Part shown: positions 1-64,000 of the stretch, one piece after another
How the letters are laid out: the number at the start of each line of letters is the position of its first letter
Position numbering within the stretch: the first letter of the stretch is position 1
Source of the DNA: Sulfuricurvum sp.
Lineage (GTDB): Bacteria; Campylobacterota; Campylobacteria; Campylobacterales; Sulfurimonadaceae
Reading direction: 5' to 3'
Assembly (NCBI RefSeq): GCF_028681615.1
Contig: NZ_JAQUHV010000001.1
Location: 62,001 to 126,000, forward strand
DNA: 64,000 nucleotides
Made by a program: the position numbers and the translations under genes
Notes under the pieces: generated by a model
The model's input: only the letters and a program-made list of their open reading frames with translations
Database searches by the model: none
Told to the model about the DNA's origin: nothing

Positions 1-1
1 T

Positions 2-310
2 TATGTCGGTTTTTTCACAAAAATTATGTTTGGTTTTGGATTAGCTTTTGAACTTCCGATCTTTTGCTACTTTTTAGCCCTATTAGGGCTTATCGATGAT
101 CGGATGATGATCGGTTTTTTCCGTTATGCCATCGTCCTTATTTTCATCATAGCAGCCCTTTTAACACCACCGGATGTGTTAACTCAGCTCTTAATGGCTG
201 TTCCACTCATTTTCCTTTATGGACTTTCTATCATCATTGTCCGATTTGTCAACCCGGCCCCGAAAGAGGAAGCCTACATCGAAGAAGACGAAGAAGAGAC
301 GATTGACTAA
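2..310 (+). CDS. tatC: TatC, twin-arginine translocase subunit (3' part only)
   Basis: TatC is the membrane receptor of the Tat pathway, which exports folded proteins carrying a twin-arginine signal. The window opens inside the gene; about 102 C-terminal residues are readable from base 2. They contain the family motif FGLAFELP, two to three hydrophobic membrane spans and the loop TPPDVLTQ between the last two spans, then an acidic tail (KEEAYIEEDEEE) that should lie in the cytoplasm. The stop overlaps the likely TTG start of queA by 8 bases, so the two are probably co-transcribed. A Tat substrate, the sulfite dehydrogenase, is encoded just downstream. The N-terminal part is outside the window. 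Confidence 0.9.
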   Translation, partial: YVGFFTKIMFGFGLAFELPIFCYFLALLGLIDDRMMIGFFRYAIVLIFIIAALLTPPDVLTQLLMAVPLIFLYGLSIIIVRFVNPAPKEEAYIEEDEEETID

Positions 311-1325
311 CCCCCTTCTGACTGAAAGCTATGACTACTATCTACCCGATGGTCTCATAGCAACCCATCCGATCCATCCCAGAGAACATGCCCGTTTGCT
401 TGTCTATAAGCGTGCGGATCGCTCCATAACCCATGCCCGTTTCGATGCATTGCTCCATTTTCTCCCGGAAAGCTGTTCTATCCTCTTTAATGATACTAAA
501 GTGATTAAAGCCCGGCTTTACGGGCACAAAAGCAGTGGTGGAGCCATCGAGCTTCTTATCAACCGTCCTCTGGATGCGTACACGATCAATGTTTACATCA
601 AAGGGCGTGTAAAAGAAGGTACGCTGCTGAATTTTGAAAGTAATCTCACAGCACGCGTCGTTGCGTTAAGTGATGACGGATCACGTACGGTGAACTTTTA
701 TCTGGGCGAGAGCCTTATCCGATTTGAAGAACTTTTGCCGATCCTTGATACAATCGGTCATATTCCCCTCCCTCCTTATCTGGGTCGGGAAGATGACAGT
801 GAGGATGAGCGTGAATACCAAAGCGTATTTGCCGCGCATGAAGGGGCCGTTGCCGCCCCTACCGCATCACTGCACTTTAGTGACGAGCTATTTGAGTCCG
901 TTTGTGCTTCCCACCCTCATGCATTCGTAACCCTCCATGTCGGTTCGGGAACGTTTAAACCGGTCGAGGCAACTGTTATTACCGATCATCCTATGCACTC
1001 GGAGTATTTTGAAATTAGAGACTCCGCACAAGCTCTGATACAAGGTTCCGCTCCGCTGCTGTGTGTCGGTACAACCTCTACCCGAACAGTCGAGTATCAT
1101 GTCCGAACCCAGCAAATCCAAGGGGAAGCAAACCTCTTTTTACACCCCGGTAATCCCCCTATACGAGTCAATCATCTGCTGACGAATTTCCATTTGCCGA
1201 AATCGACTTTGCTGATGCTCGTAGCCTCTTTCGTAGGGCTTGAAGAGACACACCGAATCTATCAAGAAGCCATTGATGAAAAATACCGCTTTTTTTCATA
1301 TGGTGATGCGATGCTTATACTCTAA
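303..1325 (+). CDS. queA: S-adenosylmethionine:tRNA ribosyltransferase-isomerase QueA
   Basis: QueA transfers and isomerises the ribosyl group of S-adenosylmethionine onto preQ1 in tRNA, giving epoxyqueuosine at the wobble position. Family signatures visible are GHIPLPPYL, the stretch around GAVAAPTASLHF, HVGSGTFKPV and the C-terminal LLTNFHLPKSTLLMLV. The reading frame is open back to 219, but the homologous part starts near SYDYYLPDGLIA. I place the start at the TTG at 303, behind a purine-rich GAAGAAGAGACG, which gives 340 residues, the usual family length; the longer start would add 28 lysine- and arginine-rich residues that simply mirror tatC in another frame. It overlaps tatC by 8 bases. 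Confidence 0.93.
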   Translation: MTNPLLTESYDYYLPDGLIATHPIHPREHARLLVYKRADRSITHARFDALLHFLPESCSILFNDTKVIKARLYGHKSSGGAIELLINRPLDAYTINVYIKGRVKEGTLLNFESNLTARVVALSDDGSRTVNFYLGESLIRFEELLPILDTIGHIPLPPYLGREDDSEDEREYQSVFAAHEGAVAAPTASLHFSDELFESVCASHPHAFVTLHVGSGTFKPVEATVITDHPMHSEYFEIRDSAQALIQGSAPLLCVGTTSTRTVEYHVRTQQIQGEANLFLHPGNPPIRVNHLLTNFHLPKSTLLMLVASFVGLEETHRIYQEAIDEKYRFFSYGDAMLIL

Positions 1326-1375
1326 ATTATTCCAGATTATGATAAAATAGTGATATTCCTTTGCAAGGCATTATC

Positions 1376-2596
1376 ATGGATAAAATCAACCGCAGACATT
1401 TTTTAGGCGCCGGCCTTATTTTGGGAGCGTCTACCCTTTTGGGAAATGAAACTCCTCAAAAAATCATTACAGAGACAAAAGAGTTTGTCCCTCCTGTGAT
1501 CGCATTTCCTGAGAAAAAACCTCTTAAAGTCATTTCAGACCGTCCACCGCTTCTTGAATCACCGCGTGATATCTTTACTCAAGTCATCACTCCGAACGAT
1601 CAGTTTTTCGTCCGTTGGCATATGCCCGATATTCCGACCTACATCGATCTCAACGAATTTCGTCTTCAGGTTCAAGGAGCGGTTGAAACACCTCTTTCCC
1701 TCAGTGTAGATGATTTGAAATCAAAATTTGAACCGGTTGAGATCACATCGGTTCTCCAATGCGGCGGTAACAGCCGTAAGTATTACGCCAAAACGGGACA
1801 AGCAACCCACGGCGTCCAATGGGGACACGGAGCGATGGGGTGTGCTGTTTGGAAAGGGGCTCGCCTAAAAGACATTCTCAACATGGCCGGAGTTAAAGCA
1901 ACTGCAAAATTTGTAGGTGTTAACGGTTTGGAAAAACCTGCGGTTGATGAAACGCCGCACTTTTTCCGGGAAATGGAAATTGATGAAGCACTCAGCGGCG
2001 AGCTGATTGTTGCATATGAAATGAACGGTGAAGATCTCCCGTATCTCAACGGATTTCCTCTCCGTCTTGTCATTCCGGGACATTTTTCGGACAGCTGGGT
2101 AAAAATGCTCTCGGAAATCACTGTTATGGACGAATATCGTAAAACATTCTTTATGGATGTCGCCTATACCGTTCCCGATAACGACTGTGAATGTGTTATC
2201 TCAGGAAGTGACTTCGAATACAAACGTAAACCGATTGCAGCCATGAAAGTAAAATCGGTCATTGGATACCCTACTCCGAATACCGTAATCAAAAAAGGAT
2301 CACGCGTCAAAGTAACAGGTGTTGCTTTCGACCAAGGAAAAGGGATCAAAGAGGTTATGATCTCTACCGACGGCGGGAAAAGCTGGATTGCAACAGAGCT
2401 TCAAAAAGATTACGGCAAATTTGCCTACCGCCAATGGACGTACCAATGGGAGCCGAAGGCCAAAGGTGAATACATCATTATGGTTCGTGCCATCAACCGT
2501 ATCGGAAATATTCAGCCGCAAGCCGATGAGATCGGCTGGAATGCCGGCGGATACCAATACAATGCCGTCGATTATGTCAATGTGAAAATAGTGTAA
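1376..2596 (+). CDS. sorA: Sulfite dehydrogenase, molybdopterin subunit (SorA/SoxC-like)
   Basis: A sulfite-oxidase-family molybdoenzyme expected to oxidise sulfite to sulfate in the periplasm and pass electrons to a c-type cytochrome. The N-terminus has a Tat signal (NRRHFLGAG, residues 5-13). The molybdenum-ligand cysteine is Cys129 in VLQCGGNSR, and FFVRWH (about 77-82) is typical of the SorA/SoxC group. Residues from about 280 form the C-terminal Ig-like dimerisation domain. Length is 406 residues. The ATG at 1376 is preferred over a TTG at 1361 because CAAGG lies 8 bases ahead of it. The single small cytochrome gene 9 bases downstream favours a SorAB type rather than SoxCD, whose second subunit is larger. 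Confidence 0.85.
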   Translation: MDKINRRHFLGAGLILGASTLLGNETPQKIITETKEFVPPVIAFPEKKPLKVISDRPPLLESPRDIFTQVITPNDQFFVRWHMPDIPTYIDLNEFRLQVQGAVETPLSLSVDDLKSKFEPVEITSVLQCGGNSRKYYAKTGQATHGVQWGHGAMGCAVWKGARLKDILNMAGVKATAKFVGVNGLEKPAVDETPHFFREMEIDEALSGELIVAYEMNGEDLPYLNGFPLRLVIPGHFSDSWVKMLSEITVMDEYRKTFFMDVAYTVPDNDCECVISGSDFEYKRKPIAAMKVKSVIGYPTPNTVIKKGSRVKVTGVAFDQGKGIKEVMISTDGGKSWIATELQKDYGKFAYRQWTYQWEPKAKGEYIIMVRAINRIGNIQPQADEIGWNAGGYQYNAVDYVNVKIV

Positions 2597-2605
2597 GGAT
2601 AGATC

Positions 2606-2935
2606 ATGAAAATAAAATTACTAATTACCGCACTATTATTCAGTACATCGGCTCTTTTTGCCCAAGTCGCTAAACCGATCGAAATGCCGTATGTCGATTA
2701 TCCGATTGAAGCGGGAGATCATGATGAAGTTGCACAACAGTACTGTCTGATCTGTCATTCTTTCGGATATATCCTCAATCAAGGGAAAAAAAGCCGTCCT
2801 TACTGGACCGGTACGGTTGCTAAAATGGTCAATGAATTTAAAGCACCGATCCCAAAAGAAGATCAACAAACTATTATCAACTATCTCGTAAAACACTATG
2901 GGTATGAAGTTCAATCCGGGCAATCAGGACATTAA
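2606..2935 (+). CDS. sorB: Monoheme cytochrome c subunit of sulfite dehydrogenase (SorB-like)
   Basis: A small periplasmic cytochrome c, the likely electron acceptor of the preceding molybdoenzyme. It has a Sec signal peptide (residues 1-19, ending ALFA), one heme motif CLICH at 47-51 and a candidate axial ligand Met74. It ends with a short His-containing tail. At 109 residues it fits SorB-type and Campylobacter sulfite-oxidase cytochromes rather than the diheme SoxD. The start lies 9 bases after the sorA stop, behind AAGGAT. It ends inside a bidirectional hairpin shared with convergent dprA. The pairing with SorA is inferred from gene order. Confidence 0.8.
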   Translation: MKIKLLITALLFSTSALFAQVAKPIEMPYVDYPIEAGDHDEVAQQYCLICHSFGYILNQGKKSRPYWTGTVAKMVNEFKAPIPKEDQQTIINYLVKHYGYEVQSGQSGH

Positions 2936-2944
2936 GTCCTGATT
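2922..2944. terminator. Bidirectional hairpin between sorB and dprA
   Basis: AATCAGGAC and GTCCTGATT form a perfect 9-bp stem around the 5-base loop ATTAA. It spans both convergent stop codons, so it can end transcription from either side. There is no long T tract on either strand. Confidence 0.6.
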
Positions 2945-3719
2945 ATACCACTGAGACTCTCCCATTTTTAACTTCAATCAAACCGCTTAATTCCGCTTCA
3001 AAAATTTCACTCGGAAATTTCACAACAACTTCATCATACGTCGGATTGTTTCGACAATAGGCGATAAACGGTGTATCGTCGATTGCATTTTTTCCTTTTT
3101 GACTCATTCGTGCAACAAACATGTCAAGATCATCGATTGCTGTCGCTTTCCCGTCCGCTAAAAGCTGACGGGTTGCCGCACTTTCACGAAGACGATGAGG
3201 GAGGACATAAATCGGCTTTCCCATTTCCAATGCATATTCAACACTTCGCATACTTCCGCTACCGATATCGGCTTCCGCAACGATCAAAGCATCACCCAAT
3301 GCTACTACGACCTCATTACGTACGACAAAGCTCCACTCACGTGCTGTAAAGCCGGGCTCAAACTGGGTTAGGGTAAGCCCTTCTTGCTCAATCGCTTGTA
3401 TGAGCTTTGCATTAGCATTCGGATAGCGGACATCAATCCCGCTCGGCAAAACGGCTATCGTATTTTCAGCACCTGCACCCTGATGAGCTATTGCGTCGAC
3501 CCCTGCAGCAGCACCGCTGACAATAATCATCCCCGAGAATGCCAGTTTTTTGGATAATTCAAACGTAATCGCTCGTGTATAGGGGTTAGGCCTGCGAGTT
3601 CCCACGATCGAGATCTTGGGGCGGTGAATAAGCCCTAAATCGCCTCTATAATAAAGTTTTTCGGGATAACGCTTCATTGAAGAGAGTTCAGGAATGGAAA
3701 ATGGAATTTCGGTATGCAT
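2943..3719 (-). CDS. dprA: DNA-processing protein DprA
   Basis: DprA binds incoming single-stranded DNA and loads RecA during natural transformation. The Rossmann-like core is clear: IVGTRRPNPYTR near residues 39-50, SGAAAGVDAIAHQGA near 69-83, and GSGSMRSVEYALEMGKPIYVLP near 153-175 (the last two are hallmark DprA stretches). The C-terminal segment from about 215 resembles the short winged-helix tail (FEAELSGLIEVKNGRVSVV). At 258 residues it is compact and lacks the N-terminal SAM domain, as usual in Campylobacterota. Its stop abuts that of sorB. Presence implies, but does not prove, competence. Confidence 0.93.
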   Translation of the reverse strand: MHTEIPFSIPELSSMKRYPEKLYYRGDLGLIHRPKISIVGTRRPNPYTRAITFELSKKLAFSGMIIVSGAAAGVDAIAHQGAGAENTIAVLPSGIDVRYPNANAKLIQAIEQEGLTLTQFEPGFTAREWSFVVRNEVVVALGDALIVAEADIGSGSMRSVEYALEMGKPIYVLPHRLRESAATRQLLADGKATAIDDLDMFVARMSQKGKNAIDDTPFIAYCRNNPTYDEVVVKFPSEIFEAELSGLIEVKNGRVSVV

Positions 3720-3789
3720 ACAAACTCTTTATAATTTATATGCTACAGTAGCGAAAACAGACTAAGAAATAACAATATTTGTCAATTTG

Positions 3790-4812
3790 TCATATTTGGT
3801 CTATACTGACCAGGTGTACCTCTTTTAAAAGATCTTTTGACTCTTTGAGTGCTTCGATCGTGTCGACACGCGGATGACCGATTGCGATAGCGGTTCCGTA
3901 TCGTTTGGCTTTTTCTACCGCCTCTTTGATCTGCTTTTTGACATTTTCTACACCGTCTTTATCGTCTAAAAATACATCTCGCACTAAGTAACGCATCCCA
4001 TATTTTGCCGTTGCCTCACGCCCTTTGGTTGTAGCAATCGTACGGCTGTCTACAAACTGCAGCCCCTCTTTTTGCATCACCCGAATCAACCTGTCCATCG
4101 CTTCAGGGTCAGAGGTGAATTTCGAACCGGTATGGTTATTCATGTAATGTGCATGCGGATAGAGTTGTTTCAAAATACTGAGCCGTTTTTCAATCTCATC
4201 TTCCGTGCTCTCAATCGTTAAAGTATTCGGTTCTACCTCATCAAATGCCATCGCTTCCAGAGGTAAATGGACCATATACATGTGCTGCTGCTTCGCTAAG
4301 AGTGCAGAATCGGGATGGCGCGAACTCGGAGGCAGAAACGACATAACGAGCGGCAATCCGGTCGATTGGATCGCCTTGACATCATGCGCATACGATACGT
4401 CATCCATAATTATGACCAGCTTCGCTTCCGATCCGGCAGGGCGCAGAGAGCGTTTCTCAGGAGGGGGTGGAGGTGCTGGCGCATATTCATGTTGAGGCTT
4501 GACCTCTTCATGCATGCGTTCACGTTTCAATAAATCTTCCAGTTCTTTTTTTAGACGCCGAATTTCTTTCTCATTAGTGTTATCTTTTGATCGTACAGAG
4601 GTGAGATTCGATTCATCGATAGCCGCAAGCTCTCGAATCTGCTCAATCAGTTTTTGCGACTGACGACGTTCAGAGATCAGTTCGTTTTGAGCCTGGTGTA
4701 ATCCGATAAAATACCCTATCAAGGAAGCGGCTATTGTTAACAGCAATACAGAAAAAGCGACTGGAAACCATTTTGAAAAGGAAGACTTGGAAGATCGAGG
4801 CCGTTTGCTCAT
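3790..4812 (-). CDS. Divergent polysaccharide deacetylase family protein (YibQ-like)
   Basis: A membrane-anchored periplasmic protein of the divergent polysaccharide deacetylase family. A cationic N-terminus is followed by one membrane span (about residues 15-38), then a coiled-coil stretch (about 40-100), a proline-rich linker with PAPPPPPEKR and the deacetylase-like domain (about 128-340). Domain motifs include VIIMDDVSYAHD, PLVMSFLPPSS, MVHLPLEA and YMNNHTGSKFTSD, with AIAIGHPRVDTIEAL near the end. Substrate is unknown; a cell-wall or glycan target is inferred from the family. It follows ilvC on the same strand with a hairpin in between. Confidence 0.75.
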   Translation of the reverse strand: MSKRPRSSKSSFSKWFPVAFSVLLLTIAASLIGYFIGLHQAQNELISERRQSQKLIEQIRELAAIDESNLTSVRSKDNTNEKEIRRLKKELEDLLKRERMHEEVKPQHEYAPAPPPPPEKRSLRPAGSEAKLVIIMDDVSYAHDVKAIQSTGLPLVMSFLPPSSRHPDSALLAKQQHMYMVHLPLEAMAFDEVEPNTLTIESTEDEIEKRLSILKQLYPHAHYMNNHTGSKFTSDPEAMDRLIRVMQKEGLQFVDSRTIATTKGREATAKYGMRYLVRDVFLDDKDGVENVKKQIKEAVEKAKRYGTAIAIGHPRVDTIEALKESKDLLKEVHLVSIDQI

Positions 4813-4840
4813 AAAAGAAGGAACCTCATTTGTGGGGTGA

Positions 4841-4859
4841 TCAGAGCCAAAGGCTCTGA
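4841..4859 (-). terminator. Hairpin between ilvC and the deacetylase gene
   Basis: TCAGAGCC and GGCTCTGA form a perfect 8-bp stem with a 3-base loop, 14 bases past the ilvC stop. No T tract follows, so it may attenuate or protect the ilvC mRNA rather than terminate fully. Confidence 0.45.
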
Positions 4860-4872
4860 GGAAAGGGGCAAA

Positions 4873-5916
<1,044 letters not shown>

Positions 5917-5938
5917 TCATAGGCTTAAAATTTGGCGA

Positions 5939-5944
5939 ATTATA
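5939..5944 (-). promoter_or_regulatory. Likely -10 box of ilvC
   Basis: On the minus strand this is a perfect TATAAT, 44 bases ahead of the ilvC start, preceded by GTGGGG and a T-rich stretch as is usual for sigma70 promoters in Campylobacterota, which often lack a clear -35 box. Confidence 0.55.
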
Positions 5945-5970
5945 CCCCACTTTTGCATAAAAAAATATTA

Positions 5971-6015
5971 GCGCACCCTTATACCATTGCGCTAAATCGT
6001 TCGCTAAGGGTGCGC
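5971..6015. promoter_or_regulatory. Large inverted repeat between ilvC and a divergent gene
   Basis: GCGCACCCTTA (5971-5981) and TAAGGGTGCGC (6005-6015) are perfect 11-base inverted repeats. On the minus strand the stem is followed after five bases by seven Ts, like an intrinsic terminator facing ilvC. Two competing shorter pairings exist: TTAGCGCA (5968-5975) with TGCGCTAA (5988-5995), and the minus-strand TCGTT.GC with GC.AACGA. It could be an attenuator or an operator. Confidence 0.5.
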
Positions 6016-6060
6016 AAACGATCCCATGCTACAATTCATCCAAAAAACAGGGACATTCTC

Positions 6061-6699
6061 ATGAAAAAATTTAATCTATTTAAAGAGATTATCGTCGTCT
6101 CAAAATCAGAATTCCTCCACGCGGCAAACTCCTCAAAAACTTTTGCGATTACCTATAACGGTAAAATTGTCTTTGAACCGTTTGACGCTGATTTAATCTC
6201 AATCTATCAAGGTTCAATACCGGCTCTTTCTCCGCTTTCTACGACACTTTCCCGTCCCATCAGTGCTATGCTGGGGGATAATTATCGCGTCGTTGAAGAT
6301 GATGATCGAATCTTGATCAAAGCATCCGGAGCATGGCAAAACATCATCAGCTACAACCAAAAACGTGCCCTTTATGACGATACAACCGGAGACGGAATTG
6401 CCGAATTTTCCGATAAGAGACTCGAAGACATTGGTTGGCATGCCACAGAATTTTCTATCTCCTATCGTGAAATTGTTGAACAATTCGAAGCACAATGTGA
6501 CGGGGTATTACTCTGTATCGAGCAAGAAGAGCCCTATCAATTCAGCGGACTAGGATTTGTTTCGGATCTAAACCAGGCACAAGAACTCGCTTTCGAGTAT
6601 TGTGCCGCAACCATTAAAGACAAGTTAGAAAGTGATGAGGATTTTTCAACCCTCACGGAAGATGAAAGAGAGGCGGCAGAGTTTTTTAAAGTGCTGTGA
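6061..6699 (+). CDS. Hypothetical protein, 212 aa
   Basis: I do not recognise a named family. The protein is acidic, soluble-looking, with no signal peptide or membrane span. The ATG at 6061 is chosen over an open upstream extension because AGGGA lies ahead of it, TACAAT (about 6029) gives a -10 box, and the extension would run through the intergenic inverted repeat. The C-terminus is rich in Asp and Glu (LESDEDFSTLTEDEREAAEFFKVL in part). It is divergent from ilvC and followed by a ClC channel gene 84 bases on. Codon use resembles that of its neighbours, so it is probably a real lineage gene. Confidence 0.7.
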   Translation: MKKFNLFKEIIVVSKSEFLHAANSSKTFAITYNGKIVFEPFDADLISIYQGSIPALSPLSTTLSRPISAMLGDNYRVVEDDDRILIKASGAWQNIISYNQKRALYDDTTGDGIAEFSDKRLEDIGWHATEFSISYREIVEQFEAQCDGVLLCIEQEEPYQFSGLGFVSDLNQAQELAFEYCAATIKDKLESDEDFSTLTEDEREAAEFFKVL

Positions 6700-6783
6700 T
6701 CGTCTCAATTTAGGAGAAAAAGGGTAGCGATATTTACAATCATTCGTTATACTAAACCATCTCCTTCCCCTTAAAGATGTATT

Positions 6784-8196
6784 GTGAAAAAACATATCAC
6801 AGAACAAACGGTTATCTTTTTCAGTGTTTCCAAATGGTTGATTCTCTCCTCTGCAACCGGTATTATGATCGGCTATTTAATGTCAATTTTTTTAAAAACA
6901 GTCCATGCTGCACAGGATGCCAGAGGTCTGCTCCCCTTTCATTACTACTATACTCTCCCTTTTGCTTTGATGCTCACCATATGGATTGTCCGGACGTTTG
7001 AGAAGAACGCTACCGGACACGGCACCGAAAAAGTGATTGAAGCCGTCCATAAACAAGACGGGTATATCAATGCAAAAGTCATCCCCGTCAAATTGGTCGC
7101 AACCGTTCTCACCATCTTTTCCGGAGGATCCGTCGGTAAAGAGGGACCGGGGGCTCAAATCGGAGCAGGTGCTGCTTCGGCTGTTGCGACACTCCTAAAA
7201 TTTTCCAAACAAGATCGAAAAAAATTGGTCATTTGCGGAATCAGTGCCGGCTTTGCTTCCGTCTTCGGAACCCCTATCGCCGGTGCCATTTTCGGGATAG
7301 AAGTTCTGATTATCGGCGTCATCATGTACGATGTTCTTTTACCCTCGTTTATCGCAGGGTTTGCAGCGTTTACGACCGCCCAATTCTTTGGGATTGAATA
7401 CCCCTATTACGATATCAATTTTTACCGTTCATTGCATTTGGATTTAGGACTTATCGGTCAAGTTATCCTCGCCGGCATCTTTTTCGGTATTGTGTCAGAC
7501 TCGTTTATTACTACCGTCAACGCTATCGAATCGTGGATTCATAAAATCCCGTATAATCGCTATCTCAAAGCATTTGTTGCAGGTCTCATTTTAGTAGCAC
7601 TCTCCCTATTGATCTCCGAAAAATATTTGGGATTAGGGCTTTTAACGATCAGCAGCGCGCTCGATCCCACAGCACTAAACTCGGAAAATATTCATTGGTA
7701 CGATTTTATACTCAAAACGCTCTTCACTTCCGTTACCTTGGGCGCGGGAGGAAGCGGAGGGATCATCACCCCTATTTTTTATGTAGGGGTTACCAGCGGT
7801 GTTGCATTCGGACATTTTATGGGGGATCATATCGCTCTCTTTGCCGCTCTCGGTTTTGTCAGCGTTCTCGCCGGAACAACCAATACCCCTATCGCGTCGA
7901 TCATTATGGCGGTTGAGCTTTTTGGGGTCCATATGGCAAACTATGCGGCACTAAGCGTCGTCATCGCCTTTTTGATCACCGGACACCGAAGTGTTTTCAA
8001 CTCTCAAAAACTTTCCCTCAAAAAAGCGGATAATATTACTATCGGAGAAGGCAGCGACATCGAAAATACCTCGATCAGTATAAACATGAAAGATATCAAT
8101 AAAGTAAAAAACCTCCGAAATACCTTCCGGAATACACGCTTTTTATGGGAAGCAAAAGAGAAAAAGAGTGATGGAGAGAAACCGAAAGAAGAGTAG
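6784..8196 (+). CDS. ClC-family chloride channel or H+/Cl- exchanger
   Basis: An inner-membrane protein of 470 residues with roughly ten hydrophobic helices. The core ClC motif GSVGKEGPGAQIGAG (about residues 115-129) contains the gating glutamate, and GAGGSGGIITPIFYVGV near 320-340 matches the second ion-pathway motif. The short C-terminal tail (from about 415) is hydrophilic and lysine- and glutamate-rich, with no CBS pair. Whether it is a channel or an antiporter cannot be told from what I checked. The start is a GTG with only a weak ribosome site (AAAGATG). It ends 20 bases before convergent ruvX. Confidence 0.88.
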   Translation: MKKHITEQTVIFFSVSKWLILSSATGIMIGYLMSIFLKTVHAAQDARGLLPFHYYYTLPFALMLTIWIVRTFEKNATGHGTEKVIEAVHKQDGYINAKVIPVKLVATVLTIFSGGSVGKEGPGAQIGAGAASAVATLLKFSKQDRKKLVICGISAGFASVFGTPIAGAIFGIEVLIIGVIMYDVLLPSFIAGFAAFTTAQFFGIEYPYYDINFYRSLHLDLGLIGQVILAGIFFGIVSDSFITTVNAIESWIHKIPYNRYLKAFVAGLILVALSLLISEKYLGLGLLTISSALDPTALNSENIHWYDFILKTLFTSVTLGAGGSGGIITPIFYVGVTSGVAFGHFMGDHIALFAALGFVSVLAGTTNTPIASIIMAVELFGVHMANYAALSVVIAFLITGHRSVFNSQKLSLKKADNITIGEGSDIENTSISINMKDINKVKNLRNTFRNTRFLWEAKEKKSDGEKPKEE

Positions 8197-8216
8197 ACTT
8201 TAGATAAAGTCTTCTT

Positions 8217-8621
8217 TTAGTTGGTCGGATTTTGCTGTAAATAGCGCTCTAAAATGATCTTCGCTGAGAGCGAATCAATCCGACCGTCGCGCTTGTAACG
8301 GATTTCACCCTTCATGAGTTCTTCCGCTTCCTGCGAACTGTGAGACTCGTCCTGATAGACAATCTCTCCAGCGAATTCCACGAGATTCATGAAATGAGCG
8401 ACTCTGCGACGCATCTCATCCTCGGTAGTACTTCCCATAGGGATACCGACCACAACCATTGTCGCTTCGTATTCATTCAACACTTTTTTGACATCATTAG
8501 CGGCTTGATTACGATTTTTGCGTTCAACTGCCGGAAGCGGTGTGACCAGAGCGTTTCCGTAACTGAGCGCTAAGCCGATACGCTTTAGACCCAAATCGAT
8601 TGCGATAACGGCACCCATCAT
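8217..8621 (-). CDS. ruvX: Putative pre-16S rRNA nuclease / Holliday junction resolvase homologue RuvX
   Basis: RuvX (YqgF) has an RNase H fold and is implicated in 5' processing of pre-16S rRNA. Seen here are the first acidic motif AIDLGLKRIGLALS near residues 6-19, VVVGIPMGSTTEDEMRRRV in the middle and DESHSSQEAEELM near 91-103, with the last acidic motif at RIDSLSAKIILERYL. Length 134 is typical. Its ATG overlaps the mnmE stop as ATGA, so translation is coupled, and it closes the rpmH-rnpA-yidD-yidC-jag-mnmE series. Confidence 0.92.
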   Translation of the reverse strand: MMGAVIAIDLGLKRIGLALSYGNALVTPLPAVERKNRNQAANDVKKVLNEYEATMVVVGIPMGSTTEDEMRRRVAHFMNLVEFAGEIVYQDESHSSQEAEELMKGEIRYKRDGRIDSLSAKIILERYLQQNPTN

Positions 8622-9961
8622 TTACCCAGACAAAACTGACCGAACATCTTGTCGAACATCTCATCAAGTTCATACGGACGGCTGATCGAGGCGATGGAAC
8701 GAATCGCCTGATTGATATGAAAAGAGAAAAATTCCAATTCTCCGTCTCGAAGCGGCTCATACGCCTCATCTATAGAACGGACTGCTCCCTCAGTAGCACT
8801 GATTTGACGCTGTGAAATAAGCATCATCTCCTCGTCATTGTTCTCATGATCCATCAAAGAGCTCAGCGACTCGATCAATGCCCCCATCTCCTGCTTACAG
8901 CTTAGAGATATCGGAGCGTATTGGGCAATCGCCGTTGTCTCAAAGCACTCCGGCAAATCCGATTTGTTCAGTATGCAGATAAACGGTTTCTCATCATGAT
9001 ACCGCTCGATCAAATCGATAATAGCACGGTCTTCTTCATCGATTTCGCGTGAGGAGTCGAAGAGTGCAATCACCACATCGGCATTTTCGATCGCCGCAAT
9101 GGAGCGTTCGATCCCGATCCGCTCTATCTCATCGTGAGCGTTGCGTATCCCGGCTGTATCGACAAGACGGATGAGATGGGTACCGATGCGCACCTGCTCT
9201 TCAATCGTGTCACGTGTCGTTCCGGCGATATCACTGACGATGGCCCGCTCATAATCGAGGAGCGCATTAAGAAGTGAGCTTTTACCGACATTGGGTTTGC
9301 CGATAATGGCAACACGAAATCCCTGCATCAATCCAGCACGGCGGCGGCTCGATTCGAGGGTACGGGAGAGGGTATGTTTGATATTGGCGAGTTTGACTTC
9401 AATCTGATCTACGACATCCTGCGGCAAATCTTCCTCTGCATAATCGATCACGACTTCGGAATAGGCCAAAATCTCCAGCAGCGAGTCACGGATACCCTCG
9501 ATGTATCCGCGTAATTCCCCTTTCATTTGACGGGCCAAAATACGGGCGGCATCGTCGCTTTTGGCTTCGATCAAAGCAGCGATCGCTTCCGCCTGAGTCA
9601 GGTCAAGACGACCGTTTAAAAATGCCCGTTTGCTAAACTCTCCCGGCTCTGCCAGACGTGCCCCTTCATTCAATACCGCTTTTAGAAGCGATTCGGCTAC
9701 GACAAAACCGCCGTGGCATTGAAATTCGACAACGGCTTCACCGGTAAAACTCCGAGGGGATTCAAAATAGAGTACAATCGCTTCGTCTATCAGTGTACCG
9801 TCCTCATGGTACAACGGGGTTAAAGTAGCGTAACGGGGTTGAAGTTCAGATTTACGAGTGAGTTTTAAAGCGATAGTGAGAGCACGCTCTCCGCTGAGGC
9901 GGAGGATCGAGATAGAGCCTATGCCATTCGCAGTGGCAATGGCGGCGATAGTATCATGCAT
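8618..9961 (-). CDS. mnmE: tRNA modification GTPase MnmE
   Basis: With MnmG, MnmE makes carboxymethylaminomethyl-uridine at the wobble position of tRNA. The N-terminal folate-binding domain (1-120) is followed by a helical region split by a GTPase domain: GKPNVGKSSLLN (G1), DIAGTTRDT (G2), DTAG (G3) and NKSD (G4). The C-terminus ends CLGK, a variant of the usual CIGK, with the catalytic cysteine kept. I use the ATG at 9961 rather than the TTG at 9964; it overlaps the jag stop as ATGA. 447 residues is normal length. Confidence 0.96.
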   Translation of the reverse strand: MHDTIAAIATANGIGSISILRLSGERALTIALKLTRKSELQPRYATLTPLYHEDGTLIDEAIVLYFESPRSFTGEAVVEFQCHGGFVVAESLLKAVLNEGARLAEPGEFSKRAFLNGRLDLTQAEAIAALIEAKSDDAARILARQMKGELRGYIEGIRDSLLEILAYSEVVIDYAEEDLPQDVVDQIEVKLANIKHTLSRTLESSRRRAGLMQGFRVAIIGKPNVGKSSLLNALLDYERAIVSDIAGTTRDTIEEQVRIGTHLIRLVDTAGIRNAHDEIERIGIERSIAAIENADVVIALFDSSREIDEEDRAIIDLIERYHDEKPFICILNKSDLPECFETTAIAQYAPISLSCKQEMGALIESLSSLMDHENNDEEMMLISQRQISATEGAVRSIDEAYEPLRDGELEFFSFHINQAIRSIASISRPYELDEMFDKMFGQFCLGK

Positions 9962-10785
9962 CAATATTCGTGATAACTATTGATGACGATAAATTTACCA
10001 CCGTCACGGGTTGAACGGATAGCGACATAACGATCCGGATAGCGGTCACGAAGCTGTTTTAGCGCAATTTGTACCAAAACTCCGTCCAAGACTTTTGTCT
10101 GTGCACGCCCTTCTTGATCGATAATATCACAAATATTGATCAGATAACGTGAAATCGACTCTTCCTGATTTTTCAGGAATTCGGCGATTTCCAAACGCAG
10201 CTGCATACCGTACACGGCATTGATCCAATTGAACAGCATGTACGAAAGGGCTTTATAGCGATATCCCTCTTTACCGATCATAAGCGCCGCATCCGCACCG
10301 GTAAACTCAACAAGCAAAGTATTCTCATCGTATACACTAACTTCAATTGGATTGATGTCAAAACAAATATCTTTGAAAAGAATATTGATCTGTTCTTTTA
10401 CTTCGTCGGCACACTCTTGGGCAGAGATTTCATAAAAATCCTCCTCAAGATCACCTTCTTCTTCAAAGTCATCCGCTTGCTCATAAAACTCATCACCCAA
10501 AACCAACTCTTCAGGTTCGATAGCTGAAGGGGCGGCACTCACCGCTTCTTCTTCTATGTCGAAAGGTTCATCATTTTCTATCTCTTTCACAGATGCAGTC
10601 ACAGATGCAGGGATATTGGTATGAGGAAGATTGGCAATAATAATTGCCGATTTTTTAAAGAGACCCAATACCCCGTTGGAAGGGAATTGTACGATCTCGA
10701 CTTGGAGTGCGGTTACGGAACATCCAAACTCACGTGCGGCTTGTGCGTATGCGAGTTCTAAAGTTGGTGCTTCAATCTTTTTCAT
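9961..10785 (-). CDS. jag: Jag family RNA-binding protein (KhpB/EloR-like)
   Basis: A cytoplasmic RNA-binding protein of the SpoIIIJ-associated family. The N-terminal Jag_N domain is MKKIEAPTLELAYAQAA onward (about 1-50), then an acidic, variable linker (about 60-140), a KH-like segment (LMIGKEGYRYKALSYML, near 185-205) and an R3H-like C-terminus (RDRYPDRYVAIRS). The reading frame extends 17 codons further upstream, but the ATG at 10785 has GGAAAAG ahead and fits family N-termini. It overlaps yidC by 14 bases. Length is 274 residues. Confidence 0.9.
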   Translation of the reverse strand: MKKIEAPTLELAYAQAAREFGCSVTALQVEIVQFPSNGVLGLFKKSAIIIANLPHTNIPASVTASVKEIENDEPFDIEEEAVSAAPSAIEPEELVLGDEFYEQADDFEEEGDLEEDFYEISAQECADEVKEQINILFKDICFDINPIEVSVYDENTLLVEFTGADAALMIGKEGYRYKALSYMLFNWINAVYGMQLRLEIAEFLKNQEESISRYLINICDIIDQEGRAQTKVLDGVLVQIALKQLRDRYPDRYVAIRSTRDGGKFIVINSYHEY

Positions 10786-12382
10786 GATGCTTTTCCGCAA
10801 GATGAGCTTCATGACGCAATGCACGTGCCGCTTCAAACTGTTTGTTGACCAAATACTGTTGTGCGATTGAGAAAATATTATTCACGAACCAATACAATAC
10901 AAGCCCTGCCGGGAATGTAAAGAAGAAGAATGTGAAAATAAGCGGCAAAAATTTAAAGATTTTTTCCTGCAACGGATCGGTAAAGTTGCTCGGCGTAATT
11001 TTTTGTTGATAATACATCGTCGCACCCATCAAAATAGGCAAGATGTAATACGGGTCCATACGGGAAAGATCGGTAACCCACATCATCCACGGAGCCCCTT
11101 GAAGTTCAACCGCATTAAGAAGAACGCGATAGATCGCAAAAAATACCGGGATTTGCAATATAAGCGGTAAACAACCGCCCAGTGGATTTGCTCCGTGTTT
11201 TTTATACATTTCCATGACGGCAGCATTCATACGTGCCGGATCACCTTTGTATTTTTCCTGAACCTCTTTAATACGCGGTGCAATCTCTTTGATTTTTTGC
11301 ATAGAGACCATCCCTTTGTGGGTCAAAGGGTAGAGGAAAATACGGATCAAAATCGTCAGTGCGATGATTGACCATCCCCAGTTACCGACAATGCTGTGAA
11401 TCCACATCAAGATTTTAAAAATAGGAGCTGCGACAAAAGTAAACCAGCCGTACTCGATAGAATGGGTCAGAATCGGGTTGATAGATTCAAGTGTTTTATA
11501 CTCTTTCGGTCCAATATAACCGTTGAAAGCAAAATTATTTCCACCCTCCATATACGTCACAGCATTACCTTTGCTGTCATGTTCAACCGTAACCTGTGTA
11601 GTCGGGTCAAAACCGTACATGATCGTTGCATAATACTGATCAAATCCGGACATAAAATGGACATCGGTAAAGATGGATCGTCCCTCGACATCACCGTCTT
11701 TAAAAATTGTCGTAAGATTATCGCCGGAATAGATCATACCGCCGACAACCGTCATCATCTGTTCTATGATTTTCGGATGTTGTCCGAGATATATGAAGTA
11801 GCGTTTTTCATTCGACAGAGAAATTTTTGCATCGTAGTGTCCGTCTGCATAAAACGTCAATGTTTTGGTTACGGTCAATTCCGGAAGATTCTGAGTTAAA
11901 ACAACCGTCGATTTACCGTTTTCGCCCAATGCGATACTGCTGGCATCACTCGTATACGGTACTTTTGCAGCCGCTTCATTCAAAGCCTGATCCGCGAAAC
12001 GGATTTGAATCGGTTTTGCCCCTTCAGGAGCGACAAGTTCGGATAATTTACCGTCCTTGCCGTTGTGTTTTTCGTTACTTAAGATGACAGATGAAATACG
12101 TCCAAGCGTATCGATTTTAAGCGTAAACTCTTTTGCCGAAATCGTCGTAAGCGTATCGGTACTTGTCGTTTTGATCTCAGTATTGGATACAGGCTGACTG
12201 TCAGATTGTTTTACAACGGTAGCATTCGATGCTGTATTTTCTTTTACTACATTCACTTTTGTAGCATTGGACTCGCCGGAAGGTGCTTTCGGAGGAAAGA
12301 GCGTGGTATACCCTATAAAAAAGGCAAAAGATAAAGCGACGGCAACGATGAGTCGCTGATTGGGAGTAAACTTTTCTAGCAC
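10772..12382 (-). CDS. yidC: Membrane protein insertase YidC
   Basis: YidC inserts and folds inner-membrane proteins, alone or with SecYEG. It has an N-terminal membrane anchor (RLIVAVALSFAFFIGYTTLF), a large periplasmic domain (about 60-320) and the conserved C-terminal five-helix core from about 330. Core signatures include the segment GNWGWSIIALTILIRI with its conserved arginine and GGCLPLILQIPVFFAIYRVL. The last residues (EKHHEKD) form a charged tail. Length 536 is normal for Gram-negative YidC. It overlaps yidD and jag. Confidence 0.97.
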   Translation of the reverse strand: MLEKFTPNQRLIVAVALSFAFFIGYTTLFPPKAPSGESNATKVNVVKENTASNATVVKQSDSQPVSNTEIKTTSTDTLTTISAKEFTLKIDTLGRISSVILSNEKHNGKDGKLSELVAPEGAKPIQIRFADQALNEAAAKVPYTSDASSIALGENGKSTVVLTQNLPELTVTKTLTFYADGHYDAKISLSNEKRYFIYLGQHPKIIEQMMTVVGGMIYSGDNLTTIFKDGDVEGRSIFTDVHFMSGFDQYYATIMYGFDPTTQVTVEHDSKGNAVTYMEGGNNFAFNGYIGPKEYKTLESINPILTHSIEYGWFTFVAAPIFKILMWIHSIVGNWGWSIIALTILIRIFLYPLTHKGMVSMQKIKEIAPRIKEVQEKYKGDPARMNAAVMEMYKKHGANPLGGCLPLILQIPVFFAIYRVLLNAVELQGAPWMMWVTDLSRMDPYYILPILMGATMYYQQKITPSNFTDPLQEKIFKFLPLIFTFFFFTFPAGLVLYWFVNNIFSIAQQYLVNKQFEAARALRHEAHLAEKHHEKD

Positions 12383-12708
12383 TGTGACCCTTTAAACTTA
12401 AAATTTTTTATCAGAAAATAATTCTGTTGATATGGAACAAACCAGTATTTTATCGTATTTATGGAGAGTTCGGAGGGTTTTAACGTCGGTTTGTTGATAA
12501 TCGGATAATCAATACCGCCGGAAAAAAGTTGATTACACCGTAATATTCGTAAAAAAGTGGAGTAAAAAGCACGCGGGAGAGTGTTTCGTTCAAATTGCCA
12601 TAAAGCATATTCGGAGCAAGAAGGATAGTGGCGGCACGCTCCGCGTGTCACCAATGAGAAAGAGTGCCGATAGAGCCAAAGGAGCTTAAGAAAGAAGATT
12701 CTTATCAT
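12376..12708 (-). CDS. yidD: Membrane protein insertion efficiency factor YidD
   Basis: A small membrane-associated partner of YidC. The family core is plain: FFLKLLWLYRHSFS, then CRHYPSCSEYALWQFE with its conserved cysteines, and RILRCNQLFSGGIDY. At 110 residues it has a longer C-terminal tail than the usual 70 to 85. I choose the ATG at 12708; a GTG at 12711 is one codon upstream. It overlaps the end of rnpA by 23 bases and yidC by 7, the standard arrangement in this operon. Confidence 0.92.
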   Translation of the reverse strand: MIRIFFLKLLWLYRHSFSLVTRGACRHYPSCSEYALWQFERNTLPRAFYSTFLRILRCNQLFSGGIDYPIINKPTLKPSELSINTIKYWFVPYQQNYFLIKNFKFKGSQC

Positions 12709-13030
12709 CACCTGTTCCGCTCATGCCACCCGTCCGTTTTAAAACATATTTGCAGTCGCGTCGCACCGTATCAAAAGGGTTGTCAAATAACCCTTTTTTG
12801 GCGACAAAAACGTACCATCCGTCTTGCGCATTAGGTGAAAACTCGTCAAAAAGCGCCCGTAAGCGCCTTTTACACCGATTTCTCACTACTGCATTACCGA
12901 CTTTTTTACTGGCCGTAAATCCAACTCTTTTTTCTCCCGTTAAAGGGAGATAAAACAACGCGATCGAAGTGCTGTGCGCATTCTTACCACGCTGATAAAC
13001 ACGCTGAAACTCACTATGGAGCTTTAGCAT
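12686..13030 (-). CDS. rnpA: Ribonuclease P protein component
   Basis: Protein subunit of RNase P, which trims the 5' leader of tRNA precursors. Motifs include FQRVYQRGKNAHS, RVGFTASKKVGNAVVRNRCKRRLRA in part (the basic RNR helix, around residues 35-59) and the C-terminal DGWYVFVAKKG. Length 114 is typical. It starts 11 bases after the rpmH stop with no strong ribosome site of its own, so it probably relies on readthrough translation from rpmH. Confidence 0.93.
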   Translation of the reverse strand: MLKLHSEFQRVYQRGKNAHSTSIALFYLPLTGEKRVGFTASKKVGNAVVRNRCKRRLRALFDEFSPNAQDGWYVFVAKKGLFDNPFDTVRRDCKYVLKRTGGMSGTGDDKNLLS

Positions 13031-13041
13031 CGAAAAGCTAT

Positions 13042-13176
13042 TTAGACAGCCAATCGTTTTCTACCCTTAGCACGACGAGCGTTCAATACTCGACGGCCGT
13101 TTTTTGTCGCCATACGTGCACGGAAACCGTGGGTACGTTTACGTGGCGTATTATGCGGTTGGTATGTTCTTTTCAT
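13042..13176 (-). CDS. rpmH: 50S ribosomal protein L34
   Basis: A 44-residue, strongly basic ribosomal protein. Reading the minus strand from the ATG at 13174-13176 gives [18 protein letters not shown], continuing with [20 protein letters not shown] and ending KRLAV, a complete and canonical L34. AAAGGGAA lies about 8 bases before the start. It heads the rpmH-rnpA-yidD-yidC-jag-mnmE-ruvX block. dnaA, its neighbour in many bacteria, is not present here, so this need not be the replication origin. Confidence 0.98.
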
Positions 13177-13321
13177 AAGCCATTCCCTTTAGAAATTTTT
13201 AGCACGCAATAATAGACAATTTTTACTTAAAGGTCGGTTAAGCTTCGTAAAAGCTTGTTAAAACAATCTGGAATCTGGCCGATATTGTCACAAAGATTCA
13301 ATACTTATTAAAGGTAAGATC

Positions 13322-13846
13322 ATGACAACAGCCACTTCTCTTGATGCCTATCGTTCGCATGAACTCAGTATTCAAATGAAAACCAGCTCCGGTGATACCC
13401 TATCTCTTAATTTTCAAAATACACAATCACTCTCTATGAGCGAAAAAACCTCGGATAGTTCAAAAGAGCAATCGTTCTCTTTTTCATCCATGCAGGCATT
13501 TTCGTTTACTATCGACAGCAACGGTATCACTGCCCAAGATCAAAAAGAGATCAATGCTTTCATGAAAAAAGCACAGCCTTATATTGATAAATTCATGAAA
13601 GAGCTCTCCGATCAAAACCAAACAACCCCGATTAACAAAGTCGCCTCGGATGTTACCAAGCTTATCGGAAACCTCAACAACACGGATCAAAATACGAAGA
13701 ACTATGCCAAAAAAGGGGTAGTTGACCTCTTCGATAACAGTTTAAAGAGTGTCAAATCGGATGAAAAAATGATTAGCGAAGCCCAAAAACTACTTCAAAA
13801 GATTATTGACGGATTTGATAAAACGATGAAAAGTATCTACGCATAA
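13322..13846 (+). CDS. Hypothetical protein, 174 aa
   Basis: Not recognised with confidence. The protein is soluble, lacks a signal peptide, and has a Ser/Gln/Thr-rich first half (for example FQNTQSLSMSEKTSD) followed by a helical second half with many lysines (about 75-174). TAAAGGTAAG precedes the ATG by a good distance for a ribosome site. It faces away from rpmH. Its stop codon forms the first bases of the left 23-bp direct repeat described below. The composition suggests a surface, flagellum-associated or regulatory protein, but nothing here decides between these. Confidence 0.65.
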   Translation: MTTATSLDAYRSHELSIQMKTSSGDTLSLNFQNTQSLSMSEKTSDSSKEQSFSFSSMQAFSFTIDSNGITAQDQKEINAFMKKAQPYIDKFMKELSDQNQTTPINKVASDVTKLIGNLNNTDQNTKNYAKKGVVDLFDNSLKSVKSDEKMISEAQKLLQKIIDGFDKTMKSIYA

Positions 13847-13866
13847 GGTTTTAAAAAATCCCTGAG
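13844..13866. repeat. Left copy of a 23-bp direct repeat flanking the TA patch
   Basis: Identical to 14907-14929 at 22 of 23 positions (one T/C difference at the sixth base). The shared core includes TTTAAAAAATCCCTGAG. This copy starts at the stop codon of the preceding hypothetical gene. Confidence 0.85.
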
Positions 13867-13933
13867 ATTTTGAACAAGAGATAAGTAGGTATATTAAAAT
13901 CAGGTTATCTACTCATTTTACACCTTTTCATGT

Positions 13934-14224
13934 TTAATTTATTGATTTCAAAAATACTATAGATGCCTTATTTTTAACTAAAAAGCTAGCAACCAACGAA
14001 TAATGATCATTCTCATCCGTATATACAGAAACTTCCACAATACACTTTTGATCATCTTGAATTTTTGCCACTTCCAATGGAAATACAAACTTCGTATTCT
14101 TTGGATATTTTTTTGAAATTTTCTGAAACATATCGCTTTTCACAAGAGTAGAAATTGCCTTTTCTTTTACAAGATTTAGATTATTAATTGATACATTATT
14201 GCACTTCATCTCTTGAGTAGGCAT
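13934..14224 (-). CDS. Hypothetical protein, 96 aa
   Basis: A small basic protein with no recognised domain, membrane span or signal peptide. The middle reads as alternating beta-strand-like residues (KCIVEVSVYTDEN, LVASFLVKN). The ATG at 14224 is preceded by GGAA at a workable distance. Base composition is low in GC compared with the flanking housekeeping genes, in keeping with the accessory patch it lies in. It could be a remnant of a larger gene; I cannot tell. Low to moderate confidence that it is expressed. Confidence 0.45.
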   Translation of the reverse strand: MPTQEMKCNNVSINNLNLVKEKAISTLVKSDMFQKISKKYPKNTKFVFPLEVAKIQDDQKCIVEVSVYTDENDHYSLVASFLVKNKASIVFLKSIN

Positions 14225-14385
14225 TTATTGTTCCGCATGTAGAGACAAAAAACTCATAAGTAGAAATAAGTTTCTTGGTATCCATAAATATTTCACGTCA
14301 TCTTCCTAATCACAATCCAATTATTCATATATATAACCCTCTATCTTGTGTTACTAAACTTATCCTTTTGAATGAGAAAGTTAAG

Positions 14386-14674
14386 CTAATTAAAATATCG
14401 CATCGCTTGATGAAGTACCCTAATAATGGATACTTTCGTATCAGTTACGCGGTAAATCACAATATAAGGGAAGCGGCGCATGATATATTCACGCGTTCCT
14501 GCTTTTTTTCCTTCTCGGTAGTTTAGAGGATTTTTGAGGATTCTATTCGTAGCGTTTTTGATTGAGAAGAGTGCTTGTTCTGCGATAAAGGGGGATGCTT
14601 CAGAAGCGTAAAATAGCTATTTTTTGTCGGTCGGCTTGAGAGCGTCGCGACCATTCAAGCTGCCGTTGTTCCAT
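14386..14674 (-). pseudogene. ParE/RelE-type toxin gene with a frameshift
   Basis: From the ATG at 14674 (overlapping the antitoxin end by 20 bases) the frame reads MEQRQLEWSRRSQADRQKIA and hits TGA at 14600-14602. In the frame one base over, the coding continues without a break from about 14617: LFYASEASPFIAEQALF, then a helix, REYIMRRFPYIVIYRV and VSIIRVLHQAMRYFN, ending TAG at 14386. Together these are a complete ParE-like protein of about 95 residues, with the C-terminal YRV...RVLHQA strands typical of the family. One inserted base or two lost bases near AATAGCTATTTT explains the break. A sequencing error there would restore an active toxin. Confidence 0.8.
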
Positions 14675-14837
14675 GCTTTTTGTGTAGTGTTTCCATAAAT
14701 ATCTTCATCTGTTCTTCGGCTTCAGCATCACTGAGAACATTACCGTTCTCAATATCTGCTAAACCTTTCTCTACTTCGGCGATATACCACGCATCGTAAG
14801 CGGCTTGTTGATCTATTTGTTCAATTTTTTCGCTCAT
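14655..14837 (-). CDS. Antitoxin of a ParDE/RelBE-like module
   Basis: A 60-residue acidic protein preceding and overlapping a ParE-like toxin frame, the usual antitoxin-first order. It has the pattern AYDAWYIAEVEKGLADIENGN seen in short antitoxins paired with ParE-like toxins. GGAGCC-type sequence (AAAGGAGCCTGCA on the minus strand) precedes the ATG. With the toxin frame broken, the antitoxin alone may still be made and could act on related toxins elsewhere. Family placement is from pattern only; no DNA-binding domain is obvious. Confidence 0.7.
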   Translation of the reverse strand: MSEKIEQIDQQAAYDAWYIAEVEKGLADIENGNVLSDAEAEEQMKIFMETLHKKHGTTAA

Positions 14838-14905
14838 TGCAGGCTCCTTTTCGAGGTTTAATGATGATATTTTAACACGAATTTTGTCAAATAAAGATTA
14901 GACGA

Positions 14906-15259
14906 CTAAGGCTTTAAAAAATCCCTGAGCATAGGCTGATTCGATTGCCCTTTGGGTGCCAAATCAATTTGGACGGAGGGTTTAAGCTTCATATGACAAT
15001 CGCGGCATTCGCGTATCACAGCGTGTTCCGCTACTCTCGCTCCTTCGATTTTTGCGATCGGATGACACGCAAAACAATCGCTTCCGCAATCACCCATTTT
15101 GGCAGGATCCGCACTGTGGCATTTGATACACGTCGTCATCGGTTTGTGCCGTTTGTCGGTATCAATATTTTTAAGCAATGCGGGATGACAGGTCATACAA
15201 TCCCCTGTACATCCCCAAAGCGGTAATAATAGTATAAAGAGAAGCGCGATCGTTTTCAT
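14906..15259 (-). CDS. Tetraheme c-type cytochrome lipoprotein
   Basis: A small envelope electron carrier. The signal peptide ends in a lipobox (LPLWGC, lipidated Cys17). Four heme motifs follow: CMTCH (21-25), CIKCH (44-48), CFACH (62-66) and CRDCH (85-89), with extra histidines such as His38 and His79 available as axial ligands. The arrangement resembles the class III or NapC/NrfH-type multiheme folds, though the family is not certain. 117 residues. Its last codons lie in the right direct repeat. It lies 7 bases beyond the end of clpB on the same strand, so it may be read through from clpB. Confidence 0.8.
   Translation of the reverse strand: MKTIALLFILLLPLWGCTGDCMTCHPALLKNIDTDKRHKPMTTCIKCHSADPAKMGDCGSDCFACHPIAKIEGARVAEHAVIRECRDCHMKLKPSVQIDLAPKGQSNQPMLRDFLKP
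14907..14929. repeat. Right copy of the 23-bp direct repeat
   Basis: Matches 13844-13866 at 22 of 23 positions, in the same orientation. It covers the stop codon and last seven codons (LRDFLKP) of the tetraheme cytochrome gene. Confidence 0.85.
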
Positions 15260-15266
15260 TGTGCCA

Positions 15267-17846
15267 TTATGCCACAGCTACAGTAATCTCATTATCCCTT
15301 ACATCAAATGTTACCGACGAGCCCTCTTCGACTTCTCCTCCGAGAATCAAATCGGCAAGACGGTCTTCAACGATCTCATACAATGCCCGCTTAAGAGGTC
15401 GAGCACCGTATACCGGATCGAACCCTGCTTGTGCAACGTAGCGTTTGGCCGCATCGGTAAGCGTAAGGGTAATATCACGTTCTTCCACTTTTGCCGCGAT
15501 ATCGGCAAAGAACAGATCAACGATACTGAGAATTTGTGCTTCTCCCAACGGATTAAAGACCACCACATCATCAAGTCGGTTCAAAAACTCCGGTTTAAAG
15601 TGTTGTTTGAGTTCACCGAGAACCATCTCTTCGAGCTTCGGATCGCCGTGATGCGCCATAATCTTGTCACTCGCGATGTTAGAGGTCAAAATGATGATGG
15701 TATTGGTGAAATCGACCACTACCCCTTTATTGTCGGTCAGACGCCCGTCATCGAGCACCTGAAGGAGTACGTTGAACACATCAGGATGCGCTTTTTCGAC
15801 CTCATCGAACAAAATAACGCTGTACGGCTTGCGGCGTACCGCTTCGGTCAGCTGTCCTCCCTCATCAAATCCGACATATCCCGGAGGTGCCCCCACAAGA
15901 CGTGACACCGCATGTTTCTCCATATATTCGGACATATCGATACGGATCATCGATTCACTGCTGTCGAAGAGAAATTTTGCCAATGTTTTTGCCGTCTGCG
16001 TTTTCCCGACCCCGGTAGGTCCGAGGAACAGGAACGATCCGATCGGACGGCTCTTATCGGAAAGTCCCGCTTTGTTACGCTTGATCGCACGGGCAACCGC
16101 ATGAGTCGCTTTTTGCTGCCCCACTACTTCTTTGTTCAACTCATCTTCGATGTGGAGGATCTTCTCTTTTTCGCTTTGGAGCATTTTGTTTACCGGAATT
16201 TTTGTCCAACGGCTCACGATTCCGGCGATGGAGGCTTCATCGACACTGTTTTTAAGCAATGTCCCCTCTGCTACCATCTCTTTCCAACGCTCTTGAAGTG
16301 CTTTTTCTTCCTCAAAAAGTTTCGGGATTTGTCCGTATTCAATCTCGGCGGCTTTGTTAAAATCAGCTGCTTGTTTTGCACTTTCGGCTTCGCGTCGTTT
16401 GGCTTCGATTTCGGCTTTGATTTTGGCGACACGCTCAAACACTTCTTTCTCATGGGCGAACTGCGATTCCAGACTGCGTCGCTCTTCGCCTGCATCGGCG
16501 AGTTCGCGTTCGATCTCTTCGAGCCGTTTGGTATTGGCTACCGACTCTTCCATTTTGAGCGCCTCTTTCTCTACCTGCAACTGCGTCAATTTTCGTTTGA
16601 TCGCCGCAAGGGCATTCGGCTCGGATTCGATCTGCATTTTAAGTTCGGCTGCCGCTTCATCGATCAAATCGATCGCTTTGTCCGGCAGGAACCGGTCATT
16701 AATATAGCGATCAGAGAGTTTCGCCGCCGCTACCAGTGCCGAATCGGTGATCGTGACGTTATGGTGCGATTCAAGACGCTCCTTCAATCCGCGAAGAATT
16801 TGAAGCGATTGGTTGACACTCGGCTCGTCTACATTGACCGGTTGAAAACGGCGCTGCAATGCCGCATCTTTTTCGAAATATTTGCGATATTCTTTGAGCG
16901 TCGTGGCCCCGATCGTGTGCAATTCTCCCCGTGCCAATGCCGGTTTGAGGATATTGGCCGCGTCCATCGACCCCTCAGACGCACCCGCTCCTACAATCGT
17001 GTGAATCTCATCGATAAAGAGGATAACGTTTGCCGATTTTTTTACCTCGTCGATAACCGCTTTGAGACGGTCTTCGAACTCTCCACGGTATTTTGCCCCT
17101 GCAATCAACGCACTCATATCCAGCGCGATCACTTTTTTGTTTTGGAGACTAAGCGGAACCTCTTTGTTATAGATACGCTGTGCCAATCCCTCTACAAGAG
17201 CCGTTTTACCGACACCGGGTTCACCGAGAAGGATCGGATTGTTTTTGGTTTTACGAATCAGGATCTGCATCATACGACCGATCTCTTCATCCCGTCCGAT
17301 CACCGGTGACAGTTTCCCTTCTGCCGCTTCTTTTGTCAAATCGATCCCATATTTAGCAAGCGATTCGAGATTTTCATCTGCCGTTTGCGATTCGATCTTT
17401 TGCCCTGCACGGGACGCTTCAAACGTTTTAGTTAACTCTCGCAAATCGACGTATTTGCCTAAAATCGCTTTAAACGGATCATTTTGAAGATTGGCAATGA
17501 TATACGTGTCAATCGCCAAAAAGCTGTCCCCGTTTTTCGCCATTTCCCCTGAACTTACTTCAAGCGAATGGGCAAAATTGCGCGAGAGCCGGATGCTCTC
17601 TTTTGTCACGTGAGAGGCACTCGGGAGCTTGGACGCCGTACTTTTGACATCAAGCTCAATCGCCGTTTTATCGATGCTCATTTTGTTGAGCATTTGGTTG
17701 AGTGGCGAGTTGCTGTTAGCCAGCAATGCCCATAAAAAATGGATTGGTTCTACTTCGCTGTTTTTATTATGTAAAGCTAGAGAGATCGACGACTCGATCA
17801 TCTCGGTCATTTGGTGGGTAAGTTTTTCAAAAATATTAGATGCCAT
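15267..17846 (-). CDS. clpB: ATP-dependent disaggregase ClpB
   Basis: Hexameric AAA+ chaperone that, with DnaK, pulls apart protein aggregates after heat stress. Domains: N-terminal Clp repeat domain (1-145), first AAA+ with [13 protein letters not shown] and the [10 protein letters not shown] Walker B, a coiled-coil middle domain (about 400-520), second AAA+ with [12 protein letters not shown] and [12 protein letters not shown], then the C-terminal D2-small domain with [13 protein letters not shown]. Length 859 is normal. AGGAG precedes the ATG. A consensus promoter with an HspR-like operator lies 30 to 60 bases upstream. Confidence 0.98.
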
Positions 17847-17873
17847 AAAATTCTCCTAAATTGAGTTACAAGA

Positions 17874-17903
17874 ATTATAGTACTTTGAGTCACTTGTTGT
17901 CAA
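17874..17903 (-). promoter_or_regulatory. Consensus sigma70 promoter of clpB
   Basis: On the minus strand, TTGACA (17898-17903) and TATAAT (17874-17879) are both perfect, with an 18-base spacer. A full -35 box is unusual for this phylum and suggests a strong promoter held down by a repressor. Confidence 0.8.
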
Positions 17904-17904
17904 G
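17884..17904 (-). promoter_or_regulatory. HAIR-like operator for HspR
   Basis: The minus strand reads CTTGACA, seven bases, ACTCAAA. The known HspR repeat is CTTGAGT-N7-ACTCAAG, so 11 of 14 conserved positions match with the right spacing. It overlaps the -35 box of clpB, placing it to repress. HspR itself is not in the window, so this is inference. Confidence 0.6.
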
Positions 17905-17922
17905 TCTTTTAAGTAAAATCTT

Positions 17923-18621
17923 TTAAAGTACTAAAGAGGATACGATTCCGATCGCCCCGCCAAAGACTCCTCCCCATACGACAAGCCATCCCAAATGCTC
18001 TTTCATCAGGGCATGAAGCATCTCTTTGATCATCGTAGGGGTTAACTCTGCCAATCGTAATTCAACAATCTCACCGATCGTATCCGTCAAATGACCGCTC
18101 CCTTGATGCAAATGCTCATTTAGCGCATTTATAAACGACTCGCTTTGCGAAATCTCAATCGTAGAGGTCTTGATCTTTTCTAAAAACGGCTCTTTGAGTT
18201 TTCCGATAATCGCTTCGCCTCCGAACATCCCTATCATACCACCCAATGATGAATCCATGACACTCCGTACCAATGCGTTGTATGCCGGAGTAAAATCGGT
18301 TTGTTCGATGATCGGAGTCAAATCGATGGTACGTTCCTGAGATCTTACAAACGATTCGATTTTTTCAGGGGTAAAAAACTGCTCCATAATGAGTGTTTTA
18401 AGGGCTATACGGATCGATTCAAACCGATCCAAAATGATTCCGGAACCGTAGAGAAACGGAACTTTCTCAAATAACATATGTATTGCAAGCTGATTCGTCA
18501 CCGCTCCGGAGAGGGCAAACAGTCCGGCACTGCGCAACGCTGTTGAAGCAGAGCCTTCAGCTATATACGATACCCCGATCACTGTAATAGCAACGGCATT
18601 CGTCATCCATCCTTTATCCAT
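17923..18621 (-). CDS. DUF445 family membrane protein
   Basis: A member of the DUF445 family of unknown function. N-terminal hydrophobic segments with ALSGAVTNQLAIHMLFEKVP (about 35-54) and a C-terminal membrane hairpin (GWLVVWGGVFGGAIGIVSS) bracket a mostly helical, soluble central region, as in other members. The frame is open far upstream but the ATG at 18621 has AGGAG 9 bases ahead and begins the recognisable protein; the upstream part merely mirrors the divergent gene. Length 232. It precedes clpB on the same strand but clpB has its own promoter. Confidence 0.8.
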   Translation of the reverse strand: MDKGWMTNAVAITVIGVSYIAEGSASTALRSAGLFALSGAVTNQLAIHMLFEKVPFLYGSGIILDRFESIRIALKTLIMEQFFTPEKIESFVRSQERTIDLTPIIEQTDFTPAYNALVRSVMDSSLGGMIGMFGGEAIIGKLKEPFLEKIKTSTIEISQSESFINALNEHLHQGSGHLTDTIGEIVELRLAELTPTMIKEMLHALMKEHLGWLVVWGGVFGGAIGIVSSLVL

Positions 18622-18694
18622 TTCAAAAACTCCTATCGTTAATACATGTATTATACAAAAAAGGTTAAAGTTACACCCAAAAAAGGAGAGGTAA

Positions 18695-19174
18695 ATGATT
18701 CTACATACTCTAGATACACTGCTTAAAACGGGTGAATCGACTGCTATCTTAGGCGCCGTCTCCTCTGCACTCGATCGAAGTGACGAAGCTCCGTTTTGGC
18801 GGCAAAAAAGTCTGCCGTTTTGTGAAGCTGTTTTAAGTGTACTGATTCCTCTTCGAGAGCAAAACCTCTTATTTGATCCTGAGGGAAATCCGCACACGGA
18901 GCTGACAGCCTCACTTTTTATACGTTGGTGCGATTTGCTGAGTCTCAAAACTCTTGCGTTTACTCTTACAAAAAGCAACGAGGCGGGGAGACTTCTTCGG
19001 ACAAAAATCGATACGGATTCCTACCAATCCGTCGATTTGGAGATTTTGGGGAAATATCTCAGCAGTTACAGTGTCAATCTCTCCGATGAATGGGTCGATT
19101 TCCCGATAACAAACTACAATCTTCATATCGGAATGACATCGCTGCTCACTAAAATACTCGAAGGAAAATGTTAA
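18695..19174 (+). CDS. Hypothetical protein, 159 aa
   Basis: No family recognised. The protein is soluble, with helices and a Leu-rich middle (FIRWCDLLSLKTLAFTLTK), no signal peptide or membrane span. AAAGGAGAGG gives an excellent ribosome site before the ATG, which supports real expression. Its stop overlaps the next gene as TAATG, so the two are surely co-translated and probably work together. It is divergent from the DUF445 gene with 73 bases between the starts. Confidence 0.7.
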   Translation: MILHTLDTLLKTGESTAILGAVSSALDRSDEAPFWRQKSLPFCEAVLSVLIPLREQNLLFDPEGNPHTELTASLFIRWCDLLSLKTLAFTLTKSNEAGRLLRTKIDTDSYQSVDLEILGKYLSSYSVNLSDEWVDFPITNYNLHIGMTSLLTKILEGKC

Positions 19175-19602
19175 TGCAAGAGATGAAAGCCCTTACCGTC
19201 AACAGTTATCTCGCAAGCAGTGAGATCACAAAACTGCTCGATAATGTCGAATACATACTGATGGCATCCCCATCGATGATGGTGGATGAACTTCCGATCC
19301 ATTTCACGATTATCCTGAACACTTCTGAGATTCTCCCCGAAGAAGTCAAACCGCTGATTTTTGAAAAATTCTGCCGTGAGTTGGGAATTACCGCGACGAG
19401 TCATGTTTTAAGCAACCATGAACGGATCGCCTTTGCCCTGACGACTCAAGAGACACCAATGCCCAAACATATCATCGACGATGCCGAAGCCAATACGATT
19501 CCGTGGACATTACTGCATATCATCGATTTTTTAGGAGATTCGGAAGGGTTTAAAGAGGCAAAAGACGGCCTCAGCGGATGGAGTTATAGTTATAACCGTT
19601 AA
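19174..19602 (+). CDS. Hypothetical protein, 142 aa, coupled to the preceding gene
   Basis: No family recognised. It is acidic and soluble, with a beta-rich middle (ELPIHFTIILNTSEI) and a His-containing C-terminal half. I choose the ATG at 19174, which shares bases with the preceding stop (TAATG) and has GAAGGAAA at proper distance; an ATG at 19168 is two codons earlier but sits too close to that site. It ends convergently with pepP, the two stops overlapping by 4 bases. Function unknown; tight coupling points to a shared job with the 159-residue protein. Confidence 0.7.
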   Translation: MQEMKALTVNSYLASSEITKLLDNVEYILMASPSMMVDELPIHFTIILNTSEILPEEVKPLIFEKFCRELGITATSHVLSNHERIAFALTTQETPMPKHIIDDAEANTIPWTLLHIIDFLGDSEGFKEAKDGLSGWSYSYNR

Positions 19603-20903
19603 CTCCGACAGGCGGATTCAATCTCTTCTATACTCTTCGCAATCATAGAGGAAAGATTCTCATATCCCTCTTCAGTGACGAGAATGTTATCCTCGATGCG
19701 GATACCGATACCTCGGTAGCGTTCCGGGACACTCTCATCATCGGCGCGGAAATAGAGCCCCGGCTCAATCGTCATCACCATCCCCGCTTCAAAAACCAAT
19801 GCTTCCCCCGCTTCATCGACATACGGACACGGATCATGGACGTCCAGTCCCATCCAGTGTCCGATACCGTGCGGAGAATATTTTTTATGCTCTTTTGCCT
19901 CCATCAGAGCACTTCGTTCACCGCTCAATACGCCCAAAGTGATCAATGCATCGCACAGCAGTTCTTCGCTATAGGTTTGGAGCCAGTCCCGTTTAACACC
20001 CGGAGCTATCGCATCAATCACACGAAGCTGTACCTCTAATACTGCGTTGTAAACCTCACGCTGCGCATCGCTGAAGGTCCCGTTTACAGGGAAAGTACGG
20101 GTGATGTCGCTGGCATAAAGTTCTACCTCGCACGCCGCATCAATCAATACCAGTTCCCCGTCTCGGAGTTCATCGCTATTGTCGACATAGTGCAGAGTAT
20201 TGGCATTATTCCCCCCTGCGACAATCGTCCCGTAAGCTTCGGTATGTCCGCCTCCGTTGACGAAAACATACGTCATTTCCGCCTGCAGCTGATATTCCTT
20301 CATCCCAGCATGTGAGCGCTTCATCGCGGTATGATGGGCATCCGAGGTCAATGCGACGGCTCGGCGGATCGTCTCGATCTCTTCAGGTGTTTTAAGAAGA
20401 CGCATGGAGCGGATCAGGTGGGTAACATCGCGAAAAGATCGGATATGGCGTTTGACGCCGCGCGTTTCACGCAGCAGTCTGGCCGCCAATTTGGCTTCAC
20501 TCAACGCTTCCGAATCGTCAAAAAGATCAATGTAAAGGTTCACATGCTCACGCAAAAGATCTTTTATTTCATCCGGGTAATCTTTAATATTACGGACTTC
20601 GTCGACATTAAAACGTTCTTTGGCTTTCTCAATACCGTGCCGTGCACCGTTCCAAAGCGCATATTGCTCATCAAACGCTTCCACGTACAGTATCGTTTTC
20701 GTCTCACTCTGGGTTTTGATCAAAATCAGTAGCGAATTACTTTCATTAAAACCGGTAAGATAGTAAAAATCGCTGTTTTGCCGGTAGGGGTGTTCGGTAT
20801 CGTTCGATCGTACCGCAGGCATCGCTGCGGTTACGATTGCAACTCCGTCCTCCATACGCTCGAGGAGTTTAATGCGGCGATTTAAAAAGTGTTTTTCATT
20901 CAT
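19599..20903 (-). CDS. pepP: Xaa-Pro aminopeptidase (aminopeptidase P)
   Basis: A manganese metallopeptidase that removes N-terminal residues before proline. The N-terminal creatinase-like domain spans about 1-160. The catalytic pita-bread domain has the metal ligands in VLIDAACEVELYASDITRTF (two aspartates), GIGHWMGLDVHD (histidine), MTIEPGLYF (glutamate) and GIRIEDNILVT (glutamate). I choose the ATG at 20903; a longer frame to 20969 has no fitting extra sequence and runs across an intergenic palindrome. 434 residues is normal length. Confidence 0.94.
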   Translation of the reverse strand: MNEKHFLNRRIKLLERMEDGVAIVTAAMPAVRSNDTEHPYRQNSDFYYLTGFNESNSLLILIKTQSETKTILYVEAFDEQYALWNGARHGIEKAKERFNVDEVRNIKDYPDEIKDLLREHVNLYIDLFDDSEALSEAKLAARLLRETRGVKRHIRSFRDVTHLIRSMRLLKTPEEIETIRRAVALTSDAHHTAMKRSHAGMKEYQLQAEMTYVFVNGGGHTEAYGTIVAGGNNANTLHYVDNSDELRDGELVLIDAACEVELYASDITRTFPVNGTFSDAQREVYNAVLEVQLRVIDAIAPGVKRDWLQTYSEELLCDALITLGVLSGERSALMEAKEHKKYSPHGIGHWMGLDVHDPCPYVDEAGEALVFEAGMVMTIEPGLYFRADDESVPERYRGIGIRIEDNILVTEEGYENLSSMIAKSIEEIESACRS

Positions 20904-20927
20904 GGCGGTATTGTGCCATATTTTACT

Positions 20928-20982
20928 CGTCATTGCGGACTCGATCCGCAATCTTAGATCCTGAATCAAGTTCAGGATGACG
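20928..20982. repeat. Cloverleaf-like palindromic element
   Basis: Three nested inverted repeats in 55 bases: outer CGTCAT with ATGACG, inner arm ATTGCGGA-ctcga-TCCGCAAT, and inner arm ATCCTGAA-tcaag-TTCAGGAT. Both inner stems are perfect. It fills the pepP-cheW gap and looks like a dispersed, mobile palindromic repeat; from memory, very similar sequences occur in other proteobacteria. Confidence 0.75.
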
Positions 20983-20987
20983 AAAGG

Positions 20988-21482
20988 CTAGAAATTTCTT
21001 TCCAGTAGTTTGCCGACTTTGAGAATCGTGATGATACGGTCGGCTTGTTTACCGACGCCGTCAATCATACTCTCTTCTTCAGAAATCGTATCCGGTGCCG
21101 GACCGACATCTTTTTTCGGCAAACGTATTGCTTCGGTAAGGCGATCGATGACGAATCCGGCTACATCGTCACCGTTTTTCATAACGATAAAACGGGTCTC
21201 TTCCGTATGCTTCATCGTCTCCAAACCGAAACGGGAACGTAAATCGATCAACGGAATAACGGAACCGCGAAGATTGAACACCCCTAAAATATAAGCGGGC
21301 GTTTGCGGAACACGTGTCCAGGAAATCGGCTTAATGATCTCTTGAATACTCAAAATGGGTACCGAAAACTCTTCGTCACCGACGATGAAGCCGACCAGTT
21401 GGATTACTTCATCGATTTTCGTATCGTCTCCGGAGAGGGCTTTATGCTGTTTATTGATGATTTGTTGAAGTTTTTCACTCAT
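20988..21482 (-). CDS. cheW: Chemotaxis coupling protein CheW
   Basis: CheW links chemoreceptors to the kinase CheA in the polar receptor array. The whole 164-residue protein is one CheW domain: VGFIVGDEEFSVPILSIQEII near 28-48, LGVFNLRGSVIPLIDLRSRFG near 83-103 and the C-terminal DRIITILKVGKLL. It is the last gene of the cheV-cheAY-cheW cluster and follows cheAY by two bases, so it is almost surely co-transcribed. The order V-A-W is the one known from Campylobacter. Confidence 0.95.
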   Translation of the reverse strand: MSEKLQQIINKQHKALSGDDTKIDEVIQLVGFIVGDEEFSVPILSIQEIIKPISWTRVPQTPAYILGVFNLRGSVIPLIDLRSRFGLETMKHTEETRFIVMKNGDDVAGFVIDRLTEAIRLPKKDVGPAPDTISEEESMIDGVGKQADRIITILKVGKLLERNF

Positions 21483-21484
21483 AA

Positions 21485-23998
21485 TTATAGTCCCTCGTTA
21501 AACTTGATATTGCGTTTTACGACATTCATCAGATATTCCGGTGAATACGGTTTCGTGATGTACTCAACCATTCCCGATTCTACTCCACGCATCCGATCGG
21601 CTTTTCCGGTTCGGGATGTGACGGCAATGAGCGGAAGATTTTTATACTTGTTGTATTTTTTGATCTCGGCAGCCAAACTGTATCCGTCCATACGCGGCAT
21701 CTCGATATCGATTAACATCGCATCAAAGATATGATCACCTTGTTTCAGGATATTCAGAGCTTCGACACCGTCCGTCGCTTCGACAAGAGTAATCCCCATC
21801 GGTTCTAACGATTTACGCATAATCGTACGGTCGGTTTTGGAATCATCCACGATCATGACACAATAATCGCTGGCTGAGTTTTTAGCCCCGCCGCGCCCTT
21901 TTGCCTCCGAACTCTCTTGTCCGACAGTCGATTTGACCGATTTTGCCATTTGCATCAAAGCTGCGACATCGACAATCAAAGTTACGCCGCCATCCCCGCG
22001 AATGGTCGCTCCGGCAATCCCTTCGATCCCTTTCAGATATTCGCCGAGAGATTTGATAACGATCTCTTCTTGGCCTACCAATGAATCGACGATCAGGCCG
22101 ATTTTACTCTCTGCAAGTCCCAATACAACGACATATGCATGCTCGCTGTTGTCAAAGACCCGCTCCACTTCAAAGATATCCCCGATGTGTACCAAAGAGA
22201 GAACTTCATCACGCAAACGCATAACCGAACGACTCTCAACCGTGTAAATCTCATCTTTGCTGATACGTACCGTTTCAAGGACCGATGCGAGAGGGATCGC
22301 ATAATACTCTTCCTGAACCCCGACCAATAGCGCTTGGATAATCGCAAGGGTAAGTGGGATTTTGAGTTTCATCGACGTCCCTTGACCCACTTCGGAGTCG
22401 ATGTCGATCATACCGTTAAGTTTTTCAATATTGGTTTTAACCACGTCCATTCCGACGCCGCGTCCAGACACACTCGTAACTTGTGTAGCCGTCGAGAATC
22501 CCGGGCGGAAAATAAGACCGAATGCCTCTTTTTCAGACATACCGTCGGCCTCTTTCTCGGTAATAACCCCTTTTTCGATTGACTTGGATTTGAGCATATC
22601 CGCATCAAGCCCTTTTCCGTCATCAACAATTTGAATAACGATATGGTTCCCTTCATGATACGCTTTGAGATGGATAGTTCCTGTCTCTTCCTTACCGGAA
22701 GCAAGACGAACTTCCGGCGTTTCAATCCCGTGATCGCACGAATTACGGATAATATGGACCAACGGATCCCCGATCTCTTCAACGATTGATTTATCGAGTT
22801 CCGTCTCTTCCCCTGTAATCTCAAGTTCGATTTTTTTATTCAGTTCACGGGAAAGGTCACGAATCATCCGAGGGAATTTGTTAAAGACTTTTCCGATCGG
22901 CAACATCCGTGTTTTCATAACGGCAATCTGTAAATCCGTCGTAACCAAAGAGACGATCGATACGACCTGGTTCAGCTCTTCGAGGAAGGCTTCCCCCTCG
23001 TATCGTTCCTCAACGTCATCATTTATTTTAATAAGGCGGTTTTTACCTAAAACCAATTCTCCGATCAGGTTCATCAAATGATCCAGCCGTTTGACATCGA
23101 CACGAATCGTCTGCTCTACCGAAGAACCGCCACGGGCTTCCCCATCCTCTTTCGCTTCGGCTCGTCGTGCAACCGGAGCCGGTTTTGTCTCAACTTTTGG
23201 CTGAGGTGCCGCAACTGGCGGAGCAACCGGTACCGGTGCTGGAGTCGGTTCAGCCTTCGGTGCTTTTTCTTCCTCTTTTTTCTGTGCCCGTTTTGCCGCA
23301 TCTTCGGCCTGACGAACGGCAATAAGACGTTCAATCTCCGCTTCGACTTCGGCTTCGCTCATCCCCGAATAATCCGGTTCTTCCTCTTCTGCTGCTACCG
23401 GTGTACTTGCCGCAGCGGCATGACTCGCTCGTTTGGCAGCATCTTCGGCTTGACGCTGTGCTAAAAGACGTTCGATTTCCGCTTCTACTTCCGCATCGCT
23501 CATTCCGGCATAATCGGGTTCTTCTTCGACCGCAGCTGCTGTCACAACCGGTTCAGGTTTGGATACAGGGGCTGCCGGGGCAGCAGGCGGCGCAACTGTT
23601 TCTCCTAAAGCCGTTCCGTTTGCAACGGCATCAAGACGCATAACGCATCCTGAAATCTCTAATCCTGAATCTTCGCCGCTGTCGCGGATACGTACGAGAA
23701 GAGCTTTCATCAAATCGATCGATTCGAGGATTACGTCCATGACATCCGCATCAATCACCAAGTCTCCGTGACGTGCCATATTCAACAGATTTTCCATATG
23801 GTGGGTCAAATGGGTCAAAACATCGAAATTTAAAAAAGAACTTGCCCCTTTGATCGTATGCGCTACCCGGAAAATACGGTTAAGCAAATCCAAATCATCA
23901 GGTCGGGACTCCAACTCGACAAGATCCTGATCCAGTTGTTCAATCAGTTCAAACGACTCAACCAAAAAATCTTGTAATATCTCTTGAAATTCATCCAT
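21485..23998 (-). CDS. cheA: Chemotaxis histidine kinase CheA with C-terminal receiver domain (CheAY)
   Basis: Central kinase of chemotaxis. Domains in order: HPt P1 (1-105) with the phosphorylated His47 in VAHTIKGAS; a long, low-complexity Ala/Pro/Glu linker (about 130-290) with no clear P2 domain; dimerisation P3 from about 295; HATPase P4 with its N and G boxes (IIRNSCDHGIETP, GRGVGMDVV); CheW-like P5; and a receiver domain from about 705 (MIVDDSKTDRT, phospho-acceptor in MLIDIEMPRMDG). The CheA-receiver fusion is characteristic of Campylobacterota. The linker holds two near-identical 34-residue repeats at 158-191 and 205-238. 837 residues. Confidence 0.96.
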   Translation of the reverse strand: MDEFQEILQDFLVESFELIEQLDQDLVELESRPDDLDLLNRIFRVAHTIKGASSFLNFDVLTHLTHHMENLLNMARHGDLVIDADVMDVILESIDLMKALLVRIRDSGEDSGLEISGCVMRLDAVANGTALGETVAPPAAPAAPVSKPEPVVTAAAVEEEPDYAGMSDAEVEAEIERLLAQRQAEDAAKRASHAAAASTPVAAEEEEPDYSGMSEAEVEAEIERLIAVRQAEDAAKRAQKKEEEKAPKAEPTPAPVPVAPPVAAPQPKVETKPAPVARRAEAKEDGEARGGSSVEQTIRVDVKRLDHLMNLIGELVLGKNRLIKINDDVEERYEGEAFLEELNQVVSIVSLVTTDLQIAVMKTRMLPIGKVFNKFPRMIRDLSRELNKKIELEITGEETELDKSIVEEIGDPLVHIIRNSCDHGIETPEVRLASGKEETGTIHLKAYHEGNHIVIQIVDDGKGLDADMLKSKSIEKGVITEKEADGMSEKEAFGLIFRPGFSTATQVTSVSGRGVGMDVVKTNIEKLNGMIDIDSEVGQGTSMKLKIPLTLAIIQALLVGVQEEYYAIPLASVLETVRISKDEIYTVESRSVMRLRDEVLSLVHIGDIFEVERVFDNSEHAYVVVLGLAESKIGLIVDSLVGQEEIVIKSLGEYLKGIEGIAGATIRGDGGVTLIVDVAALMQMAKSVKSTVGQESSEAKGRGGAKNSASDYCVMIVDDSKTDRTIMRKSLEPMGITLVEATDGVEALNILKQGDHIFDAMLIDIEMPRMDGYSLAAEIKKYNKYKNLPLIAVTSRTGKADRMRGVESGMVEYITKPYSPEYLMNVVKRNIKFNEGL
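23285..23386 (-). repeat. Second linker repeat of CheAY
   Basis: Encodes residues 205-238, pattern EEEPDYSGMSEAEVEAEIER continuing to RQAEDAAKRA. Nearly identical in protein to the copy at 23426-23527, with the period being 47 residues. Synonymous differences show that the duplication is not recent. Confidence 0.85.
23426..23527 (-). repeat. First linker repeat of CheAY
   Basis: Encodes residues 158-191, pattern EEEPDYAGMSDAEVEAEIER continuing to RQAEDAAKRA. Probably a charged amphipathic helix in the linker between HPt and dimerisation domains. Confidence 0.85.
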
Positions 23999-24008
23999 TG
24001 GTTAACCC

Positions 24009-24953
24009 CTATAGAATATGAGCACGTACGACACGTGCTACTTCATCGTAAAATAAATTCGAATCAAATTTGACCAAATAGGCCTCTCCGCCTGCTTCTT
24101 TACCGCGTATCTCACTAAAGTGGTCACTGATAGAAGAGTTAAACACGATAGGAATCATTTTAAATCGCTCATCCGATTTTACATTGGCGGCAAAATGGAA
24201 TCCGTCCATTAACGGCATCTCAATATCCGAAGCGATAAGGCGCAGTTTGGAAGAGAGGTTCGTACCGTACGCCCGGTACAAATCTTCCAAAATTTTAAGT
24301 CCCTGCTGACCGTCCGTCGCTTCGATAACATCAAAGCCCATTTGTTCCAACGCCTCTTTGATTATCCGTCGTGCCGTAGAACTGTCATCAAGCAATAAAA
24401 CGTGGCCGCTGAAACGATATTTTCCGTCTTCGAGTTTGCCGCTGGAGGGTTGATAGAGTCCGAGTTCTTGAACAACACCTTCCAGGTCTAAAATCAATAA
24501 AACACCATCATCTTCGATTCGGGTAACTCCCGTAATTTTAGAACCGTCCAATCCCCCCGAAGAAGACATAAAAGAAGCCGGTTCAATGTCTTTCCAGTTA
24601 ATGCGGCGAATTCGTTTGGCTTCATGAACGACGAAACCGATGAGAATGTTATTGAATTCGGTAATAATCACCCGAGATTCTCTGGCCATCTCCTCAGGTG
24701 CATCCACCCCCATCCATTTAGCCAAATTGACTACCGGGATAACCACACCGCGCAAATCAAAAATTCCCTCGATAAAATCGGGAGTTCCCGGAAGTTCCGT
24801 CAATTTCGGGAACCGAATTATTTCGCGTACCTTGGCGACATTCACCCCGTATATCCCCTCATATATTTCATCGCCTTCGCGTTTGAATATACGAAAATCG
24901 ACCAACTCCATCTCGTTTGTGCCGACTTTTAAAACATCACCTTGTCCCTTCAT
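24009..24953 (-). CDS. cheV: Chemotaxis protein CheV (CheW domain plus receiver)
   Basis: An adaptor that couples receptors to CheA and is tuned by phosphorylation. The CheW-like domain (about 15-165) has IYGVNVAKVREIIRFPKLTE and IFDLRGVVIPVVNLAKW; the receiver domain (about 180-314) has VLLLDDSSTARR near its start, the phospho-acceptor region LIASDIEMPLMDG and a Lys in AYLVKFD. Its ATG overlaps the stop of the upstream phosphoesterase gene as ATGA, and cheAY follows 10 bases on. 314 residues is normal. Confidence 0.95.
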   Translation of the reverse strand: MKGQGDVLKVGTNEMELVDFRIFKREGDEIYEGIYGVNVAKVREIIRFPKLTELPGTPDFIEGIFDLRGVVIPVVNLAKWMGVDAPEEMARESRVIITEFNNILIGFVVHEAKRIRRINWKDIEPASFMSSSGGLDGSKITGVTRIEDDGVLLILDLEGVVQELGLYQPSSGKLEDGKYRFSGHVLLLDDSSTARRIIKEALEQMGFDVIEATDGQQGLKILEDLYRAYGTNLSSKLRLIASDIEMPLMDGFHFAANVKSDERFKMIPIVFNSSISDHFSEIRGKEAGGEAYLVKFDSNLFYDEVARVVRAHIL

Positions 24954-25693
24954 AGGGGCTCCTTACGAAAAACTGCTTCGTGTAATAACGGCTGATTTTG
25001 GATTGATTGTACACTAAAGTATCTTTCATTGCAAGCAAAAGCAGCGAGGTTGATGTACTGAATACCATGGATTTCGAACGTCTGATTTTGGTGAAAATGC
25101 CCTTCAATCAAAACATCTATCGATTCAAGGTGAAATGACGACAGTCGTCTCTCAATCAGCTCTTTAAAATTCTCAATGCTCCGGCAATGGCTTTTTCGCT
25201 TCATCTGCTTTTCCAACCATGATACGATGAATCCGTTACCCATAGTATCAATCGCTCGGAGGACCGCTAAGACTAAAGGGCTTCGAATCAGTGCGGTATA
25301 GAGCTCATATCCCCATCCCATGGCACTATCCCCATGTGAGAGGGCAATATTTTTCCCATCATACGTCATTACCAGAGGTTGATGTTCACGGCGGACGACT
25401 TCCACATGAGGCAACAAATCCGTCATTAAAAAATCGTGATTCCCTTCCAAATAGAAGATTTCGATTCGTCTGCTCAAACGATTGAGAATCTCTAGACCTT
25501 CCGTGTTGTATCCATACGTTCGCGGTATGGGGCCGTAAAGCATATCAAATACATCGCCCATTAAAATCAGTTGCGGTGTTGTGATCTCACCCGAATCAAG
25601 CGCATGAAGAAAATCGATAAGAGAGGTACGCCAAGGGGCGCAGTGGGCATCGGCGATTAAAATCGCGCCCGGCAGGAGAGTTTTAGGGGACAT
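24950..25693 (-). CDS. LpxH-like metallophosphoesterase (UDP-2,3-diacylglucosamine pyrophosphatase family)
   Basis: A calcineurin-like phosphoesterase, probably a Campylobacterota-type enzyme for UDP-2,3-diacylglucosamine hydrolysis in lipid A synthesis. Metal-binding motifs are complete: ADAHCAP (D-x-H), MGDVFDM, EGNHDFL, SHGDSAMGWG and EGHFHQNQ. Members of this group in Helicobacter have a similar short lead before the first motif, which favours the ATG at 25693; an ATG at 25723 is possible and overlaps argC by 41 bases. The substrate is inferred from family resemblance. 247 residues. Confidence 0.75.
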   Translation of the reverse strand: MSPKTLLPGAILIADAHCAPWRTSLIDFLHALDSGEITTPQLILMGDVFDMLYGPIPRTYGYNTEGLEILNRLSRRIEIFYLEGNHDFLMTDLLPHVEVVRREHQPLVMTYDGKNIALSHGDSAMGWGYELYTALIRSPLVLAVLRAIDTMGNGFIVSWLEKQMKRKSHCRSIENFKELIERRLSSFHLESIDVLIEGHFHQNQTFEIHGIQYINLAAFACNERYFSVQSIQNQPLLHEAVFRKEPL

Positions 25694-26696
25694 ATGCGAT
25701 TTTAGGAATGCCGAGTGTTTCATCCAATCCCATCATTATATTTGCATTGGCAAGAGCTTGTGAACTGGCTCCGCGCATTAAATTATCAATCGCGCACATC
25801 GCAACGAGTGCATTGCCGTGACGTGCCGCATATACGTCCGCAAAATTAGTTCCCGACGTCATTTTGGTGTGCGGAGGAGCATTGCGGACACGCACAAACG
25901 GTTTATCGGCATAATACATTTCCATCATCACCAGCGGATCGCATTCGGTTTTCAAGGTTGCATACACACACGCAAGCATCCCGCGTGTCATTGGCACAAG
26001 GGAAGGAACAAACGTGACACGGATAGCATTGCCGCACAGATCGCTCGCATGCTGTTCAATCTCAACCGCATGACGGTGCTTGAGAATGTTATAGCAGTTG
26101 ATATTGTCATTGACGCTCACGTAATGCGTCCCTGCCGAAGGAGATTTGCCCGCACCGGATACCCCTGTTTTCGAATCGATAAAAATAGGGGTGCCAAGAT
26201 CAATCTGATCCAAAAACGGTGCCAGTGCCATCAAAGCCGCCGTCACGTGACAACCGGGATTGGCGATGAGCTGTGCCCCTTCTGCACGATTTCCGTGAAG
26301 TTCGGGAATCGAGTAGACCGCATGCGAAAGGTTCTCAATGTCTTCGTGCTCGCAATAGAAAGCTTCGTAATTTTCCTGTGAGAGTCGGTAATCTGCGGAA
26401 AGATCAACGACTTTGACACCGCGTTCCAATAGCCCTTTGGCCGTCTGCATTGCTGTTTTGTGCGGAAGTGCCAAAAAAATCAGCTCGCACGATGCCGCAG
26501 CACGATCCAAATCGACCTTATCCACCGACAAATCGCACACACCGGCTAATGAGGGGTGCAATGCGGCAATGGTGGTTTCACCCTCCGTATTGGCGCAGTA
26601 CGTCAACGTAAAAATCGGATGGCTGACAAGCATTTTAACGAGTTCTAAACCCGTATAGCCGCTGACTCCGATGATTCCGACATTAATGGCTTTCAA
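25683..26696 (-). CDS. argC: N-acetyl-gamma-glutamyl-phosphate reductase
   Basis: Third step of arginine synthesis: NADPH-dependent reduction of N-acetylglutamyl phosphate. The nucleotide motif is VGIIGVSGYTGLELVKML at the start, the catalytic cysteine is in IANPGCHVTAA, and SGAGKSPS and HRHAVEIEQ complete the active site. The only workable start is the TTG at 26696, with AGGAG seven bases ahead. It overlaps the end of greA by 14 bases. 337 residues is typical. No other arginine gene is nearby. Confidence 0.95.
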   Translation of the reverse strand: MKAINVGIIGVSGYTGLELVKMLVSHPIFTLTYCANTEGETTIAALHPSLAGVCDLSVDKVDLDRAAASCELIFLALPHKTAMQTAKGLLERGVKVVDLSADYRLSQENYEAFYCEHEDIENLSHAVYSIPELHGNRAEGAQLIANPGCHVTAALMALAPFLDQIDLGTPIFIDSKTGVSGAGKSPSAGTHYVSVNDNINCYNILKHRHAVEIEQHASDLCGNAIRVTFVPSLVPMTRGMLACVYATLKTECDPLVMMEMYYADKPFVRVRNAPPHTKMTSGTNFADVYAARHGNALVAMCAIDNLMRGASSQALANANIMMGLDETLGIPKIAYVP

Positions 26697-27180
26697 ATAC
26701 GATCTCCTGATATTTGACCTCTAATACTTCGAATGACTTTTCGCCGCCCGGAAGGCGGGCTTTAAAATCATCCCCCTCTTCTCGGCCTAAAAGCTGTTTC
26801 GCAAGCGGTGAATTAAACGAAATCAGGCCGCGTTCCGGATTGCTTTCACATCCGCCGACGATTGTATAGGTTACCTCTTTATCATTATCGAGGTCACATA
26901 ATACGACGGTAGAGCCGAAACTCACTCGGGCATGTTCAAGTTCACTCGGATCAACGATCTGAGCACGGGAAATGACTTCTCCAAGTTCAGCTATTCGGCT
27001 ACCGATAAACGCCTGTTTTTCGCGTGCGGCATGATATTCGGAATTCTCTTTTAAATCGCCGTACTCTTTGGCACGGTCTATCTCAACATTAACTGCCGGT
27101 AAATCGACATTTTTGAGGGTATTCAGCTCATCACTTAATCGCTGAAACCCGTATTTGGTCATGGGTTCTTTTTGTTCCAC
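26683..27180 (-). CDS. greA: Transcription elongation factor GreA
   Basis: GreA rescues backtracked RNA polymerase by stimulating transcript cleavage. The N-terminal coiled coil ends in the acidic tip region GDLKENSEYHAAREKQAFI (Asp and Glu that reach the polymerase active site), followed by the C-terminal domain with VGGCESNPERGLISFNSPLAKQLLG in part. The start is a GTG at 27180 with GGAG ahead; the sequence EPMTKYGFQ matches family N-termini. 165 residues. Followed by argC with overlapping ends. Confidence 0.95.
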   Translation of the reverse strand: MEQKEPMTKYGFQRLSDELNTLKNVDLPAVNVEIDRAKEYGDLKENSEYHAAREKQAFIGSRIAELGEVISRAQIVDPSELEHARVSFGSTVVLCDLDNDKEVTYTIVGGCESNPERGLISFNSPLAKQLLGREEGDDFKARLPGGEKSFEVLEVKYQEIVFESH

Positions 27181-27229
27181 TGTATGCTCCGCAGAAATAA
27201 TAATGAAGCATTATACCAAAGCTATTGGC

Positions 27230-28987
27230 TCAATACCCGATGATACTCATATGATTGGGTGATTTTTTCGCCGTTTTTTTCTCTATGGCAAATGTTCGTT
27301 GAAGATGTTCGGAGGTGGCGATGGCCGATGTACCCCCCATCCTGACCACGACAGAGCTCACTCCGAGCAATTTAAACTCACGCATATTACCTTCTCGATC
27401 CTCAGCGACGATACATCCGCGTTCACGGTCTTTTGGCTCATAAAATTCCCGGACCTCATCACTGAAAGTAAGTATGAGTCTCTCGATTTCATTGCATACC
27501 CGATCAAAGGTATGCTCATTCTTCAATGTTGCCCCGACAAAAAAATCATCGCCGCCGATGTGTCCTTTGAAATACTCCTGAGAAAGGACTTTATGCATTA
27601 AATCGGTAAACAGCAAAATGACCCGATCTCCGTTGCGAAATCCGTAATAATCGTTATAGGGTTTAAAATGGTCAAAATCAAAATACGCCAATACCGCATC
27701 CGTTCCGCTTTCGATGATAGAGGCGGTATATTCATTGATTCTAAAGTTCCCCGGCAAACGTGTCAGAGGGTTCTCGTCCCGTGCACGAATGAGATTGCGT
27801 TCATGGACCACTTCAATCATCTCCCGTGCACTGAGATAGCCTATGTAACGCGAAGACTCCATCACCAAAACCCCAGGAGCGTTTTGAGAAAGGGAAAAAA
27901 GCTCAATAATCGTCTCCAGAGGCATCGTCAAATCAACGACGGGAATCGGTTCGATATACGTCTCCAATGCCGAAAGATTCGAAGAGCGATTTTGGGTTAA
28001 CGAGCGGCCGTATGGGGAACAGGCGATTGATTTTAACTGATGCTCATGCACAATCCCTATCGGATGCATCGACGTGTCGACAACCGGCACCAAAAACATC
28101 TCTTTATTTTCATTAAGCAAATTCAGCAAGCTCTCCATACTGTCCCCGATCATAATCGGTTTTAGCACTTCAAGCCGTTTCAGAATAATATTTTCGTCAC
28201 TTTTTGAACGTTTATTCTGAACGAAGTTACTCGCCACCTGAGGATACTTATGCATTATTTGGGTACAGTCAAGTGTAGGGCGTTGGATGAAATACCCCTG
28301 CACCATCTGACATCCGATCTCTTTACACACCAGCAGTTCCCGTTCGTTTTCAACCCCTTCGGCGATTACACGGCATCCCAACAAGGTTGCAAGCTGGACC
28401 ATATTGCGTGCCAACAGCTTTTTTTTCGGCTCTTTATCGATCGAGGTTAAGAAAAAACGGTCGATTTTGATAATATCCGGTGCGCAGTGATAGAGCAGTT
28501 TGTAGCCTGAATGCCCTATTCCGAAATCGTCAATCGCGATGCAAAACCCTTCATCGCGGTAATGAAGCATAAGTTTGGTGAAATGTTCCGTATCGATAAT
28601 CTCATTATGTTCCGAAACTTCAAATACCATGGCTTTGGTATCGATACCGTAGCGTCTGAGGATATGGACCGTATTTCCTTTGGAAAAATTGGTCATTTCC
28701 AAAACACGGTTATCGATATTGTAGAAAAGCTTTATATTCTCGTATCCTTCGATCAAAGAGAATTTTTCAATGACCTTCTCACGAAGACGCAAATCGAAGG
28801 TATAGAGGATATTTTCTTCGTACAATCGATCAAAAAATGAGGCAATAGAGTCATACCCGAGCGTATCCGTCCCGCGTAGCAAAGCTTCAACTCCAAAAAT
28901 TGCCCCGGAATGGATGTCGACAATCGGCTGAAATGCCACATCCAAAATTTCGAGAAAATGATGATAAATAGGGTGTAATGGTTCCAT
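27230..28987 (-). CDS. EAL-CBS-GGDEF cyclic-di-GMP protein
   Basis: A cytoplasmic cyclic-di-GMP protein of 585 residues. Domains in order: EAL phosphodiesterase (about 10-245) with VEALLRG at 33-39, AIDDFGIGHSG, IKIDRFF, IAEGVEN and QGYFIQRP, so it looks catalytically complete; a CBS pair (about 265-395) that may sense adenine nucleotides; and a GGDEF domain (about 405-560) whose signature is GGDDF, an altered active site. It is therefore more likely a phosphodiesterase. The ATG at 28987 has no ribosome site; a perfect hairpin covers that place. It lies between greA and a chemoreceptor gene. Confidence 0.9.
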   Translation of the reverse strand: MEPLHPIYHHFLEILDVAFQPIVDIHSGAIFGVEALLRGTDTLGYDSIASFFDRLYEENILYTFDLRLREKVIEKFSLIEGYENIKLFYNIDNRVLEMTNFSKGNTVHILRRYGIDTKAMVFEVSEHNEIIDTEHFTKLMLHYRDEGFCIAIDDFGIGHSGYKLLYHCAPDIIKIDRFFLTSIDKEPKKKLLARNMVQLATLLGCRVIAEGVENERELLVCKEIGCQMVQGYFIQRPTLDCTQIMHKYPQVASNFVQNKRSKSDENIILKRLEVLKPIMIGDSMESLLNLLNENKEMFLVPVVDTSMHPIGIVHEHQLKSIACSPYGRSLTQNRSSNLSALETYIEPIPVVDLTMPLETIIELFSLSQNAPGVLVMESSRYIGYLSAREMIEVVHERNLIRARDENPLTRLPGNFRINEYTASIIESGTDAVLAYFDFDHFKPYNDYYGFRNGDRVILLFTDLMHKVLSQEYFKGHIGGDDFFVGATLKNEHTFDRVCNEIERLILTFSDEVREFYEPKDRERGCIVAEDREGNMREFKLLGVSSVVVRMGGTSAIATSEHLQRTFAIEKKTAKKSPNHMSIIGY

Positions 28988-28991
28988 AACA

Positions 28992-29010
28992 AAGAGTATA
29001 AAATACTCTT
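28992..29010 (-). promoter_or_regulatory. Hairpin at the expected ribosome site of the EAL-GGDEF gene
   Basis: AAGAGTAT and ATACTCTT form a perfect 8-bp stem with a 3-base loop, ending 4 bases before the ATG at 28987. No Shine-Dalgarno sequence is visible. It may control translation or be a protein-binding palindrome. Confidence 0.45.
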
Positions 29011-29015
29011 GTCGC

Positions 29016-29040
29016 AAAAAGGTTACAAAAGTAATCTTTT
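29016..29040 (-). terminator. Intrinsic terminator after the chemoreceptor gene
   Basis: On the minus strand AAAGATTAC-tttt-GTAACCTTT forms a 9-bp stem with one G-U pair and runs into five Ts. Confidence 0.6.
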
Positions 29041-29054
29041 CACTTTACATGCCT

Positions 29055-30146
29055 CTATTTACGATAACGTTTAAAGACTTCGTAAAGCTCTTCGAATGCG
29101 ATTTCACTCGATTTTTCAACGTCTTTCATTCTCTCCAAAGCACCTCTATAGTCATGTTTGTTCACCCATAAATCAATCGATTCTTTTACACCTTGATGCA
29201 CGTTGGCATGATGTTTATGCAGCGAAGATAAAAATGCCATCTCTTTTTTGATAATGTCCTGATTTACGCCGAACCATTTCCCGAAACGACACTCATTTTC
29301 GGTTTGCAATGTCGGAATGCCGCCGTTGATAAATGAATTGTACCCGGTCAACTTGAAAAGAATGTGATCGGCTTTTCCGTTTCCGATACCGATCTCCCGA
29401 GTAATATTTTCGGTAATATTGGAGATCGCATCCGAATTGCGGATCACATTGTCAAGTTCGTCAAAAAAGAGGTTCAGTGTATTGGAAATCGTGTTCCCGT
29501 TCTCCCGGAATTTTTGCGTCATATCCAAAATTTCGACCGAATTTTGTTTCAGCTGCGAAATATTGATCTCAACTTCCTGAGTCGCTTTTTGGGTTCGTTC
29601 GGCAAGTTTGCGTACTTCGTCGGCAACTACGGCGAACCCTCTGCCGTGTTCCCCGGCACGCGCTGCCTCGATGGCAGCATTGAGAGCGAGAAGATTGGTT
29701 TGATCACTGATATCTTTGATCAGACTGATTATGGCACCGATTGAGCCTACACTGTTGTTTAACGAGTTGGCCCCGTTCTCGAGGCTGGTCGCTTCTTCGG
29801 AGATGGAATCTACACTACTGACGACGTTATCCCGCTTCGATTTGACCGCTTCAATACTCGCCGCCGAACTCACATTCATCGAATTGGTATGTTCCAGCGC
29901 TTCCACATTGGACTGCATAATCCCCTGAACGAATCCGACACCGCTTTTATAGGATGTCAGAACCAATTCAAGAATATCATTTTTGATTTTCAATAATACG
30001 GCATCTTCTTTATGCGCGTCGATCTCTTGACGTGCATTGTTCAATTCAGCGCTCAAAGCCTCAACTTGTGATTGTAAGTCTCTGTTTTCGTTCTCTAGTT
30101 TAGAGACTTTTTCTTCCAACGTTTTGTCATTTCCGAATAAACCCAT
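29055..30146 (-). CDS. Soluble methyl-accepting chemotaxis protein with CZB zinc-binding domain
   Basis: A cytoplasmic chemoreceptor. An N-terminal coiled coil (about 8-50) replaces the usual sensing domain and there is no membrane span. The signalling tip lies at [20 protein letters not shown] with [18 protein letters not shown], which is diagnostic. The C-terminal segment has CRFGKWFG and later HKHHANVH, fitting the chemoreceptor zinc-binding (CZB) pattern of one Cys and three His. It may sense zinc or oxidants such as hypochlorous acid, as known CZB receptors do. Strong AGGAAGG site before the ATG. 363 residues. Confidence 0.9.
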
Positions 30147-30324
30147 GTAGCGCTTCCTTCCTAAATTGCTTGGGCCATTGTAACGAAGAAAACGGCAAAA
30201 AAACTACAAATTTCCAAATCTTTCAAATGCATTACAACAAGACGTTTATCCGGGTACCACAATCAAACAGACAAAGGCAAAATCTTACCGAAACGATAAA
30301 CAATACTAATGAAAAAAGCAATTA

Positions 30325-30975
30325 TTACTTGTGCAAACCTATTTTTCGCAATGCCAGTGAGCACATTGCAAGTCCAAATGTCCCGGTTACACCGACAAAA
30401 CTCCCTTTTTCTTTAATACGCGGAAGTTCAGAGCTGCAAATACAGCTAAAGTCGCCTTTAAATTTGCGTTTTCTCAGCTCATTTCGGAGTTTTGATGCAA
30501 AAGGATCCCCTTCCGTTTTCCAGATGGAACGGACTTCGACTTTTGTCGGGTCAAGCCTTTTCGCCGAGCCGACGGCAGAGATGAGTTTGGGATAGCATTT
30601 TTGGACAAGTGCGAGTTTTGCCCGCATGTCGTCAATCGCATCAAGGATCAGGTCGTATGGTTCAAAATCAAATGTTTCTACCCATTCAGGGGTGATTTTA
30701 TCCGCAAGAGCGATCACTTCGGGATAGTGGGTTTTAAGCGCTTCGACTTTGAGTTCGCCCTCATGCTCTTCGGAGTGCATCTGGCGGTTTTGGTTACTGA
30801 GATCGTACCGGTCAAAATCGACGATGGTGATATCGTGCACACCGCTGCGATACAGGCAATCCAAACAAAAGCTCCCTACTCCGCCCACTCCGAGTAAAAG
30901 AATTTTCGCATTTTGGAGTTTTTCGAATGCATCTTCGCCGAAAACCAGTTTCGTACGGACATGCTTCACAGCCAC
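30325..30975 (-). CDS. tcdA: tRNA threonylcarbamoyladenosine dehydratase
   Basis: A ThiF/E1-like enzyme that uses ATP to cyclise t6A37 in tRNA. The nucleotide-binding motif is LLLGVGGVGSFCLDCLYR; IVDFDRYDLSNQNRQ supplies the E1-type Asp and Arg contacts, and SSELPRIKEKG lies near the C-terminus as in TcdA. Only one plausible start fits the frame, a GTG at 30975 (another GTG is two codons on). It overlaps the surE stop by 10 bases. 216 residues is on the short side compared with about 268 in E. coli. Confidence 0.88.
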   Translation of the reverse strand: MAVKHVRTKLVFGEDAFEKLQNAKILLLGVGGVGSFCLDCLYRSGVHDITIVDFDRYDLSNQNRQMHSEEHEGELKVEALKTHYPEVIALADKITPEWVETFDFEPYDLILDAIDDMRAKLALVQKCYPKLISAVGSAKRLDPTKVEVRSIWKTEGDPFASKLRNELRKRKFKGDFSCICSSELPRIKEKGSFVGVTGTFGLAMCSLALRKIGLHK

Positions 30976-31733
30976 TCCTGCAGTTTTTTCATCGATTCAT
31001 ACGCACTCATATCGAGATGAATCGGGGTAATAGAAACCATCCCCTGCTCGATCGCTTCAAAATCGCATATTCCCATCCCATGATCACGTGCTTTAAACTC
31101 CAAAGGGTGAAGTCCGAGCCAGTAATATTCCATCCCTCTGGGGTTACGATGCAGATGAGCATCATTGGCATAGTAACGGTATCCGGCATAGGTAACGGCA
31201 AAATTGAGTTCATCAATGTTATGAGGAATGTTGACATTTAAAAACTCCCGTTCGTTCAACGGAAATTCCCCCGCAAAAATCTTCTCGACCAGATGACGGA
31301 TCGCTTTCTTAGCCAGTGCAAAATCCCCCATAGGCTGTGTGAAATCCATCACTTGAGAGATTGCTATCGATGGGACTCCCTGCAGTACCCCCTCCATAGC
31401 CGCTGCAGCCGTACCCGAGTACGTAATGTCTTCTCCCATATTGGAACCTTTGTTGATTCCGCTGATGACCAGATCGGGTTTGCTCTCTTCAAAAAGCGAA
31501 TGAAGCGCAAGATAGATGCAATCGCTCGGTGTCCCGTCATCAAGTTTATAAAAATCATCTCCGACACTGATAAAACTAAGAGGCCGTGTGAGGGTCAACG
31601 AATGCCCGCATGCCGATTTTTCCGTTGACGGAGCAACAACCGTAATTTGTCCTAATCCCTCCAGCGCTTCGATCAAGGCCAAGAGCCCCGGAGATTCGTA
31701 TCCGTCATCATTACTGATCAGGATTTTTTTCAT
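30966..31733 (-). CDS. surE: 5'/3'-nucleotidase SurE
   Basis: A metal-dependent nucleotidase that dephosphorylates nucleoside monophosphates. The metal-binding start MKKILISNDDGYESPGL, the anion-binding region around STEKSACGHSLTLTRP and GTPSDCIYLAL, and SGINKGSNMGEDITYSGT are all canonical. Length 255 is typical. Its ATG overlaps the stop of the upstream histidine kinase gene as ATGA, and it overlaps tcdA, so an arsR-arsS-surE-tcdA operon is likely. Confidence 0.95.
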   Translation of the reverse strand: MKKILISNDDGYESPGLLALIEALEGLGQITVVAPSTEKSACGHSLTLTRPLSFISVGDDFYKLDDGTPSDCIYLALHSLFEESKPDLVISGINKGSNMGEDITYSGTAAAAMEGVLQGVPSIAISQVMDFTQPMGDFALAKKAIRHLVEKIFAGEFPLNEREFLNVNIPHNIDELNFAVTYAGYRYYANDAHLHRNPRGMEYYWLGLHPLEFKARDHGMGICDFEAIEQGMVSITPIHLDMSAYESMKKLQEWL

Positions 31734-33028
31734 TTATGATTCCTTTTTGAGGGTTTTTCAGGGACAAAGATGAAGCAATTTCGATCGCCTCGATGCTCGT
31801 ATGCTAACACATATCCATGTTCTTTCAAAATCGCATCAACGATATAAAGCCCCAAACCGAAACTGTCTTTGGTCGGATGATCTTTTGTAAAGGGTTCTAT
31901 ATAATAGCTGAGCGGTTTTTTAAGCGGATTACCGGTATTTAGAAAGAGAATCTCCCCCCCCTCTACCGATATCTCCATATGTTTATCGGGTGAATATTTG
32001 ATCGCATTATCGATCAAATTTTTCACCGCCGTTACAAATAGCCGGTAATCGACCTCTAATTTGATAGACGAATCAATATCGCACGTTACCGATTCATAAT
32101 CAGCCATTGCCAAATCAACGGCACCGTCGATAATATCCACCAAACGGTACTCTTTTTTTTCTAAATGCTGATTTCCGGAACTGATCTCTTCAATCAGGGC
32201 GAATTCACCGATTAGCGATTCCAAACGCTCAAAAATTCCTTCAAAACGGCCCTGTTGTTTTTCATCGGTGAGCATGGTAGCAACGATTCGGCCTTTGGCA
32301 ATCGGCGTTTTAAGTTCATGCATGATATTTCGTAAAAAGAGATTCCGGGATTCAATCAACGAGCGGATTTTATTTTGAGTGGTATCGAGCTCATTCGCGA
32401 TCAAAGCGATTTCATCGCTTCCGTTGATCCTGAAACGCACTCCCATATCCCCTTCACCGAAACGGGCAATTTGGCGGCGAAGTCGGCGCAGAGGGCTAAG
32501 ACGATGGATAATCAGGGCAAATGAGGTCAAGAGAATCGTCATGAGTGTTCCGTAAGCCGAAATCAGATTGATCGGATTATACGCTTGGATACTGTGATCT
32601 TCAAGCAGTACCGTATGATGGGAAGACTCAGCCCAGAAATAAATCTTTCCCTGATATTCGATCATAGAGATAATAATGGGTTCTATCGTCGGATGGATCG
32701 TTGAAAACTCGAGTGAACTCATCTCCTGATCTGTCGTTCCGTCACTTTTGAGAATTTTCCCTTGGCGGACAATCGTATTGTATTCTTTTTTCGCCGTAAT
32801 ATCATCCAAATCGTACAATGCCAAATTTGCTTCGAGCATCGGTTCGGAGATCTGTTTCAGTAGGTAAGTATGGTAGATTTGGCTGATCAGAGAGTGTTTC
32901 GTAAAAATATTGTCAATATGCTTGGCACGGTTGGTCTGATACAGCTGATAGAACGTATAGCTGACACTTGATACCGTCACCACGAGGGCAAATACGACAG
33001 TGGCAATAACGGCATTATTTTTGATCAT
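31730..33028 (-). CDS. ArsS-like sensor histidine kinase
   Basis: A membrane sensor kinase of the ArsS family, which in Helicobacter answers to acid. Two membrane spans (about 7-28 and 160-182) enclose a periplasmic domain of about 130 residues, followed by HAMP-like and DHp segments with the phosphorylated histidine in RNIMHELKTPIAKGR. The ATPase domain has the N box VKNLIDNAIKYSPDK and G box SFGLGLYIVDAILKEHG. 432 residues. Its regulator gene lies 92 bases upstream on the same strand. The signal sensed is not shown by the sequence. Confidence 0.9.
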   Translation of the reverse strand: MIKNNAVIATVVFALVVTVSSVSYTFYQLYQTNRAKHIDNIFTKHSLISQIYHTYLLKQISEPMLEANLALYDLDDITAKKEYNTIVRQGKILKSDGTTDQEMSSLEFSTIHPTIEPIIISMIEYQGKIYFWAESSHHTVLLEDHSIQAYNPINLISAYGTLMTILLTSFALIIHRLSPLRRLRRQIARFGEGDMGVRFRINGSDEIALIANELDTTQNKIRSLIESRNLFLRNIMHELKTPIAKGRIVATMLTDEKQQGRFEGIFERLESLIGEFALIEEISSGNQHLEKKEYRLVDIIDGAVDLAMADYESVTCDIDSSIKLEVDYRLFVTAVKNLIDNAIKYSPDKHMEISVEGGEILFLNTGNPLKKPLSYYIEPFTKDHPTKDSFGLGLYIVDAILKEHGYVLAYEHRGDRNCFIFVPEKPSKRNHK

Positions 33029-33119
33029 ATTTATTTAGAACGCCCAAGGAATACAATACCTTGAGCTACGCTAGCCGCTAAGGCACTAAAGCCAGCCCTA
33101 GTCGGGCAGAATCTATTTC

Positions 33120-33782
33120 TCATTTTAGCAGTTTATAGCCGATGCCGCGAATCGATTCAATGAGCGCTTTGTCTCCGAGTTTGTTACGTATCCGACCCAT
33201 CATTACATCAATACTTTTATTCGAAGAGTCTTCGTTAATCGCACTGACGTTGTGAATCAAATCTTCCCGAGAGACAACCATCCCCTGTTTTTTAATCATG
33301 TGCGCGAGGATACCGTACTCCGCATTGGTAAGTTCGATCGGGCGTCCTTTGTAACTGATCTGCATCGCAGACTCGTTGAGTTTGAAATCGCATGCGATCT
33401 CCGAAGCTGCCGTAGAAGCTGCATCGTATCGGCGCAATACGGAGTGAATGCGCGCTTCAAGCTCTCTAGGATCATACGGTTTCGGGAGATAATCATCGGC
33501 TCCCAATTCCAATGCATTGATCTTGTCAGACACATCAGAGCGTGCCGAAGAGATAATAATCGGAATATTTTGGCGTGCACGGATCGCTTCACATACCTCC
33601 AAGCCATCCATCCCCGGCAACGTCAAGTCCAAAATAACCGCATCAAACTTTTCAAGTTTAAGGATACTGAGCGCCTTAAACGGATCGTCTTCAGTAGTCA
33701 CCGTAAAATCATACTGCTCTAAAAATTCAGTCAGAATCTCGGCGAGCTCGAGATCATCTTCTATCATTAATATTTTACTCAT
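33120..33782 (-). CDS. OmpR-family response regulator (ArsR-like)
   Basis: Transcriptional regulator paired with the following histidine kinase. The receiver domain (1-118) has LMIEDDLELAEIL, the phospho-acceptor in AVILDLTLPGMDG, conserved Ser in IIISSARSD and the switch lysine in DDYLPKPYDP. The winged-helix DNA-binding domain (about 125-220) has ELTNAEYGILAHMIKKQG and the recognition region SSNKSIDVMMGRIRNKLG. 220 residues. It is the first gene of the arsR-arsS-surE-tcdA run and lies 35 bases after feoB. Confidence 0.93.
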   Translation of the reverse strand: MSKILMIEDDLELAEILTEFLEQYDFTVTTEDDPFKALSILKLEKFDAVILDLTLPGMDGLEVCEAIRARQNIPIIISSARSDVSDKINALELGADDYLPKPYDPRELEARIHSVLRRYDAASTAASEIACDFKLNESAMQISYKGRPIELTNAEYGILAHMIKKQGMVVSREDLIHNVSAINEDSSNKSIDVMMGRIRNKLGDKALIESIRGIGYKLLK

Positions 33783-33816
33783 ACTCGAATTGTAACTCAG
33801 GGACGGTTAATAAGTG

Positions 33817-35928
33817 CTAACTCATCCACAATGTCAAATGGTAGGCGACAAACGCCAGTGAATAGGCCACAATCGTCGTGAACAAGAATAGATATCCGAA
33901 ATATTTGATCCCTCCGGCCTCACGGGTAAAGACAACCGATGCCGCCAAGCACGGCAAATAGGTCATAATAACTACGATAAACGCTACCGCTGACGCAAAA
34001 GGGATATGCTCATGAATCGCTCCGACAAGAGAGTTATCCGATTCCGTTGCATCGCTTCCCAGTGAGTACAGCACTCCCAACGTCGATACGACTACCTCTT
34101 TTGCCGCAAGCCCTGTCTGCAAAGCGACTGCCATTTTCCAGTCAAAACCGAGCGGTGTAAATATCGGCTCGATCGTATGACCGATACGCCCTAAGAAACT
34201 TTGTTCCAGCTGGGCTTCGGCAAGCTGATTTTTGAGACTTTTGACTTCACTTTCTGATGCGGCTGTCTCAATTTTTTGGTTGTATTGGGTATCCAAAAGT
34301 GCATTTTTCGGATACGTACTGAGAAACCATACAAGCATTGATGCCGCGGCAATAAACGTCCCCGCTTTCTTCAGGTACATCATCGTTTTTGTCACAACTG
34401 TATGCCAGATCAGTTTCACAGATGGGAGGCGATATTTCGGCATTTCCATAACGAAGGGTTCATCTATCCCTTTGAAAGCCGTTATCTTCAACACTTTTGC
34501 CGCAACCAGTCCGATCATGGCCCCGAGAATATAGATACCGAACAAGGCATTTCCTGCCATTTGAGGAGAAAAAAATGCCCCTGTAAACAGAACATACACC
34601 GGTAATCGTGCACCGCAGCTCATAAAACCGATGACAAATAAAGTAAGCAGGCGATCCCGATCGTTTTTGAGAATACGAGCTGACATATAGGCCGGGATAG
34701 AACACCCGAATCCTGATACGAGCGGAATGAAAGATTGACCGTGAAGTCCGAATTTATGAAAAAAACCGTCCAGTAAAAACGCAACACGGGACATATATCC
34801 CGTCGCTTCGAGCAGAGCAATCCCCACAAACAATATGACGATATTCGGGACAAACAAAACGACTGCACCCACGCCGGATATAACCCCGTCTACGATAAGA
34901 GAGCGTACTTCAGCATTACTGATAGTGGAGCCTACTACTTCCCCGAACCAAGTAAAAAACGCGCTGATCCAATCCATTGGTATGCTTCCGATCTCAAACG
35001 TGAGCTGAAACAATCCCCACATAAAAAAGAGAAAGATCGGAATCCCGAAGATCGGGTGGATGAGCACAGAATCGATCTTCTCTGTGGTTGTTTTTTTCTC
35101 TTCGGCTTTAGGTTTTACTTTGACCGATTCCTTGATCACCCCACGATTAAACGCCAGATACTCTTCCGCAAAGATCTCTTTGATATCATCGCTGTCGTGA
35201 TGCAGCGCAATATGATGATCCGCTTCGATCAGCATCGGCTGAAGTTCTGTCCAGATAGGGTTGTCATGCAAAACCCGATAGGTCTTTTTCTCTTGTTGGA
35301 GCAAATTGATCGCAATGTTACGATTGCTGATCGATGCTTTGAATTTATGTCGGTCGAGGTAACCGGTGATTAATTCGATCTCTTCTTCAACCGCTTCACT
35401 AAAGACGAGTTTTTGTTCCTGATACGATATTTCATGAACACTGATGACGGCTTTCATCAGCTCATCAAGGCCGAATTTAGCGGCTGCGGAAACGCGTACA
35501 CACGGAATACCTAACAATTGAGTCAAATAGGGAGCGTTAATCTCGATCCCTTCACGATCCGCTTCATCGCTCATATTGAGTGCAATAACCATTTTTTTGC
35601 TCATTGTCATCAACTCAGCGGTAAGCTGTAAATTTTTTTCCAGATTTGTCGAGTCCACAACGTTAATGATCAAATCGTACTGTTCGTGTATCAGAAATTC
35701 ATGTGTCACCCGCTCTTCGATCGAATAATCGGTAAACGCATAGGTTCCGGGTAAATCAACGACACGGAAATCGTATCCGTCGTATTCGAATACCACTTCC
35801 GTTTTTTCTACGGTCACCCCGGTGAAATTTCCTACATGCAGACGTGCGTTGCTTATCGAATTGATAAGCATACTTTTTCCGACATTCGGCTGACCGACGA
35901 GGGCTACTTTGATTTTTCTATCGGACAT
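33817..35928 (-). CDS. feoB: Ferrous iron transporter FeoB
   Basis: Main inner-membrane ferrous iron transporter. The N-terminal G domain has GQPNVGKSMLINS (G1), DLPGTYAF (G3) and ALNMSDEAD (NxxD, G4), followed by the helical insertion domain to about 270. The membrane part (about 300-700) contains two gate halves with cysteines, for example SGFGCSIPAYMSARIL and the later AAKEVVVSTLGVLYSLG. The ATG at 35928 has GAGGT ahead and overlaps feoA by 11 bases. 703 residues, slightly shorter than E. coli. No feoC follows. Confidence 0.96.
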   Translation of the reverse strand: MSDRKIKVALVGQPNVGKSMLINSISNARLHVGNFTGVTVEKTEVVFEYDGYDFRVVDLPGTYAFTDYSIEERVTHEFLIHEQYDLIINVVDSTNLEKNLQLTAELMTMSKKMVIALNMSDEADREGIEINAPYLTQLLGIPCVRVSAAAKFGLDELMKAVISVHEISYQEQKLVFSEAVEEEIELITGYLDRHKFKASISNRNIAINLLQQEKKTYRVLHDNPIWTELQPMLIEADHHIALHHDSDDIKEIFAEEYLAFNRGVIKESVKVKPKAEEKKTTTEKIDSVLIHPIFGIPIFLFFMWGLFQLTFEIGSIPMDWISAFFTWFGEVVGSTISNAEVRSLIVDGVISGVGAVVLFVPNIVILFVGIALLEATGYMSRVAFLLDGFFHKFGLHGQSFIPLVSGFGCSIPAYMSARILKNDRDRLLTLFVIGFMSCGARLPVYVLFTGAFFSPQMAGNALFGIYILGAMIGLVAAKVLKITAFKGIDEPFVMEMPKYRLPSVKLIWHTVVTKTMMYLKKAGTFIAAASMLVWFLSTYPKNALLDTQYNQKIETAASESEVKSLKNQLAEAQLEQSFLGRIGHTIEPIFTPLGFDWKMAVALQTGLAAKEVVVSTLGVLYSLGSDATESDNSLVGAIHEHIPFASAVAFIVVIMTYLPCLAASVVFTREAGGIKYFGYLFLFTTIVAYSLAFVAYHLTLWMS

Positions 35929-36157
35929 TGGTGACCTCAATCAACTCGGCTTCTTCTTTACGCAATGCCAAACTCATATTTCCGACTTTAATTTCATAGG
36001 TACTGTTGGTAAGGGCACATTCGAGCATTTTAACCTCGGCACCTTTCATCAGTCCGAATGAAATCAGGCGCTGCTTGAGAGGACCCGTCGCATTGATCTT
36101 TGCAACCGTTGCAACTCCTCCTTTGCTACATGCGCTGAGTAACGTCATGGTATTCAT
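35918..36157 (-). CDS. feoA: FeoA family protein
   Basis: A small SH3-like cytoplasmic protein that works with FeoB. The motif GPLKQRLISFGLMKGAEVKML and the end IKVGNMSLALRKEEAELI fit the family. The ATG at 36157 is preferred over one two codons earlier since AAAGGA lies seven bases ahead. Length 79. The ribosome site overlaps the stop of the porin gene, so porin, feoA and feoB form one transcription unit. Confidence 0.93.
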   Translation of the reverse strand: MNTMTLLSACSKGGVATVAKINATGPLKQRLISFGLMKGAEVKMLECALTNSTYEIKVGNMSLALRKEEAELIEVTNVR

Positions 36158-36168
36158 ACTCATCCTTT

Positions 36169-37362
36169 CTAAAAGCTATAGTTCAGACGGAGTAAAAAGC
36201 GGTCATATCCGCCGTCTGTTCCGAGTTCACTGAAATTTTTATTTTTATCTTTGATCATCGCATAACTCATATCCGCACATATGGCATCATTAAAGGCATA
36301 GGCAGCGACAGCATCATATTCTGAAACTCTAGCATCTAATCCTTGGCGTTTTCCTTTGAAACTACCATAAAGTGCAGCTAATTTCAGTCCTTCTATCCCT
36401 ATCGCGCCCATATCAAGCTCCGTAGTAAGCTGATACGCTCTGGCATCTTCGAATCCGTCAATCGTTGTTTCTTCCATCGAAGTGTAATACTGTCCTCCGC
36501 CAAACCCGTTACTAACCGCTTTTCCTGTATCGTTAAATGTTTTATTATAGGTTGCGCCCAGAGCCATCATTCCAACATTCAATGTTGCTCCGATCCCATA
36601 GACATTCCCCTCTATTCCGCTGTTATTTTCTTCGGAAAAATGACCGAATTGTCCTGCGAGTTCAACTCCCGCCGACTCATTGAGCACAATACCATACCCC
36701 GCATCCGTGTAAAATACATTCGCAACATGATCAATTTTGTAATACCATCCCTGCAGCGCCAGATTTTCAATACTTTCATTCGTGGCACCTACTATAGCTG
36801 CACCCTTGCTCTCAACACCGTCAAGTTTTTTGAATTTTGATATATCGTTGCCTGAATCATAGCCGGCAAAACGGGTAATATAGCCACCGACGAGTATTGT
36901 CCCTTCAAACCCTTTGTACGAAGCCATTGCCGCTTCAAAGGTATTAGGATGCATTCGTATATCATCCGTATCGGCAAGCGGTGTATTGATTTGCTGACGT
37001 CCGATACGTAATGCAAATTCTTCTGTAGTGTAGTCAAGATAAGCTTCGCCCAAATAGAGATAGGATTTTGCATCCGCAGCGAACAAGTCACCGTTTGCCT
37101 TTTCATTATTACCCGTTACGAATGGAAGCTTTTGACTCAAGTATGCTGCAAATCCGGCTTTAACCCCATTCCAAGGCACCGTTTCGTATTTCAACATACC
37201 GCCCAATGATGTTCCGTAGGTGTCTGAATCCAGCGCATTATTTTGAACCACATACGCTGCACGAATTTGACCCACGAGTGTTCCCTCCTTTACTACATCT
37301 TCAATAGCGGAAGCATTTAAAGCTGTAGCAGTAGCCAAACCCATCATTATTGTTTTTTTCAC
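36169..37362 (-). CDS. Outer-membrane porin of the iron-uptake operon
   Basis: A 397-residue outer-membrane protein. A signal peptide (to about residue 19, ending LNASA) is followed by alternating amphipathic strands and a final aromatic residue (LRLNYSF), the usual beta-barrel end. Segments such as YLYLGEAYLDYTTEEFALRIGRQQINTPLAD resemble the OprD/Campylobacterota porin group (the quoted span is 83-113 in part). It starts at a GTG with AGGG ahead. Placement in front of feoAB and behind Fur-like sites suggests a channel for iron or a small iron chelate; the substrate is inferred. Confidence 0.8.
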   Translation of the reverse strand: MKKTIMMGLATATALNASAIEDVVKEGTLVGQIRAAYVVQNNALDSDTYGTSLGGMLKYETVPWNGVKAGFAAYLSQKLPFVTGNNEKANGDLFAADAKSYLYLGEAYLDYTTEEFALRIGRQQINTPLADTDDIRMHPNTFEAAMASYKGFEGTILVGGYITRFAGYDSGNDISKFKKLDGVESKGAAIVGATNESIENLALQGWYYKIDHVANVFYTDAGYGIVLNESAGVELAGQFGHFSEENNSGIEGNVYGIGATLNVGMMALGATYNKTFNDTGKAVSNGFGGGQYYTSMEETTIDGFEDARAYQLTTELDMGAIGIEGLKLAALYGSFKGKRQGLDARVSEYDAVAAYAFNDAICADMSYAMIKDKNKNFSELGTDGGYDRFLLRLNYSF

Positions 37363-37404
37363 ACTCTATCCCTAATTTCTTAGTATCGTAAAACTAAGTA
37401 ACTA

Positions 37405-37423
37405 GACAATGATAATAGTTATC
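37405..37423. promoter_or_regulatory. Fur box 1
   Basis: GACAATGATAATAGTTATC matches the 19-base Fur consensus at 16 of 19 positions. It lies 43 bases upstream of the porin GTG, in its promoter region. Confidence 0.8.
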
Positions 37424-37438
37424 AACTTATATACTCCT

Positions 37439-37457
37439 TAATAATGATAACCTTTTT
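37439..37457. promoter_or_regulatory. Fur box 2
   Basis: AATAATGATAACCTTTTTC matches the Fur consensus at 15 of 19 positions. It starts 34 bases from box 1, and sits between the divergent porin and pssA promoters, so it may act on either. Confidence 0.55.
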
Positions 37458-37474
37458 CAATTAGCTCTATTGGG

Positions 37475-37491
37475 TCCTGCTTCGCTATAAT
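37475..37491 (+). promoter_or_regulatory. Promoter of pssA (-10 region)
   Basis: TATAAT (37486-37491) 32 bases before the pssA start, preceded by TCCTGCTTCGC. The 15 bases TCCTGCTTCGCTATA recur exactly in the rho promoter at 42274-42288. Confidence 0.5.
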
Positions 37492-37523
37492 TCTAAGTAA
37501 AATAATACACTAATAGGACTTTT

Positions 37524-38072
37524 ATGCAATTTTTATGGCGTTCAACAAGTCATTTTAACCTAGCCAACCTCATTACAATGGCAAATATCACGTGTGGTCT
37601 TCTCGCTACCTACTTTATTACTCAAAACCAATTTATAGTTGCCGTTGTCCTTGCATGGATAGGTGGAGCGTTTGATATTTTTGACGGTAAAGTCGCACGA
37701 AAATACGGCTTATCCAATGAATTCGGCGTTCAACTCGATTCGTTCGCCGATTTTCTCAGTTTCGTTCTCGTCCCAACCTTTTTTATCTTCCAAGGGGTTT
37801 ATGCTCACCTCACCGGACTGCCGCTCATCATCACCTCCATCGCTTCGATCTATTACGTCATCAGCGGATTGCGCCGTCTGATCCAGTTTAACATCAACAC
37901 GGATGCGGGAGAAGTCGCCAAACATTTTACGGGAGTACCGACGCCACTAGGGGCGATTTTGCTGTGGCTGGTCTGGCTCGGATCGGGATTTATTGGATGG
38001 ATAGGTGTTTTGGCTCTGATGATACTCATCGGAGCGCTGCTGAACTCAAAGGTGAAAATTCCGCACCTATAA
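37524..38072 (+). CDS. pssA: CDP-diacylglycerol-serine O-phosphatidyltransferase
   Basis: Makes phosphatidylserine, precursor of phosphatidylethanolamine, at the inner membrane. The CDP-alcohol phosphatidyltransferase signature is complete: DGKVARKYGLSNEFGVQLD followed by SFAD, giving D-G-x2-A-R-x8-G-x3-D-x3-D. Four or more hydrophobic spans surround it. 182 residues, shorter than E. coli PssA but of the bacterial type II/Bacillus-like membrane class. AGGAC precedes the ATG. It ends convergently with rmuC, overlapping by 6 bases. Confidence 0.92.
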   Translation: MQFLWRSTSHFNLANLITMANITCGLLATYFITQNQFIVAVVLAWIGGAFDIFDGKVARKYGLSNEFGVQLDSFADFLSFVLVPTFFIFQGVYAHLTGLPLIITSIASIYYVISGLRRLIQFNINTDAGEVAKHFTGVPTPLGAILLWLVWLGSGFIGWIGVLALMILIGALLNSKVKIPHL

Positions 38073-39377
38073 GAGAGTTTCTTCTTCGTCTATGTCTGTA
38101 ACAGACGACGGAAGCAGCTTCTTCGGTTTTAACCCTAATTTCCGCATCGACTCGACACGACGGATGAGATTTCCTTTTCCGGTAGAGAGTTTATTCATCG
38201 CCCCCTCATAACTTTTTTGGGTACGCCCGATCTGCTCGCCGATTTTCTCCATATCTTCTACAAATGCGACCAGCTTCTCATACAACGCTTCAGCCGATTC
38301 GGCAATCGCTTTGGCATTGCGTTCTTGATACTCGCTTCTCCATATATGTTCGATGGTACGAAGTGTTACGAGAAGGGTTGAGGGAGAGACGACGACGATG
38401 TTTTGCTCATATGCTGTTTTAAAGAAGGTGTTGTCTTGCTCCAGTGCAAGGAGGAACGCCCCCTCGATTGGCATAAACAGGAGTACGAAATCAAGTGTCC
38501 GTACACCGCTGAGCTGTTCGTAGCGTTTGCCGCTGAGCCCTTTTATATGACTGTGGATCGAGAGAAGGTGCTGTTTGAGGGCATGGGCACGATCTTCGTC
38601 ATTTTCGGCACGGATAAATGCATCATAGGCAACGAGCGAGACTTTGGAATCGATAATAATATCTTTGTTTTGCGGCAGATGGACGATAACGTCGGGACGA
38701 AATTTTTTCCCCTCTTCATCACTGAGGGTGCTTTGGATGTCATATTCATGCCCCTCTCGTAACCCCGATTCTTCGAGTATCCGCTCGAGAACGATCTCTC
38801 CCCAGTTTCCTTGGGTTTTATTTTCCCCCTTAAGAGCTTGTGTGAGATTGATCGCATCTTGGCTGAGGCGTTCATTGAGGGTTTTGAGGCGGAGGATTTC
38901 GTCTTTGATGCTTTGTCGCTCTTTGGCATCGTGGATAAACTGCTCTTTGCTCTGAGTCGCGAACTGAGCGATCTGTTCTCGGAACGGTTTGAGGAGAAGG
39001 TCAAGTCCTTTGGTGTGCGCTTCGTCGAACGTTTTCGATTTTTGCTCGAAAATCTGGGCCGCCAGCTGTTCAAACTGCACTTTCATTTGAGCTTTGGCTT
39101 CATCGAGCAGACGGATTTTTTCTTCGAAACCGCGTGAGGATTCTTCATGACGCGTATGTAAAATCGCGTAATCGCGTTCCAGCGCATGGTACTCGTTATG
39201 AGAATGTTCTACATCGCTTTGCAGTTTTGTTCTAAGCGCCAGTTCAGCACTGTAAAGTTCTTGGAGCTGCAGGGCGCGAGCTTCGAGCAATGCATACTGC
39301 TGACGGGATTGATTCAACAGCCAACCTAATGTTCCGGCGGCTACAAAGCCTATAAGAGTCGTTATTTCATATATCAT
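38067..39377 (-). CDS. rmuC: DNA recombination protein RmuC
   Basis: RmuC limits rearrangements at inverted repeats and has a PD-(D/E)XK-like nuclease core. There is one N-terminal membrane span (about 5-20), a long coiled coil (about 25-190) and the core with GNWGEIVLERILEESGLREG, FRPDVIVHLPQNKDIIIDSK and YEQLSGVRTLDFVLLFMPIEG in part. A Lys/Glu-rich tail ends the protein. 436 residues. It follows the SPFH gene on the same strand after 53 bases. Confidence 0.93.
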   Translation of the reverse strand: MIYEITTLIGFVAAGTLGWLLNQSRQQYALLEARALQLQELYSAELALRTKLQSDVEHSHNEYHALERDYAILHTRHEESSRGFEEKIRLLDEAKAQMKVQFEQLAAQIFEQKSKTFDEAHTKGLDLLLKPFREQIAQFATQSKEQFIHDAKERQSIKDEILRLKTLNERLSQDAINLTQALKGENKTQGNWGEIVLERILEESGLREGHEYDIQSTLSDEEGKKFRPDVIVHLPQNKDIIIDSKVSLVAYDAFIRAENDEDRAHALKQHLLSIHSHIKGLSGKRYEQLSGVRTLDFVLLFMPIEGAFLLALEQDNTFFKTAYEQNIVVVSPSTLLVTLRTIEHIWRSEYQERNAKAIAESAEALYEKLVAFVEDMEKIGEQIGRTQKSYEGAMNKLSTGKGNLIRRVESMRKLGLKPKKLLPSSVTDIDEEETLL

Positions 39378-39430
39378 AAGAGCGATTATAGCCCATGGGA
39401 GCTAAGAAGAAAAAAAGTTGGCAAAATGCC

Positions 39431-40348
39431 CTATTTTTTCTCACCAAGCGCTGTACCCAAATAGCCCAACGATCCCACTGCTCCTGCAAGACTTTGCTGC
39501 CAATCCGCAGGCATGAATACCACTTTGGAGTTTGCCGATTCACTCAGGTTTTTAACGCTGTCGATATAACGTTGAGCGAGAAGATAATGAGGTGACGCTT
39601 CTCCCCCTGCAAACCCTTGTGCCACAACCACCATGGACTTTCGATCCCCTTCTGCCAGTTCCACTTTTGCCTGTGCTTCCAGTTTTGCCGCTTCGAGTCT
39701 CCCCTCCGCTTGCAGAATAACCGACTGTTTTTGCCCTTCGGCCTGAGCGATGGCGGCCCGTCTTTGCCCATCCGCGATGAGGATTGCCGCTTCGCGTTCA
39801 CGGTCCGCCGCTGCTTGGCGCTCCATCGCTTCCTGGAGATTCTGACTCGGACGTATATCCTGAACCTCCAGATTACCTAGCGTCAATCCCCAACCGCTGA
39901 GAGAATCGCGGATCTTTCCGGCCACTTCCGCTTTGATCACATCACGCTGAGAAAGAGACTCGTTGAGCGTCATCCCCCCGATCACCGCACGCAAAGTTGT
40001 TGTCGTCATATTGGCAACCGCACTCTCAAAATTGCTAATCGAATACGACGCTTTCCCCGGATCGGTTACGCGGTAAAAAACGACCGCACTGATAATGACG
40101 ACGGCGTTGTCTTTGGTAATGACCTCTTGTTCGCGGGTCTGCTGAATCAGTTCTTTGGTTATGATCCGATACGCAACGATATCGACGATGGGAATCAGCA
40201 GATGCAGTCCCGGCAAAAGGGTCTTATGGTATTTACCCAACCGCTCGACAACCCACTCTTCCCCCTGCGGTACGATCCGTACCATTTGTGAGAGGGTATA
40301 TACCACCGCAGCAACTAAGACTAACGAAAAAACGATACTTGAATCCAT
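39431..40348 (-). CDS. SPFH/stomatin-family membrane protein (QmcA-like)
   Basis: An inner-membrane-anchored SPFH protein that oligomerises at membrane microdomains and may steer the FtsH protease or membrane quality control. A single N-terminal span (SIVFSLVLVAAVVYTLSQ) is followed by the SPFH domain (VPQGEEWVVERLGKYHKTL onward, to about 180) and an Ala/Glu-rich coiled coil (about 190-260) with repeats of AEGQ. The ATG at 40348 has AAGGA ahead and is used rather than one two codons earlier. 305 residues. It is coupled with an NfeD gene, the standard partner. Confidence 0.92.
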   Translation of the reverse strand: MDSSIVFSLVLVAAVVYTLSQMVRIVPQGEEWVVERLGKYHKTLLPGLHLLIPIVDIVAYRIITKELIQQTREQEVITKDNAVVIISAVVFYRVTDPGKASYSISNFESAVANMTTTTLRAVIGGMTLNESLSQRDVIKAEVAGKIRDSLSGWGLTLGNLEVQDIRPSQNLQEAMERQAAADREREAAILIADGQRRAAIAQAEGQKQSVILQAEGRLEAAKLEAQAKVELAEGDRKSMVVVAQGFAGGEASPHYLLAQRYIDSVKNLSESANSKVVFMPADWQQSLAGAVGSLGYLGTALGEKK

Positions 40349-40359
40349 GTACATTCCTT

Positions 40360-40794
40360 TTAAACTTTTTCTACGATCAGCGTATTGCCGCGAAGCTGAA
40401 CAATCCGGATCTCGGCATTGGCATCGATATCTTCATTCGTCGAGAGTGCCGGCCATTCTCTCGCACTGACCACCGGTTCGTATAATTCGACTTGCCCTTC
40501 GTGATGTGAAGACAAAGAGGTTAACGCAATCCCTCTGATCCCGACAAACTCATTATGGGTCCCTACCGCATCACGTTCATCATCTCCGATATGCCGCTTT
40601 TTAAACACAACGGCACCGATGATCATAAATACCGATGCAATGACCAACTGGGCAACAAGGGATGTCGGTAGGAAAAATGCGACAGCAGCGGCAGCTATAC
40701 AACCGATCCCAGCAAACAGGGCAAAAAATGTCGGCAACATCATCTCGACCACAAGAGCAATGACACCTAACATCAGCCATATATAATAAGACAT
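40360..40794 (-). CDS. NfeD-family membrane protein
   Basis: Partner of the SPFH protein encoded next to it. Four hydrophobic stretches make up the first two thirds (YYIWLMLGVIALVVEMM, FFALFAGIGCIAAAAVAFFL, VAQLVIASVFMIIGAVVF), followed by a C-terminal OB-fold (about 85-144) with GIRGIALTSL and GQVELYEPVV. It is the short, protease-less NfeD class of 144 residues. SPFH starts 11 bases after its stop. Confidence 0.9.
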   Translation of the reverse strand: MSYYIWLMLGVIALVVEMMLPTFFALFAGIGCIAAAAVAFFLPTSLVAQLVIASVFMIIGAVVFKKRHIGDDERDAVGTHNEFVGIRGIALTSLSSHHEGQVELYEPVVSAREWPALSTNEDIDANAEIRIVQLRGNTLIVEKV

Positions 40795-40893
40795 AATCGC
40801 AACCTTGAATTTCTTTGAAACTATAGAGTACTTCGTTCACACTTACTCCAACCTGATTATGAAAAATAAGTTATATTTCATTATCATTCCAGG

Positions 40894-41292
40894 ATGAAAA
40901 TATCACCGAATGCACCCTGCCCCTGCCATAGCGGCGAAAAATACAAAAACTGCTGTTTCCCCTATCACAGAGGGATATTCCCCTCCAATGCCCAAAAACT
41001 CATGCGCTCGCGCTACAGTGCCTTTGCCCTCGGCCTAAGCGAATATATCATGACGACGACTCATCCGAATAATCCCGATTATACGGAAGACAAAGAGGTT
41101 TGGAAAAAACATATTTTGGAGTTTTCCCTCTCTACCCGATTTTTAGGGCTGAAGATAAGTGAGTTTATAGACGGAGAGAGTGAAGCGTTTGTAACCTTTG
41201 AAGCAAAACTCGACGGCGGCATTCTCAAAGAGAAAAGCCGATTTTTAAAAGTCGACAACAAATGGCTATACGTAGATGGTGAGTTTTTATAG
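40894..41292 (+). CDS. YchJ family protein with N-terminal SEC-C metal-binding motif
   Basis: A small protein of unknown function, named by its SEC-C zinc motif: CPCHSGEKYKNCCFPYH near residues 9-25 with cysteines at CPC and CC. The rest (MRSRYSAFALGLSEYIMTTTHP and the end of RFLKVDNKWLYVDGEFL) is the YchJ NTF2-like fold. 132 residues. The AGG before the ATG is unusually close, so translation start may be weak. A 50-bp repeat begins at its stop. Confidence 0.88.
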   Translation: MKISPNAPCPCHSGEKYKNCCFPYHRGIFPSNAQKLMRSRYSAFALGLSEYIMTTTHPNNPDYTEDKEVWKKHILEFSLSTRFLGLKISEFIDGESEAFVTFEAKLDGGILKEKSRFLKVDNKWLYVDGEFL

Positions 41293-41340
41293 CGCGGTTA
41301 TCTGCGCGTGGGCTTCCTGCCGAAGGAAACACAGCGTTAG
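41291..41340 (+). repeat. 50-bp structured intergenic repeat, copy A
   Basis: Matches 44475-44524 at 41 of 50 positions with no gaps. It starts inside the ychJ stop codon. Contains a GCGC-bounded imperfect palindrome, then TTCCT-gccga-AGGAA, a 5-bp hairpin kept in both copies. Confidence 0.75.
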
Positions 41341-41379
41341 CGTAGTTTCGGGGATTTTATTCTCGGAACATTTTACATA

Positions 41380-42186
41380 TTATTTAAGCGGATCACCGTT
41401 AATGACAAGACGGAACCCGATATCATTTGAAACAAAATCGGGACGGGAATAGCCCCGAAACGAACTGCGCAGGCACAAATAGCCCGTTTTGTAACTTCCG
41501 CCGCGGCGCACTTTAAACGACTCCCCTTCTGCTCCTCCGATACGGGGACTTCCGTCGCTCGGAGCGCCTGAATAGTTGGCGAAAAAGTCATCCTCGCACC
41601 ATTCCCAAACATTCCCCAAAAGCCCGTGAACCCCAAGACGATTAGGGATTTTACCGTCCACTACCGCTGTTCTTCCATTGGAACTGTATTCATAAATCGC
41701 ATACTCATCCAGCAGCGCTTCCGAGTCACCGAATGTAAATCGGGTATTACCGCCGGCTTTGGCGACGTATTCCCACTGTGCTTCAGTCGGTAATGCATAA
41801 AAGCGCGTTTTCCCCTCATAACGGTTAAGCAATTCGACAAAGGCTTTGGCATCAAACCAGCTCACCTGCTCTACCGGATGACGGCGGGAACTCTCCTCTT
41901 CGACTTTGTCATTTTTGAAATACGACGGATTAACGCGTGTAAGCTTAAAATATTGCTCTTGTGTAACGGGATATTTAGAAATCCAAAACCCTTTGAGCTT
42001 TACCGGATGGGCAGGCGATTCGACTTCGCCCCCTTCATTATATTGCGGATTGCGCCCCATTGTAAACTCTCCGCCGTCGATATAGAGAAACTCCATCCCA
42101 ATCGTGTTGGTAAAATCTCTTGGGGTCTCGATCACCGTTTCGACTGCGGGAGTCTCTTCAGTTTTCTTTTTAAAAAAATCGAACAA
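41380..42186 (-). CDS. Formylglycine-generating-enzyme-like (SUMF1 fold) protein
   Basis: A cytoplasmic protein with one FGE-sulfatase fold (about 27-268). Seen are MEFLYIDGGEFTMGRNP, YPVTQEQYFKLTR, PVEQVSWFDAKAFVELLN, LPTEAQWEYVAKAG, GNVWEWCEDDF and VRRGGSY with GFRLV near the end, all typical. True FGE needs a pair of active-site cysteines which I do not see placed as such, so it may be a ligand-binding relative or an iron oxidase. Start is a TTG with AAAAGG ahead. 268 residues. No sulfatase gene is close by. Confidence 0.85.
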   Translation of the reverse strand: MFDFFKKKTEETPAVETVIETPRDFTNTIGMEFLYIDGGEFTMGRNPQYNEGGEVESPAHPVKLKGFWISKYPVTQEQYFKLTRVNPSYFKNDKVEEESSRRHPVEQVSWFDAKAFVELLNRYEGKTRFYALPTEAQWEYVAKAGGNTRFTFGDSEALLDEYAIYEYSSNGRTAVVDGKIPNRLGVHGLLGNVWEWCEDDFFANYSGAPSDGSPRIGGAEGESFKVRRGGSYKTGYLCLRSSFRGYSRPDFVSNDIGFRLVINGDPLK

Positions 42187-42267
42187 GCTGAACCTTTTAA
42201 AATATGTTTATTGTACTGTTAAAGCACAGAGAGCAAAAACCGTTCACACTTTAAAATTTCACCCTTC

Positions 42268-42297
42268 TTGACATCCTGCTTCGCTATAGTTTATAAT
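42268..42297 (+). promoter_or_regulatory. Consensus sigma70 promoter of rho
   Basis: TTGACA (42268-42273) and TATAAT (42292-42297) with an 18-base spacer. The spacer begins with TCCTGCTTCGCTATA, shared exactly with the pssA promoter, where TATA is itself the -10 box. The leader to the ATG at 42381 is about 75 bases. Confidence 0.75.
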
Positions 42298-42380
42298 GTC
42301 GGCACAAATATTATGACCTGTCAATGACATCTCACCTAGTTCTCGCCGATTAAATCCACACACTTTAAGGCATTCCACGC

Positions 42381-43709
42381 ATGAGCGATACCGCAAAAAC
42401 TCCTCGAAACAACAATTCGAAAAACCGTACTCACATCCCTGTTGACGGGTTTACGATCGAAGCACTCCGTACCAAAAAGCTTGAAGATCTTCTTGAGATT
42501 GCTACCTCATTAAGCATTGAAGACCCGAATGAACTCAAACGTCAAGATTTGATTTTTGAAATCCTCAAAACCCAAGTACAGCAAGGAGGGTTCATCCTCT
42601 TTACCGGTATTTTGGAAATTATGCAGGACGGTTACGGATTTTTGCGTGCTGTGGATCAGGGGTTCAGCGATTCACTTCATGACGCCTATGTTTCCAGCAC
42701 CCAAATCCGCCGTTTTGCTCTGCGTAACGGGGATATCGTTACTGGTCAGGTACGTGCACCGAAAGATCAGGAGCGCTATTACGCCCTTCTCAAAGTCGAG
42801 GCAATCAACTATCTCCCTCCTGAAGAGTCTAAAAAACGTCCTCTTTTTGAAAATCTCACCCCGCTTTATGCCCTTGAACAGCTCAAACTCGAGTACCAAC
42901 CGACTAAATTGACCGGACGGATGATGGATTTGTTCGCCCCTATCGGTAAAGGTCAGCGCGGTCTTATCGTTGCACCTCCGCGATCAGGGAAAACAGAGTT
43001 GATGAAAGAGATCGCACACGGTGTGACCAACAATCATCCCGAAGTCGAACTGATGGTTCTTCTTGTCGACGAACGCCCTGAAGAGGTTACCGATATGGAA
43101 CGCTCCGTAAAAGGAGAAGTATACAGTTCGACCTTCGACGAACCGGCAAAAAATCACGTTAAAGTGGCTGAAATGGTCATTGAGCGGGCAAAACGACGCG
43201 TTGAGCTCGGCAAAGACGTGGTTATCCTCCTCGATTCGATCACCCGTCTGGCACGTGCATACAATACCGTTACTCCGAGCTCGGGGAAAGTCCTCTCCGG
43301 CGGGGTTGACGCCAACGCTCTGCACAAACCGAAACGATTCTTCGGTGCGGCTCGTAATATCGAAAACGGCGGAAGTTTGACGATTATCGCAACCGCCCTC
43401 GTCGAAACGGGAAGCCGTATGGACGAAGTCATTTTCGAAGAGTTCAAAGGGACCGGAAACTCCGAGATTGTCCTCAGCCGCAAAATTTCTGATCGCCGTA
43501 TCTTCCCGGCGATCGATATTCTCAAATCGGGAACCCGAAAAGAAGAGCTTCTTCTCGGACCGGAAGTACTACAAAAAGTATTCGTTCTTCGTTCTATGCT
43601 GCATAAACAAGAAGACGAAGTCGAAGCACTCCGTTTCCTCTACAACACGATGCTCAAAAGCAAGTCCAACATCGAATTCCTCGACAGTATGAACGAGTCG
43701 ACCAAATAA
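42381..43709 (+). CDS. rho: Transcription termination factor Rho
   Basis: Hexameric RNA helicase that ends transcription. The N-terminal RNA-binding domain has GYGFLR within [16 protein letters not shown]. The ATPase core has [21 protein letters not shown] (Walker A), [14 protein letters not shown] and [14 protein letters not shown] in the expected order, and the Q-loop and R-loop segments follow ([21 protein letters not shown] in part). Length 442 residues; a short basic N-terminal extension (about 1-25) is extra relative to E. coli. Co-directional with murI, one base apart. Confidence 0.97.
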
Positions 43710-43710
43710 G

Positions 43711-44457
43711 ATGAGAGTCGGGGTCTTTGACAGCGGTGTTGGAGGGCTGAGCGTCGTTAAGTCGCTGTTGGAACATAAACTCTTTGAAGAGATCATTTAC
43801 TTCGGCGATACCGCCCGTGTTCCCTATGGGGTCAAAGATCAAAATACGATCATCCGTTACTCTCTCGAAGCCCTCGAATTTTTCAAAAACTTTGAAATAG
43901 ACCTCCTCATCACCGCCTGCAATACCGTCAGTGCCTATGCCCTCGATGAGATGAGGGAACAGAGTGATTGCGATGTGATCGGTGTGGTCGATCCCGGAGT
44001 TTTGGCACTCAAAAACGCGATTCCCGCTACCGATGCCAATATCCTCATCTTAGGGACCAAAGCAACCGTCAAATCGGGTGCCTATGAAAAAGGGCTTCAC
44101 GAGCTGGGATACCAAAATCTCAGCGCTATAGCGACCTCTTTGCTTGTACCTATCGTCGAAGAGGGACTCTATGAGGGTGAAGTGCTCCAAAGCGCTCTGC
44201 ACCATTATTTCGGTTCACTGGAAAAAACTCCCGATGCAATCATTCTGGGATGTACCCATTTCCCGCTGGTAGCAGAGGCGATTGATGGGTATTTTGACGG
44301 GAAAAGTACCCTGATCCACTCCGGCGAGGCGATTGTCGAATATCTGGAAAAGCATTACGATTTTACAAAGCGGTTCGAGGAGACAAACCTCAAATTTTTC
44401 GCCTCCGAAAATCCCGAAGGGCTTCGACGCGTCGCTAAAGAGTGGCTCTCCTTATAA
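43711..44457 (+). CDS. murI: Glutamate racemase
   Basis: Supplies D-glutamate for peptidoglycan. Motifs: VGVFDSGVGGLSVVKSLL at the N-terminus, the first catalytic cysteine in LITACNTVSA and the second in IILGCTHFPLVAEA. Length 248. It starts one base after the rho stop with no separate ribosome site, pointing to coupling. A 50-bp repeat and a set of hairpins separate it from dnaX. Confidence 0.96.
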   Translation: MRVGVFDSGVGGLSVVKSLLEHKLFEEIIYFGDTARVPYGVKDQNTIIRYSLEALEFFKNFEIDLLITACNTVSAYALDEMREQSDCDVIGVVDPGVLALKNAIPATDANILILGTKATVKSGAYEKGLHELGYQNLSAIATSLLVPIVEEGLYEGEVLQSALHHYFGSLEKTPDAIILGCTHFPLVAEAIDGYFDGKSTLIHSGEAIVEYLEKHYDFTKRFEETNLKFFASENPEGLRRVAKEWLSL

Positions 44458-44474
44458 TAGGATTTTTCAGGAAC

Positions 44475-44524
44475 AGCGCGGTATACTGCGCGCGGGTATC
44501 CTGCCGAAGGAAACCCAGTGTTAA
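44475..44524 (+). repeat. 50-bp structured intergenic repeat, copy B
   Basis: Matches copy A (41291-41340) at 41 of 50 positions. The palindrome GCGCGGTATACTGCGC is nearly perfect here, and the 5-bp TTCCT/AGGAA stem of copy A is present with its central bases. It follows murI by 17 bases. Confidence 0.75.
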
Positions 44525-44537
44525 CATGAGAACCGTA

Positions 44538-44563
44538 ATGAAAATGAGTAACCTCATTTTCAT
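44538..44563 (+). promoter_or_regulatory. Long perfect hairpin before dnaX
   Basis: ATGAAAATGAG and CTCATTTTCAT form a perfect 11-bp stem with the 4-base loop TAAC. A second hairpin, CGAGGT-ttat-ACCTCG, lies at 44610-44625 just ahead of the dnaX ribosome site. No T tract follows either. Confidence 0.55.
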
Positions 44564-44644
44564 AGATTCGAAACCTAAGGCGAAGAGCTTGCTCCGCCGT
44601 CGGATTAATCGAGGTTTATACCTCGGACGTATAAAGGAGACAGC

Positions 44645-46294
44645 ATGGCTCATAATTCAGAGGTTTTAGCGTTAAAATACCGTCCTCGACGTTTCGAAGA
44701 GCTTATCGGACAGGAAAGCATCTCTCAAACCCTCTCTCTTGCCCTTGATTCGGGGAGACTTTCGCATGCCTATCTCTTCTCGGGACTTCGCGGTTCGGGT
44801 AAAACCTCTACCGCACGGATTTTTGCCAAATCTCTTATCTGCGAAAATGGGCCGACTTCCGCTCCGTGCGATGTGTGCAGCCACTGTGTTATGGCGAATG
44901 AAGGGCGCCATATCGACATTATCGAGATGGACGCCGCATCCAGCCGAAAAATCGACGATATCCGCGATCTGATTGAACATACTAAATACCGTCCCGCCAG
45001 CGCAAAGGTAAAGATTTTTATCATCGACGAAGTACACATGCTCACTAAAGAGGCGCATAATGCGCTTCTCAAAACCCTTGAAGAGCCGCCTGAATACGTT
45101 AAATTCATTCTAGCGACCACTGATCCGCTCAAACTGCCGCCGACGATTCTCAGCCGAACTCAGCATTTTCGGTTCAAACGTATCAGCCACCCGAACATCG
45201 TCCACCATCTGAGCCATATTCTCCATCTCGAAAAAATCGATTATCAGCCTGAAGCACTCGACATCTTAGCCCGCAGCGGTTCAGGTAGTCTACGAGACAC
45301 TCTAACCTTGATGGATCAAGCGATCATCTATTCCAAAGGGTTCGTAGACGTTAAAACGGTTGCCGATATGCTGGGGCTCCTCGATCCTGATTATATCAGC
45401 CGCCTTTTTGATGCTATTTTTGCAAAAGACCGTGTCAGCTTGATACACATGCTCCAAGAACTCGAAGCATACGAATCCGAAATGGTAGTCGATGAATTGA
45501 TCGCCTATCTCAAAGAGCGTCTCTACGAAGGAGATCATCGGTTTAGTCCGCTGGTAATCGAACGCTTTTTCCGGATCCTCAGCGATGCCAAAACTCTTTT
45601 CGCCATCAACGCCGACGGCGGCTTTGTCGTGAGCCTCGTGCTGTTTAAAATGATCGAAGCGCTCAAGATCAAAGAGATCGACGAGATGATCGAGTCACTC
45701 GAATCACGCGTCTCTCACGCACCGGCTCATGCAACACCTGTTTCTGCACCTGTAGCGGCAGCCGAAACCCCTACCGTACATGTTACACCGACTCCCCCAG
45801 CCGTAAAATCGCAGTTTGAACAGCTGTGTGAACGGATCAGTGACCGCAGCGATGAGTTGGGAGAGTGTTTTAGAAAGAACGTCACCTTTCTCTCGTACGA
45901 AGACAATACCCTTACGTGGGAGAGTTGTGCGGAAGACGGTGATAAAGAGCTTCTCAAAAACAGTTTCGGAATCATCCGCCAGTTTGTTCGGGAAATTTAC
46001 GGGATCGATACGCAGATCAAATCGCAAGGGTGCACCAAGGTGGCCGAAGAGCCCATTCCTTCTCCACAGCAAACAGCTGAAACAGTAATAGCTGAACCTG
46101 TGAGTGAAGAGATTACCGATGAACCCGCATCTATGATTGAAGAGAGCGAAATCGGTGTCGGAAGCTGTGTCAGCCAATGCGATGAAAGCAGTGTCAAAGA
46201 GTTTGACGGGAGCGATGTCCTCAAAGAGCCGATGATCAAAAAAGCAGCCGAACTCTTCGAAGCGACGAAAATTACGGTGCAATCGAAAGTCTGA
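44645..46294 (+). CDS. dnaX: DNA polymerase III subunit gamma/tau
   Basis: Clamp-loader ATPase. The core has RPRRFEELIGQESISQTL, Walker A in GLRGSGKTSTARIFAK, the zinc-binding cysteines in APCDVCSHC, the Walker B region DEVHMLTKEAHNALLKTLEE and SRTQHFRFKR. Domain III ends near 365, followed by a Pro/Ala- and Glu-rich tail (about 365-549) expected to be flexible and to bind polymerase or helicase. No frameshift heptamer was checked for in detail. AAAGGAGACAGC gives a strong start. 549 residues. Confidence 0.96.
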   Translation: MAHNSEVLALKYRPRRFEELIGQESISQTLSLALDSGRLSHAYLFSGLRGSGKTSTARIFAKSLICENGPTSAPCDVCSHCVMANEGRHIDIIEMDAASSRKIDDIRDLIEHTKYRPASAKVKIFIIDEVHMLTKEAHNALLKTLEEPPEYVKFILATTDPLKLPPTILSRTQHFRFKRISHPNIVHHLSHILHLEKIDYQPEALDILARSGSGSLRDTLTLMDQAIIYSKGFVDVKTVADMLGLLDPDYISRLFDAIFAKDRVSLIHMLQELEAYESEMVVDELIAYLKERLYEGDHRFSPLVIERFFRILSDAKTLFAINADGGFVVSLVLFKMIEALKIKEIDEMIESLESRVSHAPAHATPVSAPVAAAETPTVHVTPTPPAVKSQFEQLCERISDRSDELGECFRKNVTFLSYEDNTLTWESCAEDGDKELLKNSFGIIRQFVREIYGIDTQIKSQGCTKVAEEPIPSPQQTAETVIAEPVSEEITDEPASMIEESEIGVGSCVSQCDESSVKEFDGSDVLKEPMIKKAAELFEATKITVQSKV

Positions 46295-46297
46295 GTC

Positions 46298-47059
46298 TTA
46301 TCGCTCTTTTCGTTTCCACACGGACATCTGAGACAGGGTGTATTGATATTTGCGCGGCGTCTCCCGAATGACGAACGGAACATCTTCGACATTCACTAAA
46401 TCAAAATTCTCATTTAAAATTTCTTTGAGCCCTTCTAACGTGCTCACTTCGTTTCCCTCAGAATCGTAATACCCCCCTATCCAAAATTCTTTTGCCGTAT
46501 ACTCTTCCAACCAGGTATAAGGGGATGTCAAAATCAAATATCCGTAATCATTGATCCGGGTATGGATCGTTTTCAAAAAGAGTTTCGGTTCGTACAAACG
46601 GTCGATGAGATTTGTCGCCATAACCAGATCGTATTCGGCTAAAAGCGGCATCAGATCGCACGCGTCCCCCTGAAAAAATTCCACTTTTTCTCCCACCTCA
46701 TCGAGGCCGAGAGATTTCAGACAAACCTCTTTGCATTGCTTAATATCCCCCTCACTGTTCAGCGCATAGGAAATACATCCATCCCTTTGGATATCGTTAG
46801 CGATGTTTATAAACGCTTGCGAGTAATCGACACCACTGACATATTCAAACGCTTTTGCCAATTCAAACGAAGCACGTCCTGTTGCACATCCCAAATCAAG
46901 AGCACGCCTTTGAGGAATCGAGGCAGAGTAAGAGATCGCTTTTTGGGCACACACTTTTGCAAAATTTTCAACACCTAAATATGCGTCTCCGTACTGAAAC
47001 TCGCAATATTGGGAAACCAATGCATTCGTTTCGTAGATATTTTCTTTTTTGTTTTCCAT
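46298..47059 (-). CDS. SAM methyltransferase of the 4-mercaptohistidine (ovothiol) N1-methyltransferase type
   Basis: A class I methyltransferase: ALDLGCATGRASFELAKAF is motif I, VSGVDYSQAFINIAND is motif II and LVMATNLIDRLYEP motif IV. The start, NIYETNALVSQYCEFQYGD, and the end, WEEYTAKEFWIGGYYD-like with YTWLEEYTAKEFWIGG, resemble the C-terminal domain of OvoA that methylates 4-mercaptohistidine. Here it stands alone at 253 residues. The sulfoxide synthase half is not beside it, so the role in ovothiol synthesis is inferred. AAGGAG precedes the ATG. It follows an ADP-ribosylglycohydrolase-like gene by 22 bases. Confidence 0.75.
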   Translation of the reverse strand: MENKKENIYETNALVSQYCEFQYGDAYLGVENFAKVCAQKAISYSASIPQRRALDLGCATGRASFELAKAFEYVSGVDYSQAFINIANDIQRDGCISYALNSEGDIKQCKEVCLKSLGLDEVGEKVEFFQGDACDLMPLLAEYDLVMATNLIDRLYEPKLFLKTIHTRINDYGYLILTSPYTWLEEYTAKEFWIGGYYDSEGNEVSTLEGLKEILNENFDLVNVEDVPFVIRETPRKYQYTLSQMSVWKRKER

Positions 47060-47081
47060 ATATGCTCCTTGAGTGGTTAAT

Positions 47082-48146
47082 TTAGCTTCTAAGCAACGGG
47101 AGTTTATTCAGCAGGTTTTCGCAATAGTCCCACTGTTCGAGCGTCTCTCTCCACTCACCGGGAATCGCGTCCACCCCTTTATAGGCACCGAGCACCATTC
47201 CGATCGCAATACTCCGCGAAGCGTTATCGCCGCCGACCATTGCATTCGCCTGCAATGCTTTTTTCAGCCCCTCTTCCTCATCCGCGTATTTTAAAATAAA
47301 ATAGACCGCTCCAGGAAGCGTCCCTTCCGTCGGACTGGCTTTGCCTACTTTGATCGGTTCGGAGCGTCCGATGTCCCACAAGCGTGCCATACTCGTCAAT
47401 GCCAGATCATCGGCAAACGGCTCTTTTGAAAGTGCGCTATCCGGGTTCGTCGCTTCGCGGAACTTTGCAATGGCCTGAGCGACTTTCGTCTCAAAAAAGC
47501 CCCCCATCTGCACCGCAACCGCTTCGATGGCATCGGCAGGCTTAGCCCCTTGGATCACACGATGGGTGACACGGGCAAAAAACTCTCCCCCTCCGAGGGC
47601 ATGGAGATCTTTGTGGGTGAACATCGCTTTGCGTGCAACGTCGGAGAGTTCCTCTTCGCTCTCATAATATCCATGTGCTGCAACATGGCGAATCGCCATC
47701 GCATTGGAAATACCGCCGAGCTGCTCGATACTCATTCCCCGTTTTACTTGTCCATACGTCTCTTTCGTCATGGTGCAGATCCATGAACCCCATCCGTTTT
47801 CGAGCCGATTCATCCAATGCGGAATAATAGCCGCTACATCAAAAGCTCTTGGAGGTTCGGAGATCGCCGCCAGATGTTCCAGAACCAGAATATTATAATC
47901 ACCGTAATCCGTGCTTCCTCCGGCGCTCTTTCCGGGATGGTAGTTGCGTTCACCCCAGCCGATGCCGTGGGTCTGTCCCCCCATCATCTCACCGGGTGAC
48001 ATATACTTTTCGATCGGCTTTCTCCCGTAGGCTTCGAATATTTTGTGTGCATCATACTCGTAATGGTTCCCGAGACACAGTGCGTCACCGACAATGGCAC
48101 CGAAAAATGCCCCTTTGATTGCTTCTTTTTTGGATCTGGTATTCAT
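47082..48146 (-). CDS. ADP-ribosylglycohydrolase family protein, atypical metal motif
   Basis: A DraG/ADPRH-fold protein of 354 residues. Family landmarks are GAFFGAIVGDALCLGNHYE (12-30) and a C-terminal ALQANAMVGGDNASRSIAIG. The usual metal motifs are altered: the first-site S-D-D-T is GSTDYGD (77-83), and the C-terminal GGDTDT is GGDNAS. This is like the crystallin-type and other diverged members, so classical ADP-ribose hydrolysis is uncertain. It lies upstream of and 22 bases from the ovothiol-type methyltransferase, suggesting a shared pathway. Confidence 0.8.
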   Translation of the reverse strand: MNTRSKKEAIKGAFFGAIVGDALCLGNHYEYDAHKIFEAYGRKPIEKYMSPGEMMGGQTHGIGWGERNYHPGKSAGGSTDYGDYNILVLEHLAAISEPPRAFDVAAIIPHWMNRLENGWGSWICTMTKETYGQVKRGMSIEQLGGISNAMAIRHVAAHGYYESEEELSDVARKAMFTHKDLHALGGGEFFARVTHRVIQGAKPADAIEAVAVQMGGFFETKVAQAIAKFREATNPDSALSKEPFADDLALTSMARLWDIGRSEPIKVGKASPTEGTLPGAVYFILKYADEEEGLKKALQANAMVGGDNASRSIAIGMVLGAYKGVDAIPGEWRETLEQWDYCENLLNKLPLLRS

Positions 48147-48304
48147 ATCTTGCAGCCTAATTTTTGATTGATTGTAGCCACCAAAATTTTAATTTCGCCT
48201 AGATATTTTGCCTCTATTTTTCTTCTTTGACTTCTTTAAGGCTAAAACTAAGAGAATGAGCCCCCTATTTGACGTACTATGGGTACTTACACACTGACTT
48301 CCTT

Positions 48305-48333
48305 GCTATTAAGTTTTTTTTCAGGTATAATAT
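48305..48333 (+). promoter_or_regulatory. Promoter of cspA
   Basis: TTGCTA (48305-48310) and a perfect TATAAT (48328-48333) with a 17-base spacer. Predicted start near 48340. Confidence 0.75.
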
Positions 48334-48339
48334 CTCCAT

Positions 48340-48698
<359 letters not shown>

Positions 48699-48704
48699 TT
48701 TCAC

Positions 48705-48730
48705 TGACGGGCAGATTTCTTTGCCCGTCA
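48705..48730 (+). terminator. Hairpin terminator after cspA
   Basis: TGACGGGCA and TGCCCGTCA make a perfect 9-bp GC-rich stem with an 8-base T-rich loop, 7 bases past the stop. There is no T tract afterwards. Confidence 0.65.
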
Positions 48731-48794
48731 CCTCTCCTATCGTTCTACAAAGGCACCATCAGGTGTTTTTCCGAACCGATCTAAAGGAACCCCC

Positions 48795-48980
48795 ATGGAA
48801 AGCAAAGAAGCCGTTTTAGAAGCATTAAAAGAAGGCAAAAAGCTAACCAGCAATGTCACCGGGTTGCAATATACCCTTATCGGTGGACAATTGCACGCCC
48901 GTAACAGTGAAAAAACCGACTGGCACGAAAGTGAACTTAGTTTCGACAATCCTCCCTCATGGCTAAACCTTCGCGCTTAA
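48795..48980 (+). CDS. Hypothetical protein, 61 aa
   Basis: A small acidic, soluble protein without recognised domain: MESKEAVLEALKEGKKL, then a beta-like half (TGLQYTLIGGQLHARN). AAAGGAAC precedes the ATG. Good codon use and the ribosome site support it as real. Its stop codon lies in the loop of a perfect 10-bp hairpin, and the next gene starts 13 bases later, so the two are probably co-transcribed. Confidence 0.65.
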   Translation: MESKEAVLEALKEGKKLTSNVTGLQYTLIGGQLHARNSEKTDWHESELSFDNPPSWLNLRA

Positions 48981-48990
48981 GCGAAGGTTT
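48965..48990 (+). terminator. Hairpin spanning a stop codon and the next ribosome site
   Basis: AAACCTTCGC and GCGAAGGTTT are a perfect 10-bp stem with loop GCTTAA, which holds the stop codon. The right arm contains GAAGG, the ribosome site of the methyltransferase gene starting at 48994. It could be a terminator or a translational coupling switch. Confidence 0.55.
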
Positions 48991-48993
48991 GCT

Positions 48994-49644
48994 ATGTCCC
49001 CCATACGATTCCGCTACCAAACCATCGAATTTCCAAACTCTGACATACACGTTCGAACGCTCCGTGATACCCAACAATATTTTGACACCGATAATATGGC
49101 AGAAAAACTAGGAATATCCTCCGCTTCGTGGCCCATGTTTGGCGTAATCTGGGATTCGAGCAAGATTCTTGCCCATCTCATGAGCGATTTTGACATCGAA
49201 GGAAAACGGATATTAGAGGTCGGATGTGGTATCGGGCTCGCGAGTCTCGTCCTCAATCACCGTTCCGCCAATATCTCTGCAACCGATTACCATCCCGAGG
49301 CGGAACGTTTTATGGATGAAAACACCCGTATCAATAATGACAAACTCATCCCATTTATCCGAGCAGGTTGGGAAGACATCGAGAGCACTTTGGGAGAATT
49401 CGATCTCATTATCGGAAGCGATCTGCTGTATGAACGTGACCATGTCGAGCTCTTGGCAGGATTTATCAATCGCCATACGAAACGTACCTGTGAGGTTATT
49501 ATCGTCGATCCCGGTCGCGGAAACCACTCAAATTTCAGTAAAAAAATGGTGAGTCTCGATTTTGACCACACGCAGAGCAAACCGATCCATACCGACTACC
49601 TCACCTTCCCCTTTAAAGGGCAGCTCCTACGTTACACACGCTAA
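48994..49644 (+). CDS. Class I SAM-dependent methyltransferase (METTL/Methyltransf_16-like)
   Basis: A soluble methyltransferase of 216 residues. Motif I is ILEVGCGIGLASLVLN (about 73-88), followed by ISATDYHPEAERFM (motif II) and FDLIIGSDLLYERDH (motif IV/post-I). The WPMFGVIWDSS and IGSDLLYE patterns recall protein-lysine methyltransferases, but the substrate is not shown. Its ribosome site lies in a hairpin of the preceding gene. Downstream is an unrelated cupin gene. Confidence 0.8.
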   Translation: MSPIRFRYQTIEFPNSDIHVRTLRDTQQYFDTDNMAEKLGISSASWPMFGVIWDSSKILAHLMSDFDIEGKRILEVGCGIGLASLVLNHRSANISATDYHPEAERFMDENTRINNDKLIPFIRAGWEDIESTLGEFDLIIGSDLLYERDHVELLAGFINRHTKRTCEVIIVDPGRGNHSNFSKKMVSLDFDHTQSKPIHTDYLTFPFKGQLLRYTR

Positions 49645-49713
49645 ACGCATTTTTTTAACAACCGTAAAACGATTCTATGTTACCCTTGTGCACTTTCTAT
49701 TTACGAGGTCATT

Positions 49714-50073
49714 ATGTTCTTGCACAAACACATCGATAGCATCGAATCCGCCGCGCAAAAAGCCGGACGCGGAGTCGCCATGAAAATGCTTCTCTCACCG
49801 GATGAATCGCCCAACTTTGCAATGCGTAATTTTACGATCGAAGCGGGGGGTCATATGCCGCTGCATACCAATACGGTCGAACATGAGCAGTATGTCCTCA
49901 GCGGTCGTGCGAAAGTCATTATCGGAGATAAAACGATTGAAGCAGGTGCGGGAGACGTGTTGCTGATCCCTGCGGGCGTACCCCATAGCTATGAAACGCT
50001 CGGAGACGAAACGTACAGCTTTTTGTGCCTTGTCCCGAAGGGAACGGATGTTATTGAAGTACTGGCCTGTTAA
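49714..50073 (+). CDS. Cupin-domain protein
   Basis: A small beta-barrel protein of 119 residues. The metal-binding cupin motifs are present: HMPLHTNTVEHEQYVLSGRA (first, with two His and a Glu) and GDVLLIPAGVPHSYETLG (second, His). It is probably a metal-binding enzyme or sensor for a small molecule; which one is not shown. GAGGTC precedes the ATG. It ends convergently with a phosphatase gene. Confidence 0.85.
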   Translation: MFLHKHIDSIESAAQKAGRGVAMKMLLSPDESPNFAMRNFTIEAGGHMPLHTNTVEHEQYVLSGRAKVIIGDKTIEAGAGDVLLIPAGVPHSYETLGDETYSFLCLVPKGTDVIEVLAC

Positions 50074-50092
50074 TCCGGGACAGCCTTTTCCC

Positions 50093-50845
50093 TCAAAGAT
50101 TGATCGTAGCGATCGAATCAAATACCCCATCCGGGGTAATTCCCCGGTTCATATCTTCAGGGCTGAATTTTCCCGTTTGAACCAAAACCGCCCTCAACCC
50201 CGCTTCCTGTGCCCCTAAAACATCGCTTTCGATATCATCTCCGATCATCAGTGTTTCATGAGGTTCTACCCCCATTGCCGCACATGCGAGACGATAAAAA
50301 TCACGGCTCGGCTTTCCGACGATACGAGATTCTTTGCCGCTGGCATATTCGAGTGCCGCCACAAATCCCCCTGCATCCATACTGAGTTCCCCGTCACTGT
50401 CTTTGAAATAGCGGTTTTTAGCGGCGGCGAGAAGTTCCCCTCCGTTTTTCAGGACTCTGAACGCACGGTTGAGATGCTCATAAGTAAAGTTTTCCTGTGC
50501 ATCTCCGACCACGACATAACGGCAAGGCTCCGTCGGCAAGCCGTCAAAAAATGCGCTTGCACTGTCGGTGAGAAGATAACACGCACCGCACCCCTCCTGC
50601 TCAAGCAGCAGCCGGGTGACGTCCAGCGCCGTCATCACCTCATTAGAGGATATATCAAATCCCATTTGTTGGAGCGTTCCCACTACCTGTGCACCTGTTT
50701 TTTGGGTAGTATTGGTCAAAAACCGGATGGGATAGTGTTGTTTGATCCGGGCTATCGCTTCGATGGCTCCGGCTATCGGGGTCTCCCCCTCATAAAGGAC
50801 ACCGCCGATATCACACAATACGGCTTTAATCGGAAAAGGTACCAT
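50093..50845 (-). CDS. HAD-IIA phosphatase (NagD/LHPP-like)
   Basis: A haloacid-dehalogenase phosphatase of 250 residues with a C2-type cap. Motif I is CDIGGVLYEG (Asp12), where the usual second aspartate is replaced by glycine, as in phosphohistidine/phospholysine phosphatase (LHPP) relatives (DISGVL). Motif II is LTNTTQK, the conserved Lys is in IVGKPSRDF, and motif III is MIGDDIESDV. The ATG at 50845 with GGAG ahead is used, not the GTG at 50851. Substrate unknown. Confidence 0.83.
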   Translation of the reverse strand: MVPFPIKAVLCDIGGVLYEGETPIAGAIEAIARIKQHYPIRFLTNTTQKTGAQVVGTLQQMGFDISSNEVMTALDVTRLLLEQEGCGACYLLTDSASAFFDGLPTEPCRYVVVGDAQENFTYEHLNRAFRVLKNGGELLAAAKNRYFKDSDGELSMDAGGFVAALEYASGKESRIVGKPSRDFYRLACAAMGVEPHETLMIGDDIESDVLGAQEAGLRAVLVQTGKFSPEDMNRGITPDGVFDSIATINL

Positions 50846-50891
50846 CGTCACTCCTTTTTCAAGGTCTGATACTGCGTACTAAAAATGCTCT

Positions 50892-51023
50892 TTAGTTATT
50901 GGTCCCGCGAATAACACGTTTTACATCACTGATGCCGTCATCCACACCGCTATTAAACTCTTTAGCGGTACATCCGCCCAACATCAAAATAGCTAATACC
51001 GATAATACTATTGTACGCGTCAT
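50892..51023 (-). CDS. Small lipoprotein, 43 aa
   Basis: A short gene: MTRTIVLSVLAILMLGGCTA, continuing to end with VKRVIRGTNN. It has a full lipoprotein signal with lipobox LGGC (Cys18) and a short 25-residue mature part. AGGTAGGAAA is the ribosome site. It resembles entericidin-type small lipoproteins in size and shape only. It stands alone between a phosphatase and the TatD-like gene. Confidence 0.75.
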   Translation of the reverse strand: MTRTIVLSVLAILMLGGCTAKEFNSGVDDGISDVKRVIRGTNN

Positions 51024-51093
51024 ATAGTTTCCTACCTTTTATACTTGATTCTGAAATTATATCGCGTTTGGCATTCATACTCTGTTTAAAACA

Positions 51094-51693
51094 TCAGCTT
51101 TTGCGGAATCCGAACAGCTCCAGCGAACTTTTGGTCGCACGTGCGATAATACTCTGTTCCGGTCGGAACATCGCATCCGAAATCACTTTCACTGCTGTGG
51201 TAATGGCGTCGAAATCATGATTCGGATAACTGCTTTGGAGGACGATCCGGTCCATGCTTAGAGTGCTTAAGGTATCAGTATCAAACGCCCCAATATTCTC
51301 GGCACCGAGCGCGAGATAAAAATTTGCCAATGCACTATGCTCACGTGTCGCATTGAGGATAATACCTTTGCTCTCACCTAGTGCATATACAACGGCATCA
51401 TTCAGACGGGATTCATCAATCACGACCGGTTTGCCCGAAGCCGGAAGAAGTGAGCTGTCTTCATCGCACAAGATCGAAAATGCGACACAGTTTTCATCGG
51501 CTTCGTGCTGCAGGTGCAAGGGAACGGAGTAGAAGATACTCCCGTATTCGCTTGCAATCTCTTTTGCAGATGCGATTTCTGCCGTGTCTGAGGGATGCAG
51601 AATAAACATCTGCACCATCGTGTCTTCCATAATCTCATCCAGATTATCAAAAAAATCCTCGTCGGCGTGATGCAGATTGACGTCGATCGTCAT
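51094..51693 (-). CDS. TatD-like protein lacking the metal-binding histidines
   Basis: A 199-residue protein. Start MTIDVNLHHAD resembles the TatD opening D-x-H-x-H but reads D-V-N-L-H, and the C-terminal part (ALGAENIGAFDTDTLSTLS, then IIARATKSSLELFGF) aligns with the TatD ending around N-A-x-x-L-F. The central catalytic loops are short or missing. I infer a degenerate TatD fold with lost DNase activity. AAAGGGGAA precedes the ATG. Confidence 0.55.
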   Translation of the reverse strand: MTIDVNLHHADEDFFDNLDEIMEDTMVQMFILHPSDTAEIASAKEIASEYGSIFYSVPLHLQHEADENCVAFSILCDEDSSLLPASGKPVVIDESRLNDAVVYALGESKGIILNATREHSALANFYLALGAENIGAFDTDTLSTLSMDRIVLQSSYPNHDFDAITTAVKVISDAMFRPEQSIIARATKSSLELFGFRKS

Positions 51694-51738
51694 GGTTCCC
51701 CTTTGGAATAATGTTATCCTGGGTATGCAAATCCAATT

Positions 51739-52392
51739 CTATGCGAAACTTTTGCTCAATGACCGTTTATACGAAACCAGAGAAAATCTTCGAACGCTCT
51801 TTGCGCGGAGATAATAGCGATGATAGATCCAGTACGAACTAAGCGCTCCGATCGCACTGCCGATCGCGACATCACTGAGATAATGCTGCAACAGGACGAT
51901 ACGGCTAAGGACGATCAGCAATGCCAAAACGATAAAGAGCGGTTTGTATTTCGGGTTTAGAAGAGCGAGTGCAACAAAAAAAGAGAATGCCGTGGCGCTG
52001 TGGCCTGAAGGAAACGAGTAAAAAGCACTTTCAAATTTAAAACCGCTAAACCCGTATTGCTGATTTTCGAAAAACAGTTCCGGACGCATCCGCCCTGCAA
52101 TCACTTTGACGACATCGACGATCAACCCGCTGATGGCTACCGCACTGAAGATGTAGAGATTCTTACGGGCGAAGTGTTTATCGCTTCTGCGATAGATGAG
52201 ATAAAACAAAAACGTTCCGATAAGGGGATATTTGGAATCCCCGAACTGGGTAACGGCATGAAAAAAAGTGTTGGAGACATTGATCCCCAACGTATGGATA
52301 TAGAGGGCAAGTGCCTGATCCACATACCAATACGATAAAAAAGCCGATGCGAAAAGCAAAAACGCATAATTTGATATCAGAGCTCTGTTCAT
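51739..52392 (-). CDS. PAP2-family membrane phosphatase
   Basis: A type 2 phosphatidic acid phosphatase with about six membrane spans. The three catalytic motifs are complete: KVIAGRMRPE, SFPSGHSAT and SRIVLLQHYLSD. Such proteins act on lipid phosphates at the periplasmic face, for example undecaprenyl pyrophosphate, lipid A or phosphatidylglycerophosphate; which is not decided. The ATG at 52392 (AGGA ahead) is chosen; a further 45 open codons upstream have no fitting features. 217 residues. Confidence 0.88.
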   Translation of the reverse strand: MNRALISNYAFLLFASAFLSYWYVDQALALYIHTLGINVSNTFFHAVTQFGDSKYPLIGTFLFYLIYRRSDKHFARKNLYIFSAVAISGLIVDVVKVIAGRMRPELFFENQQYGFSGFKFESAFYSFPSGHSATAFSFFVALALLNPKYKPLFIVLALLIVLSRIVLLQHYLSDVAIGSAIGALSSYWIYHRYYLRAKSVRRFSLVSYKRSLSKSFA

Positions 52393-52473
52393 GCCGATGC
52401 ATCCTAGGTTAAAAAATTGCAAAAGTGTACAGAGTGATGATAACGGTAAGGTAACGTCGGTACAATTCCACCT

Positions 52474-53106
52474 ATGAAAACACAGATCCTTTTTGACAAC
52501 GACGGCGTCCTCGTCGATACCGAACATTGGTATTTCACCGCCAGTGCCGAGATTTTAAACACGATGGGATTCCATCTGAGCGAAGAACGCTACCGTGAAA
52601 TCATGATAAACGGTCAAAGCGCCTTTCTTATCGCCGAAGAAGCAGGTATACCGATCAGTGAAACCGATCAATGGCGCGCACGCCGAAACGAGCTCTATCA
52701 GCACTATCTACGTACCGAAGAGATCGCTATCCCCGGTGTCAAAGAGGTACTCGCAGAACTCTCGGAGCGTTTCCGCATGGGAATCGTCACCTCGGCACTG
52801 AGATGCGATTTCGAACTCATCCATGCCTCACGGGGACTTACCGACTACATGGACTTCGTCCTCTGCAGCGGAGAATACCCCCGTGCCAAACCCTACCCTG
52901 ATCCGTACTTGATGGGGCTGGAGCGTTTGGGAGGAGAAAAAAGCGAGACGATCATCGTCGAGGATTCGGAACGGGGGCTCCGTTCTGCGGTGGGTGCGGG
53001 GATCGAGTGCGTCATCGTGCACAACCGCTTTACCGAAAGCCACGACTTTAGCAAAGCGACCCATCGGATCCAAACGCTCGAAGAATTATTAACACTACTC
53101 ACATAA
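52474..53106 (+). CDS. HAD-superfamily hydrolase (beta-phosphoglucomutase-like)
   Basis: A soluble HAD phosphatase with an alpha-helical cap. Motif I is FDNDGVLVDTEH (nucleophile Asp8), motif II has IVTSALR, motif III the lysine in AKPYPDPYLMG and motif IV VEDSERGLRSA. The name follows the common beta-phosphoglucomutase group, but phosphoglycolate or other sugar phosphates are possible. 210 residues. Divergent from the PAP2 gene; followed 10 bases on by ywbE-like gene. Confidence 0.87.
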   Translation: MKTQILFDNDGVLVDTEHWYFTASAEILNTMGFHLSEERYREIMINGQSAFLIAEEAGIPISETDQWRARRNELYQHYLRTEEIAIPGVKEVLAELSERFRMGIVTSALRCDFELIHASRGLTDYMDFVLCSGEYPRAKPYPDPYLMGLERLGGEKSETIIVEDSERGLRSAVGAGIECVIVHNRFTESHDFSKATHRIQTLEELLTLLT

Positions 53107-53116
53107 AGGAGAGACA

Positions 53117-53308
53117 ATGGACGGCAAGGAACGCAAAAACATCATGTCAGGCAAACGGGTAAGCATCGTCCTCAAAGAGGATCAATCGACAGGAAGATTA
53201 ACCGAGGGGATCGTCCGTGATATCCTCACCAAATCACCGAATCATCCGCACGGGATAAAAGTACGGCTCATGAGCGGAGAAGTGGGACGGGTCAAAGAGG
53301 TGTTTTAA
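53117..53308 (+). CDS. YwbE family protein
   Basis: A 63-residue protein of the YwbE family, whose role is not known. The conserved core GKRVSIVLKEDQSTGRLTEG continues as VRDILTKSPNHPHGIKVRL and GEVGRVKEVF, which is nearly the whole protein. AAAGGAGAGACA precedes the ATG. It is probably co-transcribed with the HAD phosphatase 10 bases upstream. Confidence 0.88.
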   Translation: MDGKERKNIMSGKRVSIVLKEDQSTGRLTEGIVRDILTKSPNHPHGIKVRLMSGEVGRVKEVF

Positions 53309-53461
53309 TCTTTCGTAAAACTGCATCGTCACGACAGCAAACAAGACATTTATCCGACCGCTATTTTCAAGCTATAGAAGTAGTATAAAGTATTGGCCGA
53401 GAAAAAATTGCTGGAAAAATTCCGTCAACTTTCTTCACGAAATTGAATCAAAGGAAAAAAA

Positions 53462-54958
53462 GTGGCATATGCAAAACCGACTTACAAAGCTCAGTATGAG
53501 AATTTCATTGGTGGAGAGTGGGTCGCTCCACAAAGCGGCGAATATTTTGAGAATATCTCTCCTGTCGACGGTGAAGTTTTAACCAAAATCCCAAGATCAA
53601 ATGAAGCCGATGTCGAACTGGCAATCCAAGCTGCAAACAAAGCATTCCAATCATATAAACATACTTCCGTCGTTGAACGAAGCATTATGCTCAACAAAGT
53701 CGCCGATGCGATTGAAGCCAATTTGGAAGCCCTCGCGATTGCAGAGACGCTGGATAACGGTAAAACGATCCGTGAAACACTCTATGCCGACGTTCCGTTA
53801 GTCGTCGATCACTTCCGATATTTTGCTTCCGTTATCCGGGCCGAGTCCGGTACCGTTGCGGATATCGATGAAAATACCATCTCCCAAGAGATTTTTGAGC
53901 CCTACGGCGTTGTCGCCCAAATCATTCCGTGGAATTTCCCGTTATTGATGGCGGCATGGAAGTTGGCTCCTGCATTGGCAGCGGGTAACTGTATCGTCAT
54001 GAAACCCGCGTCCGCAACCCCTATGTCGATTCTCCTCCTGATGGAAGCGATCCAGGATGTCCTTCCAAAAGGTGTCGTCAACATCATCAACGGTGCCGGC
54101 GGAAAAATCGGCAAATACATCTCAACCCATCCTGACGTCAAAAAAGTCGGCTTTACAGGTGAGACGACAACGGGTCAGCTGATCATGCAATACGCGACCG
54201 AAAATATCATCCCGACGACATTGGAACTGGGCGGTAAATCTCCGAACATCTTCTTTGAATCGATTATGGACGCCGACGATGAATTCTTCGACAAAGCGAT
54301 CGAAGGGCTGATCCTCTTTGCCTTTAACTCCGGTGAAGTATGTACGTGTCCATCCCGTGCCCTCATCCAAGAGTCAATTTATGAGCCGTTTATGAAACGT
54401 GTTTTGGAGCGAATGAAAGCGATCAAACTCGGAAATCCTTTGGATGTCACCAACATGATGGGTGCACAATGCTCGCTCAATCAAAAAGAGAAAATTCTCG
54501 AATACATCAACATCGGGAAAGAAGAAGGGGCAGAGTGTCTCATCGGCGGAAATGTTTATGAGTCTGAAACCTATCCGAACGGATTTTACATCCAGCCGAC
54601 CGTATTTAAAGGGCACAACAAAATGCGCATCTTCCAAGAAGAGATCTTCGGACCGGTTCTTGCCGTGACGACCTTCAAAGACGAAGAAGAAGCATTGGCA
54701 ATCGCCAACGACACCATCTACGGATTGGGTTCAGGGGTATGGTCACGCGATGCCCATCAACTCCACAAAATCAGCCGAGGAATCGAAGCGGGCCGTGTCT
54801 GGGTAAACTGCTATCACATGTACCCTTCACACGCATCGTTCGGCGGATACAAAAAATCGGGTCTCGGCAGAGAAACACACATGATGATGCTCAACTCGTA
54901 CCGTCACACGAAAAATATTTTGACGTCATACAACAAAAGCGCTATGGGATTTTTTTAA
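53462..54958 (+). CDS. NAD(P)-dependent aldehyde dehydrogenase
   Basis: An aldehyde dehydrogenase of the acetaldehyde/AldB-ExaC type, oxidising aldehydes to acids. Visible are VVAQIIPWNFPLLMAAWK (cofactor site), the general-base glutamate in LELGGKSPNIF, the catalytic cysteine in FNSGEVCTCPSR and EEIFGPVLAV. Length 498 residues is typical. GTG start with CAAAGGAAAAAA ahead. The next gene, DUF779, usually accompanies this enzyme type. Base composition fits neighbours. Confidence 0.93.
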   Translation: MAYAKPTYKAQYENFIGGEWVAPQSGEYFENISPVDGEVLTKIPRSNEADVELAIQAANKAFQSYKHTSVVERSIMLNKVADAIEANLEALAIAETLDNGKTIRETLYADVPLVVDHFRYFASVIRAESGTVADIDENTISQEIFEPYGVVAQIIPWNFPLLMAAWKLAPALAAGNCIVMKPASATPMSILLLMEAIQDVLPKGVVNIINGAGGKIGKYISTHPDVKKVGFTGETTTGQLIMQYATENIIPTTLELGGKSPNIFFESIMDADDEFFDKAIEGLILFAFNSGEVCTCPSRALIQESIYEPFMKRVLERMKAIKLGNPLDVTNMMGAQCSLNQKEKILEYINIGKEEGAECLIGGNVYESETYPNGFYIQPTVFKGHNKMRIFQEEIFGPVLAVTTFKDEEEALAIANDTIYGLGSGVWSRDAHQLHKISRGIEAGRVWVNCYHMYPSHASFGGYKKSGLGRETHMMMLNSYRHTKNILTSYNKSAMGFF

Positions 54959-54978
54959 TCGATAGTTGAAACATTCGG

Positions 54979-55005
54979 GCGGGGTCAATACCGTTTTGAT
55001 CCCGC
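54979..55005 (+). terminator. Hairpin between aldehyde dehydrogenase and DUF779 genes
   Basis: GCGGGGTC and GATCCCGC pair as an 8-bp stem with one G-U pair and an 11-base loop. No T tract follows, so partial readthrough to DUF779 is likely. Confidence 0.4.
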
Positions 55006-55030
55006 ACATAGGGTATTTTAGGAATTAAAC

Positions 55031-55411
55031 ATGAACATAGAACGATTAACCCTCACCCCAAAAGCTGCAGAAGTCATCGAAACACTCAAAAAACAAAACG
55101 GCGCATTAGTCTTTAACCAAAGCGGCGGGTGCTGCGACGGAACGGCTCCCATGTGTTATGAAAAAAGCGATTTTTATGTTCCCAGCAGAAATGTCAAACT
55201 CGGTGAGATATGCGGATGCGAGTTTTTCATCGATAAAGACCAGTTCGAATACTTCCGTCATTCTCAGATCATTATCGATGTCAAAGAAGAAAAAAGCGCG
55301 TTTGGAAACTCGTTTTCATTGGAGATCGATTTGGGGTATCAATTTATTACTCGATCTAGAATCTTTACGGATGAAGAGTATGCGTATATCAAAGAGCAAG
55401 AGACAAACTAA
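55031..55411 (+). CDS. DUF779 family protein
   Basis: A Cys-rich soluble protein of 126 residues, from a family regularly encoded beside aldehyde dehydrogenases. The conserved cysteines are in QSGGCCDGTAPMCYE and CGCEFFID, likely metal or disulfide ligands. It may aid assembly or electron transfer to the aldehyde enzyme, but that is inferred from the pairing. AGGAAT precedes the ATG. Its end overlaps the convergent magIII by 4 bases. Confidence 0.88.
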   Translation: MNIERLTLTPKAAEVIETLKKQNGALVFNQSGGCCDGTAPMCYEKSDFYVPSRNVKLGEICGCEFFIDKDQFEYFRHSQIIIDVKEEKSAFGNSFSLEIDLGYQFITRSRIFTDEEYAYIKEQETN

Positions 55412-56058
55412 ATATTCAAGCCAATCCGCTCAATATTCACCGCTTTCCCTTTGCTATTCCCCTTCACATACTCCACAATCATCCCATGAAACCGCGCAAA
55501 TGCGGCAGGGAGCTGAACGGTGTCGAAATAACCTCGGATTCCCGCTTCGCACCACTCCTGCAACTCATCGTAACTCTCGAACTCGTATCCGAATGCATTG
55601 AGCAGCCGCGCGGTATAGGCATCGACGACCATAGCCGGACGGGCGCAGGCGTAGCAGAGGATGGAGTCTGCCGTTTCGGGGCCGATCCCTTTTTGAGATA
55701 AGAGCCAGTCGCGGTCGACCGAGAGGGAAAAGGTCTCGAAATCGCCAAACTCTTCGAGTATGGCACGGGAGAGACGGATAAGATTGGTGGCTTTGGCTTT
55801 GAACAGACCACTCGGGCGGATAAGCTCCATGAGGATTTCATGATGGCATTGAGAGAGGACGGCAGGATCTATCAGCTCTCGGTTTCGAAGGTTATCGAGA
55901 GAGATTCGGACACGTTCCCATTGGGTATTTTGGGTGAGGATGGCACCGACGACGACCTCAAAGGTTCCATATGCCGGCCACCACAGCGGCGGAGAGTTCT
56001 CTAATAGTTTGAGGCGTTCTAGCGCACTGAAAAGTTCAAAAGAATCCTGCAATTCCAC
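55408..56058 (-). CDS. 3-methyladenine DNA glycosylase (MagIII type)
   Basis: A helix-hairpin-helix DNA glycosylase that removes alkylated purines. The N-terminal part has PPLWWPAYGTFEVVVGAILTQNTQWE in part (a MagIII hallmark seen in Helicobacter), the HhH is LLSQKGIGPETADSI and the catalytic Asp is in MVVDAYTARLL. No C-terminal 4Fe-4S cysteine cluster is present. 216 residues. GTG start at 56058 with GGAGGA ahead. It sits three bases after ymdB and may be co-transcribed. Confidence 0.87.
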   Translation of the reverse strand: MELQDSFELFSALERLKLLENSPPLWWPAYGTFEVVVGAILTQNTQWERVRISLDNLRNRELIDPAVLSQCHHEILMELIRPSGLFKAKATNLIRLSRAILEEFGDFETFSLSVDRDWLLSQKGIGPETADSILCYACARPAMVVDAYTARLLNAFGYEFESYDELQEWCEAGIRGYFDTVQLPAAFARFHGMIVEYVKGNSKGKAVNIERIGLNI

Positions 56059-56061
56059 CTA

Positions 56062-56871
56062 TTATTCCTCCAGCCACGCATCGGTGCGAAGCACCCGTCC
56101 GTCATCGAAGATTTTGAGTTTGAACGCTTCGGTGCATTTTCCCTCTTCGAGGTTCATAATGGCGATTTGGAGGATTTTTCGGCATTTTTCGGGAACTTCG
56201 AACCGCCCTGCGACACCGGTCAAAAATCGCTCAAGCGGAACATTGGCATCCATTCCGATAACGTTGTCACGGCATCCGCTGAGGCCGATATCGCTGAGAT
56301 ATGCCGTCCCCTGAGCAATCTGAAAATCATCGCTGCTGACGTGGGTATGGGTACCGATAATACCGCTCACCTGTCCTTGCAATAGCATCATCATCGCCCG
56401 TTTTTCGCTCGTCGCTTCGGCGTGGAAATCGAGGAAGATATGATCGATCCCCTCTTCTTTAAGGCTCGCGACGTTGTCGCGGGCACATCGGAAGGCGTTG
56501 TCGACATACGGCATCCCGTAGTGCCCCATGATGTTTAAGACGGCGAGTTTTTCCCCCGCCACCTCAAAGATGCGGCATCCGCTCCCCGGTACACCCGCAG
56601 GATAGTTGTGGGGGCGTAACAGAGGAAACGTCTCCATCAAAAGGACGATGTCTTTTTTGTCCCACGTATGGTTGCCGCCCGTCATGACGTCGATTCCGCT
56701 CTCGAACAGCTCATGGGCATTTTTGACCGTCAGTCCGAAACCGTGCGAAGCGTTTTCGTAGTTGGCGATGACAAAATCGATCCCGTGCTCTCGACGCAGT
56801 CTCATCAGATGTTCTTTGATCATGACCCGTCCCGGCCGACCTACGACATCTCCGATAAATGCTATTTTCAC
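56062..56871 (-). CDS. YmdB family metallophosphoesterase
   Basis: A phosphodiesterase that in Bacillus hydrolyses 2',3'-cyclic nucleotides. Metal-binding motifs: FIGDVVGRPGR (Asp), IANYENASHGFG (Asn/Glu), MTGGNHTWDKKD (GGNH), LDFHAEAT (His) and GIIGTHTHVSSDD (His). Length 269 is standard for this family. GTG start; it overlaps the upstream gene's stop by 4 bases (GTGA). magIII follows. Confidence 0.9.
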   Translation of the reverse strand: MKIAFIGDVVGRPGRVMIKEHLMRLRREHGIDFVIANYENASHGFGLTVKNAHELFESGIDVMTGGNHTWDKKDIVLLMETFPLLRPHNYPAGVPGSGCRIFEVAGEKLAVLNIMGHYGMPYVDNAFRCARDNVASLKEEGIDHIFLDFHAEATSEKRAMMMLLQGQVSGIIGTHTHVSSDDFQIAQGTAYLSDIGLSGCRDNVIGMDANVPLERFLTGVAGRFEVPEKCRKILQIAIMNLEEGKCTEAFKLKIFDDGRVLRTDAWLEE

Positions 56872-57449
56872 TCTTTCTCCTCTCTCAAATCCTCTCTCAG
56901 TTCTGCAATTCTCTGACGAAAGTTCTCACTGTCTCCGTAATCGAAGAATTTTTTATAATTGTTGTGCATAAATTTGACCCTCGACGCATGGCGTATCGGA
57001 CACCAGTATTGTTCTGTCCGGCCTGCAATCTCCGAAATATACCCCATCAAACCGTTAAAATAACTGCAATAAAGGCAGTTGAGCTTTTCGATGATATTGA
57101 GATATGCCAGTCTGTGACGATCGATGATGATGTAATCACTCCGTTTCACTTTGCTTATCTTATAAATCGGAAAACAAACCCACTGATAGACACTCACAAA
57201 AGCGTCCAAAATCAAAGCAGGGATAAGAACCGACCAGATAACAGGAGAGCTCAGGAGATGCAAAATCGGAGCCGTTAGCAAATATCGCAGAGTTCCCAAG
57301 CGCTCTTTCCGATAGGAAGCGAGGATTTCTTCACGCTTTTTCGTGATTTCGCAGGTAAATTTCTCATATTCCTGATGGAGTTCCGCTTCCAATTCCGCTT
57401 CGAGTACTTTGATCTTTGCGACGAGCTCGTCGATCTTTTGGTGTTCCAT
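56868..57449 (-). CDS. Conserved hypothetical membrane protein, 193 aa
   Basis: An N-terminal coiled coil (about 5-50, ELVAKIKVLEAELEAEL) precedes one or two membrane spans (APILHLLSSPVIWSVLIPALI, about 60-95) and a conserved C-terminal block with LNCLYCSYFNGLMGYISEI and YWCPIRHASRV, cysteine-containing. I recall such a block in a family found in several proteobacterial groups, but cannot name a function. It overlaps ymdB by 4 bases. Confidence 0.7.
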   Translation of the reverse strand: MEHQKIDELVAKIKVLEAELEAELHQEYEKFTCEITKKREEILASYRKERLGTLRYLLTAPILHLLSSPVIWSVLIPALILDAFVSVYQWVCFPIYKISKVKRSDYIIIDRHRLAYLNIIEKLNCLYCSYFNGLMGYISEIAGRTEQYWCPIRHASRVKFMHNNYKKFFDYGDSENFRQRIAELREDLREEKE

Positions 57450-57554
57450 CCCCGAACCTTTACACGATAATTTTCTGCTCCGAAGAGGCAGGTGCAGGCG
57501 AAGGGATTTTAAGCCTGAGCCGTTTGATTGTATGAAACTATACTATAATTTCAC

Positions 57555-58058
57555 ATGCACACCCTTAAATACCTAGCCCATTACAGCCAAGAGATACGGA
57601 CTCAGGTGCGTCATCTGATCGATGCCGGCAGTCTCGGAGAGCGTCTTTTGCTCAAATATCCCGACACCCATCCCTATGCAACCGATAAAAGTCTCTATGA
57701 CTACGTAGTGGAGATCAAAAATGCCCATTTACGAAACAGTTCGCCTATCTCAAAAGTGCTCTACGACACCAAAATACGCGATCTAAGCTCCGCGCTGGGA
57801 ACCCATACCTTCGTCTCACGGGTGCAGGGAGGAAAACTCAAAGCCAAAAACGAGATCCGGATTTCGCATCTCTTTAAAAAAGTCCCCGAACCGTTTCTTC
57901 GGATGATCGTCACCCACGAGCTCGCACATTTGAAAGAAAAAGAGCACAACAAAGCGTTTTACAAACTCTGCACCCATATCGAACCGCAGTACCATCAGCT
58001 CGAATTTGAAGTGCGTCTCTATCTAACGTATCTTGATCACTTTGGAAAACTCTATTAA
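57555..58058 (+). CDS. YgjP-like metallopeptidase-fold protein (DUF45)
   Basis: A zincin-like protein of 167 residues. The metal motif HELAHLKEKEHNKAF (HExxH with a third histidine ten residues on) is complete, so hydrolase activity is expected, though substrates are unknown. The N-terminal half has a SPISKVLYD segment typical of the group. Good match of length to YgjP C-terminal portion. It converges on rlmC. Confidence 0.83.
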   Translation: MHTLKYLAHYSQEIRTQVRHLIDAGSLGERLLLKYPDTHPYATDKSLYDYVVEIKNAHLRNSSPISKVLYDTKIRDLSSALGTHTFVSRVQGGKLKAKNEIRISHLFKKVPEPFLRMIVTHELAHLKEKEHNKAFYKLCTHIEPQYHQLEFEVRLYLTYLDHFGKLY

Positions 58059-58104
58059 TATTGAACGTAAAAGGAATTAGATCCCTCATGTGCGTAACCG
58101 CACT

Positions 58105-59223
58105 TTATTCTCGTATCAATTCCACCAAAACTTCGTAATGTGCCGTATGAGGGAACATATCAAACAGCTGAACCCGATTCACGCCGTAACCGCTCAGGAC
58201 TTCAAGGTCTTTGGCCAAACTCACCGCATTGCAGCTCGAATAAAGTATCCGCTCCGTCCCTACGCGCATCAGCCATTTGCACAACTGTTCACCCAGCCCG
58301 CGGCGCGGAGGGTTGACGATGATAACATCCGGTTTTTCCCCTGAACTCGCTCCGAAACTCGCCGCATCGAGCGATTCGAACCGGATGTTTTGGATCTCCA
58401 GCTGTGCCGCCGAATCGCGGGCGCACTGGATCGCTTCAGGCTCGATCTCGATCCCTACGATGTTTCTATCCGGTGCGGCACAATGGAGCGCAAACCCACC
58501 TGCTCCGCAAAACAGGTCCCATAGGATTTTCGGTTTGCTCTCATCCGCCCACTCGCTCGCGGTACGGTACAGTTTTTCGGCCACTTCGGGATTGGTTTGG
58601 AAAAAACTTTTGGGACGGATATAGAGGGGGATGCCGTTTAGCCGCTCTTCGAGACGGCGTTGCTCGGTAAAAAAAATCTCCTCATCCCCTTCCAAAATCG
58701 CCATATGTACAGGTTGGATATTGGCTGTAACCACTTTCAGCTCGGGAGCGCGTTTGAGTAAATCGTCCAGACCATTTTCCAGCCGTCCGATAATCCCGTG
58801 CGATCGGAGGACGAAACGGAGCATCATCGTTCCGTTGGATTTGCTTCGGGTGAGGAGAACGTATTTCAGCTCCCCTTTTTTCTTTTTGACATCATATCCT
58901 TTGACTCCCAACTCCCTAAGCCACGTTTCTACCGTATGCAATACTTTCTGCATACTCATATCGTACAAAGGACATTCGATCAGACTCACCTCTTCGGAGA
59001 GTCCGAGCACGACTCCCTCCGGTGTCGGAGTCGCTACCATCTTGGCTTTGTTTCGAAATCCTTTGATCTGTGACGTGGCAGGCTTTAGCCATTCGACCGG
59101 GTTATAGGGGTTCAAAAGTGTATGTAAATGCTCACTCTTGAGCTTCAGCTGTTCGGCATAATGGTAATCAATCCAACTGCACGAGCGGCATTGGTAGGTA
59201 TCATAGTAACTGCAAAAACTCAT
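58105..59223 (-). CDS. rlmC: 23S rRNA (uracil-5-)-methyltransferase RlmC
   Basis: Methylates a uracil of 23S rRNA (U747 in E. coli). Very close to E. coli RlmC throughout, including RGFRNKAKMV-like GFRNKAKMV, GELKYVLLTRSKSNG, NIQPVHMAILEG and QLFDMFPHTAHYEVL. Four-cysteine iron-sulfur site: Cys4, Cys12, Cys15 and the Cys of IECPLYD. The catalytic cysteine is in YSSCNAVSLAKD. 372 residues. It starts on the mfd stop codon (ATGA) and is probably co-transcribed. Confidence 0.95.
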   Translation of the reverse strand: MSFCSYYDTYQCRSCSWIDYHYAEQLKLKSEHLHTLLNPYNPVEWLKPATSQIKGFRNKAKMVATPTPEGVVLGLSEEVSLIECPLYDMSMQKVLHTVETWLRELGVKGYDVKKKKGELKYVLLTRSKSNGTMMLRFVLRSHGIIGRLENGLDDLLKRAPELKVVTANIQPVHMAILEGDEEIFFTEQRRLEERLNGIPLYIRPKSFFQTNPEVAEKLYRTASEWADESKPKILWDLFCGAGGFALHCAAPDRNIVGIEIEPEAIQCARDSAAQLEIQNIRFESLDAASFGASSGEKPDVIIVNPPRRGLGEQLCKWLMRVGTERILYSSCNAVSLAKDLEVLSGYGVNRVQLFDMFPHTAHYEVLVELIRE

Positions 59224-62210
59224 CAGATTCCTTTCGGCTTTACCGTACGGAGATAGTGCAAGACGGCGCCGATCAGATCATCATCGTCTTTGCTTTTGCT
59301 TTGCAGCGTCTCTTTGACACCGCTTTGGTATTCGATGGTGATGTTTTGGTTGTAATTGCTTACCATTTTAATCTTCTTCTCGATACACAGCAGCTTGATC
59401 ACCATAATCTCGAAGAACTGTTTCGTCGGAGTATCCGGCTTGCCGAAACGGTCCCCCACCTCTTCTTCGATCTCGTATATCTCACTCGGAGATTCGCACT
59501 GGCTTAGACGGCGATAAAGCTCGAGGCGAAGACGGTCTTCGCTCACCAGCTCATCACTGATAAAGGCGCTGACGGTGAGTTTGATGTCCACTTTCGCACG
59601 AACCGCCGTCGTTTGGTTGGTAAGGATTTTGATCGCATCTTCCAGCATCCGCAGATAGAGGGCATATCCGATGTTTTTGATATGACCGCTCTGTGCATCC
59701 CCGACGAGATTCCCACCGCCGCGAATTTCGAGATCATGATAGGCCAGCATGGAACCGCTTCCTAAAAAGGAGTTCGATTCGAGTGCCACGAGGCGCTTTT
59801 TCGCCTCTTCAGTGAGATGGTCTTTATCATCAACGATGAAATAGGCATACCCCTCGATATGCCCCCGTCCGACACGGCCGCGCAGCTGATGCAGATCAGC
59901 CATCCCGAAACGATCCGCTCCGTCGATGATCATCGTATTAACGGTCGGCATATGGATCCCCGATTCGATAATCGAGGTGGCAAGGAGTACGTCGTATTGA
60001 CGGTCGGCAAATTTTGCCAACTCCTCTTCCGTTTGGGTTGCACTAATCTGGGAGTGGAGGATGAGAATCCGCAGTTCCGGCAGGATCGCTTTAAGCTCTC
60101 CCGATTTGATGATCATCGAATCGATCGAGTTGTGGACGTAAAATACCTGACCGCCGCGTCGCAACTCGCGCAAGATGACCTCTTTGATCAGCTTTTCATC
60201 ATAGTTTTTCACAAACGTCCGTACCCCTAAGCGCTCGCTCGGAGGGGTGAGAAGCTCGCTCATCGTTTTGATCGAACTAAGCGCCTGATTAAGACTGCGC
60301 GGGATCGGTGTCGCACTCATGCTGAGGAGGTGGACGTTCTCATAGAGCGATTTAAGTTTCTCTTTTTGTTTCACCCCGAATTTGTGCTCTTCGTCGATGA
60401 TGACGATCCCGAGTTTCGCGCAGCTCACCCCGAACAGCGCATGAGTTCCGACGACGCAATCAAGTTCTCCCGCCTCAAGCGCACGAAGGGTCGCATTTTT
60501 CTCTTTGGTGCTGACGAAGCGATCGAGCTTCGCGACCCGAAGCCCGAACGGTGCCAACCTGACTTTGAGCGACTGGAAGTGCTGGGAACTAAGCAACGTG
60601 GTCGGAACGACGAGGAGCGATTGGTAGCCCCCTTTTGCGGCGGCGAAGATAGCGTTCATCGCCACCTCGGTTTTCCCGAAACCGACGTCTCCGCTGAGGA
60701 GCCGATCCATGATCTGCCCCGATGAGAGATCACGGACGATAGAAGCAATCGCGCTCGCTTGGTCAGGGGTGTAGTCGAATCCGGCGGAATCTTGGAATCT
60801 TCGAAGTTCACCCGCATCGACATTGATCACCGACGCTTTAATCAGCGCACGGCTCGCCGCGATCCCGACAATCTCGGAAGCGATCTCGAACAACCGTGCT
60901 TTAACCGACTCTTTGAGTTTGCCGAAGCTCCCTTTGCCCAGACGATCGAGGACAGGGAGCGAACCCGAAGCGATATAGCGGTCGATCGTGTCGAGGTTTT
61001 CGACCGGGAGAAGCAGCTTGTCATCCCCCATGTATTTGATCACGACGAGATCTTTGATCCCTCCGAGAATCTCCGCCTGCTCGATCCCGACAAATATCCC
61101 GACCCCGTACTCTTCGTGAACGACGTAATCTCCCACTTTGAGATCATCGAGGAGAATCGACGTGCGGCGGCGACGGCGTTTTTTCTCATGACGGTTGAGG
61201 GAGAATATCACCTCATCGGGACCGATCAGATTGAGAACAATCCCTGAGGTTTTAACGCTGATCCCTTTGAGTTCAAAAATTCCCGCCGCTTTGAGCTGCG
61301 TATCGCTTGCGGCGATGAGGGTGAATTTTTTGTTTTTATGGACACTCCGAAGGGTCTCGAAATTACCGCCCCCCAGAGGGGTGTAGCGTTCCGATTCGGG
61401 AAGAATATCGACCTCTAAGCGCTCGCGTGACAATACAGGCTGATTCAGACCGTACGCCTCATCAAGAACGCTTTTCATCTCACGGATACGGGCAACCTTT
61501 TTCCCTTCGCACAAATCGAGTCCATGCTCACCCAAGACCCAGAACCCGAGGGAGGCGATATCTTTGACAAAACTGTCGCTTTGTGCCGCGGCAATCGCTT
61601 TTTCGAATGCTTTGTGCTGCTGTTCATCGAGAGAGAAAAAAGCGCTGGTCACTTCGATGGAGGCGAGTTCCTCTTTGTCGGTGCGCTGGGTTTCGACATC
61701 GAATGCTTTGATCTCTTCGACCTCATCGTCAAAAAGGCTGATACGGTACGGGTTGCTTTGGTTAGGGACATAGATATCAAGAATATCGCCTCGATGGGAG
61801 ACTTCACCTTCCATCTCGACCATGTCGACAAAGGTATACCCCCAATGGAGAAGCTTCTCTTTAAAGCCGTTCAAATCGATCCGTGAAGCAAACTCGATTG
61901 TTTCACTTTGGAGCAATGAAGGATTCGGCATCGGGAAAAGGAGCGTTTTAAGCGGAGCGATAATCAGCGGCTTTTTGGACGCCGTATAATAAGTACGCAA
62001 TGCGGCGAAAAGGGCAAAAAGCTCTTCGCTGAAAGGGCGAAGATCGTCCATATAGGCGGCACGAAAATCGGGAAGGACGATGTGAGGAATTTCCAAAAAT
62101 GACGATACATCGCTGAGTTCCGACGCCTCTTTCGTATCCTCACATAGAAGAATCTCGGGAAGAGCCTTCGGATTATTTTTTACGTATTCATACCAACGGG
62201 CTTGTGACAT
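59223..62210 (-). CDS. mfd: Transcription-repair coupling factor Mfd
   Basis: An ATP-driven translocase that removes stalled RNA polymerase and recruits UvrA. Domains: UvrB-like N-terminus (about 1-300), polymerase-interacting RID with VVHEEYGVGIFVGIEQAE, helicase core with SGDVGFGKTEVAM (Walker A), VIIDEEHKFG (DEEH) and DLHQLRGRVGRG, and a C-terminal D7 (about 860-995). Length 995 is shorter than E. coli (about 1148), mainly in the N-terminal part. The ATG overlaps folC by 23 bases. Confidence 0.96.
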   Translation of the reverse strand: MSQARWYEYVKNNPKALPEILLCEDTKEASELSDVSSFLEIPHIVLPDFRAAYMDDLRPFSEELFALFAALRTYYTASKKPLIIAPLKTLLFPMPNPSLLQSETIEFASRIDLNGFKEKLLHWGYTFVDMVEMEGEVSHRGDILDIYVPNQSNPYRISLFDDEVEEIKAFDVETQRTDKEELASIEVTSAFFSLDEQQHKAFEKAIAAAQSDSFVKDIASLGFWVLGEHGLDLCEGKKVARIREMKSVLDEAYGLNQPVLSRERLEVDILPESERYTPLGGGNFETLRSVHKNKKFTLIAASDTQLKAAGIFELKGISVKTSGIVLNLIGPDEVIFSLNRHEKKRRRRRTSILLDDLKVGDYVVHEEYGVGIFVGIEQAEILGGIKDLVVIKYMGDDKLLLPVENLDTIDRYIASGSLPVLDRLGKGSFGKLKESVKARLFEIASEIVGIAASRALIKASVINVDAGELRRFQDSAGFDYTPDQASAIASIVRDLSSGQIMDRLLSGDVGFGKTEVAMNAIFAAAKGGYQSLLVVPTTLLSSQHFQSLKVRLAPFGLRVAKLDRFVSTKEKNATLRALEAGELDCVVGTHALFGVSCAKLGIVIIDEEHKFGVKQKEKLKSLYENVHLLSMSATPIPRSLNQALSSIKTMSELLTPPSERLGVRTFVKNYDEKLIKEVILRELRRGGQVFYVHNSIDSMIIKSGELKAILPELRILILHSQISATQTEEELAKFADRQYDVLLATSIIESGIHMPTVNTMIIDGADRFGMADLHQLRGRVGRGHIEGYAYFIVDDKDHLTEEAKKRLVALESNSFLGSGSMLAYHDLEIRGGGNLVGDAQSGHIKNIGYALYLRMLEDAIKILTNQTTAVRAKVDIKLTVSAFISDELVSEDRLRLELYRRLSQCESPSEIYEIEEEVGDRFGKPDTPTKQFFEIMVIKLLCIEKKIKMVSNYNQNITIEYQSGVKETLQSKSKDDDDLIGAVLHYLRTVKPKGI

Positions 62211-63351
62211 TTATCCTCTTTAAAAACGTTTCGGCTACACTGAAGGAGCCGAAAACCAAATACTCTTTATCTTCTCGAATCGTTTCAAATGATCCAAAAG
62301 GGATATTAAAATCATCTAAAACCTTTTCCAACTCTTCACGTTTAACAATCCGAGTTTCATCGACATCGATAATCTCGACCTTCTCGATGATCGGTTGTAA
62401 CAGGCTCAATATCTCGCGATACTCTTTATCGGCGTAAGTGTTATAGATCAGGGTCACTTTTTTCCCGACATACGCTTGTGCTATCGAATCAGCCGCCAAT
62501 GCATTGTGCCCGACATCCAACGTGATATTGGGTGCGATGCGGCTCAGCCGTCCGAACAGCGCGTTTTGATCAAAAAGGGGCTCAGTGGCTTCATACCCCA
62601 GAAGGGTATACGCCGCCATGGCCAAAGCGAGATTATCGCGCAAATACTCGCTGAGACCGTTTTTAGTGGCAAGATGCAATGCCTGTTCTTCGATTTTCGG
62701 AGTGAACATCTCCGATACTCCCAAAAGCGTGCACCCTTTTTCCTCAGCAATTGTTCTCGCAATCGTTTCGACTTCCGGATGTTTTTGTTTTCCCAAAAGG
62801 GCAACACGCTGCATACTGCGCAATTTTGTAGCGGCAATGGACGCTATCGTCCCTCCCAAAAATGCCGCGTGATCAAAATCGATGGGGGTAAAAATGGTGA
62901 GTATTTTGTCAAAAACAGCCGTCGCATCAAACTCCCCTCCGAGCCCCGCTTCGCATACGACGTATTCACACCCCGCATATACGACCATCGCGAGGAGCGT
63001 CGTATACTCGAAATAGCTCAGCGATTCGGCAACCTCCAACGCTAAAAGAGCCAAAAGTTTTTTATGTGACGCCTCCAAAGCTTCATCATTGATATCCGAG
63101 CCGTCCATCCATATCCGCTCGTTAAAACGAAGAATATGCGGCGAGGTGTAATGTCCTACCTTTTTACCGGAGCGATGCAATGCCGTGGCTAAAAAACGTC
63201 CCGTTGAACCTTTACCGTTGGTACCGACGAGATGAATAATCTTGGGGTGCGGAAGCAGATGTGCGATTTCTCGATACGCTTTGGGAAAACGCTCATAATC
63301 GATCACATCGTAAAAGAGCGGTTTTTGGGCTAAAAAATCATCTAACGTCAT
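62188..63351 (-). CDS. folC: Folylpolyglutamate synthase / dihydrofolate synthase
   Basis: Adds glutamate to folates and makes dihydrofolate. P-loop is HLVGTNGKGSTGRFLA (about 40-55), Mur-ligase-like core has YTSPHILRFNER and VVCEAGLGGEFDATAVF, and the C-terminal half carries LDVGHNALAADS. Length 387 residues. It overlaps mfd and follows the diguanylate cyclase gene with an ATGA overlap, so three genes share a transcript. Confidence 0.93.
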   Translation of the reverse strand: MTLDDFLAQKPLFYDVIDYERFPKAYREIAHLLPHPKIIHLVGTNGKGSTGRFLATALHRSGKKVGHYTSPHILRFNERIWMDGSDINDEALEASHKKLLALLALEVAESLSYFEYTTLLAMVVYAGCEYVVCEAGLGGEFDATAVFDKILTIFTPIDFDHAAFLGGTIASIAATKLRSMQRVALLGKQKHPEVETIARTIAEEKGCTLLGVSEMFTPKIEEQALHLATKNGLSEYLRDNLALAMAAYTLLGYEATEPLFDQNALFGRLSRIAPNITLDVGHNALAADSIAQAYVGKKVTLIYNTYADKEYREILSLLQPIIEKVEIIDVDETRIVKREELEKVLDDFNIPFGSFETIREDKEYLVFGSFSVAETFLKRINVTSPLV

Positions 63352-64000
63352 GCAGGCTCTATACGGTTTCGCCCTTTACGTTTGGCACTGTAGAGTCTCT
63401 CATCGGCACCCTTCATAAGCGCTTTCAATGAAGGGTAATCTTTGCGCTCGGCGGCTCCGATGCTGACACTGACACTGATCCGCTCTCCCTGAAACATAAA
63501 ATGGGCCTGCTCAACATGGGCACGTACTTTTTCACAAAAGACTTTTGCCCCTGTGAGATCGGTGTCACCTAAAATCGCCAAAAATTCTTCCCCGCCGTAG
63601 CGTCCAACGATATCGCTTGTTCTCGCTTCTTCTTTGAGTATTTTGGCAAAAGCAAGGAGGACTGCATCCCCCGCTTCATGTCCATAGGTATCATTCACCT
63701 TTTTAAAATGATCCAGATCGAGCATCGCGACACTAAAAGTACGGCCATGCCGCTCATACTCCGCTTCTTTGATGGTTAAATACTCTTCAATCGCCCGTTT
63801 GTTGTAGAGTTTGGTCAAAAAATCTTCACGTGAAGCCTGTGTCGCCTGTGAGAGTTCAGCTTCCAGCGTTGCAATCTTTTTACCCATTTGGGTCACTTTG
63901 TCGTTATGAATTTTGAGGTCTTTGCTCAAAACTTCTACTTTCTCTTCCAGCGTGCTTGCAATCGCATAAAGGCGCTTATGTGCGGTTTTAAAATCGCTGG
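63348..64000 (-). CDS. Diguanylate cyclase, GGDEF domain (C-terminal part; continues beyond the window)
   Basis: The open frame runs to the edge, so the N-terminus is missing; at least 217 residues are visible. A coiled coil (LSKDLKIHNDKVTQ onward) leads into a GGDEF domain with the active signature RYGGEEFLAI and the metal site LDLDHFKKVNDTYGHEAGD in part. The inhibitory-site RxxD motif is not obvious. A sensor or receiver domain may lie in the missing part. It overlaps folC by 4 bases. Confidence 0.9.
   Translation of the reverse strand, partial: SDFKTAHKRLYAIASTLEEKVEVLSKDLKIHNDKVTQMGKKIATLEAELSQATQASREDFLTKLYNKRAIEEYLTIKEAEYERHGRTFSVAMLDLDHFKKVNDTYGHEAGDAVLLAFAKILKEEARTSDIVGRYGGEEFLAILGDTDLTGAKVFCEKVRAHVEQAHFMFQGERISVSVSIGAAERKDYPSLKALMKGADERLYSAKRKGRNRIEPA

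Follow-up and report, generated by a model that had tools for sequence, protein, structure and literature searches.

Both homology-facilitated illegitimate recombination (HFIR) and single-crossover integration with duplication of the homologous end have been documented experimentally (PMC3240628). In E. coli experiments, single-crossover entry of a circularised fragment duplicated 109-950 bp of the homologous end (PMC3240628). Small variable segments of bacterial genomes are flanked by direct repeats in 10-18% of cases, mostly ascribed to illegitimate recombination (PMC2884548), and in V. cholerae the T6SS effector-immunity modules are swapped at one locus via conserved flanks (PMC5361080).

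Here, we describe a locus of a Sulfuricurvum genome in which a toxin-antitoxin (TA) module lies between two copies of the 3' end of a cytochrome gene. The locus is part of a 64,000-nucleotide stretch of DNA (the window), and was used as query against 41 genomes of the genus, in which the window genome is G000. On the best reading, a composite fragment was inserted recently, and in this lineage only, at positions 13867-14906 between two convergent genes. The fragment was probably acquired by recombination between strains, anchored at the cytochrome 3' end and joined illegitimately at its other end.

Repeat pair and ancestral junction

The features of the locus are listed below in order of position.

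13322..13846, + strand: left flanking gene (ORF), 174 aa, no family assigned; weak TelA-like Pfam match below cut-off
13844..13866, + strand: left copy of the 23-bp duplication, the native cytochrome 3' end, no longer coding and with the TAA that stops the left gene
13867..14386, no strand: left half of the insert, 28.5% GC, missing from the insertions of G012 and G006
13934..14224, - strand: 96-aa ORF, decayed copy of a secreted-protein gene with homologues in G026 and G000
14386..14674, - strand: ParE/RelE-type toxin pseudogene, frameshifted by a 2-nt deletion relative to the intact gene of G006
14387..14890, - strand: TA module, present at the same locus in G012 (86.6%) and G006 (84.9%)
14655..14837, - strand: intact 60-aa antitoxin, weakly similar to the RelB type but under the family cut-offs
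14906..15259, - strand: right flanking gene (ORF and Pfam), 117-aa multihaem c-type cytochrome (Cytochrome_C7-like)
14907..14929, + strand: right copy of the 23-bp duplication, covering the final seven cytochrome codons and most of the stop

The two copies, TAAGGTTTTAAAAAATCCCTGAG (13844-13866) and TAAGGCTTTAAAAAATCCCTGAG (14907-14929), lie on the same strand, differ by one mismatch and start 1063 bases apart. The preliminary description had reported near-identical repeats with these positions and this orientation, and had taken the right copy for the cytochrome 3' end and the left for a repeat of its last codons; we confirm both. It had also proposed a genome-wide search for the 23-mer, which we carried out: with up to three mismatches allowed, only this pair was found in the 2.66-Mb genome, and the reversed 23-mer used as a control had no matches in the same scan. 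When the cytochrome end was aligned locally with the left region, the score was 41, compared with a maximum of 25 in shuffles. A chance repeat is ruled out by this score, by the uniqueness scan and by the single-copy empty sites of related genomes. The single difference between the copies falls on a synonymous codon third position; it is one site and proves nothing.

In most members of the genus, locus comparison showed that the left gene adjoins the cytochrome gene. Eighteen of the 41 Sulfuricurvum genomes contain both flanks, one repeat copy and nothing inside, and the junction between fixed points is 127 nt in all of them; the empty site with a single repeat copy for which the preliminary description had suggested looking in relatives thus exists. 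The nearest empty-site genome is G024, the sister of G000 on the clpB tree, in which the flanking matches overlap by exactly 23 bp. Given that the flanks are single-copy and empty in 18 genomes and overlap by 23 bp in G024, 13867-14906 is an insertion; its 1040 bp arrived together with a duplication of 23 bp. At the empty site, two convergent genes form a pair whose stops overlap in a 4-nt palindrome or near-palindrome (GC-TTAA-GG, with variants including GCCTAAGG and GCTTAGGG), and this pair is the ancestral arrangement. Owing to the duplication of the 23-bp end, neither gene of G000 has lost its stop.

Where stops overlap in this way, both genes can stay intact only if the insertion duplicates the shared stop, at the least, or replaces it. 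Surviving insertions will thus tend to look like attachment sites, and this bias may explain the exact coincidence of the repeat ends with the gene end.

Contents of the insert

The insert is a composite of two unrelated pieces, each of them damaged. Its TA half has a GC content of 39.8% and its left half one of 28.5%, both below the 46.2% of the window. In the 96-aa ORF of the left half, an in-frame stop separates a signal-peptide remnant (FLLMSFLSLHAEQ, then the stop) from the mature part. Intact homologues with signal peptides are found at G026:C6 (128 aa, 62% aa identity) and, within the window genome itself, at G000:C22 (131 aa, 46% aa identity), both in one conserved neighbourhood next to an acyltransferase-type gene. 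This secreted family of ~130 aa (G000:C22, L087 3995-4390; G026:C6, L088 5491-5877) has no Pfam match above cut-off. A search for known RNA elements found nothing.

When its two frames are rejoined, the toxin matches PF05016 at 1.6e-15, which places the original gene in the ParE/RelE superfamily. The module resembles ParE/RelE type II TA modules in that this profile match spans the whole domain, in that an intact homologue of 96 aa exists in G006, and in that a small upstream gene, the putative cognate antitoxin, overlaps the toxin start. It differs from them in the frameshift of its toxin and in an antitoxin that falls below all family cut-offs. Profile searches gave the antitoxin no family assignment above those cut-offs; its 60-aa ORF is conserved, sits in the expected upstream place and is 88% and 82% identical in amino acids to the copies of G012 and G006, respectively. 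The module of G000 contains no intact ParE/RelE-family toxin, its toxin gene being frameshifted. The 2-nt deletion is common to G000 and G012, and G012 has an early stop as well. A programmed frameshift, for which the UUC-UGA following the shift point in G000 was considered, is ruled out by G012, which lacks that stop yet has the same deletion and the additional early stop. The toxin is probably dead, and what function is left may be at most that of an antitoxin without its partner, which could act against related toxins by neutralising them. The AT-rich patch with a TA pair and a small gene that had been described before is indeed AT-rich and has an intact antitoxin; as a pair it fails, its toxin being frameshifted.

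The same module in three subclades

The TA module was detected in 3 of the 41 genomes (G000, G012 and G006), at the same locus in all. The carriers belong to three clpB subclades, each with TA-free sisters: G024 for G000, and G017 and G022, and G037, G004 and G011, for the other two. Among 399 genomes of the order, a sample that did not list G006 or G012, no TA match above 35% identity was found except that of G000. The nearest toxin relatives outside the genus (68-71% identity) come from MAGs labelled Azonexus and Proteobacteria. Identity of the module across species (84.9-86.6%) exceeds that of the adjacent cytochrome (~77-78%) and of the left gene (76%), even with the toxin part decaying in two of the three carriers.

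The scars differ. The duplication is 0-4 nt long in G012, where the module sits cleanly between both genes with at most TTAA on each side, 23 bp in G000 and 81 bp in G006. The clade of G006 lacks the left gene, and its module is preceded by a remnant of the left-gene end (TTTACGCTTAA), a short filler and the 81-bp copy of the cytochrome 3' end; the left breakpoints of G000 and G006 are different. Among 39 loci, only G000 and G006, that is, two of the three TA carriers, have a duplicated cytochrome end (~0.004 by chance, our own calculation). In the duplication scan, G018 scored slightly above its shuffles, although the part of the cytochrome gene that matched was a different one.

Ten of the 81 sites, spread over the whole length, differ between the two copies in G006, and 9 of the 10 are codon third positions. 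For this reason they appear to be alleles of two genomes; such a pattern is not expected of copies that started out the same and of which one was non-coding. Most likely, therefore, they diverged as coding alleles before they were joined. The left copy is native, matching G004, G037 and G011 at three diagnostic sites in the first 12 nt. The right copy is of the G012 type at all three sites in the first 12 bp and of the recipient type thereafter, a mosaic of donor and recipient that suggests homologous exchange at one end and illegitimate joining at the other.

Because other members of the genus hold different inserts here, the junction is a generally variable spot rather than a spot for one element. 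Between the left gene and the cytochrome gene, G005 (L056) has another putative TA pair, with weak matches to BrnT (1.3e-3) and to a CopG-type antitoxin (1.7e-3), and also a long secreted-type gene. At the same junction, G015 (L042) has a 91-nt insertion with a palindromic sequence of the GCCTCGTCGCTACGCTCGCTAGC.. type that resembles a REP-like element. A GGDEF/response-regulator gene, named by reading the sequence, not by family search, was seen in G013 and in G014 (second locus). The neighbourhood varies on both sides, with ~3-3.6 kb of extra DNA between the cytochrome gene and clpB in G022 (L053) and G020 (L052).

Probable transfer between strains anchored at the cytochrome end

According to the favoured reading, the donor would have been another Sulfuricurvum strain in which the TA module already lay beside the same cytochrome gene. 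One end of the fragment would have been anchored by pairing with the conserved cytochrome 3' end, and the other would have been joined illegitimately inside the recipient cytochrome end; in HFIR, this second junction forms without homology, often with 3-10 bp of microhomology. Alternatively, the fragment may have closed into a circle and entered by a single crossover inside the recipient cytochrome end. The outcome would be a duplication of 23 bp of the cytochrome end, with functional stops kept in both flanking genes. The comparison does not favour one route over the other; for both, 23 bp is a short length. With comEC and dprA both present in the genome, DNA may plausibly have been taken up by transformation. 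The dprA gene is located in the window itself (3141-3689; PF02481, 172 bits), ~10 kb from the insertion. Whereas the insertion, its empty site, the duplication, the broken toxin and the recurrence of the module with other scars are observed, we infer the direction of transfer, the recombination route and the uptake by natural transformation.

Several points count against this reading. A homology of 23 bp is short for RecA-dependent exchange. The mosaic of donor and recipient can be read in G006, whereas the copies of G000 are too short for it, and the left patch joined to the TA module was found in no other genome, so that the composite donor is unseen. Moreover, recipient DNA is deleted in classical HFIR, not duplicated (PMC3240628).

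Alternative explanations

Site-specific integration is unlikely. Under this explanation, the cytochrome 3' end would be an attachment site and the 23-mers attL and attR, with a tyrosine recombinase acting in trans on a small non-autonomous element. Such elements typically sit at the 3' end of a gene and restore that end, and the clean, single-copy empty site, the use of one locus three times and the 11 tyrosine-recombinase matches elsewhere in the genome all fit; the constant core does not, as duplications of 0-4, 23 and 81 accompany the same TA module at the same site and the G006 copies differ along their entire 81 bp. Scars that vary in this manner for the same cargo and place would not be produced by a fixed-core recombinase or by a transposase. 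In addition, the genome contains no other copy of the core, the TA module was not found in viral contigs, and none of the three insertions was seen to contain a recombinase. No integrase ORF occurs within 13867-14906, the recombinase matches being confined to the rest of the genome. In a stronger form, in which the cytochrome 3' end is a true attachment-like site and a non-autonomous TA unit with a short copy of the gene end was repeatedly inserted in Sulfuricurvum by a recombinase in trans, we regard it as very unlikely.

It is also quite unlikely that the patch is ancestral and that most relatives lost it precisely, the 23-bp repeats having recombined or slipped. Direct repeats do permit an exact deletion that restores both stop codons, and the same cause has been ascribed to repeat-flanked variable segments in other bacteria (PMC2884548). 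Deletion of a once-common insert through its repeats would likewise give clean empty sites, which tells against transfer between strains, but many independent losses would be needed on the tree. Single-copy sites occur in 18 genomes across the genus, and G012 carries the TA module without the 23-bp repeat. Loss in every empty genome is possible, and far less economical than insertion.

A transposase that made a 23-bp staggered cut for a non-autonomous element would account for an exact 23-bp target-site duplication with one later change. We consider it highly improbable: terminal inverted repeats are absent (the score was reached in 30% of shuffles), the genome has no second copy of the element, and in the sibling insertion of G006 the duplication measures 81 bp and its copies have diverged. 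A length of 23 bp is also long compared with known target duplications.

A conventional two-sided homologous replacement, in which the donor possessed the patch beforehand and supplied the 23-bp left copy as part of its own sequence, is highly improbable too: it would explain the composite insert in one step, and the TA module of G012 does have ordinary flanks on both sides, but it merely shifts the origin of the repeat to the donor, no patch-bearing donor was found among the 41 genus genomes, and the flanks of G000 stay closest to G024 up to both copies.

An integron cassette was rejected on a simple consensus scan, in which no R'/R'' core pair at 45-150 nt was found on either strand. Phage origin was rejected as well, with no relative of the TA module or the 96-aa ORF in viral contigs, and so was plasmid origin, all plasmid relatives being below 60% identity and the top matches at ~40%.

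The preliminary description had proposed a small integrated cassette at a gene 3' end, or alternatively a duplication scar. A foreign insertion at an empty site, as seen in 18 genomes, remains of the first proposal; its mobile character does not, in view of the variable scars and the broken toxin. Its observation that no recombinase lies inside the patch was correct for the ORFs of 13867-14906. The suggestion of movement in trans finds no support, given scars of varying length, no terminal inverted repeats or attC-like pair, and a broken toxin. The second proposal came nearer the truth.

Comparison with known systems

Our data point to an event of a known kind, namely ordinary exchange of DNA between strains and not a dedicated mobile cassette. 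The event also cautions against taking every near-identical pair of direct repeats at the end of a gene for att sites. Small TA modules can reach new genomes without a mobility gene, and they have left a clear trace of it here: one cargo, one locus, three subclades, and a scar that differs in each.

The locus resembles small variable segments of other bacterial genomes, which are short strain-variable inserts without mobility genes (PMC2884548), but the Sulfuricurvum repeat is a duplicated end of the adjacent gene, and its cargo is met again at this locus in other genomes with differing scars. HFIR and single-crossover integration, as described in S. pneumoniae, A. baylyi, P. stutzeri and E. 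coli (PMC3240628), would, on the favoured reading, share with it ~1 kb of foreign DNA with one homologous end, the other end joined without homology, and duplication of part of the homologous end if the fragment first circularises; our case differs in being read from genome comparison alone and in a duplicated segment of only 23 bp. Compared with the effector-immunity insertions of V. cholerae (PMC5361080), the Sulfuricurvum locus has no secretion-system cluster, its cargo is a type II TA module with a probably dead toxin, and its remnant is the end of a cytochrome gene. In both, toxin/immunity-type modules are swapped at one locus via conserved flanks, and the HFIR-like model, the gene-end remnants and the orphan immunity genes described in V. 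cholerae have their likeness here.
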